Part shown: positions 1 to 64,000 of the stretch, one piece after another
Layout of the letters: every line of letters starts with the position of its first letter
How positions within the stretch are numbered: position 1 is the stretch's first letter
Assembly: GCA_028622995.1 (NCBI GenBank)
Contig: JAJQJQ010000041.1
Location: forward strand, 2,046,001 to 2,110,000
DNA length: 64,000 nt
Origin: Panagrolaimus kolymaensis
Taxonomy: Eukaryota; Nematoda; Chromadorea; Rhabditida; Panagrolaimidae
Direction: 5' to 3'
The notes under the pieces: model-generated
What the model was told of the DNA's origin: nothing
The model's database searches: none
What the model saw: only the letters and a program-made list of their open reading frames with translations
Position numbers and translations under genes: made by a program

Positions 1-453
1 TTTTTATTAACGGAACTGAATCATAAAATTTTACGTTTTTTAAAAGTAAAAAATAAATATAAAACTTATTTGTTTAAAACTTTTTTAAATTTTTTAATAT
101 AAAGTTTATAAACCTTATCATCAGTGTTGTTGCTAAAAAATGATAAGAAAAATGGCGGTAAATGGTTTTTTTTCTTTGATATTTATCAACCAAAATCATC
201 GTCATGGAAAAATATTGTAAAAAATAATAAACTTTGTATGTATACATACATAGCTTTTTTTATGTTGCTACAATATATTGTGAGTCTTAAGAAGAACAAA
301 AAGAGCTGGGAAAATGCAAAAAAAAAAATTAGGCAAGCAAAAATTTAGTTAGTTTCATTGTTTTCATTTCCTTTTTGCTCAAATTTTCTCAAAAAACCAT
401 GCAAATTTTAATCGCTGAATGAATGATGCAACTCAATGATCCTTCAAAAATGA
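1..453. other. AT-rich flank, no gene seen
   Basis: Very AT-rich sequence with short chance reading frames only. The last part is the upstream region of the secreted-protein gene that starts at 518. I see no conserved coding signal here. Confidence 0.6.
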
Positions 454-461
454 TATAAAAG
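454..461 (+). promoter_or_regulatory. TATA box of the secreted-protein gene
   Basis: The sequence TATAAAAG lies 57 bp upstream of the ATG at 518. A clean TATA box so close to a short 5' leader is typical of strongly or tissue-specifically expressed small secreted-protein genes. That last point is inference. Confidence 0.55.
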
Positions 462-517
462 AAATCAAGCTCATTGGTTTCGAGCTTATTTGATTGTTTT
501 ATTCATTCATCAAAAAA

Positions 518-1543
518 ATGTTCTTCTTGAAAGCTGCTGTACTTCTTCTTTCAATTGCGTTTTCACCTTGGTGCTGTTATGCTATGTTATTGGATGATGC
601 TCAATTTACTCAAAGAACTGAACATGGTATGAGTCGTGCTCGAACTCCCACATATGATTATCAATATGATCCAGAAGTTTTTAAAGGTTATACTCGTCAA
701 GATAGTCGTCATAATGGAACAGCTATTGGAGCTTCTGGTAATTATTTCCTCACTCATATGGCTGATAACAAAGACATCTTCTTCCGTATTGATAATCGAG
801 ATTGCAAGCAAAACAGAGAGTAAGATTCTTTTCCAATCTCTTATGTATTCTTTACTTAGTAATTTTTAGCTCAAAACCAAAGTCGTGCATTTGCTATGTA
901 ACAAGTGCTAAAGTTGGAAAAAATGATTTATGTGATGGCAAAGCAATGGCACATGTTTGTCAAAATGATGTAGCTGGTTCAGGTCCTGTTTTTTCATACA
1001 CTGATGATTCGGGAAAAAAACAAAAGCTTATAAGTGAAAGTGGTAAACTCTCTGTTCATTTAAAGTTTAACATTAAGGTAAGAAAGTTTTCGTCATATTT
1101 CACTATTTAATTATAATAACCTTTTTAGACTCAAACAGTCAAAGCTGCTCTCACGGATTATCTTGGTGGTGGACTTCATCTTGCAAATGTTTGGAAAGAC
1201 TACATTCCTTCAAATGTTCGTGAATTCGACTTGTCCAACACATACACTGATGAAATGTCAACCAAGAAAATTGCACCTCTAGCTCTTACACCAAAGTTTG
1301 TGTTTGGAAAAGATATCACAACCTACGCAATCACTCTTCACTTTCCAACAGATGGGTGTGCTAGACTTGACTTCGTAAGCTTCTTTTATTCTCTCTTTAT
1401 CTAACCATTCATTTTTATTTCAGCATGGAATTGCTTATGGTGGTCAATTACTCCTTGACGAAAAACCAAAACCTATTGATATCTTTGTTGATGATTCTAA
1501 ACCTCCTGCATCAAAACCATGTCAACAATGCCCATGTTCATAA
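518..1543 (+). CDS. Secreted orphan protein, four exons, 291 aa
   Basis: Exons 518-819, 870-1077, 1129-1374 and 1424-1543, joined at GT/AG sites, give 292 codons including the TAA. I chose the ATG at 518 because it opens a clear signal peptide (MFFLKAAVLLLSIAFSPWCCYA); the frame continues upstream only through a TTG. The mature protein has a Tyr/Asp-rich N-terminal stretch (residues about 45-65), a central Cys cluster (SCICYV, DLCDG, HVCQN), a possible N-glycosylation site (HNGT) and a short Cys-rich end (PCQQCPCS). There are no membrane segments after the signal. I do not recognise the family; it looks like one of the many nematode secreted proteins of unknown role. An AATAAA at 1602-1607 is the likely poly(A) signal. 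Confidence 0.85.
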
Positions 1544-1601
1544 TGCAAAATCTTAAATTGTAACATGTCTTTGGTTTTAATTTTTGTATGTAATAGAGTT
1601 A

Positions 1602-1607
1602 AATAAA
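1602..1607 (+). terminator. Poly(A) signal of the secreted-protein gene
   Basis: Canonical AATAAA about 60 bp after the TAA at 1541-1543, with no competing signal before it. Confidence 0.55.
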
Positions 1608-1619
1608 TGTTTTAAAAAC

Positions 1620-2545
1620 AAAACTATCACTTTCTTCATGTTCTTATGTAAAGATGACCTTCTGTCATCAGGTTTATAACTTGTCTTTGAAATTTTTTTT
1701 CTTGATTGATTTCAAATGGAAAGAATGCTATTTACAAACAACGAAATATGGTGGCGATTAAAAGTTTTCAAATAGCCAACCACGCCGCAACAATCATGCC
1801 TTCAAAAGCAATTTCGTTAAAACATCCTTCGTCGAAATCCCAACTATGTGAAAAGACTTCGAACTCCATTCAAAGAATTCATTGGTGGGATAAAGAAAAT
1901 TTGGTTATCTTCTGATAATATCCTAAGCAAGTTTGCTGTTTGAATTAAACGTAAATAGAAGAAAATTTATTAATATTCAGTGCTACAGCAGAGTGAAATC
2001 CGCTTTGGAGCTAAACATTCTAGTTGAATATACTGTAGAAGAATTTGTAAACAGATAAGTTGAATTCACTCTTTCCAAAACCATGAAAACAGAAAATATC
2101 AAATTTAGGAGTTTTGTTAGGCTAAATACAGGTAATACAAAAGGCTTTAGCATTTTTATCAAAGAAGAAAATTACTAGAATCAAATTCATAGCTGTTTGT
2201 TCAAGTAAAGTGAGCTAATAAAGAATGACATCTTTGGTCTCTTATTGTTGCTTGCTTCATCGATTTTGAAAATGCCACCTAGGCATGCTTGTTGATAGTT
2301 TTTATGAGTAATAAAAATATTTGTTTGTCTAATACCTATGAAAAGTTTCAGAGGATTCTCTAAAACTCCATCATTCAAGTAAACTTTTCAATAAACCAAG
2401 ATTCTCAAGAAAAACAATCTCGCGAAAGTTAGAACACAATTGATATAACACAAGAAATACTTTTAACTATTTATTTTAATAAACCAAACTCAACAAAAAA
2501 TTCACATAATATAATTAAAAAATAAAACACATTTTAACAACAATA
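1620..2545. other. Intergenic, no convincing gene
   Basis: About 0.9 kb between the secreted-protein gene and the convergent Argonaute gene. Short frames at 1706-1915 (+) and 2187-2378 (-) have no start context, splice structure or recognisable motif. The 1706-1915 stretch is less AT-biased than its surroundings and could be an old coding remnant, but nothing identifies it. Confidence 0.5.
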
Positions 2546-2551
2546 AACTAA

Positions 2552-5500
2552 TTAGGCGTTGATTCGATTTTCACGCAAGACATCAGAGTGGAAGTATGGA
2601 AGATCCGTATTCAATTGGGTGAAAGGATCAACTTCACCAGTATGTTGAACGATAGCAGCAGAAGCGTTGAGGAGAGAACGTCCACGTTCAGCATAGCGAG
2701 TAGCAATGTAAACAGGAGAAGGCAACGAAGTGGGAAGACGAACGATTTGATGCCCAAAGCAAAGGGTATAGCACAATAATTCAATGACATCACTGGATAA
2801 GTTGTTATCATCAAACAAGATAGTGAATCGAGGAGTCTTAGCAGTACCTTGCAGAGCGACATGAGGATTCAAGTAGAATTCATGATAGCTTGGATGAACG
2901 ACAACTGTGTCGATGACAGTACCAGGTCGAACGTTTTGATCAGGAGCACGTTGAGTAGGTTGAGCATCGGCCAACATGAAGCGAAGATTGTGCATGCGAT
3001 TTGGAACAATGAGAGTAATTTTAGCATCAGAACCCAAATCACGAATTGCAGCAAGAGCAAATGGAAGTTCGGTGGTGATAACCATCTTGAATTGACCTTC
3101 GGAGCAGCCATTGCGGAAGATGAAGAGCTTCTTAGGGAAATTACCACGATGAGCTTTGAAACGAACGAAACATTCTTTGACAATTTCACCAAGAACACTG
3201 ACACGTTCTTCTTTGCTGGGTTTTTGCAAGCGGAATCCACCAACAAACTCGAAAGCATGATCCTTGTCATTAGCAGCATCTAAAAATTAAAGGATAATAA
3301 TAGTTAATAAATGTTGAAAAAATAAACTTACATCCAACGATGGTAGGAGCACTTCCAATAGTTGAACGCAGTGTTGGATTGATAGCACCAGGATGGTTGA
3401 GAGAGATACCAATGCACAAGGAATCATTACCAAGGGTTTGAGCAATTCCAGCTTCAGGAAGACGAAGATCATAGTTGATGCCACCAAGTTTGACGCTAAA
3501 AAACGATATGTATTAAAGAATATGTTTTTACGTTTAAAAAACAAACTTGGTTTTGTGGACGATGTTTTCCATGGTTTGTTGTTTCCCTTTTGAAACGATG
3601 TCGCCAGCGTTTTGCATTTTGACGAGTTGAGTGATGATTTCATATCGACGTTCAAAAAGTTTAACAATTTTATGCATGGAGAGGTCTTGGTCAGCATGAA
3701 TGAAGAACATAAAGTTGAAACCATCATCTTTGCAAAGCTTGAATTCTTCTTCAACTTTTACAGCATCAATGGGAACAGTACCTTGATATGCAGGTGGAAC
3801 ATATTGAATACCGACACGATTGCATTGAAGTTGGAAGGAACTAAGAAATTGCCTGAAATTTTTATTTAGTAAGTAACATATAATGATTTTAAAAAAACAG
3901 CTTACTGAAGTTCTTGTGGTCCAAAGCGTGAACGTTGACGTGTGGGTACAGTACCAAGAACATAAATAGCCCATTTTCCCAAATCACAAGGAACCAAGTA
4001 ATTACCACGTTGACTCCAAACAGCTCGACTTGGATCAGGAGAAGCTACAGCACCGTCACGATAATCAATGAATGGAACAGGAAGTACACGGCTGTTAACC
4101 TATAAATAGAATGTGAATTATTATATTATAACAAAAGTGCAGGTAATACTTACGCTAACTGGTTTATTTTGGACCTCGATTTCCATGCGTGTCAAATGAG
4201 GGCTCAAATTTTCACCAAAAAGGCCAATAGCTCGAGCATTTCGATCATTTTGAGGAATAAGAGTTGATGGAGGAACAGCGCATGCACGGATCATCTTTTG
4301 AACCAATTCAGGAGTTTGATGTTCAGTTCGGACACGCTATAAACATAAAATGTAAAAATGGAAATATATGGTTATAAACAAACTTGATTATCAGCGATAT
4401 TGAGAACTTCCATAGGAAATTCACTTTTTTGAGGTCCACTTTCAATAATCAAGTTCAAATGAGGAAATTGCAAAGTGATTTGATAGCGATTGAGGAAGTA
4501 CTCCGCAACGGTACAATTTACACCATTAATTTCGATGTTCTTTGATGCAGCAGTTTCAGTACTAATACTATGAATAGTAATAGTACGTCCAGGCGTTTCA
4601 TGTGTTGTAAGAGCAGAAAGACCTAAAAATAAAAAGTAATAAAGATAAAGGAACCAAAAATAAAACATACCGGTGAAAGCTGTCTTCAAATGATCAATTT
4701 CATTAGGAGCAAGAATCTCATTACGAATTTGGATAACAGCAGATGCACTTGCAATCATAGGTTGAGCCAGATGGAAAGGTGTTTTCTTAGTATCAACAAC
4801 CACGCCAACACGTTTATTTCCAGGACCTTTGGGACCTTCAATGAAACGAATGGACTTTTGACATCCAATACCAAGGAATTTTCCGGCGCCCAAAGAAGGA
4901 GCATCATTAGCAGTAAAGCCAAAGTTTTCAGGAGCCAACAAGAAGCTTTTGCCACCAGGATAAGTAACATGATGTTGTTCGTTCATCAACGGTGTTTGAG
5001 ATGTTTCCAATTCCAAATATTGTTGAAGCTGAAAAACAAAGCAAATAAACTTTAAAAATAAAAACAGACAAAAACAAACCGAATGATCCACTTCATCCAA
5101 AGCATTTGTCATATGAGAGAGTTCGGAAGCATCAAGAACACGAGTATCACGAACAGGCTTGATCTTGATTTGAGCTGTAGCATTTGGAAGCATTTGAGCA
5201 ACGATAGGATCATTATCAACATCGAGAGTAATACCATCAGGTTGGTCAGTGATTAGCTTGGTAGCAAAGAGTGTTGACTGGAGATCATAGCAGGTTTCAA
5301 CCAATTCTCCCAATTTATCAGGATATTGTTGAATGGCGCTTCGGAAGATTGAACGGCAGAGATCTTTGCGATTGGTAACAATGGCACTGAAAAAAAGAAG
5401 TAAAGATAAAGAAATTTGAAGAGAAAAGAAAAATAAACAAATGAAACACAAGGACTTTGGTAAAGGACAATTGTGTTTGAATAATAAAAAAGTTACTTAC

Positions 5501-5822
5501 TCAGATTTGGCCTTCTTGGTAAGATCAATGATCTTAATATTACCATTGACTTCTTTTGTAGCTTGGATAGTTACATCATAGCGGAACACTTGAAGAGATA
5601 TTGGAACCTTGACACCATGGATGTTGGTGATGACCTTCTGTTGGACACAGGAGATAGTACCAGGTTCTTTCTTGGCCGCCATAGTAGGAGGAAGAGGATC
5701 AAGCTTAAAAAAAAAGAAAGGAATTAGTAAAGGAAATATATTTATAGTATAAAACATACGCCAAGCCTTGCCAACATGCGTTGGATATCCGAAGAGTTTT
5801 CAGAAGTTTGAGAGCGCGACAT
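2552..5822 (-). CDS. WAGO-clade Argonaute, slicer residues lost, 914 aa
   Basis: Ten exons, in transcript order: 5822-5760, 5703-5501, 5386-5080, 5028-4671, 4622-4384, 4336-4154, 4099-3906, 3852-3547, 3495-3332, 3279-2552. They sum to 2745 nt (915 codons with TAA). The order is N-terminal domain, PAZ region (about 250-400), MID (about 450-600) and PIWI (about 600-900). The C-terminal part carries WAGO signatures: SEGQF, VVVHPSYHEFYLNPHVALQG, a DDNN motif, LPTSLPSPVYIATRYAERGR. WAGOs bind 22G secondary siRNAs in nematodes and silence without slicing. That fits here: the first catalytic Asp position reads VGYAAN, the second reads FRNG instead of RDG (about residue 729), and the final His position reads IATRY instead of YAHLV. 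An acceptor-like TTTTTAG lies 2 nt before the ATG, so the mRNA is probably trans-spliced or has a 5' UTR intron. The exact C. elegans counterpart cannot be named. Confidence 0.93.
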
Positions 5823-5829
5823 ACCTAAA

Positions 5830-7330
5830 AACAATAACAGTTAAACATCGGATGTAAACAAAAAACGCGAATAAAAACCCGAAACAAAGATTAGAGTAAG
5901 GAATGCTTTTTAATGATACTAATATCATAAAAAGATCAGTTGAATAATCAAAAAAAAAATAGGGGAATAAAATTATTTTGAAAGTCACATCAAAAAATTG
6001 AATAATTTCATCAACTAAAAGCACAAAAACATGAAGAAATATGTCAACAATGAAGCAAACTAAAAAATGAAAAAATTTTTTGCTCGCTTTCAACGAAAAT
6101 AGGCTGAACTATGAAAGGCGGGGATACTGTAAAAATCTCAAAAGAAACATTTTTAGTCGTTGTGAACGACCATAAATTTTGAATTTGGGCAGCGATGTAC
6201 ATAAAAATTTTTTTCATGTTTTTTCATGCTTTTTTTTTTTGCCACAACTTTTAATGTATGTAGCTTGTTATTATTAGTTACTAAATTTGGAAATATTTTT
6301 GTATGATAATGTAATTTGTGATAGAGTTAATTAAAGAGATTTTATAACCATTATCGCTTTTATTCCTGCCTTTCGATTGACTTTTTAACATTTTTTTAAA
6401 GCTTTGATGAGCAAGTAAATGAACCAACCATCACTTTGAAACTTTTTATTGGAAAGTTGGAAGGGTAAATTTATATATTGAAGCAGATGTTGGTCGTGAA
6501 GATATTGTTATAAAGGTAATTTCGAATGGTATTGAACCTACAGCAAGTGTCGCAAGTGATAAAGCGAAAAATGTTTGCAACTCAAAGATTTATTTTTGTT
6601 TCAAGTTCTTTAAATTTTTTTTTATAAATATGTACAATTCTTACGGCCTCTTTAGTTAAATGGGAATTATTTATGCCTTGAAATGATGCATTCAAGAAAC
6701 TTTTAATCATTGTTAGCAAATTTTAAATTGTTTCAGGGATATTGTAGGGAGAGGCACAGACATATCTGTACATATTTGGTGTAGCAAGAATTTTTTTAAC
6801 TTTCAAGAATTGGACATTTTAAAATGATGCATTTTGTTTATAGATTTTGAAATTTTGTAACCTTTATTAATTTTTTTTTTGATTTCTAAAAAATCAGAAA
6901 TGAACAAAACAAAAAAATAAATGACACACATCATAGAGTATAGTGTAAAAAAAATAATAACAAAAACAACAGATATTTTTTTTCTATTTTTTTTTCTTTT
7001 CATAAGACAAAAACATACAATTATTTTTATTTTATTTTTTGAGCATCGGGTAAGAAAAAGGAGGATTATTACTTTATATTTTTTTATAGTTGTTGCAAAA
7101 AAAAAATGAACGAATGATTAAATGTGAGAAAAATATAAAAAGTAAGAAAAAGGAAAAATGAGACCATTTTTTGGTAATAATTTTTTTTTGGAAATAAAAG
7201 TTTAAGTTTAATAATAAAAAAAGAGGAGAGAACTAACAACAAATAAATGAGAAAAAGAAGAGAATAATAATAATATTGTATTTCTGTAATGTTTTTTTAT
7301 ATGGAGTAAATAAGTTTTTTTTAAATTTAT
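5830..7330. other. Intergenic between Argonaute and KASH genes
   Basis: About 1.5 kb of AT-rich sequence with long A and T runs. Apart from the possible coding remnant at 6402-6590 I see nothing. The part near 5830-6100 should hold the Argonaute promoter. Confidence 0.5.
6402..6590 (+). pseudogene. Possible decayed coding fragment
   Basis: Two adjacent blocks read like protein but lie in different frames. The first, about 6402-6464, gives FDEQVNEPTITLKLFIGKL; the second, about 6473-6590, starts YIEADVGREDIVIKV. A stop and a frame change separate them, and there is no start codon, splice structure or downstream continuation. Codon use resembles that of the real genes rather than the AT-rich flank. 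I do not recognise the source family; chance is the alternative. Confidence 0.3.
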
Positions 7331-7332
7331 TT

Positions 7333-10300
7333 TTATGATGGTGGCGCACCATTAACATAATCAAGTTGAGGACCAAACATATGACGCCAATTATTTTGTG
7401 GTGAATCATCAAGGAAACAAGTGATGAGAATGAGACCAAGAAGGAGAAGGGCGCTAGTTCCAAGAAGGCCTTGAAGAACTCGAGAATTTTTAACTCTTTG
7501 AACAAGTCTTCGAGGAAGTGACCGTCGCCATGGAGATGCTGCTGGAATGGAAGTGGTGGTGGTTGTTGTCGTAGATGATGAAGTGGTGGAAATTGAAGCG
7601 GTATTGGTTGAAATTTCTTTAGTTTTACGCTTTCGAAGTTTAGGTGAAGGAGTTTTAATGGGTTTAATGGAAGCTTTGGAGAATCTGAAAAATAAAAAAA
7701 AAATTAAAATTCTTTATTTAAGCTTTTGTTGCGATATATAAGTTTACTGTTTTATTGCCAAAAAAAAGTTTTTAACCCATCAAAAATTCTTTGATAAAAA
7801 GCTTACCTTTCTCTTAATTGCTTCAAACTATTTTTATAATCCTTCAATTCCTTCCAAAATTTCGCTTGCTTTCCAGGTTTTCTATCTCCACTCAACACAG
7901 CCAAATCTTCCAATTGAGTGGTTAAACCATTGCAAACTGTTTCCAATGCATCCATTCGCTCTTGGCATAAATCCAATTCCAATCGAATTTCATCAGCTGC
8001 CTCAACTCCTATAGCTTCAGTGTTAGCTAATTTATCTTTTAATTCTTTTAATGAATCTTTTAAATTTCCCATTGAATGATATTTTGCCATTGAGGCTTCA
8101 AGGTGAAGAGTGGAATCACCAATAGTTTGAAGGGATTGTTCCACAATTTTTAACAATGCAACAAGTTCACCATTATTATATCGATTTCCGGGTTGTTCAG
8201 CGAGATGTTGCAAACTGAATTTACGTTTCATAAGATTATCCCAGATTTGTTTTCGTTCCATTATAAATCCTTCTAAATCGGATATGGTCATCTTTTCTGA
8301 ATCTTGAATAAGCAACATTTTAAGGGCGGTTTTCATTTCAGCTAATTGAATTTTTATTTCATTTACATTAGCTTCATCAATTTCCATTTGTTCATCGGGA
8401 TCCACTTCACCATCATCCTCTTCACTTGGGCCTAATTCATCTAAAGCTGATTTAAATTCTTTTTGAAGTAAATCAACATCATTTATTTGATCCTAGAAAA
8501 TTCATGAAATTTATATATTTTAATGCTCAAAAATATTAATAAAACTTACCATACTAATATTTCGTGGAAAACCTTTAACAATGGCAGTTAATTTTTTAAC
8601 ATTTTCTTTTGCATTCATTCTTAAAGCTTTTTTAACATCTTTTTTATCATTCGAAAATGGATCATATTCATTCATAATTCTACGAACTTTATAATAATTT
8701 TGTTGACATTCATAAATGGTTGCATCAATTTCAGATGGATCTGTTAAGGGGATTTGAGATTGAAAATCATCATCAATAATAGTATTATCAAGGATGGATG
8801 AAGTCGAAGCTGATGGATCTTCAAGTTGAACAATATGTGGCATAATTTCAGATAAGGATGGAGGATCCTGGAAATTTAATAAGGGATGTAAAATGAGAAA
8901 ATGAAAAAAATGTGAAATTAGAAAATTCAGTGGGCGCGAAAAATTTGAGTTTTCCATGTGATATTATTTTTTCCCACAAAAGTATTACTTCAAATTAGGG
9001 TGGACCGGGTAGATCTACCAGTAGATTCTACCGGTAGATCTACCGGTAGATCTACCGAAATCTACCGAAAAAATTTTCCAATCTACCGAAATCTACCGCG
9101 CCACCAAAATTTAAAAAAAGACGTTCTCGGAGTTTTTTAAGCGAAAGTTATGAATTAGCAGGTTCTAAAATGCATAAAAACGATGTTTTCTCTATTTCCG
9201 AAAATTTTTGAATTTTTTTAACAGGGGAGAGTTTATGATAGGAAAGTAATAGCTTGGTCCACCCTGTTGAAAAATTGAAATTTTTTTAAAAGTTTGCAAA
9301 ACCTATTTTTGTGCCCAAAAATAGCCTTATATCCTTAATTTTGTATTCCTTGATTCAAAATCCCTTTCTTTTCGAATTTTGGACTTGCGGTAGATTTCAG
9401 TAGATCTACCGGTAGATCCACCGGTAGATCTACCGGTAGATCTACCGATTTTTCAATCTACCGGTAGATCGGTCCACCCTACTTCAAATCTCCAACCAAA
9501 AAAAAAAGAAGAAAACTCCGCCTCGTCTAACATAACATAAAAAAATAAATAGTAAACATCTGAGTAAACATTTTATTTATTAGTTACACCTGCCGTTCCT
9601 CTCCAACTATCTCATCCTCCTCAATTCTAACTCAAGATTTAAAAACGGCAAGAGTATCTCATTCTCTATCGATTATGAGAAAGCCGTCATTTTTTGGCAA
9701 AAAAAAAGATGACAGCTGGCTTTTATTATTATTTTTAATCAAAAAAAATTGCGCATCTTTTTTTAATATTTTTAAAGCTTCTTAGAAACCGTTACTATGG
9801 GTTACATCTTCTTCTCTTTTTTATTTTCGAAGATATAAATCAAGCACACAAAAAATAAAAATGGTATTCTTCCGACAACAAAAAAATAGATAAATCCGAA
9901 AAGACGAAAAAAAAAGTGTATTGTATTTTTTTTTACAATTCACTTTTTCTTTTTTTGCAAGCACGCGAGCAAGGCAACATGAAGAAGAAAAACGAGTATA
10001 CTTTTTTCTTTTTCTTTTCAAACAGCAGAAGAAAATGTTTTTAAAAATGAAAAAAAAAAATGCGTCAACAAAAAGAACAACAACATGCATACGCAAAAAA
10101 AATGTTTCGGGCTTCCTTCAAGGCAGGCAAAAAAATATGAAAAAGAAAGAAAATATATACGCGTGTGCCTGAAGCCCTCCAATAACAAAACAAAAAAAAA
10201 ACTCCAGTTTTTTTCGATTCTTCTCCCGGCTGCCTGCAAAAAAAAAAAAAGGAGTGTAAAAAATACAGCAACAACTAACTACGAGGACGCGCGGAAGCCT

Positions 10301-13300
10301 TAAAAGTCCGTCAGTCAGACAAATGTCAGTCAATTTTGTTTTGTTCAGGTTTTGTAAAATGCAAAGAAGAGAAAGATAGACATGGAAGTTATTTAAGTCA
10401 CATAATTTGCACTTACTTTATAATCATCCCATTCATAATGAGCATCACCCGTTTCTTGCACAGTTCCAGATGAAGTTGTGGATGCAAATGATTCCACTGA
10501 GGGTCTACGATGATGATGGTGATGATGATTCAATGATGATGGACTTTGTTGTTTCTTTAATGTTGAAGTCATCAATGGTTCAAAGTTTGCAAATGAATGA
10601 AATGAATTTGAAATGTCTACAAAAAATAACAATTTTTAATATTTTCAAATTTTTTAAAACTAAAGTTTATTTTTTCAAAAAAAAAAGCTTTTATTTGTTT
10701 TATTTTTTTTTTGACGGCAAAAATCAAAACCCTTACTTTCAACATTCCACGAAAAATTAACATAATTTGAAGCTGATCGATGAATTCGACGTTTATCATG
10801 TTTTCGCTTTGAAATAGTTGTTGGAGTTTTGGAACCAAAAAATGAAGCACTCAAAGATTGTGACATTGGATTATCATTATCAGGAAAAATATAAACTGAT
10901 TCATCCTAAACAAAAAAGTATTTAATTTTAAATATTTTCCTTTAACAAAATAATTTTTTTTACCATTCCAACATTAGTTAATGAATTTTTCATTATTCCT
11001 GAACCATTGTTAGAAGAATTTTGAGTAGTTGTTCTCACGGCTCTTTTAAATCGTCTTTTACGCTGTTGAGGCGGAATGGGTGGCAAAGCAGCTGCAGCCG
11101 CTGACGGATTATTTCCATCAAAAAGAGATTGCCTTGATTTATCTTTGCCTGAATCAGATTCTTCGCTGCTTGCTTCACACGAAAAATCTGTGTCTCTATG
11201 ATATTTAGATACTTCGGATGGAGTTTTGCTGACGACACTTCGCTTTGGAGTTGAAATCCTTTTTGGTTTTAATTCCTTCCATTGAGTGCCTTTTTTAAGT
11301 TGATTTATTCTTGCTTCAAAGTCATCGTCTTCCATCATTGACATAACTTCTTGATAATCATCTGGAATTACCATATTGCTTGAATTCATATCAGATTGAA
11401 CAATCATGGATTCACTGAGAATATTATTATCATCATTTGGAACTTCGCGATCACCATGAATTTCAAATGGTAATTGCGGGATCACTTCAGTATCTGTAAC
11501 ACCTGCATCATCTAATGGAACAGTTTTATAAAATCCTTTAGTTGGAGTTAACTTTAATCTCATCCTTCGTTCAACACTATTATTTTCATTCACAACATCA
11601 CCCAATAATAATTCTTCACCAATTAAATTTAAACTTTCGTGAATTGAATTTTCTCCCGATGAATATCCAACATCGTGAAGTTGTCGAGAGCTTCTTGAGG
11701 TGGAGCAAACAACATTAATAGGTGATGGCTGTTCCGTATCAGGCGATGGAGGAGGAGATGAAACAGGTGAATGCTGTTGTTGTTGTTCCGGCATACTACT
11801 TTTTGTATATGATTCGTAATCACTTGGCATAAATGGTATTATATCCGGATTATCGTCTTCAGTTGCACATTCCGATTCAGTTGATGAAGGAATTAGTAAA
11901 ACATCTGTCGACGCGGTGGAATATTGTGGCGAACAAAGAAGAGCTGGCAATGTATTGGCTGTGGAAGAAGAGGATGTGGTTCGACGTCTTTTAATCAATG
12001 GTTCTTCGTCGTCCGAAAGATTTTCAGGCGGCGTTTCACAGTCCTAAAAAATATTTGTGTTAGTTAATCAAAGTTACTGTATACTTTTATTTTTTATGAC
12101 GACATTTTTGTCAACAAATTTTATAGTAAACATTATAAAAAATAAAAGCGCCATCATAAAGCTTTATATTTTATTTTATTTTAAATCAAATAAAGAAAGT
12201 ATATTGTTTATTATTATTTTTTACTTATTATTTAAATAAAGGCAAGCCGCGATTTTATTTTTCAAAAAAAAGTCGTGTATTAAATGCGCAACTGAATCAA
12301 CGCAAGCAACAACAAACATAAAATAAATAATGGCTCTCAAAAGGCGGCGGCGGTCAACCTCAAAAAGGCCATCATCATTTTAGAAACACCATGGAGGAGA
12401 AAAAAATATACCGCATTCGGTCATGCGAATATATAGTAAAAAATAGAAGAGAAACGAAACATGGTAGTATGAACTCGTGGAAAAAATCTGTTTTTCACTC
12501 ATCGGCTGGCAGCAGCAATATAACTAACTCTACCTCGTAAAATGAGTTGGATCTAATTGCATCCTCTCATCGTCAGTCAAACAAAAACATTCTTCTTTTT
12601 TTGTTTGATGACCAGATTTTTCACGACTTTAAAAAAATATTATATTTTCGAAAATTATTTGAAATGTAAAAAAAAAAGAGACAAATAATAATGAGTTTCC
12701 GTCACTCAAAAAAATAAAAAAGATGAGGGATAAATAAATGAATGAATGAAACGAATGATTGACAAAATTTTCATTTATTTTCTTGATTTTTGTTTTTAAA
12801 ATAAACTTTAGCACATCAAAAAAAAATATTCAAAAGAAAATCAATTTTTTTTGCTTCAATCAAAAAAACAAAAACACTTTTTTATTCGTTTTCGACAAAT
12901 GACTGATTTTAGAGAGTTTTTTTTCTTTCTCTTTTTCTCTTGATTAGCTTCCTAAAAACTAACAATAAGCAAAAAATAAAGAGGAGTAGCAGCAATAGTA
13001 ACAGAAACATAAAAGGAAGGAAAGAACTAAACTCAACAGATGAACGAACTCTCTCAGTCAGTCAACAAGCTAGCAAGCATCAGTAAAGCAACCGATGGAT
13101 GATTGCTGGCTGCTTCACCTGGAAATAAATACATACATAGTCGCCGTTCACTTTTTTCTGGTTATGGGCTGAGATTGAGTCGCCGCCGATGGTTGAACAA
13201 CGACGAAAAGCGACGATGACAAAAAAAGGAGTGGTGTCATCGAGAAAAAAAAAGATTTTTAAGAGGAAGAAACCCAAGAACGGAGATGAGAAGACAATTT

Positions 13301-16300
13301 TCTCTCTTTCTCTTTCACTCAATTATTGCCAGCCAGTAATCGTAAATATTAGTTAGTTAGGTAGTAAAAATAATAGAATAGTAAACGAAACGATCTATTT
13401 TTATTTTAGTTTACAAGGATGTTGTCGAGAGAGATGAAGAAGGGTTTAAAAATATACAACAACGATAAATTGAAAATGTTTACAATGAGCCGTTGCTGCT
13501 TTTTTTCTTTCAAAGATTCGATTACAAAATCATCGAGAGAAAATATATTGTGAAAAAAGCATGAATGGTAAACTCTTACTGGAATTTCAATGAAAAAAAA
13601 AGAACTCTACCGAAGAAGAAGAAAAAAATGTCTGGGTTTGAAGCTTTTTTCTCTCCTGTTTTTTGGATGGAAGCAATCAAGAAAAGAGTTATGAGTAATA
13701 GTAAAAAAACTGAAAAATGATGAATCGTTTTTTTTTTGCTTGAAATTTAACGTTGAAGAGGAAACACAAAACAAAACAAAAATGTTCCATTTTTTCTTGA
13801 AATTTTAACGTGAATAGGAAACATGCTGAATGGCAAAAAAAGGAAAACAGATGTAAGAAATTACAGAGAAAAAAATTATTGAACAATGCAGCCTTGAAAT
13901 TTTTGTATGGTTTTTTTGTAGTCTTTTTTTAAAAGGTAAAATTTGCTTCTTTGTATAAAAACATTTAAAAAAATTAGCAGCAATCATTCATTCGATCGAA
14001 AGAATGTTTTTAAATTTATGATCTTTGATAAAAACGCGTCAAGGAACTTTGGAATGTACAATGCCAGATTTTTTTTTCATCGGCCAAACCTCAGTTTTTT
14101 TGTTAAATTTGCAAATCACTTTTTTAAAGTTTAAAACAATTGTTTAATTTCTTAATAAAATGATTTCTCAAAAAGTAAAGCAAATTAAATTAACTTAAAA
14201 AAATCAACCAAAAAACAAAAGGTTATTTTTTTTACGAAGTCAAATCAAATTTGTTACATGGCTCCATTCAACAAGAATTTTAATTTTTAATTAAATTAAA
14301 CATTTAAAATAAATTTTAAAATTTTGACAACAAATTCCTCATTTTTTCCATTTTTATTTGCAACCTTGAAAAGAAAAACACAAAAAAATTTACTTCTTCA
14401 AAAAAAAAATAAAAATTTAGTTCTCAAAAATAAAAATAAAAAAGATGGATGCGGCGCCTCAAATCTTGCAAGACTGACTTTCCTCAAGCAAAAAAAAAAC
14501 TCATGAATCAAAATCAACAAAAAAATAAAATGCATAAGAGCGTGAATGGCGATATTTTCTTTTGGAAGAAAAGAATAATAATAAAAAAAGTAAAGTGGCG
14601 GTCGTCGATGAAAATGATGATGGTTGTTGGTGGTGACAAGGAAGCAAAGCAATACGACAACAACGACGACGACGGAAAAAAATGTATTTATTGAAAAATA
14701 ACCGCAAAAAGGTTCTTGTATTCCTTTTTCCTATATTTTTTGGGTATCAAATTTCAGTTAAATAAAAGGTACATTGAAGACAAAAAAAAGTGGAGATAAA
14801 AGTGATGGTGGTGGTTGGTAGGAAGGAGAGAAAAGGGTAATCAGAGCTGTCAATACAATTTTTTTTCTGAGAAAATAAAAGCAACAGTTATTACTAACAT
14901 AAGTATTGTAGAAATTGTCAAATGTGATCTTTGCGAAAGAAAAAAAGTTTGACAAATAGGGTAAAACTTTTTTGAAGGTTCGCTAATCCATAAATAAACC
15001 CAAAATCCACCTATTGGTGTTCATTTTATCTTAAAGCCCTAGTTTATAATCTTCTCACCTTAGATTTAATAATCTTTTTAAAAAAAATATTTTCATAATT
15101 ATAACAATCAAATTTTAAATATGTTCCATTCCAGCTTTCACCAAAATCGATTGTAATCAACATTTTTTTTCTCGCTTCTAATACTCAGACTCAAACTCAG
15201 CTGATTTTTTTCCCGATAATTTAACTCAAAAAAAATTGTATGTAGCCCTCAACATTTCCGTTGGTTGCGATGGATGATGATGGTGATTGCTTTCTTACTT
15301 ATTGCTAACTTCCGTACGCATGCGTTACAAGTTTAACCAAGAGTAAAAAAACAAAACATAAGAGCTTCTTACTATTTATAACAGAAACAGAAGAAGAAAA
15401 AAAGCTATTAAAGACTAACACAACTAGTTCCTACTCCAAAACACCTGCTTCAAATTAACACTTAAAGAAAAAAATAGCTAATACCGTAGTATTTTTTTGT
15501 TATTTACAAAAACATCATCATTGTCCTTTCTTAAACTCATTGACACAGAAGAAAAAAAGCTAGCAAGCTTACTATACTTTTTTTTGCGACGACAAACCAA
15601 TTCCAAAACAAAAAAAAACTTTTATATGTCTTTGACAATTTCCCAAGTGGTTTTAAGCAACAAATCAACAAGGTCCTTTCCCTTCACTAATATGACAATA
15701 GTCTAAAACAAAAAATATAAATAAAATAAAATAAATGGCATTGCGGGTTGCTTTTTTCTTTTTCTTATCCAACACACCAAAACGCATCTGCTCTCAAACA
15801 ATAAAAAATATTTTAAAAGTAAATTTTTAGTTTTGAAAAAAGACATGTGTTTGCGCATATAAAAATCACAGCCTGAAGGAATAAGGAAAAAAAGGATTTT
15901 TTTTTATTATTAGACAAACAAACAGGAGAGAGAGAAATATGAAGAAGACGGAATCACGCTTTTTTATGTTTCTCCGTTGCGATTATGGCGGTTGTTAAAA
16001 AAAACCACGACCACGACGTTGTTGTTGTAAAAAAGTGACCAAACAACCAGAAGATGGGAAGAAGATAGAGAGAGATTTGTTCCATTTAAAGAGCTTAAGC
16101 TTAAAGCATTTTTGCGAGACGTCACAAACACTTTTAACCAACAAGAAGAAGAAAAAAAAACGCGATGGAGATACATATGAAGGTTCTGTTAAAACATTAA
16201 AATAACAACGTTGATGGCTTTAAAAAAAGCTTTTTCTTTTAACATAAAAAGGGTCAAGTATCCATCGCGCTTTTCTAAAAGCTTAAAAGCTACCAACACT

Positions 16301-19300
16301 TATTATTGTATTATTATTACCTCTCATTTATGCATTTTTTGGACATAAAAAGGTTCTTGAAAGATTTTGAAAGAAGAAAAAAATGCGGTGCTTTTTAGCG
16401 CAAAAAAAAGAAAGGATCGAAAAATTAGCATAAACAAAAGCGAGTGGTACATGAAGCAAAAGAGAAGAAAACTGTTTCAAGGATATAAACTATTTTATTT
16501 ATATATTTTGGAAATACGTTTAGCGATGAATGCTGATGCTTAATGGAAGCTAATAGCAAGAAATAAGAAAACGCAACAACAAAAAAATATGTTTCAACAA
16601 TTGGCGCTGCTTTTCTAAGTAAAAATTTGTCCCAAATTTACGTTTTTTATTTTTTACCCAATTTTTTAAAGAAATTTAACGCTTATTAATTATCAATCAA
16701 AAACGATTAAATTAAAAGTTTGGATATCGCATTTCAGTAACGCTAAATACTTTTTTTTATCAACTATCTTCCAAAAAAACTTTCAAGTGATTAACTACGG
16801 ATTTAAATAAAATAAAAGTAAGAAGAAATTTATTTTCCCAAGTATATTAAAAAAACCTTGATAAGTGTGTTCTTCTTCCCACTAAGTCCGGTTTAGTACA
16901 AATAATAACATTATTTGTGAACAAAAAAAAGTGAGAAAAGTCCGTTATGCAAACAAACGCATAAAAAGGACGAAAAAAAATTTGCAACAAAGTAACCAAG
17001 TGTCTATCTTCTTCATTTTCATCCATCCTATTCTTTTTTCTTTTTTCAAATTTTCTACACCTTTTAAAAAATGATGAAGCAGAGATGGATGATGACCGGC
17101 GGCAGCCCAAAAAAAAGTTTTTAGTCGTTATTGGTCACTTTTTTTTCTTGTTAACTTTTAGCCTGGCTTGCTGCTATGGCCTATTGCCGACTGACTGCTG
17201 TTGCCAGCTGTGTGCCCTTTTGGGATATTTTTTTTTTTGGGATATTTTTTTTTTGGGAATAGAGTGCTCTTCTTCTTTCATCGCTAAGAAACAACGAAAA
17301 CCAAGTGGAAAAATAGAAGAAGAAAAGATGATAGTTATGATGGGAATATATGTTTAAAAAAAGGTGAAAAGAAAAATAATATTTTCTTATTATTTTTCAA
17401 AAAGCATTTTTAAACTTTTAATGAGTGAACAAAGAAATTTTTTTTTGCAATAAAATCCATCCCATAAAAAATTTAGGCCAGAAATTAAACTTTTTTTGTT
17501 TAATAATTTTTTATGATGGATATTCCAAATCTGTTGTCGATGAAAATAAAAAAGGATTTTTAGACGATGAAAGTGAAAAAATTGAAAAATTGAAAGTTTT
17601 TAATAATTTAAGAAAATGAAATCAACAAATTTGCGCGGCGTTAATTTTTTTTAAAGAAAATGAAATGAAAGAGAAAGGAAAAAACCGCAAAAACTCTTTT
17701 ATATTCTTTCTTTCCCTGTTTTTATTATGGATAATGTAAAATAATAATTAGAATCATAAAAGTTTTTTTTTTCACAGAAAAAAAGTTTTTTGCAACAACA
17801 AAAAAATCATGAAATAACAAAGTGTTTTTGTTGTTATGCTAATGAGAAGCGATTTAAAAAAAGTCAGTTATGGGAACCATGAAGGGAAAAACGTGATTTC
17901 GTGAAATGCAACAACATTTTCAAACTATGACTGTTGCCAGAGGGAAATCACGTACTCAAAATAAAACGATTATCGATTTTAAAATGCAAAAAAACTGTTT
18001 TTGTAATTCTGTGCATTCTGTGAACGCGTGAGCAGCGATAATAGTTGTTATTATGGAAATGAGTTGATGCTTTTTGACACTTTTAAAAAAAAGTTTTAAA
18101 TCTTACCTGTTGTTGTTTCAAAGAGGCAAGCTCCCAATTTTCAAGATTTAACAATCGAGCTGATAAAAGTCGATGTTCCAATTGATCAAGATTTCGTTGA
18201 GCTCGTTCGATTTTTTTCCCATCCGTTAAAGGCCTCGTCTGGAGATATTTTTTTGCTGAATTAAGCAAAGCTTGACCGTCTTTTTCGATTTTAGCTTGCA
18301 ATTCCTAAAAAATATAATTAATGAATGAAAGTGAGTCAAAAAAATAAATGGTCACAATCGCTTTTTTTGTTGCTTTCAATAAAAAAAGCGCAATAAGTGA
18401 GTAAAGAATGGCATGAAAAAAATAGGAAATAACAACCACCTTTTATGAAAGAAAAAAAAAATTTGAATGAAAAAAATGCGACGACGATTAATGAATTGTT
18501 TGTTGACAGGGAAACAAACCACTAAACCAAAAAATCAAAGAGGATGGCAACAAATAAATAAATAAATATAAATATGCGTAACAGGTTGGTTGGTTGGATG
18601 GATGACTGGCAATTGGCAATTGCGTGCAATGTCGAGGTTAATTGTGAACGAAAATGAATTTATAAATAAAAAGCAATTTTTGCAAATAAAAGCGGAATAA
18701 AAAAAATGTGTGAAGGGACTAATAATTGAAATAAATCATAGATATATTTGTTTTTGTATAAATTTTTTTGACATAAAAGTAGTGTGCTTTTTGTAAAAAA
18801 AAATATCATTCAAAGTCGGCTGGCTATTATTAAAAAGCTAATGTAAAACAGAGAATTATTAATTTTTTACTAACAAATATGGAGGCTTTATAATATGGAA
18901 TTTCAAGTATCATTTATTTTAAAAAATAACTAAAAAATTTTTTTATCCAAAAGAAATAGTAAAATAAAGCATTTGGAAGGGAATTAATTATCTTATAATA
19001 TTTTTAATAAAAGTTTTTAAAAGAAAATAAGCCTTTTTTAGCTCCATTTTAAACAAATTCAAATTTTTCCTTAATTAAACTTATTTTTAATCCCAAAAAT
19101 CCACAATGATCCAAATTAGTATCAACTCGAATAAATAAAAAGTGAATAAAGATATTTTACCAAAAAAAGAAATTAAATAAGAGATATTCCAAAAAGAAAA
19201 AAGAAACATGACTGACAGTGGCTGTAAATCCTTTTTTTTTCTCCAATTTGCCCTCCAACCGAAGACGATGGTGATGGCATTTCTTTCTTTAAACTTTTAC

Positions 19301-22300
19301 CATCAACAACGTAGCCATCGTCGTCTTCCATCATAAAGAAAATAAAGTTAAAGGTCATGAATGTTTTCCCCCAAATATATATACCGATATCGGAAACAAC
19401 AAAACTTATGACAGATATAAAAAAATGGATTACAAATAAAAAGAAAAGTGAAAAAGAGGGGATTAAACCCATTTTTGCTCCGGTGATGGACAGAAAAACT
19501 AATATGAAAAGTGATATTACACAAAAAAAATCTTACTTTTTGATCAGCGCAAAGTTTTTGAAGGTCAAAAGAATTATTAGATAAAATTATATCATTTCTA
19601 AATTGTTCCAATGTGCTTTCAATGGTTCGAAGCCATATTCGTAATTGATAAATAGGGGAATGAGGATTTTCACGGGATGATGAACGAGCTGATTCTAAAT
19701 CCGTTCGAAGTTTCAATTGTTCCATCGCTCGATCAATGGTTTGCATTCTTAAATTAACGATATCACACAAATCTATTGCAGTTTCAGCTAAAAGCCGAGC
19801 TTTTTTTCTTAAAGATTTTTGTCGATCTTCAAGTTTTTCGATGCATGGAATCTGAAAAAATAAACATAAATTAAGCGGAGTGATAATTTTATAGAACTAA
19901 AAAGTAAAGTGTTTTTTATTTAGTAAAAATAAATTATTTAGGAAAAAGTAAAATTAATAAAATATTAGAAGTTCAAGAATAAAATAAAATAATAATGTGG
20001 TCAAAAAAGTTGGTTGGTGCCAGGAGCTACTCAAAAAAACTATACTAGTAATAAAATTACTCTCATGTGACTACAAATTTTTAAAGAACATTGTAAAACA
20101 TTAAGCTTACATTAAAAAATATCAAAAATAACCTCAAAAAAGTATTAAATGAAAATTTGAATAATTACTGAAACTTTATATTAATTTTAGACTTTTACTC
20201 GTTAAACACAAAAGCTGTTGATAAAAAGATTTTAAACACAAAAATCAAAACTTTATCAAATTGCTTTTTAGGTTTTTAAATAAACTTGCGAAAAATATAT
20301 ATAAAAAAGCTGTAGCGCAAAAGTCAATTCAAGAATGGAACAAATAAAAAATAAGCATAAATTAAGGATAGTTAAAAAGGAAAAAATTGTTTGACGTTGA
20401 ACCAAGCCTTTACATAAACAAAAAATAGCTTTAAAAGTTTAGAGTTGATAAAAGCTATTTAGAATGAGAGTTACAAATGGCATAAAAATATAAAGAAATA
20501 CAATACCCATTTTTTTCAACATTGATTTTTTACAATTTTTTACAATAAGAGGACAATAAAATAAAAATGTGTCAGCTTGTAAAAACAAAGATTTATATGG
20601 CCGATTTTCTTTTGCTTGTATTAAAAAAAGACAGAGAGAAAAGCAACATGACTCTCAAACCAGTCGGCTAATGAGGTCATGAGAGATAACAAGCCGGCGG
20701 AACGACGATATTACCACCATCAGCAAGCATCATTTTCGAGGGTCTTTGCCGTCCATCGATGGGTAAGGCATTGACAGGCGAGACAAGAAGGGTCAAGACT
20801 CGGGTGGCAAAAGCAAAGCTATAAATGCGCCATTTTTATATTATTATTATTTCTTGAGTCAAAACACTTGATTAAGCGAAGATGTGGAAAATGAAAAAAT
20901 GGAAAAAAAGCAAAGTGACCAACTTTATTTGGAACTGCGCAGTTTATGGTGGTGGAGGTCCTCAAAAAATGAAAAAAAAAATGGCACCACCACTTGGGAA
21001 TTCATCATCATCGTTGTTCGCAAATGCTTGCGCTATTTTGAGGAAGACATGGAATAGAAAAATAAAAAGATGGAAGATTTCAATGAGATTTTTTCTTTTT
21101 CTTTTTGTTGAATAATGACAAAATAATAATTAGAATTAAGCCCCGTTCCATCCTCTGGAAAGCCTTCCTCCGACGAACTCCTCTCTCTCGTAAGCTTTTC
21201 TTCAACATCGGCTGCCATTTATTTCTCAAGGCAAGTAAAATGAAATGGTCAAAGAAGCGGCAAGCAGCATTCGTCGATTTTTTTTACCCAAGTAAAATCT
21301 TTTTTCTTTTTTTATCTCAAGCCCTTAGGCAATATGCAATTTCAAAAAGATTCCATTAATCAACCAAAGATTTCTTCTGACATTTTGATTGAGACTTGAA
21401 AGTGTAAGTTTTTTTTATTGCTTCCACGTTGAATAACTAACTAAAACTGACCATTGGTTACTACAACACACGAGAATGATAGCAGCAAAAACAACCACCA
21501 CCAACAAACAAAACAAAACAACAACAGCTTCGATGCTCGAGCTTTAGGTTCGAGAAAAAGTGGACGAAGGCCATTAATTACGAAAGCATTTTAAGTTTCT
21601 CTCTTTCAGGGTAAAAGAGAAAAAAATGTACAAGAAAAAAAGACATTAAAAATGTGATGGAAATGCAGTAAAAGTTTTTTTTGTCATTGCCAACGAGCCA
21701 TTTGTAAAAGTTTTAAAGCTGCTTGCCTGCTTCTTTTTATTTATAAAACTTAAAATGGCAGCAAAGATTGAAAGAAATTGGGTAATTAACGACAAACAAA
21801 AAAAAAATTGAAATGGCACTTTTAGGTTGTAAAAAAATGATTAAAACATACACACACAGATTTTAATGTTTGATATTTTTTTATTTGTTGTAATAATAGT
21901 CATAAAAAAAGAATGAAAAAGGTTCGAGGATCTAATATTAGAAAAAAATAGATGAAAACTAAAATTAAAATCTTCCTTGCAAACAATCTCAAAACAGCTA
22001 ATAACCATTATAATAAAGCAAACGCTTGTTTTTCAATGACCAAGGAATTTAAAAATTCTCATGCCAAAAGTAAAAAGTTTCTTTAAAATTTAGCGGTCAT
22101 TTAAAGCCATTATTTTACAATCCAAAGAATTAAAATAAGAAAAAAAATCTCAAGAAGCTTATGGCTTTTAAAAAATTGCCGAATTCAATCCATGCAAGCC
22201 CAATCTCAAATGTAAGCAAAAGCAAAGAAAAAGCTTGACCCCTTCTTTCTTTTTTTTTAACAGTTTCCTTTTGAAGCTTCCGATCCTCCTTTTTTGGATA

Positions 22301-25277
22301 AATAAAAGGATTAAATTACAATCTTTTATATTTTTATAATTTTGCTTGTAAGAAACCAAAGCTAAGAAAATAATAACGGTTTAAAATAAAAATAAAGAAA
22401 GAAAACCATAAATTTTTAAATATCTAAAATTAAAAAATCTTTGGGACGAAAAAATGGTATTTTGGATGCACAGAATGTCTCTCACTTTTTTTTCTGGTTA
22501 TTTAAACAAGCAGGAAAGGAAGCGAACGATACATCGATAAAAGAAAGAATGGAAGAGACACAAAAAATAAATTTGCATACGAATGGGAATTTATTTTTCA
22601 ACACTTGAAAAATGAAATAATTTTTTTAACGAGCATCGGAAGAAGAGAGAAGACTCAAAAGAAAAAATTTGCAGGAAAACCACATTGAATTGGGGTCGGT
22701 CGGCGGCATTTTGATTCAGCTTATTTGTTGTTTGTAAGTTAGTTTGTAAAAATGATGGAAAAAATACATAAAAATGGACAAAAGAAAGAGAGATGGAAAA
22801 GAATGATTAAAAAAAGTTTAACAACAAAAATAAAATATTTTGTTTGCCATTCTCACATTTATAAATGGCAAAAATAAAAGATAGTAGGAAAAAATGGTTT
22901 GTTTAAAATTTTTAGAATTGAATGCTTCAAAGTGCTTTTTGGCATTGTTAAAATTTCAATAAAAAAGAAGAAGTATGTTTCAAAATTAAAAAAAAGGTTT
23001 CGAAATTCGAATTAAAAAATAGTAATTTAAAAAAGTTCTTTGGTTACTATCATTTCCTTATGTTAGAAAATTCCAAAATCTTCGGTATAAAAGACTTAAT
23101 TTTTAAAAATGTTGGGTGCCCGTAAATTTTGATTGTAACTTTGAAACACGAAAAAACCAAGAATTCTGATATACATGCTATGCTCTAAATATGACCTGGT
23201 TCTTTCCGCTTCTTTACAAATGAAAAAAATGAAAATAAAACGTTTTTTTTTTTGCATTTTTTTTGCTCCAATTGTTTAGTAACAAAAACGAAGACAAAAA
23301 ACACGATAAAGAACGAAAAAGAGCTGTATTTACATTTGAAATTTTTTTTCCATATTTTTTTCTATCGCCTAATTTTTTCGGCGCCGCCATTAAAAGATAA
23401 AAAAAATTGTTTTAACGATCTCAAGCAAGCAGCAGCAATATTTTTTGGCAATTGAAAGATTTTTTTGGAAAACATAAAATATTAAAATTTTTATTGGAAT
23501 AAATTTTTTTAAAGTTGAATCAAAGCAAAAAATGAAAAAAACAAACCTGTTCTTCAAACTCAAGTTCGTCGATGGCGTTTTGAATATCGTTGTAAAGGGT
23601 GCAACAATCTTCAACAAATATATCGTGAAGTGAAGCTTTAGCTGCAGCTGAATTGGCTTCCTGAAAAAAGAATTTTTTTTACGTTTTTTGTTTAAAAATT
23701 TTTTCCCTTCTTTTTTAAATAATGAGTTTTTGAAATGAAGCCAAGAAGACGACGAATGACTCCTCTCATTATCGGTCATTTCGATGTTTGTTCACGTTTT
23801 TAAAAAAGCCGACTTTGAAGTACATAATATATATTTGTGAAAAGTGATGCGCAAAAAAAGGAATACGGGAAAAATAGTTACGCTTTAATGATATTTTAAG
23901 TGGTTAGCTTTTTTTAAACAAAAAATAATAAGGTGAAAACAATATACCAACAATATATTGTACAATGAATGCTATGGAATGTTGTTAAAAGGGTAATTTA
24001 GACAGGTCTTCAGTAAAAAGTGATCTTGACATAAAAAATGATAGTAACAAAAAGCTATCATATTTTGGAACTTTATAGTTATACTTTCCTTTTTACAAAA
24101 AACCAAAAATAAATTTCAAGAATAACCATATTTTTTGAACTTCCATATTACCCTTTTAAACACCAATAAAAAAAATTTTTATTTCTAAAAAAAGTGAGGT
24201 CTTTTTTTTACCATCGAAGTCTTTTTTTCGATTTTTGTTTTATTGTTGCCATTACCACAACTTTTTTTCTTTTCAAAGGCGTTAAAGACGACGACAACGA
24301 TTTATTCGATTGGAAGAGATAATACTTCCACTGCAACCTTTTAAAAGAGGTAGTAGCAAGAAAAAAACATGCAAGAAAACACAGCAGGAATCTCTCTCCA
24401 TATTTTTTTTATATCCCGCAATAATATACAAGGTCTTGTTTTAGGAAGAAAAAACGAAACGAAAATAACGGGGAAGGAAGATGAAAAAAAGTGCCATCAT
24501 CAATTTACCCTCGCTTCAATGACCCATCCTCTCTCTTTCTCTATTTTATTGAGATTGAGAGAATTGAAAGTTTTGTTACATGATAAACTCTTTTTTTTCT
24601 GTTGGGAAAGATAAAATAGTATAAAAAGTGAAAATCAGATAGATCAGTGATGATGATTGAGAATCAATTCCTTGAGGCGATAGAAATTTAAAAAATTGCT
24701 AGTTTTAGCATGGAATAAAAATAACTAATGTGAGCTGTGTGAAAAATTTATTATAAAATTTTAGTGAAAGCAAACCTTAGATAAATTATTAAAAAAATAT
24801 TTAACCTCAAAAATGAAAGTAATTTAAAGTTTGTATTTTTTCGGCTTATAATTATTTTTTTTCCAAGTTTTCAATAAATAAATAAAATTTAATCCCACCA
24901 TTTTTTTACTTCTAAACTTAATTTATTTTTGTTTCTCAAGATTTAACTTTAAAATAAAATCGTATTAACGATGTGATTAATGAAACACACACACTTACTT
25001 CATTATCATCAGATAAATTTCCATCGGAGAAATTAATATCAGAATCAAAATTTAAATCCAATGGTAAAACGATATCCCATTTTGCTGCTGTTGCTGAATT
25101 TATTCCACTCCAATCACTAATTTGACTTAATTCCATTTGATTATTATCAGTGTTGTTGTTGCTGCAGCTGAATGGAAGAGAGAATTCACTACTTAAAAAT
25201 GATTCATTTAATTTATTTGATCCTCCTTCTCCACAATCAGTTTCAAGAGATGAACGGCGAGTTTGTGGTGTTTCCAT
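7333..25277 (-). CDS. unc-83: KASH-domain nuclear-envelope protein, UNC-83-like, 1236 aa
   Basis: Ten exons in transcript order: 25277-24999, 23660-23547, 19851-19537, 18304-18107, 12043-10964, 10905-10737, 10616-10417, 8867-8550, 8492-7807, 7684-7333. All junction phases match and the sum is 3711 nt. The start METPQTRRSS is the first ATG of exon 1. Residues about 94-302 and 890-1120 are helical, spectrin-repeat-like, rich in Leu/Glu/Gln. Residues about 303-785 are acidic, Ser-rich and disordered, with a His6 run and an EWDD motif resembling W-acidic kinesin-light-chain ligands. The end is a KASH domain: Thr-rich and Arg-rich linker, membrane segment at about 1189-1211, then 25 lumenal residues ending YVNGAPPS, the SUN-binding PPX tail. 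KASH proteins sit in the outer nuclear membrane, bind SUN proteins and link nuclei to the cytoskeleton. Size and layout fit UNC-83 (kinesin-1/dynein adaptor) better than the giant ANC-1, but the assignment rests on architecture. The 6063-bp intron is unusual for this genome. Confidence 0.82.
8988..8995. repeat. Left target-site duplication of the hAT-like element
   Basis: CTTCAAAT directly before the element, repeated exactly at 9482-9489. Eight base pairs is the duplication length made by hAT transposases. Confidence 0.8.
8996..9481. mobile_element. hAT-like non-autonomous element (MITE), 486 bp
   Basis: The element begins TAGGGTGGACC and ends GGTCCACCCTA, a perfect 11-bp terminal inverted repeat. 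It is flanked by exact 8-bp duplications (8988-8995 and 9482-9489). TIRs starting TAGGG with 8-bp target duplications are hallmarks of the hAT superfamily. Both subterminal regions (about 9006-9105 and 9388-9470) are packed with the 12-bp palindrome GGTAGATCTACC and variants, at least a dozen half-sites in all; in hAT elements such arrays bind transposase. The middle is AT-rich with no open frame for a transposase, so movement needed one supplied in trans. It lies in the 1.5-kb intron (8868-10416) of the KASH gene. The intact TSD and TIRs suggest a fairly recent insertion. Confidence 0.88.
9482..9489. repeat. Right target-site duplication of the hAT-like element
   Basis: CTTCAAAT directly after the element, identical to 8988-8995. 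Confidence 0.8.
12044..18106 (-). other. 6.1-kb intron of the KASH gene
   Basis: Bounded by a GT donor next to 18107 and an AG acceptor next to 12043, phase 0. It is filled with A-rich and T-rich runs and short simple repeats. The short frames in it lack starts, splice signals and recognisable motifs. An intron this long may hold an internal promoter for shorter isoforms starting near the exon at 10964-12043; I cannot show that from sequence alone. Confidence 0.6.
19852..23546 (-). other. 3.7-kb intron of the KASH gene
   Basis: Phase-0 intron between the exons at 23547-23660 and 19537-19851. It is AT-rich with one distinctly more GC-rich patch at about 20640-20830. No coding potential recognised. 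Confidence 0.6.
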
Positions 25278-28200
25278 TTTTTTCAATAGTCTTATTTACT
25301 TCACAAGTATGTGAATTTCAAGACAAAAGTTTAAAATCAAAAAATATTATTGATTTTAAAAAGAAGCTTCCCTAACGAAAAATTGGAGGGAATAAAGTTT
25401 TGTATTTGTAATTAGTTTTTAAAGGCAGCGAAGTGTGAACGGCGAGGATCAAAATATGAAATGCAACTTTTTATAAAAGCTTTTAAACTTTAGAAGAAGC
25501 AATTCATGATTGATGAATTAAAGCCAATTTTGATTGAAACAAAATCGGCAAAATATATGGAAGTTTTGAAATAATGGGATCGAAGTCAAGAGGTCCTCGG
25601 ATGATGGTACTTGAGAAGAGGCCTGAAAAAAATAAACGGTAAAATAACTTATAAATAAAAATATTTTTCACATAGCAAAATGATATAACCAAACGATAAC
25701 AAAACACGCAAAGATTAATGCCAAAAAAAATTGACCAAATAAACAAACTTAAAAACAAAAATTTGCATTTTAGCTTAAACACTCTTCTTTGATATTTTTT
25801 CACGCCAAATGAGTGGCAACAATATAAGCAAGCATAAAGGCGCGGCGGCGATGAAGAGAAAGAAAGTAAGTTTAAGTTTTTTGGTGAATAATGTTGTTGT
25901 TGTTTTGGGTGTTTTCGGGAGAAGAAGAAAGAAATATAGAAAATGAGGAGAGAGGAAAAAAGGGAAAAACCTCTTGACCCTTTTTTAAATTTTTAGGAGT
26001 GAGGGCGAGAAAACCAGCGATGTGGCCGAACAACGTCGATGTCGACAAAAGGTTAATGAAGAAAAAAAGAACGGCGAAAAGAAACGGGATTGTTTTTGTT
26101 GTTTTCCTCATTTTTGCTCGACGAAGTTTTAACTAACTTTCAAAGTTTTTGAAAAATAAAAATGAAAAATTTTAAACAATTGCAAAAAAGAAAGAAGAGT
26201 TTTTCTTGGCTGAAAGGAAAAGAACATAAAGAAAAAAAAGGAACACAACTTCTTTTTCATTTGCCTGCTGCTTCTGACAGGTGGATGATGAAAATCGATC
26301 AAAACACTGATAAACAAAGAAAATAAGAGAAAGTGGTTATGAGTAAAAAAGATGCTTGCTTTTGAAAATAGAAAGAGAGGGTGGATGAAAGGTGTTGAAA
26401 AGTAATCATAAACAAAGCGTCAAGTCAAAATAATAGTAGGTAAAAAAGTGACAAGTGGTATTTCTTTTAAATCCCAAAAAAGCATGGCGTGCTTTTTTCG
26501 AGTTTAAAAAATATCTGAGAAAATGAGCGATAAAAAAAAAGTGATAAGTATATTTAAAAAATAAGCTTTCTGAAAACTTTTCTAACTTTAACTTTCTTTT
26601 TAATTTTTTTTTCTTTTGAATTACAAAAGCATCCAATCCTTTCCATTATTTTCATTCATAAAAAAAGCAATACAGGAAATGTGTCCTTAAAAATATAACT
26701 TTAAAAAATCGAGCAAACTCAATAAACCATGACAAACAAAAGAAGAAGAAAAATGAAAACCTTGAAGCTTAACAAGTTTGTTGGATTTCACCGGAGAAAA
26801 AAAATATGCAACACATACAAAAAAAAAACTTTGTTTAAACAAATTTCTTAGAGAAAAAAAGGAAGTAGGGAAGAATCAATGACAATATATGTTTGTGATG
26901 ATCATCAGATTGTTCGTTCCTTCGCACTTCGTTGTTGTTGGTGAAAAGTTTGTTTTAGATTGAAAATGAAGACGATGGATGGATGGATGGTTGGGTTTCA
27001 TCATACAATATAAAAATAAATACAAAATCAGAAATAAGAAAAAAATAAATAAATGTCAAATCAAATTATAAAAATTCAAGTTTTATTTTATGGTAAAAAA
27101 AGTTACTTTGAAAAGTTTTTTTATTAAAAAAAAGTAAATAAATAAATTGTCAGATGATCTGAGCAGTTTTAATGAAAACAAGATAAACTTATAAAAAAAC
27201 TACAGTAAGAAAATGATGTTCCCTAGCACTTAAAATTGTGAAACCGCGAAAGCTGTTAAAACAAATTTTCAAACTTTTCTTACGAGATAGACTACTTTAT
27301 GGAAATATTCAAACCAGAATTATACTTTTAAGGCAAGAATTTTGGTTCTAAACTATCTTCCTCGTAAAATAAAAACTTTTTTTACCTAAACAACAACCAT
27401 TAAAAAAACGAAACCTAAAGAAAAAGCAATAAAAAAAGATACTCTCTTTTTCTTTTCTTTAGGAAGACACAAGAAGAAGATAGAATAAAATAAAAAAGGA
27501 AATGCTTTCAAACAACAATCGTTAGTTAGTTACATACATTTATACACATTCCACCATTATTTTTTTCTTCATCTCCTTCTTTTTCTTCTCGCATGCTTCT
27601 AATAAAAAAAAACTTGCGACAAGAAAAAAATATATTTCCGTTAGTTGATAGTTGATGATATTTTAAAGTGATAATCAGTGTGTAAGAAAGAAAAAAAGTG
27701 GAGCAATGATAAATTGATTTCTAACAAAAATATTTTTTTTATTTTCTTGCTTAGGTTGGTTGGTTTGTTGATTGGAAAAGTTTGAATCTTTTGCAAAAAA
27801 TGAACGAGAGAAAAAAATAAACAGAAAATTTATGATAATCATAGATTATTTTTGGCAGGTGAGAGAATGCAACTAAATAAATTGTGATGGTTCAATTACG
27901 CGGTTATGAATGGAAGGGTTACGGTCATTAACAGTAGAGGGCCACACCCTTGAAAATAACAATATGAAGAAGAAAAAATGGAATCGGTTGAATGAATGCC
28001 AGAAAAATAAAAAATAAAGAATAATAAAACTCATAAACCGTTTCTGTTTTTCTAATAAAAAAAAAATAAAGAGGAAAAAGCTGGTTTCCAGATGAACCAA
28101 AAAAATAAAGAAATATTCTTTCTTCCTCAAAAAAAACGCGCGAGAATTTATGGAGTTTTTTCGAAAAAAATATATAAATATGGAAAACATCTGCGCGCGC

Positions 28201-31200
28201 ATCAGTTTCATTATTTTTTAAGATTCTTCTGAGAAGTAAAAAAAGAGAAAGTTATTTGAATGTCCAGCAATGAAAGTGAAGTGATAAAAGATGCGGAAAA
28301 AAAACAGGAAAGAATCAAAGTTTTAAAGAAAAGACAAGTAGCCTGCTTGTTAAACATTTAAAAAGGAAGGTCAGCAGGGGGCAGTGAAGCAATCGAATGC
28401 CTGTTTTTTTTTGTTGGTAAAGGTAAAAAAAGAACGTGCCCGCGCTTTTGAATCAGTCATTCTGTCGGGTTTTATGAATCAACAAGAGTTAAGAAAAATT
28501 TCGAAATCAAACAGCATTTTTGGTTTTTTGCTGAAAATAAAAACAAGCAAGCTAATGTACCCGATAATAGCCAATGGATTATTTTTTAGGGTGAATATCA
28601 CGATAAAAATTTTAAAAGTTCTGAAGTTTTTTAAGTTCCATAAATTATGCACAAAAAAGCAAAACAAAAATTAAAACTTTTGATAAAAACATAAAACAAT
28701 GAAAAATAGAAAGAAAAAAGCAATAAAAACAGAAGCGTTAAAAACAATATCAGATAATCATCACCTCGACCATTATTCCCCCAAAAATAAAAAGTGTTCT
28801 TTTTTTTCGCCGATTCCTTGCAAAAAAAATTTGGAAGATAAGAAAAATCAAAAAATAAATGAGGCAAATTAATTGTGACAAACGCAAACGTTCGGTTTTT
28901 TAATGCGACGAAAAAAAAATTTAGCGGAGTTGCCACGCGTACGCGTCGTTGATGGACCACCGATGCCTCTATTTCATGATCGGTCAAGTAATGTCCAGAG
29001 TAAATAAATATATATAATTGGTATAATCTAATTAGTCAATGGAAAGGAATGAAACCCTTTTGCTTTAAATTAAACCAATCTAAAGCAAAACAAAGTAAAT
29101 CAAAATGAATTAATATGTATATCAACTAGAAATTGGGAGCATGAAGAAAAACAGAAAAAAGAAATTGAGAGAGAAGAAGGAGATGTTTTTCAGAAACAGA
29201 TCATAAAGTTTGATACAGTCCATAAATGTTTTTTTACGATTATTCACATTAGCTTTTTTGATGTTGATTTAAGATTACACGAACGAAAAAAAATGAAGGA
29301 CAGAGAAGAATGAGACGAAGAAAAAGAATCTAAGCAATATAGCTGGAACTGAATGGATTTTGTTTTGGGAATATCGAAATAAAGAAAAACACAAAAAAAA
29401 AGTAAAAAAGAAGTTGATTAAAATAAATTATTTACAAGCGTGGGATTGATATTGGTAAAAATATAAAAATAACACAGAAAAATTAAAAAAAGAAAAAAAG
29501 TCAGTGAAAATTATTAAAATTTCTCGATCTACAATGACAAAAATATTTCGTGGAGAAAGTTGTAATTTTTGGAATGCTTTTGCACTTCTTTCGTTTAAGA
29601 CCATTAAACTCATCTAATATGCGTCAAAAAGAAAATCAAAAGTTAGTTAGACGTTTCTCTCCTCGAAAAAAAGTTTTGTATGTAATTCTTCAAATTAAGA
29701 TCAGGATATATCACTCAAGCACCCACTGAAAGAAAGAAAAAAATGTTTTAAAAAACATTCATCCGTACTGAAGGAAGATCCGTTCTTTTCTTTTTCTCTT
29801 ATTTTCATTGTTTAAACTTTCATACATTTAAAAAAAATTTTAAAATATCAACGCTGACAAAATAAACTTGTGTTTTTTCCTTTTTCAAAAAAAAAATAGG
29901 AGATCGGAAATGCGCGGGCTTTTTTGCTGTTTTGCTTCCATCATCATCTCATTTCATTTTCGAAGAGTCCTTTTTTCGTCTGCTACTCTCCTTTACTCTA
30001 TCTATTTCCTTTCCTTATCTCATTTCGCCGATCGTAAAAAAAATGGAAGAGCTCATTATTTTCCTTCTCCTTATTTTTTCTTCTTCTCTTGATTCTCAAA
30101 ATATTTAACCTTGAAAGTTGGAACCTAATTTTTTTCTTTTCAAAAGAGTTGCAAAAAGTTTAAAAAAACTTTAAGAAAATATTTTTAAAGTTATTTTTTT
30201 GAGTGATTGAAATCCTTGAAAAATAAAAAAGTTTGAAATATTTTTTGACGGTGGTGACAATTTTAATTTGGCTAAAATGAAAAAATTGCGACGTCAACGT
30301 TCCGTTTTTTTTTCTTCTTCTCTCCGCGTTCATTTTGTCAAAATATTTTTGTTGAAAGCGGTAAAAAAAGCTTCCAATTTTTTTGTAGAAAAAAAGATTT
30401 TTTTGGAAGACAAATTGCTTTTCAGTTTTTTATTTTAAAAAACTGCAATGATTTAGAGTGTAATTTTGTGCCATTCGAAGTCAATTGGGAACTTAGACCT
30501 CGGACAAAGGAAGACAATTTTTTGTAATGAATCAAAAAATAATTTAGGAAAAGGAAATTTGGAAGATGGATAACTTTTTTTGAAGGGTTTTTAAAGGATG
30601 TAAAAAATAAAAAATAAAAAAGCAGGTGGCAAGAAACTTTGGGGAAGAAGAAAATTAAAACCAAAGTTAAATTTCAAAAAAAGAAAAAGAAGAATCATGG
30701 AAAAAAGCTGCAGATGGAATTTTAACAATATTAATGGAGTCTGGTCAGTCACGGAAACAAATTTGAACGCTTTGGAATGAAATTGAAATAAAAGAAATGA
30801 TAAAACAATCAATTACATATATTTTTTTTTGAAAAGAAGGATGGATTCTTTTGTCGCTGGATAAAAAAAAGTTAATTAGGTGGAAATAATTTAAAACACA
30901 AAATCAATTAAAAACAAGTCAACTTTAATTTTGTTACCGACCACCGTCATCATTGTTAAAGCTTAACCAACATTAACAAATCCATCTCAAAGTTTATAGA
31001 AAATTTCTTGGATAGAAAAAATATTTTACAAAAACAGCACAATTTTATTTAAAAATAATGTTAATCGCTCTTGTAAAACACACAAAAAATAAATGAAAAA
31101 GAAATAATGCAATAATAATCATGAGTGACATTTTTCTTGGTCAACCATATGGCTTTTTTGTTTCACATCGATGTCCACAACAAGAAGAAAAAAATGACCA

Positions 31201-34200
31201 CCGACGAACGCTGCGACGAAGTCGACAATAGAAGAAAGGGGATAAAAAGAGACCACCGCCATTGACTGACTGAACATTTGCCAATGGCGTTCGGCTGCTA
31301 CCTCGGCAACCATTTTATGCGAGCGTTCATCTTCCTCCTTTTATTGCACTTATCCATTTTCATAAAAAAAAAAGTAAAATAGCCTCATTTTTTCTAAAGC
31401 AGCTCTCTCATCTTTGAGCCACCGGCAGGCCATCCTCGCCATTATCGTCATCAATGGCTCGGTTCCCTCGCGTTTTAAAACATATTTGGGCCATCTTTAG
31501 AAAGAAAGAAAAAGTTTTTTGGACGCTTTTTAAATAAAGTAAAAAAGCTAGTGAGACTTTGTCATAAACGATGGAGGATGTCGTGTTTAGAATATATTTT
31601 TTTATGTGGTTAACAACAAGCTACAAGAAGCTAATAAAAAAATATAAACAAAAAATATGTGGCTCGGTTTTACGGATTGAGAACGAAGAATATATTTAAA
31701 ATAAATATGGCAAGAAAATAATACAGTAGATAATGCTTCCTCATATATAGCTTGAACCATGAAACGAAAAAATGATCCTAGTTTACACACAAAAAATCAA
31801 ATTTAAAAATGAGTGTTTGCGTAGCAAAAAAAGCATAAAATATAATATTTAGAAATAAATTTAAAAAAAAATGAGTGATGCCACTCATTGCGATATTCTC
31901 ATCTTTAATTTATCTGTGAAAACCGCGAAGAAATTAATTTCAAAAAAATCAACAAAAAATCCTTTAAAATTTCTAAAGAGAAAAAGAGACATCATCAAAT
32001 AAACACATTCAGAATAAAATAATAAAAAAACAAATTCATTGATTGGAAATAAAATCAAAACAAAAAAATAGAGTCGTCGTCTACCGACATATCTGTTTTT
32101 TATTTTTTCTTCCAAACAAATTGATTCCCTCTTTTTTTGGACAACACCAACGCAGCACGCAAATAAAAAAAAAATGGACAATGAAATAATTGAAACAATG
32201 AAATGAAATGGAAAAAAAAACAAAGGCCTTATGGGTGCGGATGGATTTAAGCCTATAATAATGGTCATGTCCTCCTCGAATCAGCAACAACCGGAAAGGA
32301 TAAAAGGATGTAGAAAAAGGTTAATAACCAAAAATTTAAAGAAGAGGATTATTTGGATGAAACTTTTATTGCTTTATTTAAAAAAATGGGATCATCGTAA
32401 TTTGTATGCTTCTCCTCAAAAGCAAAAACGTTTTGTAAGAAAAAAAATATGAAAGGAAAAATGCTAATAAAAAAAATATCCAATTTTTTGATTGAATAAT
32501 TGCGCGAGACGATGGTGATTTTTGACAGATTTTTTATATCATCGAAAAATGAACACGTCACAGAATGTATAATATTTTTTGACAGTTATTTTGTTCGAAA
32601 GGGAAAAAAGCAGGCGAATAGAAAGAAGAAGGTGTAGTTATTGGATGCTTTCCAAAATGAATAAATAATATATGTGATTTCATTTCCCAACCAAATTGTG
32701 TACTACTAACAAAGCGTAATGTTTTTATTTGTTGCAGTTAATCTTCTTCTTCTTTTTTTCTGGGAAAAAATACAGGAAAAGCGAAATAAAAAAGTGCGAG
32801 AAAAAACATAACAAAAAAACAAATCACTAAAAAAAAAAAGAATGATATATTTTTAAGTAAAAAAATCTTTGATGGTCAATAAAAAAAATGTGTATCAGAG
32901 GTAGTGAAATTAGAAGAAGCTTGCTTATCAGTAAAAATTGTATGTTTGTTTTTTACTCGCTCTCCTAAAAATGGAGAGAAAAAAAATAGAGAGTAATAAT
33001 ATAGACATACATTCTCAGTTGATTTTATTTATTTTGTTTTGTACAATCGTTTTTTAGATTGTGTTTTAAAAAATGTCATAAAAAAGGCAGCTAATTTTGG
33101 CGCAATATATTTTTTTTTCAATCAACTAAATTTGCTAATAAAAAATAGCTAAAAATGGAAAGTTATGGAGAAAAACATATGCAAGTAAAAAACATTGAAA
33201 CCCCAAAAGAAAATTTTTTTATTGGTTACATTAGCTATTAATCAAACCTTTCAAAAATCAAATTATTATTTTAATAAAATGACAAATTTAATTGACACCT
33301 TTTTGAAGCGAAACCATCAAACTTTGAAAGGAAATTTCAAAAGTCAAACTACTTCGAAAAAATATTTTTTATAAAATTTTCAAACTTTACGAGAGCGGCT
33401 TTTGATGGTAGCGGCCAAAATGAGAATGGCGTAATAATCAAAAAGTCAAAAACATCCAATTCAAAAATCCTTTTTGCTACTTTTTAAAAATCATATCAAT
33501 CAAATTCATCAAAAAGCTGCTCAAAAAGGCGGCGGCATGCTTTTTGGCTTCCATATAAAAATAAAATGCAAGGAAAAAATGTAAGAAAAAATTGTTTTTG
33601 GAAGAAAATAAATGTTCAAGGATCTTTTTTTCTATTTTTTTAAAGAAAATATAAAAATTTTCAATGAATTTTTAAAACACAGAAAAAAAATTTGCCAAAA
33701 AAAACTTAATCAATCATCCAACAACTTGAAGCAAACAAAAAGAATAATTCATTATCAATCATGCCCAAACTAATTTGTCATAAAAATTTTTTAAAGTTCT
33801 TGATTTTTTTATTACATATTTTTCGAACAAAAACTTATTATGTTTCCTGGAATGAGCCCCATTACTTTTTAATAGCATAGAAAATTTGTTAAATGTTCTT
33901 TGAGATTTTGTTGTTCCTCTCAAAAAAATATTAAAATTAAATTTTTTAAAAATAACGAAAGTCAAGATACTATCTTTCTTGTGAAATACGGTTGAGAAAA
34001 ACCAAGCACAAAATTAAATAACGAAAAATTTCTCAACTCATAATTTCTTTTTTGAACCTTGTTATCCTTTTTGAAATAATTTTATAGATATAAGCGAACA
34101 ATAAATTTTAAACCAATTTAACCTCAACAAAACTTTTGGGATATCAAAAAAATGACATATACATAAATTTGTCAAATGAGATTTAAAAATTACAACTACT

Positions 34201-34439
34201 TCAAAAAAGAATGTCGTCGGCGGCGGCTCTCTTTTTGAAGCATTGAATTCAAAAAATTTTTATGACATTTCACAATTGTTTCAATCGTCAACCAATTTTC
34301 TTATTCTTTTCATTTTTGGTTATAGCAATAATAAAAGTAGCAATAAACTCGCGGTTGATCAATCAAACAAATCAAACCCATTCGAGGTTTAAAAATTGTT
34401 CAATCAAAAAATATACATAATATGCAATTTTGAGGGATT

Positions 34440-34745
34440 TAAAAAAGGCAAAAGAAACAAGGAAGAAAACGTATTCAAGAAGAAAGTTTTAATTTCGCAT
34501 GTCTTCCATGGGTTTGTAAAAAGCGTTCAAATCACATCAAAGCTCGAAATAATCATTAATTTGATATTGTGGCTATTCAACGTTTACCAATTAATCTAAA
34601 TTCATGCACACATCTTAATAAGTTCATTGTTAAATCTATGGATCTTGATCATTTTAAAAATCTCATTTCCCATCAACATCAAAAGTTTGGGATTTCATGA
34701 TAGCTTTGTTAATTTTATTAAAAGTTTATCGTCATAACTTGACAA
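34440..34745 (+). pseudogene. Decayed F-box-like family copy
   Basis: Pieces of the family found at 47-62 kb are still readable. An N-terminal piece near 34475-34525 reads EESFNFACLPWVCKKR, matching the LPWVxQKR box of the intact genes. The next piece, about 34560-34670, reads FDIVAIQRLPINLNSCTHL and then FIVKSMDLDHFKNLI, matching LPINLxSC and KSMDL in the intact genes. About 270 bp of the middle is missing, and the region after KNLI carries frameshifts and stops, though SFVNFIKSLSS is still visible in another frame near 34700-34735. It stands alone, 13 kb from its relatives, so it is a dead dispersed copy. Confidence 0.75.
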
Positions 34746-37700
34746 TTTTGAGTAAGGATCTTTCTTTTTATAATTTTTCTAAAGATGTTCCTTTATATAT
34801 TTGTTTTATACATTCATATCGTTATTTGCCCTTCACTTTTAAGGTATTAGATCAATAAGTCTTAATTCTTAAATCTGAAGGTTTTATTCATTCATCGCTC
34901 GAATTCATTAAACTTTCTGATAATTTTTCTGCATTTTTAAAAAAATTTGATTAAATTCTAATGTCCATATGTTTTTTGTTCTTTAAAAAAAAATAAACTT
35001 TTGTTTATCTTTTAATTTTGCACATTTATTGTTGTTATGAATGATTTTAAAAGAAAATTAAAAGTTTATAATAGCTTGCTGCAAATAATGTTTACAGCTT
35101 AGAGTTCTTGAAGTATGACTCATTGTCGTTTTAATCCTTAAATAGATTAATTTTAACTCAAATTTCTTTATCCATTTTTTGATTAAGTCTTCGTCGCACT
35201 TTGGGATTTTTTCCAATTCGATCCGACGATCTTTACTCTTCTTTTGTTTTATTTTGCCAAAAACTTTTTTAATTAACATTAAAACATAAAACAATTTCTT
35301 TCTGCAGGCAAGCAAGCCGGCAGCGGCAGTTAAAAACCGTCCATCGAAGATAGATAGCAAGCAGAATGAAAGAAAGCACTTCAATGAGATTAATTGTTTA
35401 TTTCTTCTTCTTTTTTTCTTCAATCAAAGCTTTGGTTTTTCAATACAAAACTTTTTCTCTTTTTTTTGTTTTCAGCCGAACAAAAAGGATGACTCATCAA
35501 TTCTTTCACTTTGGCTTTGGACTCTTAATCCTCATAAATCGTCGTCCATCGTCCAACGGCATCGTCTGTGGCAGCATTAAACAATTAAACAGTGCCATAT
35601 TCATTTTTGTGCTGTACGCTTCGTTGCTATATAAAAGAAAGAAAAGCCAAAAGGGCCAAATGAAAAAAATATCAGACGATGATCAAAGAAGCAGCACCAG
35701 CAACAAAAGCATCGTCGAAGAAAAAATGAAAGAAACAAAACATTTGTTTCTTTTTTCTTTCTTTTATTTTCTTGAAGCTTTAAACCCGTAAATCTTAATA
35801 TCCCAAAAAAAAATTTGTTGCCCTTCGTTGACCCCTCTTTTTTTTATTATTCCAAATGATTTTTCGTTTTATTTCGTGTGTGTCGTAAAAAATAAAGAAA
35901 GCACAAAGAGTAAAAATGTGTATTGTTTTTGATTTGAATGTGGCCTAAAAAAATAAATATATATGTATGTGTTTTTTCGACATTCATTTTTTTTTTCAAC
36001 ATTTGGTGGCACTCCTTCAGAATAGTGGTTGCGGTGTCCAAGAATGAGTTTTTCCTTGTTTCTTCTCCTATTTTTTAATAACCTCTTTCTTCTCCTTGAA
36101 GGTGTGGTGGAATTTGATGTTTTGGAAATAAAAATCATTCAATAGAGAAATTTCATGTTTTCGTAAATTTTGTAAAATGACCAAATGAAGAAGAAGAAAA
36201 ATGATGCGTCGAAATGTTTTTTGTTTTGTTGTGATTCAAGCAAATAACGCACGATGACATTTAAATTTGATTGTTCGCAATTTTCTCAATGAACTAGCTA
36301 TTCATGGCATTTTCTTTTCCTAGTTTTTGGTCATTTTCTTTTTCATTTAATTTTTGGGATCCTCGACTTTGTTTTATTATTTTTTTTGAATCTATGTATA
36401 CAATTTTAATCTTCGATCAACTTTTACTAAAAATAAAAAACAATTGCAACTTTGAATACTGAGAAGAAGAAAAAAATAACTTAACGGTAATTAACATTAA
36501 TCTCAGTTTTTTTTCTGTCATTCCTTTTCCCTCGTCTCCCAAATCTTTTTTGTTTGCTTTCAACATCAATTAACTACACAGCCTTAAAAACTAAATCAAT
36601 AAAAAATATATTTGTGCCAATTATTTGCAAACTTTTTTTTATCTATTTTTCTGCCTCTCAAGTCAAAATCAAATCATTCATTCTTTATTCATTCATTTAT
36701 TGAAAAACAAATGTTTTTTCTTTCTTTTTTCGATCTAATTGAAAGTGTATCAAAAAAGTGCCAAGCACATTGAAAACCAAAAAAATTGCATTCTTTCTTT
36801 TCTTTTTACCCTCAATGAGAATAAAAAGCTTTTGATTATTTATTGTTTTCTAAAACCAATTTAATGAGAAGTGATTGTGTTTGATCAACTTTAATGATGT
36901 CTTCAGGGAAATAATGTCTGGGGATGAGGAAATTAGACATGCCAAAGTTTGAGTTTTGACACTTTTGCAAAAAATAAATGAAATCGTGGCCAATAAAGTT
37001 AGATATTTGATTAAAATTGCCTAAAATTTTTGTTTATCTATTCCTAATTTTCCTTTGTTGATAATACTTTCTTTCTGCAAAAAACAAAAACTAAACTTTG
37101 GACTTGATTTAATGGTTCGCTTAAAATATCTGCCGATTGCAAAATAAAACCCCAGACTTTTTTTTTCAAAGGAAAAATGTTTTCTAAACAAAGCTTTTCC
37201 ACCACTTTTTGGACGATGACGAAGATTTATTTTCCATTATCTCTTTGCAACAATTAATTTTTAAAAACCATCCATTTTCGTTTTCCTAAAAAAGATTTAT
37301 GCTTTCCATATTTATTTATTTCTGCCGGAATTCATCATCACCGACAGCAGAATGGAATGGAAGATCCTTCTCGAAGGCGCGTAGAAGCAGATGCATTTTT
37401 GCATATTTCTTTTTTTCTTTTTTGCCATAAAAAATCACAAAAAAACTCAATCAAACTTTTTTTTCTTTCCCAGCCGTCGTCCTCATCATCAAAAATCAAG
37501 ATTATGGTTGTTCTTTTCCTTACTTTGCGCAATACCGCTGCTTTACTCTCTCAGGATGATTTGAGTCTTCAATGATGAGGAATGCGCGGTAATTATTATT
37601 TGTTGCATGTGCACCACCACCTCCCCCACATTCCATGGCAGCACAAGTTGCACATATATTTTTGCATAATTACATTTTCATGCTTTTTAACGCTCTACCA

Positions 37701-38077
37701 ACAAAAAAAAACATCGGTCAAAAAGAAACTCTTTAAAACAAAAAGAAAGGGGCGGAACAAGGAAGAAGAAACGATTGATCAACAACACATCATCAATGGC
37801 AGCAATCTTAAGGAAGCAACAGCAGCAGCAGAAACACAAGCAGCAAGTGTTGAAAAATAGCGAAAGGCAAAACCTTTTCTTTTACTTACTACTCTTTTGT
37901 TTTTGCTTGAGTAAAGAAAGGAAGGTGTTTAGAGGAACGAACTCACTTGGGCATTTTTTTCTCTCCCCTCGTTTCAAAGCACAAAACAAGATTTTTGATG
38001 AGCTTTGAACATTTCAAAATTTCACTTTCTTTTGTTTTAGATTTTAGTGTTTGATTTTTCGCGCTTATTAGGGGCTA

Positions 38078-38103
38078 TTAACACTCATGTTATTGAGTGT
38101 TAA
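38078..38103. repeat. Short perfect hairpin
   Basis: TTAACACTCA and TGAGTGTTAA form a 10-bp stem around a 6-bp loop. It lies about 830 bp upstream of the papilin start. It could be a remnant of a small inverted-repeat element or a regulatory palindrome; nothing decides between them. Confidence 0.4.
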
Positions 38104-38935
38104 AAATCCATCAACAAAAAAAATTTAGCCTAAAAAGAGCGATTTTTTTCTCCCCTCTAGTTCAAAGGTCAAAATAAAAAGCTGATGGTGCTTGATTGAT
38201 TGTTTACTTATTTTCTTTTCTCGCTTCTCGGATTGCTTTATTTGGAGGTTTTTTGGACTTATGCAATTCCTAAATAAATTTAAATCAAAGCCTCGCTCTC
38301 TCGCCATTTTCCTAAAATAGAAGAAAACACACTTAAAAATTTTTTGGTTTATAACAAAGTTTATTAAAACTTTCTGTTTTTGTTTTTAGGCACAAAATTT
38401 AAGGCTGCTCTTGTTGCATCTGTTTGAAATCTGATCTAAATGCCTTCAACATTGCGCAAATTCAACCGATAGTTTATATTTTCTTTCGTTTTCTTCATTT
38501 TCACTTTTTGGTTTAAAGCACAATAATCATCAACCCCCTCCTTTTTTTTCTTATTCTTTTCCTTCATTCGAAAGAAGGGATCTCCTCGATTATTTTTTCT
38601 TCTGTTTTTCAGAAAAAGTTTCTTTTTTGCAAGAAAATGTTTTTGTTTATTATTTTGAAAAAAAAGTGCCAAAAATTAATAATTAGACTAATCTTCGCAA
38701 AATCTTTCATAAATTTTAGGCTTTTAATTACCAAGGACTAACTTTCATGTTTAGATGCTGCTGCTTTCCAAAAAAGATTTCTCCTTTACTGTAATAATTT
38801 ATCATTGAAGCTTTCACTTTTGCGTGTTTGTATTTATCTGATTTTGCGAAAAAAATAACCACACATCATGAATCTTTTTAAAATCTTTCTATCTATTTTT
38901 AGAAGGGTAAGCAAAACGGCAATCAATTTGTAACT

Positions 38936-41900
38936 ATGGGTTACAACAGCAGATTTTTACTGCTGATAGCGATATTAGCTCCTGCGTTTGCTTGGAATTT
39001 AAATCAATTATTTACACAATCAGAAGTAAGCCTTAGCTCTCATAATTTGAAACTAAAATTCTAATATTGCAAAAATTTTAGGATAATAATGGCGAAATAT
39101 ATTTGCATCCATCATCCCCTAAAGAAGCTTCACCAGAACGAATAAAACGACAAGCATATCAAGTTTATGTTGGTGGTGATACTTCAGTTTCCGTGGATAA
39201 AGGAGGCCAACAAGAAACAGGTGTTTGGGGTCAATGGACCAAAGATCGAGAATGTTCCAGAAGTTGCGGTGGTGGAGTTTTGATTGAAAAACGTCAATGC
39301 AAGTAAGTTCAGGCTTGCAAACGATATCTTTAAAAAAAATCTTTTTTACACAATTTTTTGCTTGAGATTAGTACTAACTATAAAAAATTTTAGCGGTCAA
39401 TGTTCCGGTCCATCAGTTCGATATGTTTCTTGCAACATTGAACCATGTGAAGCTGGATCCAAAGATTTCCGATCAGAACAATGTTCACAACACAATGATG
39501 AACCTTTAGATGGAAATTATCACAAAGTAATTAATCTTTTCCCCTATCTTTTTATATCTTTGACAATCTCATTTTTAGTGGCTTCCATATACCGGAAAAA
39601 ATAAATGTGAACTTACATGCAAACCCGATACCGCAAACTTTTATTATAAATGGGCTGATAAAGTTGTGGATGGAACTAAATGTGATCATTCATCCGATGA
39701 TATCTGTGTTGAAGGTGTTTGCCTTCCTCTTGGATGTGATGGAAAACTTGGATCAGCAAAAAAGAGTGATAAATGTGGAGTTTGTGGAGGCGATGGTTCA
39801 ACTTGCAAAACCGTTGACGGTATCTTCGATGAACGAAATCTTTCACCTGGATATCATAACATCATCCAACTTCCCGCTGGAGCCACTTCAGTCAAAATTG
39901 AAGAAATGCGTCCAACTCTCAATTCTTTAGCCCTTAAAAATTCAAGCGATTACTTTTTCTTAAATGGTAATTATCAAATTGAAGTAATGGATAAAGATGT
40001 CGAAGTAGCGGGAACTCGATTTAAATATGAAAAACAAAAAACTGATTCCACTGAACGTTTAACCGCTAAAGGGCCATTGGAAGAAGAAGTCACCGTTGCA
40101 TTACTTTTCCAACGAGGTGGTGGAAGTAAAGATAGCGCAATCAAATATGAATTTTCTGTTCCCATTGAACAAGATGTTCCATATCTTTATAAACCTGGAG
40201 AATGGTCATCATGCTCAGTCACCTGTGGAAAAGGAGTTCAAACTCGAACTCCATTTTGTGTTGATACATCCAATCAAAATCGAGCGGCTGATGATCTTTG
40301 CGATGATAATAATTCCACAAAACCCGAAATGGAAAAACCTTGCGAAACGGTAGATTGTGAAGCCGAATGGTATGAAGGCGAATGGGAAGATTGTTCACAA
40401 TCTTGTGGAGATCAAGGGTTCCAATATCGCGTAGTTTATTGCCATAAAGTTTATAAGGATGGTCGTCGCATGACTGTGGATGATGATAATTGCACGGATT
40501 CTCGCCCAGAAGTTAAACAATCTTGCAATCGATTCCATTGTCCCGAATGGCAAGCAGGTCCATGGTCAGCTTGTTCAGATAAATGTGGCGATGCTAAACA
40601 ATATCGTTCTGTTACATGTCGAAGTGAAAAAGATGGCGAAGAAGGCAAACTTCTTCCTGCAGATCATTGTAATGAAACTGAAAAAATCTCGGCTGAACGT
40701 GATTGCAATCTTGGTCCATGCGATGGTTTAACTTTCTTCCCATCCGAATGGAAACTTTGCGAAAAATGTAATGATACTGAAGAAACTCGAAATGTAACAT
40801 GCAAAGATAAAACTGGCCGACAATATCAACTTGAAAAATGTTTGAATGAAAATGTCACTCAAGTCCCTGTTGATACTCGAAGCTGTGCCACTGTTCAACC
40901 TTGTAATTATGAATGGCATGCATCAGAATGGTCTAAATGCTCCACCGAATGTGGACATGGACATAAAACTCGTAGAGTTAATTGTGCCATTGCAGAACTT
41001 GGACAAATTAAAGTTGTTGATGAAGGACTTTGTCAAGAAGACAAACCTGAAACTCGAACAAATTGCACCAATGAAGAAAAATGCACTGGAACATATTTTT
41101 CAAGTCCATGGACAAATTGTTCAGAAAAATGTGGAGGTGGAACACAATCTCGCTTTGTTGTTTGCTTAAATTATGATCGTCAACCCGTTCCTGAATGGTG
41201 TGATGAATCTGAAAAACCTGATGAAGAACAAGAATGCAATGCTGATCCTTGCCCAAGTAAGCATTAAAATAAAATTATTTTTTGTTTTAATACCAAATCT
41301 TTTTTTAGCTTGCTTTGATAGTGACTTTGGTTGCTGCCCCGATAATACCACTTTTGCCCAAGGTGATTGGTTTGAAGGTTGCACCAATTGTTCTCTTGCT
41401 GAATTTGGTTGTTGCGCAGATAATATGACAGAAGCCATAGGTCCCAATAATGAAGGATGTCCTGAATATGTTGAACCCGTTGAAGGTTCAGGCGAAGATG
41501 AAAAGGCTGGAACTGAAGCTCCAGAAGAATGTGAAGTTACTAATGAACAAACAGGCGAAAAAGTTAAAATTTCATGCGCTGATGCCGCAGGCAATGCCAC
41601 CGCTGATGCCCTCGATCTTTTCTTGTCTAATGACACCGATGATAATGCCACAATTCATTGTTCTAAAACTGAATTTGGTTGCTGTCCTGATTGGTATACT
41701 CCCGCAGAAGGCGCTAATAAAGAAGGATGCCCTGAATTTATTTTGGGTGCTTGCAATGAAACTCAATATGGTTGCTGTCTTGATAATGTCACCTTAGCTC
41801 GTGGCCCTAATCTTGAAGCTTGTGGTGAACCAAGTTGCGCTGCTTCACTTTTTGGTTGTTGTAAAGATAGAAAAACCATTGCGTTTGGCTCTCATTATGC

Positions 41901-44900
41901 TGGATGTGAACGTTCTTCATTCCCATGTGAATTATCTCAATATGGTTGCTGCCCCGATGGTGAAACCGCTGCTCTTGGAAAAAATAATACTGGATGTGGA
42001 GCTAATTGTCTCGTCACCAAATATGGCTGCTGCCCCGATGGCGTCACCGTTGCTAAAGGACTTTCCAATGAAGGGTGTGGTTGCGAATTTGCTCAGTTTG
42101 GTTGCTGCCCTGATGGCAAAACCGCTGCCCAAGGTGCTAGCTTTTATGGATGTCCCAATACTTGCGCTCAATCCCAATATGGTTGTTGCCCCGATGGAAA
42201 GACTGCTTCTCGAGGAAGCAATAAGGAAGGTTGCCCATGTCAATACACCCGATATGGATGTTGCCCCGATGGTGAAACCACGGCTCTTGGACCAAATGAA
42301 GATGGATGTGATGATTGTCGATATGCTAAATATGGATGCTGCCCCGATGGAGAATCCAAAGCCCTTGGAGCCGATTATCAAGGATGTCCATCAACTACTC
42401 TCGCTCCATTCCTTCTTGGTGGTACAGTTGCTCCATCCAAAATTGCTGCATGCAGTCAACCTCAAGACCAAGGAAACGTATGCCATGCTGGTTATAAACT
42501 TGTTTGGTTCTATGATGCCAGTGAAGGTCGTTGCTCGCAATTTTGGTATGGTGGATGTGGAGGAAATGAAAATAAATTTGCTACAAAAGAAATGTGTGAA
42601 ACCATTTGCGTTGAACCACCAAATACAGGACGCTGTTATTTACCCAAAGTTGAAGGCCCACAACGATGTAATCAACTTGTTGCTCGTTATTGGTATGATT
42701 ATTCCACCAAACAATGTGCTGCTTTCTGGTGGCGTGGATGCATGGGAAATGCTAATAACTTTGATACATGGGAGGCTTGTCAAACCTTCTGCAGCGGTGT
42801 CGGACCCATTGATGTTCAACCACCTACAACTCCAGCTCCCGCTACAGGACAATTACCATATGTTTATCAACCAACGAGTGCTCCAGCTTTCAATATTGAA
42901 AGCCGACCTGTTGATGTACCACGACGAGAAGAAATTCCTCAACATGGTCAACAACAACAATCTCAGCAATCTCAAGAACAACCACAACATCCTCAACCCC
43001 AACAGCCACAACAACCTCAACGAATTCCACAAGATTCACAAGGAGCTGCAGTTCATCTTGATAGTATGGTTCGTGCTCCATCTCAACCTCAACCTGGAAG
43101 TCAACCATGTATGTTTAAAACTTTTTTTAATATAATAATAAAAAATTACCCATAATCTGCACGAATTGCTAACAAACTCTCATATATAATCACGCTCGAA
43201 ATTGATTCACTAATTTTTCTAACTTTTTCTTTGCTTTAAAACAAATTTAACTATCGCTTTAGCGGCTTCACGATATCGTGAAGATCCTAATTGTCAATTA
43301 ACGGTTGATTCTGGTAAATGTAGTGATTTCCAAGATGCTTGGTATTTTGACACTTTTTCACGCAAATGTCATAGCTTTATATATTCTGGTTGTGGTGGAA
43401 ATGCTAATAGATATAGATCTCGGGATGAATGTGAACTCAAATGTGGAAGGCTTCAACCTGCAGTTGTTGCTCAAGGTAAATAACAAAATGCTTTTTTTTC
43501 TAATCCCTTCCTGCAACAAACAATAAAATTTTGTAGTTCGTCAAAGAGGTTCTGCATCACGTACTGGGCTTGTACATGGTGCAGGTGTGCGTCATTCTGG
43601 TCGTAAGTATACGTGATTAAAAAACTTTTTAATTAACACTTGCTTTTTTTACTTTCTAACTTTTTTATATTTTTTTAACTTTGTTTCTTTTACTAACAAT
43701 AATAATCTATTCCTCAGTTGAAAAAATCCAATATTTCAAAAAAAACTATCCCTAAGTTCTCTAACATCAAAATATTCAAAAAAATTATCATTGAATTTTA
43801 GCTAAATCTCGTGATGTTTGCCAACTTCGAATGGATGTTGGTCGTTGTTCTGGTCATTTCCAAGCATATTATTATGAAGTTGCTACAGGTTCATGTCAAC
43901 AATTTGAATATTCTGGATGTGGTGGAAATGCCAATCGTTTCCATACTAAAGAACAATGCGAAAATCTTTGCTCTCGCAGTCCCAATGTTCCAATTAGAAT
44001 TGGTTTAGCTGGAGCTGGTCGAGTTGGACAAGTTCCACAACATCCTGTTCCAGTAGCAGCAGCTGCAGCACAAAGTAAATTCTTACCTTTAAAAAAAGCT
44101 AGAAAATTACTAAAATTAATCGTTTTAAGCTAGTGGAGGCACTGGTGATTCTGCACCATGTGAACATCCAAAAGATACTGGACCATGTAATCGTTTTGTA
44201 ACCAAATGGTATTACAATAAGGGCGATGGCACATGCAATCGATTCCATTATGGTGGATGTGATGGAAATCCAAATCGATTTGAAAATGAACAAGAATGTC
44301 GACAAAAATGTGGTGATCACATTGGTAATTTTTTTCAACATTTTTTCCAAACAAACATCCTGGAAATTTTAGACACCTGTCATCTTCCTCGAGTTCCTGG
44401 TCCATGCGCAGGCAAAAATGAACGATTCTTCTTTAATACCGCAACCAAAATTTGCGAATCTTTCACTTATGGAGGCTGCCTTGGAAATAATAATAATTTC
44501 CGAACCATCGAAGAATGTGAAGCTCGTTGTGGAGGAAATCGTCAGTTTTATTAAATCTTTTCTTCTTTATTAAATTTCTCTAATTTTATTCATTCATTAT
44601 CTCTTTTTTTTTATAATAGTTTTTTAAAGTTCTGCCAAACTTTTTCGAGATTAGCCTAAAATTCATTATTATTAATTAATTTTATTCCAACATTTTAAAT
44701 TTAAAAAAATCGCTTTAATTATTTCCTAATCTTACTCCATAATAAAAATGCCATGCTTTAAGATAACCTCTTTTTTAACTAAAAAAACTGCCCAATTTTT
44801 TTCGTGTAAATCCATTTTATTAAAAAAAGTTATTTGCAATGAATTTACCCGATTTTTCTTAATATTTTTTTGAATGATTTCTGAATAAAAAAAGTTGATA

Positions 44901-47162
44901 GTTGTTTCTTTTTATAATTTTTTTGTTACCCAATTTCTTAAATTCCAATCTTTATTTTTGAGTCGTCTTTTCTTTTATCAAAAAATAATTCATGCCTAAT
45001 TGTTTTTTTACATTTATTTTTTAATGCTCTAAGCTCAGAATAAAGATTTAAATTAAAAATATTTTCTATAGGATCACCAAAAACAAATCCAAGAAATATG
45101 TGTTGTTTTCTTTGAGCTTTTTGTTTTTGTTTTTTTCTGTCTATCTTTTCGTTTCAGTTTTTGAGTGTTTTTATGCTTTCCTTTTTTTGATGTGTCTTTC
45201 AGTGTGTAACTTTGGTTAAAAAAATTTCTAAATCAGCAAGTCTTTCTGTTTCTTGAGTTTCTTGTTTTTGTGTTTGGTCTTTGTTTTTCATTAATTTTTG
45301 TTTGATGTCCCGTCCACTTTTATTTTTTCAGAACCCCAATTTGCGCGATTAACATATCCTTCATCACCTTCTGAAGTGAGTGTCATTAAAAGTCGTTGTG
45401 AATATCCAAAAGAAACAGGTCCATGTCGAGCTTTAATTCATATGTATCATTATAATCAAGAATTTAAAAAATGTGAAACATTCGTCTATGGTGGATGTGG
45501 AGGAAATGAAAATAAATTTGCTACCATTGAAGAATGTGAATCATTTTGTGGTTCAGCATCTCGATTTCAAGTGAGTTTTTTTGTTGGTGTTGTGGATATT
45601 TTATTTGTTTTTTTAACCCATACTAACATAATTATTTTTTCATTATTTGTTAACTCTATAGTTGCTACAGGCTTTAACATTGCCTGTTCATCCAGAAGTA
45701 TATCAAGAATTTCAAACTGGCGGCGGTAATGGAGATGAAAGTTATGTGGATATGGAAGAGCGAGAAGAAGCCCAAGTTTATGATGCCATTGATGAAGCTG
45801 AAGCAAATGAAAATATTCCATCTGAATTAAAACCAAATTCATCGGAAGCATTTTATTTTCCTCAAGTTATATCAGCTCTTCCCGAACTTTGTACTTTACC
45901 TGAAGATAGAGGAACTTGTTATGGTTCACATTTAAGTTGGAGATTTGATAGTGAAGCTCGATCATGCGTGACTTTTTCATACACTGGTTGCAAACATAAT
46001 GCAAATTATTTCACATCTGACGAATCTTGTGAACGAGCATGTGGCACTTATCGAGCTGTGGATGTTTGTCGGCAACCCAAGGAATCAGGGCAATGCCATC
46101 AACGAGTTACTCGATGGTATTTTAACCCCAAAACAAATGAATGTCAAATGTTTTTCTGGAGCGGATGTGGCGGAAATGGAAATCGCTTTTCATCCAAAGC
46201 TGGATGCCAACATTTATGCCATCAAGAAATTAAAGTTCAAGCAAATGAAAAAGATATCTGCAATCTTGAACGTGATGTTGGCCCTTGTAATGATGCATTG
46301 ACTCAATGGTATTTTGATAAAAAAGATAAAGAATGCAGAATCTTCACATTTGGCGGATGTCGAGGAAATGGAAATAGATTTAATAGTCAAGAAGAATGCG
46401 CAACTAAATGTAAACCAAAATCCCAACAAATGAAGCTTCATCATACTTCAATGTGTAGGCAACCCGTGGCATTTGGACATTGTGAAGGTAATGAAGTTAA
46501 ATGGTTCTTTGATCCTAGCGATGAACAATGTCGCACTTTTGCTTACACCGGCTGTGGTGGAAATGAAAATAGATTTGATAGTGAAGAAACTTGCGTTAAT
46601 TCATGGTAAAAAACAAAAAGTTTTAAAGTCTAAAATAAAATCCCCAATTTTTTAGTCGCCCACATCGAAGAGTTGTAACTGTTACAAACACTCAAACTTT
46701 ACCACCCAAAGTTCGACCTCTCAATCCTGGTCCATACATTGCTGGGTCAAATGTTGAATTTCGATGTGTAACAGAAACAAATTCTACAGATTTTGCATGG
46801 TTTAAAGATAAAACACAAATTGATGAAACTTTTGTAAATGCCAGATATGTCTTTAGCAATATGAAAGACACATTCACAATTAAAGGAATTCAAAAAGATG
46901 ATGCAGGAAAATATTCATGCGCTGCAGGAACTATGGGAATTTTATCTCAACTTGAGGAAGTTCAAGTTAAAGGTACAATATCCAATCTTTAAAATTTGCC
47001 AAATTATGAATCCAATTTTTAGATCCACCTTCCCCCGAATTTTGCCTTGATAAAGGTACACCAGCCACATGTGAACTCATTCGTAAAACCAGTCTTTGTT
47101 CAAATGTAAGATACGGTAAATTCTGTTGTCAAACTTGTACGAGATCGGGTTACAAGTTTTAA
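38936..47162 (+). CDS. mig-6: Papilin / MIG-6 long form, 2158 aa
   Basis: Fourteen exons: 38936-39025, 39082-39302, 39394-39526, 39579-41256, 41309-43108, 43263-43475, 43537-43602, 43802-44074, 44130-44324, 44373-44540, 45332-45570, 45662-46605, 46656-46972, 47023-47162; 6477 nt, phases consistent. Domain order: signal peptide (1-19); TSP1; ADAMTS-type Cys-rich and spacer (about 105-325); six more TSP1 (about 330-705, the fifth, FFPSEWKLCEKC, degenerate); eleven lagrin repeats of the form [F/Y]GCCPDGxTxAxGxxxxGC (about 708-1070); eleven Kunitz domains (about 1085-2007); Ig; and PLAC ending RSGYKF. A Gln/Pro-rich spacer follows the second Kunitz. The sixth Cys of the last Kunitz is built across the 46605/46656 junction. 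Papilins are secreted basement-membrane glycoproteins; MIG-6 is needed for distal tip cell migration and matrix remodelling in C. elegans. An acceptor-like TTTTTAG lies 33 nt before the ATG. The PLAC exon and 3' UTR belong to the tandem duplication. Confidence 0.95.
44373..44554 (+). CDS. mig-6: Alternative terminal exon of the papilin short form
   Basis: The exon with the sixth Kunitz domain normally splices at 44540. If it is read through, the frame adds only Arg-Gln-Phe-Tyr and stops at TAA 44552-44554. The short protein would have 1616 residues: all TSP1 and lagrin repeats and Kunitz 1-6, without Kunitz 7-11, Ig and PLAC. The following intron (44541-45331, 791 bp) is the longest in the gene and holds AATAAA at 44741 and 44884. 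As I recall, C. elegans makes MIG-6L and MIG-6S with just this split after Kunitz 6, so a conserved alternative 3' end is the best reading. The long-form donor (C|GTCAGT) is weak, as expected for a regulated choice. Confidence 0.65.
44741..44746 (+). terminator. Candidate poly(A) signal for the papilin short form
   Basis: AATAAA 187 bp after the short-form stop, inside the longest intron. A second copy is at 44884-44889. Confidence 0.4.
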
Positions 47163-47268
47163 TGATACATAAAAAAATAATCTCAAGCTTTAATAATTAT
47201 TTCTTTGTTCTTTGTTTTTATAATTTTTTTACGTTTATGTGTAAATATTTTTGTTGGTTATTTTTTTA

Positions 47269-47278
47269 AATAAATAAA
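47269..47278 (+). terminator. Poly(A) signal of the papilin long form
   Basis: Two overlapping AATAAA motifs about 110 bp after the TAA at 47160-47162. They are repeated in copy 2 of the duplication. Confidence 0.5.
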
Positions 47279-47589
47279 CTTTGACAAATCAGACTCTTTA
47301 AAAAAACAGAAACATTTAAAGTTCATAAACTTTATAAAAAAGAGGCATCAACCTTTTGAAGTTTATATGGAATAGAATGAAATTCATTGTATCATGGTAT
47401 TTTTTGCTAATACTTGAAAATAAACACTATTGTTGCGATCCACTCTAAATAAATGTATATGCAAATTGCAGCCATCAAACTTCTCAAACTTCATTGATCG
47501 AATTTATTGTTGAAAATTTTAATTTCGTGATTCGTATTTTTTACTTGTTTTTGTTGTTTTAGATTTTAAGCAATCAATTTTTGTCTAAT

Positions 47590-48380
47590 ATGGATGATTC
47601 AAATATGGATGTTATCAAATCCTTCAAAAATATGAATACATCTGAAGAAGAACCAATCTTTGCTTTCAATTCACTTCCATGGGTTTGTCAAAAACGTTTT
47701 GCTGAAATTTGTGATCCAGAAACCTTGAAAACGTTCGCTCAAATCAATGGTGAAACAAGAAATCTCGTCAAAAGATGTCACACTATTGAAGATGCAGAAA
47801 TCACGATGAATGTTACAAATGAAATATCTTGCAAATACAAAGCTGCTTGTTATTGTAAAGAAGATGAGTATTGTAAAGGAATCAATGCTGACGAATTTTC
47901 AACATTCCATGCTAAATTCGATGTTATGAATTCAATCACAATCAAAGCTGCTATGGAACAAAAATTTGATGCTCTTTTCCTTCATTATTTACCAATCAAT
48001 CTTTATTCATGCAAACGACTCAAAATTTTTGTTAAATCTATGGATCTTGGAGATTTAAAGAAATTAATCGCACCTGAATGGGAACATTTAGAATTTCGTG
48101 GCGGTTTTAACACAAATGATTCATTGGAAGAATTCATTGATTTCATCAAAAGTTTATCTTCACAGCTTGATTCATTCTTGTAAGTTTACTTCTTCTTCCT
48201 CTGCTATAAAACTTTCATAACGTTTCGACTTTCAGCTTTTATGGCAGCAGTACTACTTTATCATTCAATGTTAATGCTTTACTTCAACAATGTCATATCC
48301 TCAAATCTCAAGCATTTATCAAAGATTTTATTACAATTCAAATGCCTCCAAATGTTTTAAGCGTTTGTTTTGATAAATAA
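47590..48380 (+). CDS. F-box-like family protein, duplication copy 1, 244 aa
   Basis: Exons 47590-48179 and 48236-48380 (245 codons with TAA). The ATG lies 27 nt after an AG acceptor (47561-47562), the same spacing as in the relative at 60858, so the mRNA is probably trans-spliced. Residues about 22-70 look like an F-box: LPWVCQKRFAEICDPETL, then hydrophobic positions and LVKRC. A conserved Cys cluster follows (ACYCKEDEYCKG), then an LRR-like or F-box-associated C-terminal half with ITIKA, LPINLYSC, KSMDL and FIDFIKSLSS. If the F-box is real, the protein would bind a Skp1-related protein and pick substrates for an SCF ubiquitin ligase. That is inference from a weak motif. The protein is identical to copy 2 at 53394. 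Confidence 0.8.
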
Positions 48381-48835
48381 TAATGTTCATATTTGTGTAT
48401 ATTTGTATCTATGTAAATAAAAGTAAAATTAATTTGTTTGATTTAATTTAAGGTCACATTGATCGGGTAATAATGAATACGAACAAGAAGGATCGCTAAA
48501 GCCAATAACCATAATAAGTAACACTAATTTAAGGATAAATTATTTCTCAAACATATTTCATTAATGCCATTGATATTGCACCTGTCCAATTGCGACGTTT
48601 TGTTACCCTTTTTGCAGCTGAACTGCAAGTTTTCTTTTGTTTCGACAGATTTTATTCCAAGATTGGAAAATTTTATCCGATTATCATTTACTATCGGTAA
48701 TTGGAAAACAAATTAAGAAACTATCAAAACAAAAGTAAATGAATTTGCTGTAAAATTGTTAAAAATTTTATTTATTATTTTCTTTATATTACAAATTAAA
48801 ATTGAATCAAAACATGATCATTTTTCATTCTTCTT
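48381..48835. other. Convergent intergenic spacer, copy 1
   Basis: It holds the 3' UTR of the F-box-like gene (AATAAA near 48416) and the region after the stop of the opposing membrane-protein gene. No further feature seen. It is identical in copy 2. Confidence 0.5.
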
Positions 48836-51148
48836 TCATTTGTGCTTCTTTTTGCTTTTCTTTCTTGAACCACTTTGAGTTGGTTGAGATTTGACGATGA
48901 TGATCTTATTCTTGTTCTTCTTCATTTTTTTGCTTTCTTGAGTTACGTCTTCAGCTGGCTTTTTCTTATGATCGATGACCGTTGATTGGTTGCTTGGTTG
49001 AGATTGATTAGAAGGCTGCTTTTCTCGAGACTTTGAATCGGTATCAAGACCATCAATGCTTGTGAAAGCTTCAGGATTCTTAAAATAAGCATTTTCGAGG
49101 ATGTTGATTGGAAAAGCTTTAGATGATCTTTCTCGAAGAGTATAATCATGCTGGATAGTAGGAGCTTGACGACTAAAAAATAACAGTAAAAAATGAGTTA
49201 AAACGTATGTATGAAGGATTTACCGTATCCAAGTGCATGCTTTGCGACGGTTGAAATCCGGAAATTGGGTCCTCAATGCAATGACCATAAGAAGAGGAAG
49301 CGAAAACTTATGGATCATGCCCAATTCAGATGTAATGTATTCAGAGTATTCAGCACCAAAAGCAAAGTAAACGATGTATTCAGGAGTTGAACGAAGTTTG
49401 AGATATTCACGAGCTTTTTCTGTCATATGTGTGATTCGCTTCTTGTCATCGAACTGAACACCATATCCAACAAGTTCCCTTTCAGCTTCAGCACTAAAAA
49501 ATTAATGATAAATGTTTAAAAAAAAGAATGTAAAAACAAACCTCATTCGATTCAATTCAGCAAACATTTCAGAGATTGAACAGAGGAAGATGTTGATTTC
49601 ATTATCACGAACAGCTCTGCCTCTCACTGGAGCATAAGTCCTGAAAACAAAGATTATTAACTTTTAAATAAAGTGTTATAAAACTCACTTTCTCATTTGT
49701 CCAACTTCTTTAAATGACAATTTCTCGAGACAATCATGACGTGAAAGTGAATCAACATGGGATTCAACAAGAGCAATTTTGTTGACGTCCATTCGTTCAG
49801 AAACAGAGTGAGTTCCAGATTTGAGAGACTTTGCTTTGTTGTATTCTGATCGATATGCCATAGGATATGCAACATGAGGATTTATTGGAGCGATCTTCTT
49901 TGGAGCTTTAACGACGACAGGAATCTTCTCAGCAGATGGTTCAGTCTTTTTAGCTTTTGCTTGTTCTTCTTTTTCTTTTGGCTTTGAAGCAGCATCTTTA
50001 ACTTGTTCAACTTTCGAATCCATTGCCGGTGTCATATGTTCTTCGTGTTCTACTTCATTGCCTTCAACTTCTGCTTTCTTTGGAATGTTCTTTATAGGCG
50101 ATTCAGGCATTTCTATTACGACCTTTTTGTTTTCCATAGCAGCAGCTTTGTATTGACCTTCAGGAGGACCTTGCTTCCTTGACTTTCCTTTCTTAATGAA
50201 CCAGACACTAAAAGCATATTTTTATAGTAGTCAAAAATCATACACAAACTTACGCGATCACACACAAAATGTTCAAGATAATGAAAGAACCAACACCAAT
50301 GAGTATCCAACCATAAAGAGGAAATCCAGCTTCATCAGTCGTTGATGTTGTCGATGATGTTAATGATGTTGATGATGCTTCAGTAGTTGTAGTTGAACCA
50401 GTTGATGGTGGCTTGATCTTTGCATTTTTCTATAAAGAACAATGACAAAATGACAGAAATGTATAAAAAAAATATACCACTGTAAGAACACAGGATGGTG
50501 AAGCACTTTTGACAAAGAGTTTAACATTTTTATCATTACCCCGTGCACATCCATCACTTTGAATATTAAGTTTCGTTACATCATTTACAAAAAACTTTGT
50601 TACAGTACTTTCAATTGTAGCATGACCACATTTTTGAATAAGGTTATTGGGTTGAGCTAAAAGATAAAAGATTAAAAAAAGAAGATTAGAAATGATTAAA
50701 TTACCTCGTCTTTTATCCATAAACCATATATATAAACCATCAAAGCCAGCAATAAATGAACATTGATTTGAAGAACCAGTAGCTGGTGTTCCATCGAAAG
50801 ATACACTTACCCTAATAATGAATAAATAAGCAGTGAAAAAATTGTAAACACTTACATCCCATTGCATTCAGGAGTACAAAATTCAAAAGTTAATTCACCA
50901 TCGATAATAACATCAATATTACCAATATCTGATATATCAACATCTTTACCATTTTGTGTTCCAATTGAAGGCGATGGTTGATCGTCAGAAGAAAGATAAT
51001 CAAGTTGGTCATTGAAGTTTTCATTGGTTTTGATGGATGAAAGAACTGTATCATTTGTAGCAAGAAGTCGATTCGGTCGAATAAAAGCCCATGAAGATGA
51101 AACAAGCAAGAGAAGAGTCAAGACAACGTTGAAAGATGACGACGTCAT
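48836..51148 (-). CDS. Type-I membrane protein with variable ectodomain, copy 1, 659 aa
   Basis: Eight exons in transcript order: 51148-50856, 50811-50705, 50656-50478, 50429-50254, 50207-49689, 49640-49542, 49493-49224, 49172-48836 (660 codons, stop TGA). The ATG at 51148 opens a signal peptide (MTSSSFNVVLTLLLLVSSSWA). Ectodomain: acidic N-terminal stretch, then a Cys-containing module at about 90-193 (CTPEC, NQCSF, QKCG, DGCARG, PSCVL), then a Thr/Ser-rich stalk at about 200-225. One membrane helix lies at about 234-256, followed by KKGKSRK. The cytoplasmic part, about 400 residues, has a Lys/Glu-rich linker, an ordered segment (about 430-565) that I do not recognise, and a strongly basic tail (KKMKKNKNK ... 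SRKKSKKKHK). The layout suggests a receptor or adhesion protein. Residues about 95-170 fall in the block that differs from copy 2. The intron at 50657-50704 is absent from copy 2. Confidence 0.85.
50541..50872 (-). other. Diverged block in copy 1 (332 bp)
   Basis: The two units are identical up to ...TATCATTACC (50540/56344) and again from AGTACAAAATTC (50873/56635). Between these points they do not align as DNA, introns included. The block holds the core of the ectodomain and two introns here. Several further single-base differences cluster within about 60 bp of the left edge (50895-50935), so divergence tapers off on that side. Confidence 0.85.
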
Positions 51149-51634
51149 TGCAAATGTCAAAATTGTACGAATGATTACAAAAACGATGTCATGCTCGCCT
51201 TAAGTAGAAAAAATAGCATTCGAAGTTTTGGAAAATTTGCATAAAAAATAATCAATTCATTTTTTTTTACAGAAAAATGGTTCTTGCTTTGCAAAGGTTG
51301 TAAATTGGATGAAAAGTTAAAACTAAAATCTTTGGTAAGCCAACTACTAAAAAATAAAAAATCGCTATATCGTAATATTCATCATTACTATCGATAATTT
51401 ATCGAAAGTTGCATAAAAATAAGTTTCGAAGTTTTTATTGAACTTCATTTTCATTTTCCTGGTGACTTACACAAAAGGGATGTGATAATGATTATGAAAC
51501 ATATTTCAAGAGTAATAAATTTATTTAAAAAAGGCTATTGAAAAGCAACAAAAAAGGAAAGATGTACAAACAAGTAATAAAAAACAAAACAAAAAAGAGT
51601 AAAGTATGTACAATATTTACAAAAAGAAAAAAAA
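51149..51634. other. Upstream region of the membrane-protein gene, copy 1
   Basis: 486 bp between the start of the membrane-protein gene and the end of the coiled-coil gene, both on the minus strand. It should hold the promoter of the former. A palindromic ATCGATAAxxTATCGA-like sequence is seen near 51391-51407. No coding feature. Confidence 0.5.
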
Positions 51635-52658
51635 TCAAAACATGGATTTATGAAGGAGTGTTTGAATTGTCATAAGAGCTTGATTGACTTGTTGATTCTT
51701 CTCACAAGATTTAATTTGAAGGTTTTGCATATCCCTTTCCAAGCCTGAGATTATAACATCATAGTGATTCTTCATGGATTTGAATGTAATAATTTCCTCG
51801 TTTTTTGTAGCAATTTCCAAACGGGCATCTAGTAATTGACTATCAAGAGCATCCTTTTCTTCAGAAAGAGATTGAATACGGCGTTGATCTTCAGAAGCAT
51901 CCATAGAAGCTTGATTGATTTGTCGATATTTAAGAGAAATTTCGGCTTGTGCATCTTCCAAGCGTTGATTCAAGCTTTTGACAGAAGTTCCAAGTTCAAA
52001 CTTATCAACAATCAATCTTGCATTAGATGTTGTTAAAACGTCTATTTTCGAAAGTACTTCATTCAATAAATACTTGAGAGCACGATTATCATTAGAAAGT
52101 GAATGAACACGAGAAACAGCACTAGCTAGTTGTTGTTTAATGACACGACATCCATTTTGAAGCTTTACCACATTCTTTTGCAAACCATCGATTTTAACTT
52201 CATATTGATTCTTCAAGGATTTGAATGCAATAATTTGTTCATTTTTTGAAGCAACTTGCAAGCGAGCATCTTGTAATTGATCATCAAGAACATATTTTCG
52301 ATCAGAAAGAGTTTGAATGTGGTTTTGAGCTTCAGCGAGCTGGTGCGTCTTATCAGAGTATTCGATTAGAAGTTCTTTGATAGTTTCACATTCCTTCTCG
52401 ATTTCAACCTTAAGATCGTCGGTTTTCGCTTCGAACAAGGTTTTATCGGTTTCTTCAAAGTAAGCATCTTCTGGGAGATTTTCAAGATCGTGCTTTTCTT
52501 CAACAGAAACAGTGGAATCATCATTTGCAACAGTCAAATCTTCACTTTGATTCGGTTCATTCAACGACATTTCTTTCTAAAAATACATACGAAATTAGTC
52601 TTCCTTATTAAAAAAAACTTACCATTTTTGCAACACTCAATTCAAACAATTGAAACAT
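51635..52658 (-). CDS. Coiled-coil protein with internal repeat, copy 1, 325 aa
   Basis: Exons 52658-52623 and 52576-51635 (326 codons). The ATG at 52658 (MFQLFELSVAKM) is in frame with the main exon across a GTAAG/TTTTTAG intron, and an AG acceptor lies about 28 nt upstream. Starting at 52570 is possible but would ignore this intron. Residues about 1-60 are acidic; the rest is a long heptad-rich coiled coil. Two segments resemble each other: about 98-166 (IQTLSDRKYVLDDQLQDAR...) and about 245-316 (IQSLSEEKDALDSQLLDAR...), so the coil grew by internal duplication. There is no signal peptide or membrane span. I see nothing that identifies a family; many coiled-coil scaffolds look like this. 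It differs from copy 2 by one residue (Leu in NLPEDA, His in copy 2). Confidence 0.78.
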
Positions 52659-52826
52659 TATTGTTATAGCAATTGGAAACAGTATCTAAAACATAAAAAT
52701 CAAACATATTCTTTTAACATGCGAATGGAAATAAAATGACATGAATTGAAAGGACAACACTAATTATTAGGAAGAAAAATCAAATATATCAATTTCGATT
52801 GAGAAATAAACAAATCCAATTTTTAG

Positions 52827-52966
52827 ATCCACCTTCCCCCGAATTTTGCCTTGATAAAGGTACACCAGCCACATGTGAACTCATTCGTAAAACCAGTCTT
52901 TGTTCAAATGTAAGATACGGTAAATTCTGTTGTCAAACTTGTACGAGATCGGGTTACAAGTTTTAA
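52827..52966 (+). pseudogene. Orphan papilin PLAC exon
   Basis: Exact second copy of the last papilin exon (47023-47162), with its acceptor and 3' UTR but none of the upstream gene. The reading frame, six Cys and stop are intact. With no promoter or start it is a by-product of the duplication. In principle it is an alternative terminal exon, reachable only if the exon at 47023 were skipped. Confidence 0.85.
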
Positions 52967-53393
52967 TGATACATAAAAAAATAATCTCAAGCTTTAATAA
53001 TTATTTCTTTGTTCTTTGTTTTTATAATTTTTTTACGTTTATGTGTAAATATTTTTGTTGGTTATTTTTTTAAATAAATAAACTTTGACAAATCAGACTC
53101 TTTAAAAAAACAGAAACATTTAAAGTTCATAAACTTTATAAAAAAGAGGCATCAACCTTTTGAAGTTTATATGGAATAGAATGAAATTCATTGTATCATG
53201 GTATTTTTTGCTAATACTTGAAAATAAACACTATTGTTGCGATCCACTCTAAATAAATGTATATGCAAATTGCAGCCATCAAACTTCTCAAACTTCATTG
53301 ATCGAATTTATTGTTGAAAATTTTAATTTCGTGATTCGTATTTTTTACTTGTTTTTGTTGTTTTAGATTTTAAGCAATCAATTTTTGTCTAAT

Positions 53394-54184
53394 ATGGATG
53401 ATTCAAATATGGATGTTATCAAATCCTTCAAAAATATGAATACATCTGAAGAAGAACCAATCTTTGCTTTCAATTCACTTCCATGGGTTTGTCAAAAACG
53501 TTTTGCTGAAATTTGTGATCCAGAAACCTTGAAAACGTTCGCTCAAATCAATGGTGAAACAAGAAATCTCGTCAAAAGATGTCACACTATTGAAGATGCA
53601 GAAATCACGATGAATGTTACAAATGAAATATCTTGCAAATACAAAGCTGCTTGTTATTGTAAAGAAGATGAGTATTGTAAAGGAATCAATGCTGACGAAT
53701 TTTCAACATTCCATGCTAAATTCGATGTTATGAATTCAATCACAATCAAAGCTGCTATGGAACAAAAATTTGATGCTCTTTTCCTTCATTATTTACCAAT
53801 CAATCTTTATTCATGCAAACGACTCAAAATTTTTGTTAAATCTATGGATCTTGGAGATTTAAAGAAATTAATCGCACCTGAATGGGAACATTTAGAATTT
53901 CGTGGCGGTTTTAACACAAATGATTCATTGGAAGAATTCATTGATTTCATCAAAAGTTTATCTTCACAGCTTGATTCATTCTTGTAAGTTTACTTCTTCT
54001 TCCTCTGCTATAAAACTTTCATAACGTTTCGACTTTCAGCTTTTATGGCAGCAGTACTACTTTATCATTCAATGTTAATGCTTTACTTCAACAATGTCAT
54101 ATCCTCAAATCTCAAGCATTTATCAAAGATTTTATTACAATTCAAATGCCTCCAAATGTTTTAAGCGTTTGTTTTGATAAATAA
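53394..54184 (+). CDS. F-box-like family protein, duplication copy 2, 244 aa
   Basis: Exons 53394-53983 and 54040-54184, the same structure as copy 1 at 47590. I found no difference in the coding sequence or introns. The upstream acceptor, 27 nt before the ATG, is also kept. The same tentative F-box role applies. Having two identical copies next to each other may simply raise dosage. Confidence 0.8.
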
Positions 54185-54639
54185 TAATGTTCATATTTGT
54201 GTATATTTGTATCTATGTAAATAAAAGTAAAATTAATTTGTTTGATTTAATTTAAGGTCACATTGATCGGGTAATAATGAATACGAACAAGAAGGATCGC
54301 TAAAGCCAATAACCATAATAAGTAACACTAATTTAAGGATAAATTATTTCTCAAACATATTTCATTAATGCCATTGATATTGCACCTGTCCAATTGCGAC
54401 GTTTTGTTACCCTTTTTGCAGCTGAACTGCAAGTTTTCTTTTGTTTCGACAGATTTTATTCCAAGATTGGAAAATTTTATCCGATTATCATTTACTATCG
54501 GTAATTGGAAAACAAATTAAGAAACTATCAAAACAAAAGTAAATGAATTTGCTGTAAAATTGTTAAAAATTTTATTTATTATTTTCTTTATATTACAAAT
54601 TAAAATTGAATCAAAACATGATCATTTTTCATTCTTCTT

Positions 54640-56910
54640 TCATTTGTGCTTCTTTTTGCTTTTCTTTCTTGAACCACTTTTAGTTGGTTGAGATTTGACG
54701 ATGATGATCTTATTCTTGTTCTTCTTCATTTTTTTGCTTTCTTGAGTTACGTCTTCAGCTGGCTTTTTCTTATGATCGATGACCGTTGATTGGTTGCTTG
54801 GTTGAGATTGATTAGAAGGCTGCTTTTCTCGAGACTTTGAATCGGTATCAAGACCATCAATGCTTGTGAAAGCTTCAGGATTCTTAAAATAAGCATTTTC
54901 GAGGATGTTGATTGGAAAAGCTTTAGATGATCTTTCTCGAAGAGTATAATCATGCTGGATAGTAGGAGCTTGACGACTAAAAAATAACAGTAAAAAATGA
55001 GTTAAAACGTATGTATGAAGGATTTACCGTATCCAAGTGCATGCTTTGCGACGGTTGAAATCCGGAAATTGGGTCCTCAATGCAATGACCATAAGAAGAG
55101 GAAGCGAAAACTTATGGATCATGCCCAATTCAGATGTAATGTATTCAGAGTATTCAGCACCAAAAGCAAAGTAAACGATGTATTCAGGAGTTGAACGAAG
55201 TTTGAGATATTCACGAGCTTTTTCTGTCATATGTGTGATTCGCTTCTTGTCATCGAACTGAACACCATATCCAACAAGTTCCCTTTCAGCTTCAGCACTA
55301 AAAAATTAATGATAAATGTTTAAAAAAAAGAATGTAAAAACAAACCTCATTCGATTCAATTCAGCAAACATTTCAGAGATTGAACAGAGGAAGATGTTGA
55401 TTTCATTATCACGAACAGCTCTGCCTCTCACTGGAGCATAAGTCCTGAAAACAAAGATTATTAACTTTTAAATAAAGTGTTATAAAACTCACTTTCTCAT
55501 TTGTCCAACTTCTTTAAATGACAATTTCTCGAGACAATCATGACGTGAAAGTGAATCAACATGGGATTCAACAAGAGCAATTTTGTTGACGTCCATTCGT
55601 TCAGAAACAGAGTGAGTTCCAGATTTGAGAGACTTTGCTTTGTTGTATTCTGATCGATATGCCATAGGATATGCAACATGAGGATTTATTGGAGCGATCT
55701 TCTTTGGAGCTTTAACGACGACAGGAATCTTCTCAGCAGATGGTTCAGTCTTTTTAGCTTTTGCTTGTTCTTCTTTTTCTTTTGGCTTTGAAGCAGCATC
55801 TTTAACTTGTTCAACTTTCGAATCCATTGCCGGTGTCATATGTTCTTCGTGTTCTACTTCATTGCCTTCAACTTCTGCTTTCTTTGGAATGTTCTTTATA
55901 GGCGATTCAGGCATTTCTATTACGACCTTTTTGTTTTCCATAGCAGCAGCTTTGTATTGACCTTCAGGAGGACCTTGCTTCCTTGACTTTCCTTTCTTAA
56001 TGAACCAGACACTAAAAGCATATTTTTATAGTAGTCAAAAATCATACACAAACTTACGCGATCACACACAAAATGTTCAAGATAATGAAAGAACCAACAC
56101 CAATGAGTATCCAACCATAAAGAGGAAATCCAGCTTCATCAGTCGTTGATGTTGTCGATGATGTTAATGATGTTGATGATGCTTCAGTAGTTGTAGTTGA
56201 ACCAGTTGATGGTGGCTTGATCTTTGCATTTTTCTATAAAGAACAATGACAAAATGACAGAAATGTATAAAAAAAATATACCACTGTAAGAACACAGGAT
56301 GGTGAAGCACTTTTGACAAAGAGTTTAACATTTTTATCATTACCACGATCGCAACCAGAAGCACGAAGAGAATCTTGAGCCGTGATATATTTCATTTCAT
56401 AATGAATTTTAGCTTCACCACATCCTTGAGCAAATTTTTTTTCTGTCGATGATGCCATAAACCATAAAGTGTCACTATCTACTTTAACAATAAACGAACA
56501 TTGATTCGAACATTTGGTTACACTCGTAGGACTTTTTACACCATCAAAGCAAACGCTAACCCTAAAATATGCCTTTATTTAAATTGCCAGACAAAGTCGA
56601 AATTAACTTACTCTCCTGTAGTTGTGCATCGATCAGTACAAAATTCAAAAGTTAATTCATCATCGATAATAACATAAATATCACCAATATCTGATATATC
56701 AACATCTTTACCATTTTGTGTTCCAATTGAAGGCGATGGTTGATCGTCAGAAGAAAGATAATCAAGTTGGTCATTGAAGTTTTCATTGGTTTTGATGGAT
56801 GAAAGAACTGTATCATTTGTAGCAAGAAGTCGATTCGGTCGAATAAAAGCCCATGAAGATGAAACAAGCAAGAGAAGAGTCAAGACAACGTTGAAAGATG
56901 ACGACGTCAT
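54640..56910 (-). CDS. Type-I membrane protein with variable ectodomain, copy 2, 659 aa
   Basis: Seven exons in transcript order: 56910-56612, 56561-56282, 56233-56058, 56011-55493, 55444-55346, 55297-55028, 54976-54640; 660 codons, the same length as copy 1. Signal peptide, stalk, membrane helix and cytoplasmic region match copy 1 except for one Gln-to-Lys change near the C-terminus (54681). The ectodomain core (about residues 95-170) is only distantly similar: VSVCFDGVKSPTSVTKCSNQC here, against VSVSFDGTPATGSSNQC in copy 1. The framework (NQCSFI, WFM, CG, GNDKN) is shared. Copy 2 has two extra Cys (VSVC, TKC) in that core and encodes it in one uninterrupted exon where copy 1 has two. This looks like two alleles or paralogous versions of one receptor-like ectodomain on a common body. 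Confidence 0.85.
56345..56634 (-). other. Diverged block in copy 2 (290 bp)
   Basis: Counterpart of 50541-50872. It holds most of a single fused ectodomain exon and one 50-bp intron whose sequence is unrelated to that in copy 1. Confidence 0.85.
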
Positions 56911-57396
56911 TGCAAATGTCAAAATTGTACGAATGATTACAAAAACGATGTCATGCTCGCCTTAAGTAGAAAAAATAGCATTCGAAGTTTTGGAAAATTT
57001 GCATAAAAAATAATCAATTCATTTTTTTTTACAGAAAAATGGTTCTTGCTTTGCAAAGGTTGTAAATTGGATGAAAAGTTAAAACTAAAATCTTTGGTAA
57101 GCCAACTACTAAAAAATAAAAAATCGCTATATCGTAATATTCATCATTACTATCGATAATTTATCGAAAGTTGCATAAAAATAAGTTTCGAAGTTTTTAT
57201 TGAACTTCATTTTCATTTTCCTGGTGACTTACACAAAAGGGATGTGATAATGATTATGAAACATATTTCAAGAGTAATAAATTTATTTAAAAAAGGCTAT
57301 TGAAAAGCAACAAAAAAGGAAAGATGTACAAACAAGTAATAAAAAACAAAACAAAAAAGAGTAAAGTATGTACAATATTTACAAAAAGAAAAAAAA

Positions 57397-58420
57397 TCAA
57401 AACATGGATTTATGAAGGAGTGTTTGAATTGTCATAAGAGCTTGATTGACTTGTTGATTCTTCTCACAAGATTTAATTTGAAGGTTTTGCATATCCCTTT
57501 CCAAGCCTGAGATTATAACATCATAGTGATTCTTCATGGATTTGAATGTAATAATTTCCTCGTTTTTTGTAGCAATTTCCAAACGGGCATCTAGTAATTG
57601 ACTATCAAGAGCATCCTTTTCTTCAGAAAGAGATTGAATACGGCGTTGATCTTCAGAAGCATCCATAGAAGCTTGATTGATTTGTCGATATTTAAGAGAA
57701 ATTTCGGCTTGTGCATCTTCCAAGCGTTGATTCAAGCTTTTGACAGAAGTTCCAAGTTCAAACTTATCAACAATCAATCTTGCATTAGATGTTGTTAAAA
57801 CGTCTATTTTCGAAAGTACTTCATTCAATAAATACTTGAGAGCACGATTATCATTAGAAAGTGAATGAACACGAGAAACAGCACTAGCTAGTTGTTGTTT
57901 AATGACACGACATCCATTTTGAAGCTTTACCACATTCTTTTGCAAACCATCGATTTTAACTTCATATTGATTCTTCAAGGATTTGAATGCAATAATTTGT
58001 TCATTTTTTGAAGCAACTTGCAAGCGAGCATCTTGTAATTGATCATCAAGAACATATTTTCGATCAGAAAGAGTTTGAATGTGGTTTTGAGCTTCAGCGA
58101 GCTGGTGCGTCTTATCAGAGTATTCGATTAGAAGTTCTTTGATAGTTTCACATTCCTTCTCGATTTCAACCTTAAGATCGTCGGTTTTCGCTTCGAACAA
58201 GGTTTTATCGGTTTCTTCAAAGTAAGCATCTTCTGGGTGATTTTCAAGATCGTGCTTTTCTTCAACAGAAACAGTGGAATCATCATTTGCAACAGTCAAA
58301 TCTTCACTTTGATTCGGTTCATTCAACGACATTTCTTTCTAAAAATACATACGAAATTAGTCTTCCTTATTAAAAAAAACTTACCATTTTTGCAACACTC
58401 AATTCAAACAATTGAAACAT
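57397..58420 (-). CDS. Coiled-coil protein with internal repeat, copy 2, 325 aa
   Basis: Exons 58420-58385 and 58338-57397, the same structure as copy 1 at 51635-52658. One amino-acid difference (His for Leu at about residue 46, base 58238). The acidic N-terminus, long coiled coil and internal repeat are unchanged. The spacer to the membrane-protein gene (56911-57396) is the same as in copy 1. Confidence 0.78.
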
Positions 58421-58864
58421 TATTGTTATAGCAATTGGAAACAGTATCTAAAACATAAAAATCAAACATTTTCTTTTAACATGCGAATGGAAATAAAATG
58501 ACATGAATTGAAAGGACAACACTAATTATTAGGAAGAAAAATCAAATATATCAATTTCGATTGAGAAATAAACAAATAGGTTAATTACTGTGACAAAAAA
58601 TCATGCTTGAACCAAAAAATGCGCGGGAAATTGCGGCGTTTTTCAATGCCAAAATGTCTTGACACATAAAAATTACTTACATATTTTTTATTCTTGTTTT
58701 GGTTGCATTTATTTTGTGATACATATTTTTGGAAGCCTTTTACAAATTTACAATTAACTGAAACGTAGCGTGATAATATGATAATTTTCTTCAGCTGTTT
58801 ATTTTTAACATTCTTTTTACATACTTCTTTTTTTAGGTTCTTCGTCAACGAATCTGTGCCAAAT

Positions 58865-59720
58865 ATGAACGATTCAAAAATTATTGCAAAGAAGTTTCGG
58901 AGTAATTCTCAAGTGGTTGTAAAGAAGCTTATCAAATTTTGTAAGAAGAATATGAAAGGAAAGCACTCAACAGAAGATACCTTTGATTTCCAAACACTTC
59001 CATTTCCATTGGTATGTCAAAAACGTTTCGCTGAAATTTGCGATCCAGAAACATTGGCTGTCTTTGCTCAAATCAATGCTAAAACAAGAAATCTCGCAAG
59101 GGGCTGTCATATAATTAAAGATGCTGAAATCCTGATAGATGATTCAAATGAAATCTCGTGCAAATACAAAGTTGCTTGTTATTGTAAAGAAAACGAATAT
59201 TGCAAAGGAATAACTGCTGACGATCTTTCATCCTTCAATGGTAAAATCAAAGTTATGAATTCAATCACAATCAAAGCAACTGAGGAACAAAAAGTTGATT
59301 ATACTTTGCTTCAACATTTACCTGTAAATCTCAATTCATGCAAACATCTCAAGCTCATTGTTAAGTCTATGGACCTTGAAACTTTGAAGAAACTAATAAC
59401 TCCTCAAATGAAAAGTTTGGCATTTCATGGTGGTATTGAATCAAACTGTTCCTTGGATAAATTCGTCGATTTTATTAAAAGCTTATCAGCAAAGCTTGAC
59501 AAATTTCTGTAAGTTCTTGTTTTATGTATGTATAATATTTGTTTAACAATCACCTATTTGTAGATTTTATTTATATAGCAACCAAAGTTCGTTATCATTC
59601 GATTTTGTTGCTTTAATTCAACATGATTCCATTCTTCAATCTCAAAATTTCAAACATCGCATAACACATTTACCTAATGGTGATTCCTTCGTTTATTTCA
59701 TCAAAGACTTTAAATTGTAA
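58865..59720 (+). CDS. F-box-like family protein, 266 aa
   Basis: Exons 58865-59508 and 59564-59720 (267 codons). The ATG (MNDSKIIAKK) follows an AG acceptor by 28 nt, as in its relatives. A basic N-terminal extension (about residues 6-32, rich in Lys/Arg) precedes the box LPFPLVCQKRFAEICDPETL. The Cys motif (ACYCKENEYCKG), ITIKA, LPVNLNSC, KSMDL and FVDFIKSLSA follow in family order. The second exon (SNQSSLSFDFVALIQ...) is homologous to that of the duplicated genes but ends differently. It lies just outside copy 2, so it is an older paralogue; the diverged middle shows that the family was already here before the recent duplication. Same tentative F-box role. Confidence 0.8.
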
Positions 59721-60850
59721 TTTTCTTATGTTTTTGTTGTAATGTTTTTATCTTTGAAATAAACATCATGTTATTTTTTTTGAATCAAGCTTGATGTATT
59801 TTGAAGGTGGCCCCAAAGTTGAATGGAGGAAATAAGCGATATGATTTTTTGTAAACATACTAAATACACATTATTATTTGGTGACTTTCAAGCTTTATTG
59901 TTTTTACTGCCATTCCAACTGACTCTGCTGTATCATATGAAATTTGTTTAAGTTGTTGTGAACTATTGTTACCAGCTATGTTAAAGGACGATTAATGAAT
60001 GTATCATCTTTGCCTTGTAACCAGTCAGTGGCTGCAAGCTTAAACTAACCAACGAAATATGCTTTCGTCTATTAACACAAGAGGGAAATTCATTATTTTA
60101 CGAAGAGCAACAGCATAGTCCTAAAAGTATGATTTACCAAGCAAGCCAATCTAAAAGGAAGAGCGTTTTACTCCATCATTGTCTATGGGCCTTCACTTAT
60201 TAGCACCTTATGAAATGATATTCCCTTGCTTGCTCCACCGTTCCCTGTTAATTAGTACATGAATGTTATTAATTGCTATTGTTTAAGGTGTTGTTGTATT
60301 AGCCTGTGTAATAAACTTATTAATACATATAAATTAAAACCATATTCATACCACACTCAACGTGAGCTGTGAACAAGTGCACAGATATTATGACTAAATA
60401 CAGTCAAACGAATAAAGTTTTCCACCAGCTAACAGGTTTGATTGTATGTAACCATTATTGATAACCAAAATATGGAATAAATTTAAAAAAAAAATGCATA
60501 TTTGACAATTGATCAAAATCATGTGCCTAGCCTAATATTAAGCAAATGACATGCGTAAATTAAAAGCGAATCCAATGTTTATACCTTGAAATAACAAGTT
60601 GCAATTTCTTAGATCCATCTTTTTTTATTTTTGATCTAATTTTCAAATGTTTACTTTATGGACTTTGTAAAAAGCCTCTCCTGTCACGATTTTCATATCA
60701 TACTCGCATACCTTTGAAAGAAATGTTTTTGTTTTATTCATCAAACATTTCATGTTTCGGTTTTTTTGTTGTTGCGAGAATCTGAAAAATGATGTTAATT
60801 CAATTTCATTAATTATTTCTAACTTTTTAGATTTTAATCAACCAATCTTT
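59721..60850. other. Intergenic between two F-box-like genes
   Basis: About 1.1 kb. It starts with the 3' UTR and AATAAA (near 59757) of the upstream gene. The middle (about 59800-60600) is less AT-biased but has no open frame of note; it could hold old decayed sequence. An acceptor at 60829-60830 belongs to the next gene. Confidence 0.5.
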
Positions 60851-60857
60851 ATCTAAT

Positions 60858-61777
60858 ATGGCTGATTCAAATATGAATTATACCAAATCAATGGACGCAA
60901 CAAGAAAAGATTTGAAGCGAAAACTTCCTCATGATGAATCTTTGGATCTCGTTGCTGTATCTAATATTGATGTTACTTATGAACCAACAATAAAGAATCC
61001 TAAGCTTTCTCAAGAAGAAACCTTTGATTTCGCAGGTCTTCCATGGGTTCTTCAAAAACGTTTTGCTGAAATTTGTGATCCAGAAACCTTGAAGACGTTC
61101 GCACGAATCAATGCTGACACCTCTAATCTTGTTAAACGCTGTCATACAATTGAAGATGTTGAAATCACAATCAATGATTCAGGTGAATTCAATTACAAAT
61201 TTACTGCTGCTTGCTACTGTAAAGAAGATGAATATTGCAAAGGAATCAATGCTGACGATCTTTCATCATTCAATGGTAAATTTCAAGTTATGAATTCAAT
61301 CACAATCAAAGCTACTAAGGAACAGAAAATTGATGATCTTATGCTTCTACGTTTACCAATTAAACTCAATTCAAGCAAACATCTCAAGTTAACTGCAAAA
61401 TCTATGGATCTTTTAACTTTGAAGCGATCAATTAATCCTGAATTAAAGAGTTTTGATTTCACTGGTGGTATTGAATCAAATTGTTCTTTGGAAGGTTTCG
61501 TTAATTTTATCAAATATTTATCAAGGATGGACAAATTTCAGTAAGCATTTTTTTGTTGTTGTATCGTTTTGTAACGGGTTATTTTTTTTACAGCTTTGCT
61601 TTGAACAAATCCAGAAGCTCTTTATCCTTCGATTTTGATGCTTTAATTCAACAAGGCACTATTCTTCATTTTCAACAAGTTGTCACTCGCTTTTTTGGTT
61701 TATTCCATCTGGCTCATATTCAAAATCCTATCATTGATGATTTTTCCCTTTTCTTCATCAAAGGTTTTTATTTATAA
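60858..61777 (+). CDS. F-box-like family protein, 288 aa
   Basis: Exons 60858-61540 and 61594-61777 (289 codons). The ATG lies 27 nt after the acceptor TTTTTAG, and the leader (ATTTTAATCAACCAATC...) is similar to that of the 47590 gene. The N-terminus has a longer, mostly polar extension (about residues 1-55). The box reads FAGLPWVLQKRFAEICDPETL, followed by LVKRC, ACYCKEDEYCKG, ITIKA, LPIKLNSS, KSMDL and FVNFIKYLS. The LNSS replaces the LNSC of the relatives. The second exon keeps SLSFDFDALIQQ and then diverges. The longest member of the local family. Confidence 0.8.
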
Positions 61778-61986
61778 TGTTCATATTTTTTCCATGTTTT
61801 TGTTCTGTTAAATAAACTTAATTTTTATTTTAATTCATTTGCTTTCTAACATTAATTTTTTTTTGAAGTTTTTTGAAAGGATTTTAGTAAATTTGAATAC
61901 CTTATTTTTTCTAAAACCAAACAGCTCATTTTTTCACTTTAAATTTTCTCATCGATTGCAACAATTGTGTTTTTTCTCCACAAAAA

Positions 61987-62684
61987 ATGCCTGTCGCAGC
62001 TGCTGCAACTCCCGCCATGTCTGAAGCTTCAACATCAAAACTTAATAATCAACCATCTCAATCACCAACTCAATTAAAGGCTGTTTCAATGAAACGAGTC
62101 ATGCGTGAAATCGAACATTTCAAAACTGAACCACCATATTATCTTGCTGATTTTCAAGTTGATTCAAGTGATTTAAAAAAGTGGATTGTGCTTATTAAAC
62201 CTGTAAGTTTCTTTACTTTTTCTTTTTACTTTTACCTCTTATTTATTTTCAGCGATATGATCCATATAAACATGGTATATTTAAACTTAAAATCGACCTT
62301 CATCATGAATATCCTTTCAAGCCTCCACGCATGCAATTCCTTACACGTATTTATCATCCAAATGTTGATGCAAGTGGTCGGTTTTGTCTTTCTATTCTTC
62401 AAATGGATAATTGGAAAGCTGGTACTACAGTTGCTACAGGTTTGTCTTTTATTTTAACAAAGCCTTAATTTGGAGCTGATACTTACTTACCTGGTCTCTT
62501 CTTTTCTTTATTACCTTCATAATTTATTTCAGCATTGGACTCATTATTAAATTTACTTGAAAAGCCTGAATCTGAACGATCTCTTCGCGATGAAATTGGT
62601 GATCAATATGTGCATCAAAGAAGTATGTTTATGAAAGTTGCTTCAATGAAATCAAAGAAAGATAGTAGTGAACTAACTAAATAA
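61987..62684 (+). CDS. UBE2L-type ubiquitin-conjugating enzyme, 184 aa
   Basis: Exons 61987-62202, 62253-62439 and 62533-62684 (185 codons). The UBC fold spans about residues 31-175: an N-terminal helix (MKRVMREIEHFK), the EYPFKPPRMQFLTRIYHPNVD core with the HPN motif, and the catalytic Cys in GRFCLSIL, followed by NWKAGTT. The NWK after the active site and the RSLRDEIGDQY end resemble UBE2L3/UBC-18, which work with HECT and RBR ligases. The active-site loop differs from UBE2L3 (CLSIL for CLPVI), so it may be a diverged paralogue such as the UBC-19 group. A Ser/Gln/Ala-rich extension of about 30 residues precedes the fold. An E2 beside F-box-like genes is suggestive, but UBE2L enzymes do not usually serve SCF ligases. 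Confidence 0.88.
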
Positions 62685-63021
62685 AACTTTCTTCATTTAT
62701 ATGTCTTAATTATTTTCTTTAATAAATGTGTCTCTTTACTTTGTTGTTGTATGATTTAGCTTTTAATTTCGTCGATTATTGTATCAAAAAAGACTAACAT
62801 TATCCACTTAAAATTCCCTGAATATGGTTGCTTAAAGTTTAGCAAGATTTGGCCTTTTTTCTGTCCATTGTTTGGAAAAGAAAGAGATTTATATGAATGC
62901 CGAATTTATTTATAAAGAAAAGTCATACAAAAAAATGAAATTTATATATAAACTATTTATAAAATCATAACTTTTTTATCGAAGTTTTATCAAGCGAGCT
63001 GATGATTGTTGTATGATATGT
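62685..63021. other. Convergent 3' spacer
   Basis: 3' ends of the E2 gene (AATAAA near 62720) and of the His-rich gene on the other strand. Nothing else seen. Confidence 0.5.
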
Positions 63022-63347
63022 TTAATGGTGTTCGGTTCCTTTGGGTCTAAAAAGAAGAAGTTAGATGCTGCTGTCTATTATAATAAGATAAGTAAAACTT
63101 ACTGTTGATGTCCGTGACCGTGTTCATCATGGTGGGCATCGTGACTAAAAGAAAAGTTGAGATTAATAGCTGCTGGAAAGATGGGATCTGAAAAATTTAC
63201 TTACCCTTTGTGTTCATCATGTTTCTTATCGTGATGCTTGTCATCATGATGTTCCTTGTCATGGTGCTTGTCATCATGATGTTCTTTAGTATGTTTGTCA
63301 TCGTGATGTTCCTTAGCATGGGTATCATGGGTATCGTGATGTTCCAT
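63022..63347 (-). CDS. Small histidine/aspartate-rich protein, 69 aa
   Basis: Exons in transcript order 63347-63205, 63144-63103 and 63046-63022 (70 codons with TAA); too short and too split to show as one frame. The protein is almost entirely repeats of HHDDKH, HHDKEH and similar, starting MEHHDTHDTHAKEHHDDKH and ending HGHGHQQPKGTEHH. About 40% of residues are His. There is no signal peptide. Such sequences bind Zn, Cu or Ni ions and are pH-sensitive, so a cytosolic metal buffer or stress protein is likely, but unproven. A TATA-like TTTATAAG on the minus strand at about 63447-63454 suggests inducible or strong expression. Confidence 0.8.
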
Positions 63348-63446
63348 TTTGAATTTCTTCTAAACTCAGCAACTAAATGAATATAAAATTAAATGAGCAG
63401 CTCGAAGTGAAAACTTCAATGTATTTCTGAGTCTTTCTAAGTTCCT

Positions 63447-63454
63447 TATAAAGG
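63447..63454 (-). promoter_or_regulatory. TATA-like box of the His-rich gene
   Basis: Minus-strand TTTATAAG about 100 bp before the ATG at 63347. The position allows a 5' leader of about 70 nt. Confidence 0.4.
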
Positions 63455-63459
63455 TAAAT

Positions 63460-64000
63460 TTTTAGGGCCATAAACGTGAAAATACTCCACTTTTTTTAAC
63501 TCCGCCTCTTTTAGTCCAAAATTGATATTAATTGTTTTTGGCCTCAAATTTTTTTATGACTCTAGTAGTGAAGAAGAAATGAAGCTTCGCTTATCTCTCG
63601 ATTCAATAATCAGAAGAAACAGAAAAGAAAATGAGCCTTTCTTCTTCTATCATTTAATTCGTGTTTCAGAAGAAAAAACTCACGCGCATAATTTTTTTGG
63701 TGATGTAAAAAAGCCAAGACAAAGATTGAAGTAGCACGCGATGAAAGCAACAAAAAAAATTTCAAGCATGATTTTTTCCAAAGTCATGACTTTTCTTTTT
63801 TGTCAGCTGATTTTATGCATTTGTTTTTTACTTTTGGTATTATTGCATCAACCTGAAATTTTTTGTTTGAAAATGGAAGAAAAAAGAAAACCGCTGAGTT
63901 TTGAGGCTTATTTGAAAGTTTTTATCAACATTTTTCTCGTTTGCTTTTCATCTTTTTATTTTTTTGCTGCACCACACACAAAACTAACTATGTACCTTCA
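63460..64000. other. Right flank, no gene seen
   Basis: AT-rich. The open stretch at about 63522-63734 (+) starts with TTG. Its middle (SSSEEEMKLRLSLDSIIRRN) reads somewhat like protein, but there is no partner exon or recognisable domain in the window. Confidence 0.4.

Follow-up and report, generated by a model that had tools for sequence, protein, structure and literature searches.

Two tandem gene copies in the nematode Panagrolaimus kolymaensis carry different versions of one short ectodomain block on bodies that are nearly identical, and the comparison of their relatives across the genome shows that such cassettes are exchanged between loci and between chromosome copies. Both copies lie in a 64,000-nucleotide stretch of DNA (hereafter the window, in which all positions without a contig label are counted) on a contig labelled C40, and the genome that was searched comprises 265.8 Mb in 807 contigs. 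The published assembly is presented in its report as triploid, with 266 Mb in 856 contigs, and 49 mitochondrial contigs are reported (PMC10374039). We consider it likely that the genes represent a germline family of type-I membrane proteins in which ectodomain cassettes are shuffled by gene conversion or unequal exchange and bodies are homogenised, and in which, as its inferred functional side, ectodomains would bind variable partners, selection would favour variety, and a common signal would be passed on.

The two tandem units, 47009..52815 and 52813..58577, abut with an overlap of 3 bp and are equal save for six bases and the block. A first-pass annotation of the window had described twin units of 5.8 kb that differ at about three bases; their near-identity is real, and the count is six differences in 5,475 aligned bases outside the block. 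An offset of 5804 is valid over 47009-50540 (3,532 bp) with a single difference, at 48877, and an offset of 5762 over 50873-52815 (1,943 bp) with five (50898, 50914, 50920, 52476 and 52708), and the two units agree almost completely everywhere but in one block. Three of the substitutions cluster next to the block (50898..50920, minus strand) and had been read as the border of a conversion tract, a reading that does not hold. They lie to the right of the block on the plus strand, on its 5' side in gene sense, and are amino-acid replacements, one found only in copy A and two only in copy B by comparison with the nine other genes read from body clade 1; because each is private to A or to B, with no donor sequence, they mark no donor tract.

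The variable block covers the middle of the ectodomain in both copies. Type A, in copy A, occupies 50541..50872 on the minus strand (332 bp, residues about 93-172) and contains introns 1 and 2, and type B, in copy B, occupies 56345..56634 on the same strand (290 bp) and contains intron 1, the second intron being absent. The in-block introns had been called unrelated, and intron 1 of copy A (50812..50855, minus strand) is indeed unlike that of copy B (56562..56611, minus strand), with intron 2 (50657..50704, minus strand) present only in A. The further statement that the block does not align as DNA is too strong. It barely aligns, with 249 aligned columns at 75.5% identity and 124 gap positions, identities between block types being aligner-dependent because cross-type alignments hold many gaps; yet a distant relationship between the two blocks is evident from their global alignment score of -71, which beats the best of 200 shuffles (-114; mean -147). 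In coding sequence, about 97 of 234 sites differ between the two blocks, and none of 405 sites differs across residues 196-330.

Copies A and B are known here from spliced gene models, built from sequence only. Copy A (48836..51148, minus strand) encodes 659 aa in eight exons (51148-50856, 50811-50705, 50656-50478, 50429-50254, 50207-49689, 49640-49542, 49493-49224 and 49172-48836), and copy B (54640..56910, minus strand) encodes 659 aa in seven (56910-56612, 56561-56282, 56233-56058, 56011-55493, 55444-55346, 55297-55028 and 54976-54640), the numbers differing because A carries the extra in-block intron. Residues 1-330 of copy A were recovered by spliced alignment, and copy B is likewise supported. 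Read by eye, the product is a predicted type-I membrane protein with a signal peptide, a linker, a Cys-framed ectodomain of ~100 residues, a Ser/Thr stalk, a transmembrane helix and a long cytoplasmic part. The exon for the stalk and transmembrane helix (50254..50429 in copy A, 56058-56233 in copy B, minus strand) is identical in the two models, and the cytoplasmic body of copy A extends over 48836..50207 (minus strand), including exon 7 (49224-49493), which was matched genome-wide. No Pfam family (Ig, lectin, CUB, LRR or others) matched the ectodomain above the curated cut-off, and PDB sequence searches returned nothing under E 0.9, the best profile match (E 0.91) being a ribosomal protein. 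Predicted structures were poor, with pLDDT values of 30 for exon 2 of copy B and 50 for cytoplasmic exon 7, which are too low for a fold search.

A pattern derived from the membrane exon of the genes read had 68 matches in the genome, 64 of them exact, and the reversed control had none; the family is large and has no Pfam match above cut-off. Cytoplasmic exon 7 gave 150 scored matches of 305 candidates, and among these 150, in identity bands counted by hand, the near family accounts for 66, with 20 places at 94-100% (11 on C40, five on C5 and four on C3) and 46 at 69-80%, mostly on C41, C48 and C50. The same 150 include 84 further places at 33-54% (e.g. on C9, C2, C17, C8, C44, C58, C62, C1, C13, C26, C12 and C53), which puts the receptor family within a much larger superfamily. 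A relative at 69-72% occurs once each at C3:3923516, C5:7185677 and C11:520626 and is possibly a stable outgroup copy. On C40:1770000-1800000, six receptor bodies are arrayed 4.8-5.4 kb apart, two of which were read; another of the six (C40:1777588-1778215), located but not read, is apparently truncated. It is one of the damaged-looking copies, along with two C50 models that have odd splice sites.

Altogether, 35 genes were read, which become 31 distinct genes once four C50 genes with a block equal to that of another C50 gene are removed. Body clade 1 comprises 11 genes, on C40, C5 and C3, and body clade 2 comprises 24, of which 20 are distinct. The first-pass annotation had proposed looking through the whole genome for more versions of the block, and the 35 genes encode 31 distinct block proteins around a fixed Cys framework. 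Mean pairwise protein identity, taken in 15-residue windows over 330 residues, is mostly 0.65-0.94 and lies at 0.35-0.60 at residues 121-165 in both clades; the hypervariable positions lie at residues of about 123-174. Wherever aligned, Cys 95, 115, 143, 170 and 189 and Trp127-Phe128 are, among others, invariant.

When the 31 distinct genes are compared in all 465 pairs, body and block come apart in both directions. The body stretch compared was intron 4 with cytoplasmic exon 5, and pairs were retained as sharing a body with different blocks when the body was less than 1% and the block more than 20% different. Four of the 465 pairs qualify, all tandem pairs, on four contigs, with bodies that are identical over 553-558 bp and blocks that are 31-48% different (123/266 in the window pair, 127/266 in the C5 pair, 89/270 in the C3 pair and 84/273 in the C50 pair). 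Types A and B make up both the C40 and the C5 pair, so the four are not fully independent. The four dropped C50 genes supply a fifth pair, with identities of 1.000 in a shorter body and 0.750 in the block. Along the C50 pair, an identity of 94-100% gives way to 58-65% in the block and then recovers; the C5 pair goes down to 60% in the block and has a separate 80% window far away from it; the C3 pair, in 200-bp windows, goes down only to 73-84%, with low values that continue into the stalk and a second low stretch upstream. The block is the main site of divergence in same-body pairs, but not always the sole one.

In the reverse direction, four of the 465 pairs combine bodies that are 5-8% different with a common block, in which 0-5 of about 290 bp differ. 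The C5/C3 pair has 0/290 differences in the block versus 76/1114 elsewhere (Fisher 1.7e-8), and the C48/C50 pair has 1/288 versus 85/1107 (5e-8). Three of the four are not independent, because all represent block B on three chromosome copies, and the C48/C50 pair is independent of these. The proposal that an entire segment, together with its introns, varies independently of the remaining gene is thus upheld by its recurrence in four tandem pairs and in the reverse direction, whereas a single swap event does not describe a pattern that is repeated in this way and that includes the same block on different bodies. Both marks of germline exchange between loci, one body with different segments and one segment on different bodies, were found.

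Phylogenetic trees of the 31 genes gave a similar picture. The two body clades are separated, at 100% support, in both the body tree and the exon-1 tree, and the block tree does not separate them: block A of the window groups, with its C5 counterpart, beside L004, a clade-2 gene on C50 (95% support), and the third block type, on C3, falls among clade-2 blocks. Each of the block, exon-1 and body data sets rejects the trees of the other two (AU p <= 4e-4), and the mutual rejection of body and exon 1 means that recombination extends beyond the block. Intron 1 of three genes with clade-1 bodies (L005, L006 and L007) matches clade-2 introns with z 6.0-6.5, above all 100 shuffles, and does not match that of window A (z 1.4-1.5); for L008, the likeness of intron 1 to clade 2 is weak, one match being slightly above its shuffles and one not. 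Presence and absence of in-block intron 2 both occur in each body clade. Among related blocks, an in-block intron is exactly missing from C48_495001_3980 and C50_1572001_18112 by comparison with C48_1624001_15350, and both splice sites carry an ATAGGTT repeat; a cDNA route for the exact loss of intron 2 was not invoked, since such a direct repeat permits simple deletion.

Within the block, recombination was evident as mosaics, for which parents were picked by eye and shuffles were scanned only at every third breakpoint. On these terms, the block of C50_910001_15836 is a two-parent mosaic that breaks sharply at a single point (informative sites 27:4, then 0:33; reached by 0/300 shuffles), the L007 block holds a short B-type tract (0/300 shuffles), and C3_15770 is a three-part mosaic by appearance whose single-break test was not significant (28/300 shuffles). 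Breakpoints thus lie within the segment or at its edge, with two of the three mosaics supported. In the four-gamete order test, the value observed in the block was reached by 2/500 shuffles in clade 1 and 6/500 in clade 2.

Besides itself on C40, the 3-kb stretch 40001-43000 of the window has full-length matches at 97% on C5 and C3, as well as three short partial matches, and for this reason C40, C5 and C3 are taken as three pseudohaplotypes. In window orientation, C40 carries A followed by B in units of 5.8 kb, C5 carries B followed by A in units of about 9.1 kb, and C3 carries the third type followed by B in units of about 4.5 kb. Block A is present on two of the pseudohaplotypes, being found again on C5 at 94.9% identity, and block B on all three, being found again on C5 and C3 at 98.3% identity. 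Unit lengths, breakpoints and block order all differ, so that the three do not share one duplication, and A and B therefore predate these arrangements or moved between them. The differing arrangements point to separate duplications, each catching two block types, as would follow if an old allelic polymorphism had been turned tandem by unequal crossing-over between A- and B-bearing chromosomes. This history is conceivable for the locus, though we would put it at distinctly less than an even chance, and it is a special case of the cassette shuffling favoured here, with which it is compatible. Even so, it needs a separate transfer for block B, which is unchanged between C5 and C3 on flanks that differ at 76 of 1114 sites, and the common block of C48 and C50 represents exchange away from the window locus.

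In clade 1, synonymous divergence (dS) was 0.50 in the block, 0.09 in the N-terminal exon, 0.22 in the membrane-proximal stretch and 0.14 in the stalk-transmembrane-cytoplasmic part; the corresponding clade-2 values were 0.40, 0.19, 0.26 and 0.16. The ratio of the block value to the others is thus ~2-6 for the N-terminal exon and the stalk-transmembrane-cytoplasmic part and 1.5-2.3 for the short membrane-proximal stretch. Block lineages therefore look old, and selection acting only on the protein cannot account for the pattern, as the first-pass annotation had argued from the introns, because synonymous divergence too is raised. As at loci of the MHC or S-locus type, block lineages look older than their flanks (dS 0.40-0.50 versus 0.09-0.26) and are common to diverged chromosome sets. 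It does not share the dN/dS above 1 of such loci, and positive selection was not found with Nei-Gojobori counts pooled over sites, which gave a block dN/dS of 0.59 in clade 1 and 0.85 in clade 2; the clade-1 N-terminal exon had 0.78.

Ratios below 1 would be expected if concerted evolution were passive, that is, if A and B were old paralogs at which conversion of the flanks stalls because the block is over-diverged, with no selection for variety. The tandem pairs, which drop most identity at the block, fit this account as well, and for block A the divergence of C40 from C5 (94.9% identity) is similar to that of the flanks. However, the blocks themselves move, near-identical blocks being found on diverged bodies and some blocks being mosaics, and 31 distinct block proteins in 35 genes with a fixed Cys framework exceed what heterology alone would lead one to expect. 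We regard the passive account as unlikely.

Cassette architecture and a constant body would also suit somatic or developmentally programmed diversification from an archive of silent cassettes, which we judge highly improbable because no orphan cassettes occur among the matches checked. Cassette matches lay less than 1,000 bp from a membrane exon in 44/56, 46/46 and 36/37 cases in three match sets, of which the first two scored 40/69 and 40/65 candidates and were not a full census; the sole exception in the third is a seemingly truncated gene copy. A silent donor archive of the VSG type was rejected, as no body-less cassettes are among the matches listed. An assembly chimera or collapsed haplotypes, which the first-pass annotation had named as a danger and which a triploid assembly and near-identical units might invite, is scarcely credible, and mis-assembly appears very unlikely, because block A recurs on C5 and block B on C5 and C3 in other arrangements, the same pattern is found on C50, and the assembly is reported as HiFi with a read N50 of 14.4 kb (PMC10374039) versus 11.6 kb for both units together.

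If the genes form a germline receptor family with shuffled ectodomain cassettes, the bodies in local arrays would be repeatedly homogenised or freshly duplicated, and the ectodomain cassette would persist as many old, distinct versions. Cassettes would travel, as complete blocks or as fragments, from copy to copy, among the three chromosome sets and sometimes across the two diverged body clades, presumably by germline gene conversion or unequal crossing-over, which are inseparable for the window pair. Selection for variety may keep the blocks apart. From the sequence pattern we infer a putative recognition role, in which the ectodomain would bind variable partners, either microbial surfaces or conspecific molecules, and the conserved cytoplasmic part would relay a common signal. 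More tentatively, and falling somewhat short of an even chance, the more than 60 near relatives, in a superfamily of at least 150 places with one cytoplasmic domain, could constitute an undescribed nematode recognition system in which ongoing germline exchange in a triploid asexual lineage generates ectodomains for pathogen or conspecific recognition.

To our knowledge, no family of diversified recognition receptors has been well characterised in nematodes, and a constant body with a shuffled ectodomain offers a concrete candidate. If true, a parthenogenetic triploid would show how variety at such genes can be kept or renewed via exchange between chromosome sets. The MHC, plant S-receptor kinases and other trans-species polymorphic receptors have old lineages in a short recognition segment and recombining flanks, a likeness to the genes described here, whereas they represent one locus with alleles and here there are many loci, known from one assembly. 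Trypanosome VSG and similar antigenic-variation archives exchange outer parts by gene conversion, a further likeness, but no silent archive is seen here among the matches checked. Germline families diversified by exchange are already known, as in the MHC, plant S receptors and sea urchin 185/333 genes. For 185/333, gene conversion and recombination have been suggested as the source of diversity (PMC1988830). By description, these genes likewise form a large clustered germline family with block-wise mosaics, but they are small two-exon genes that differ by presence or absence of elements, unlike the type-I membrane protein predicted here, which has several exons and a single replaceable ectodomain (PMC1988830). 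Lamprey variable lymphocyte receptors share conversion-like cassette assembly, but this is described as somatic and as starting from incomplete germline genes, whereas the genes read here are complete in the germline assembly (PMC13428168). The closest nematode case among the literature searched is SELF-1 of Pristionchus pacificus, a small peptide with a hypervariable C-terminus that is linked to kin recognition (PMC10721034). It resembles the present genes as a nematode gene having paralogs with a common frame and a hypervariable part, and differs, on comparison by description only, as a small peptide versus a 659-aa membrane protein; the part of the article at hand does not mention cassette exchange (PMC10721034). 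The main text of one 2026 review of animal immune diversification contains neither 'nematode' nor 'elegans' (PMC13428168). No comparable nematode membrane-protein family was found in the titles and abstract openings covered by mostly narrow searches of open-licence literature, which is weak evidence of novelty.

Other genes in the window accompany the receptor genes. A gene for a coiled-coil protein of 311 aa was co-duplicated with each of them (51635-52570 and 57397-58332, minus strand), and this protein had no Pfam match above cut-off. A small gene family with a CQKRFAEICDPETL motif alternates with the receptor genes on the plus strand (about 47590-48381, 53394-54185, 58866-59720 and 61.0-61.7 kb); one of its exons had no match in Pfam, and its copies on C3 and C5 cross-match those of the window at 75-78%.
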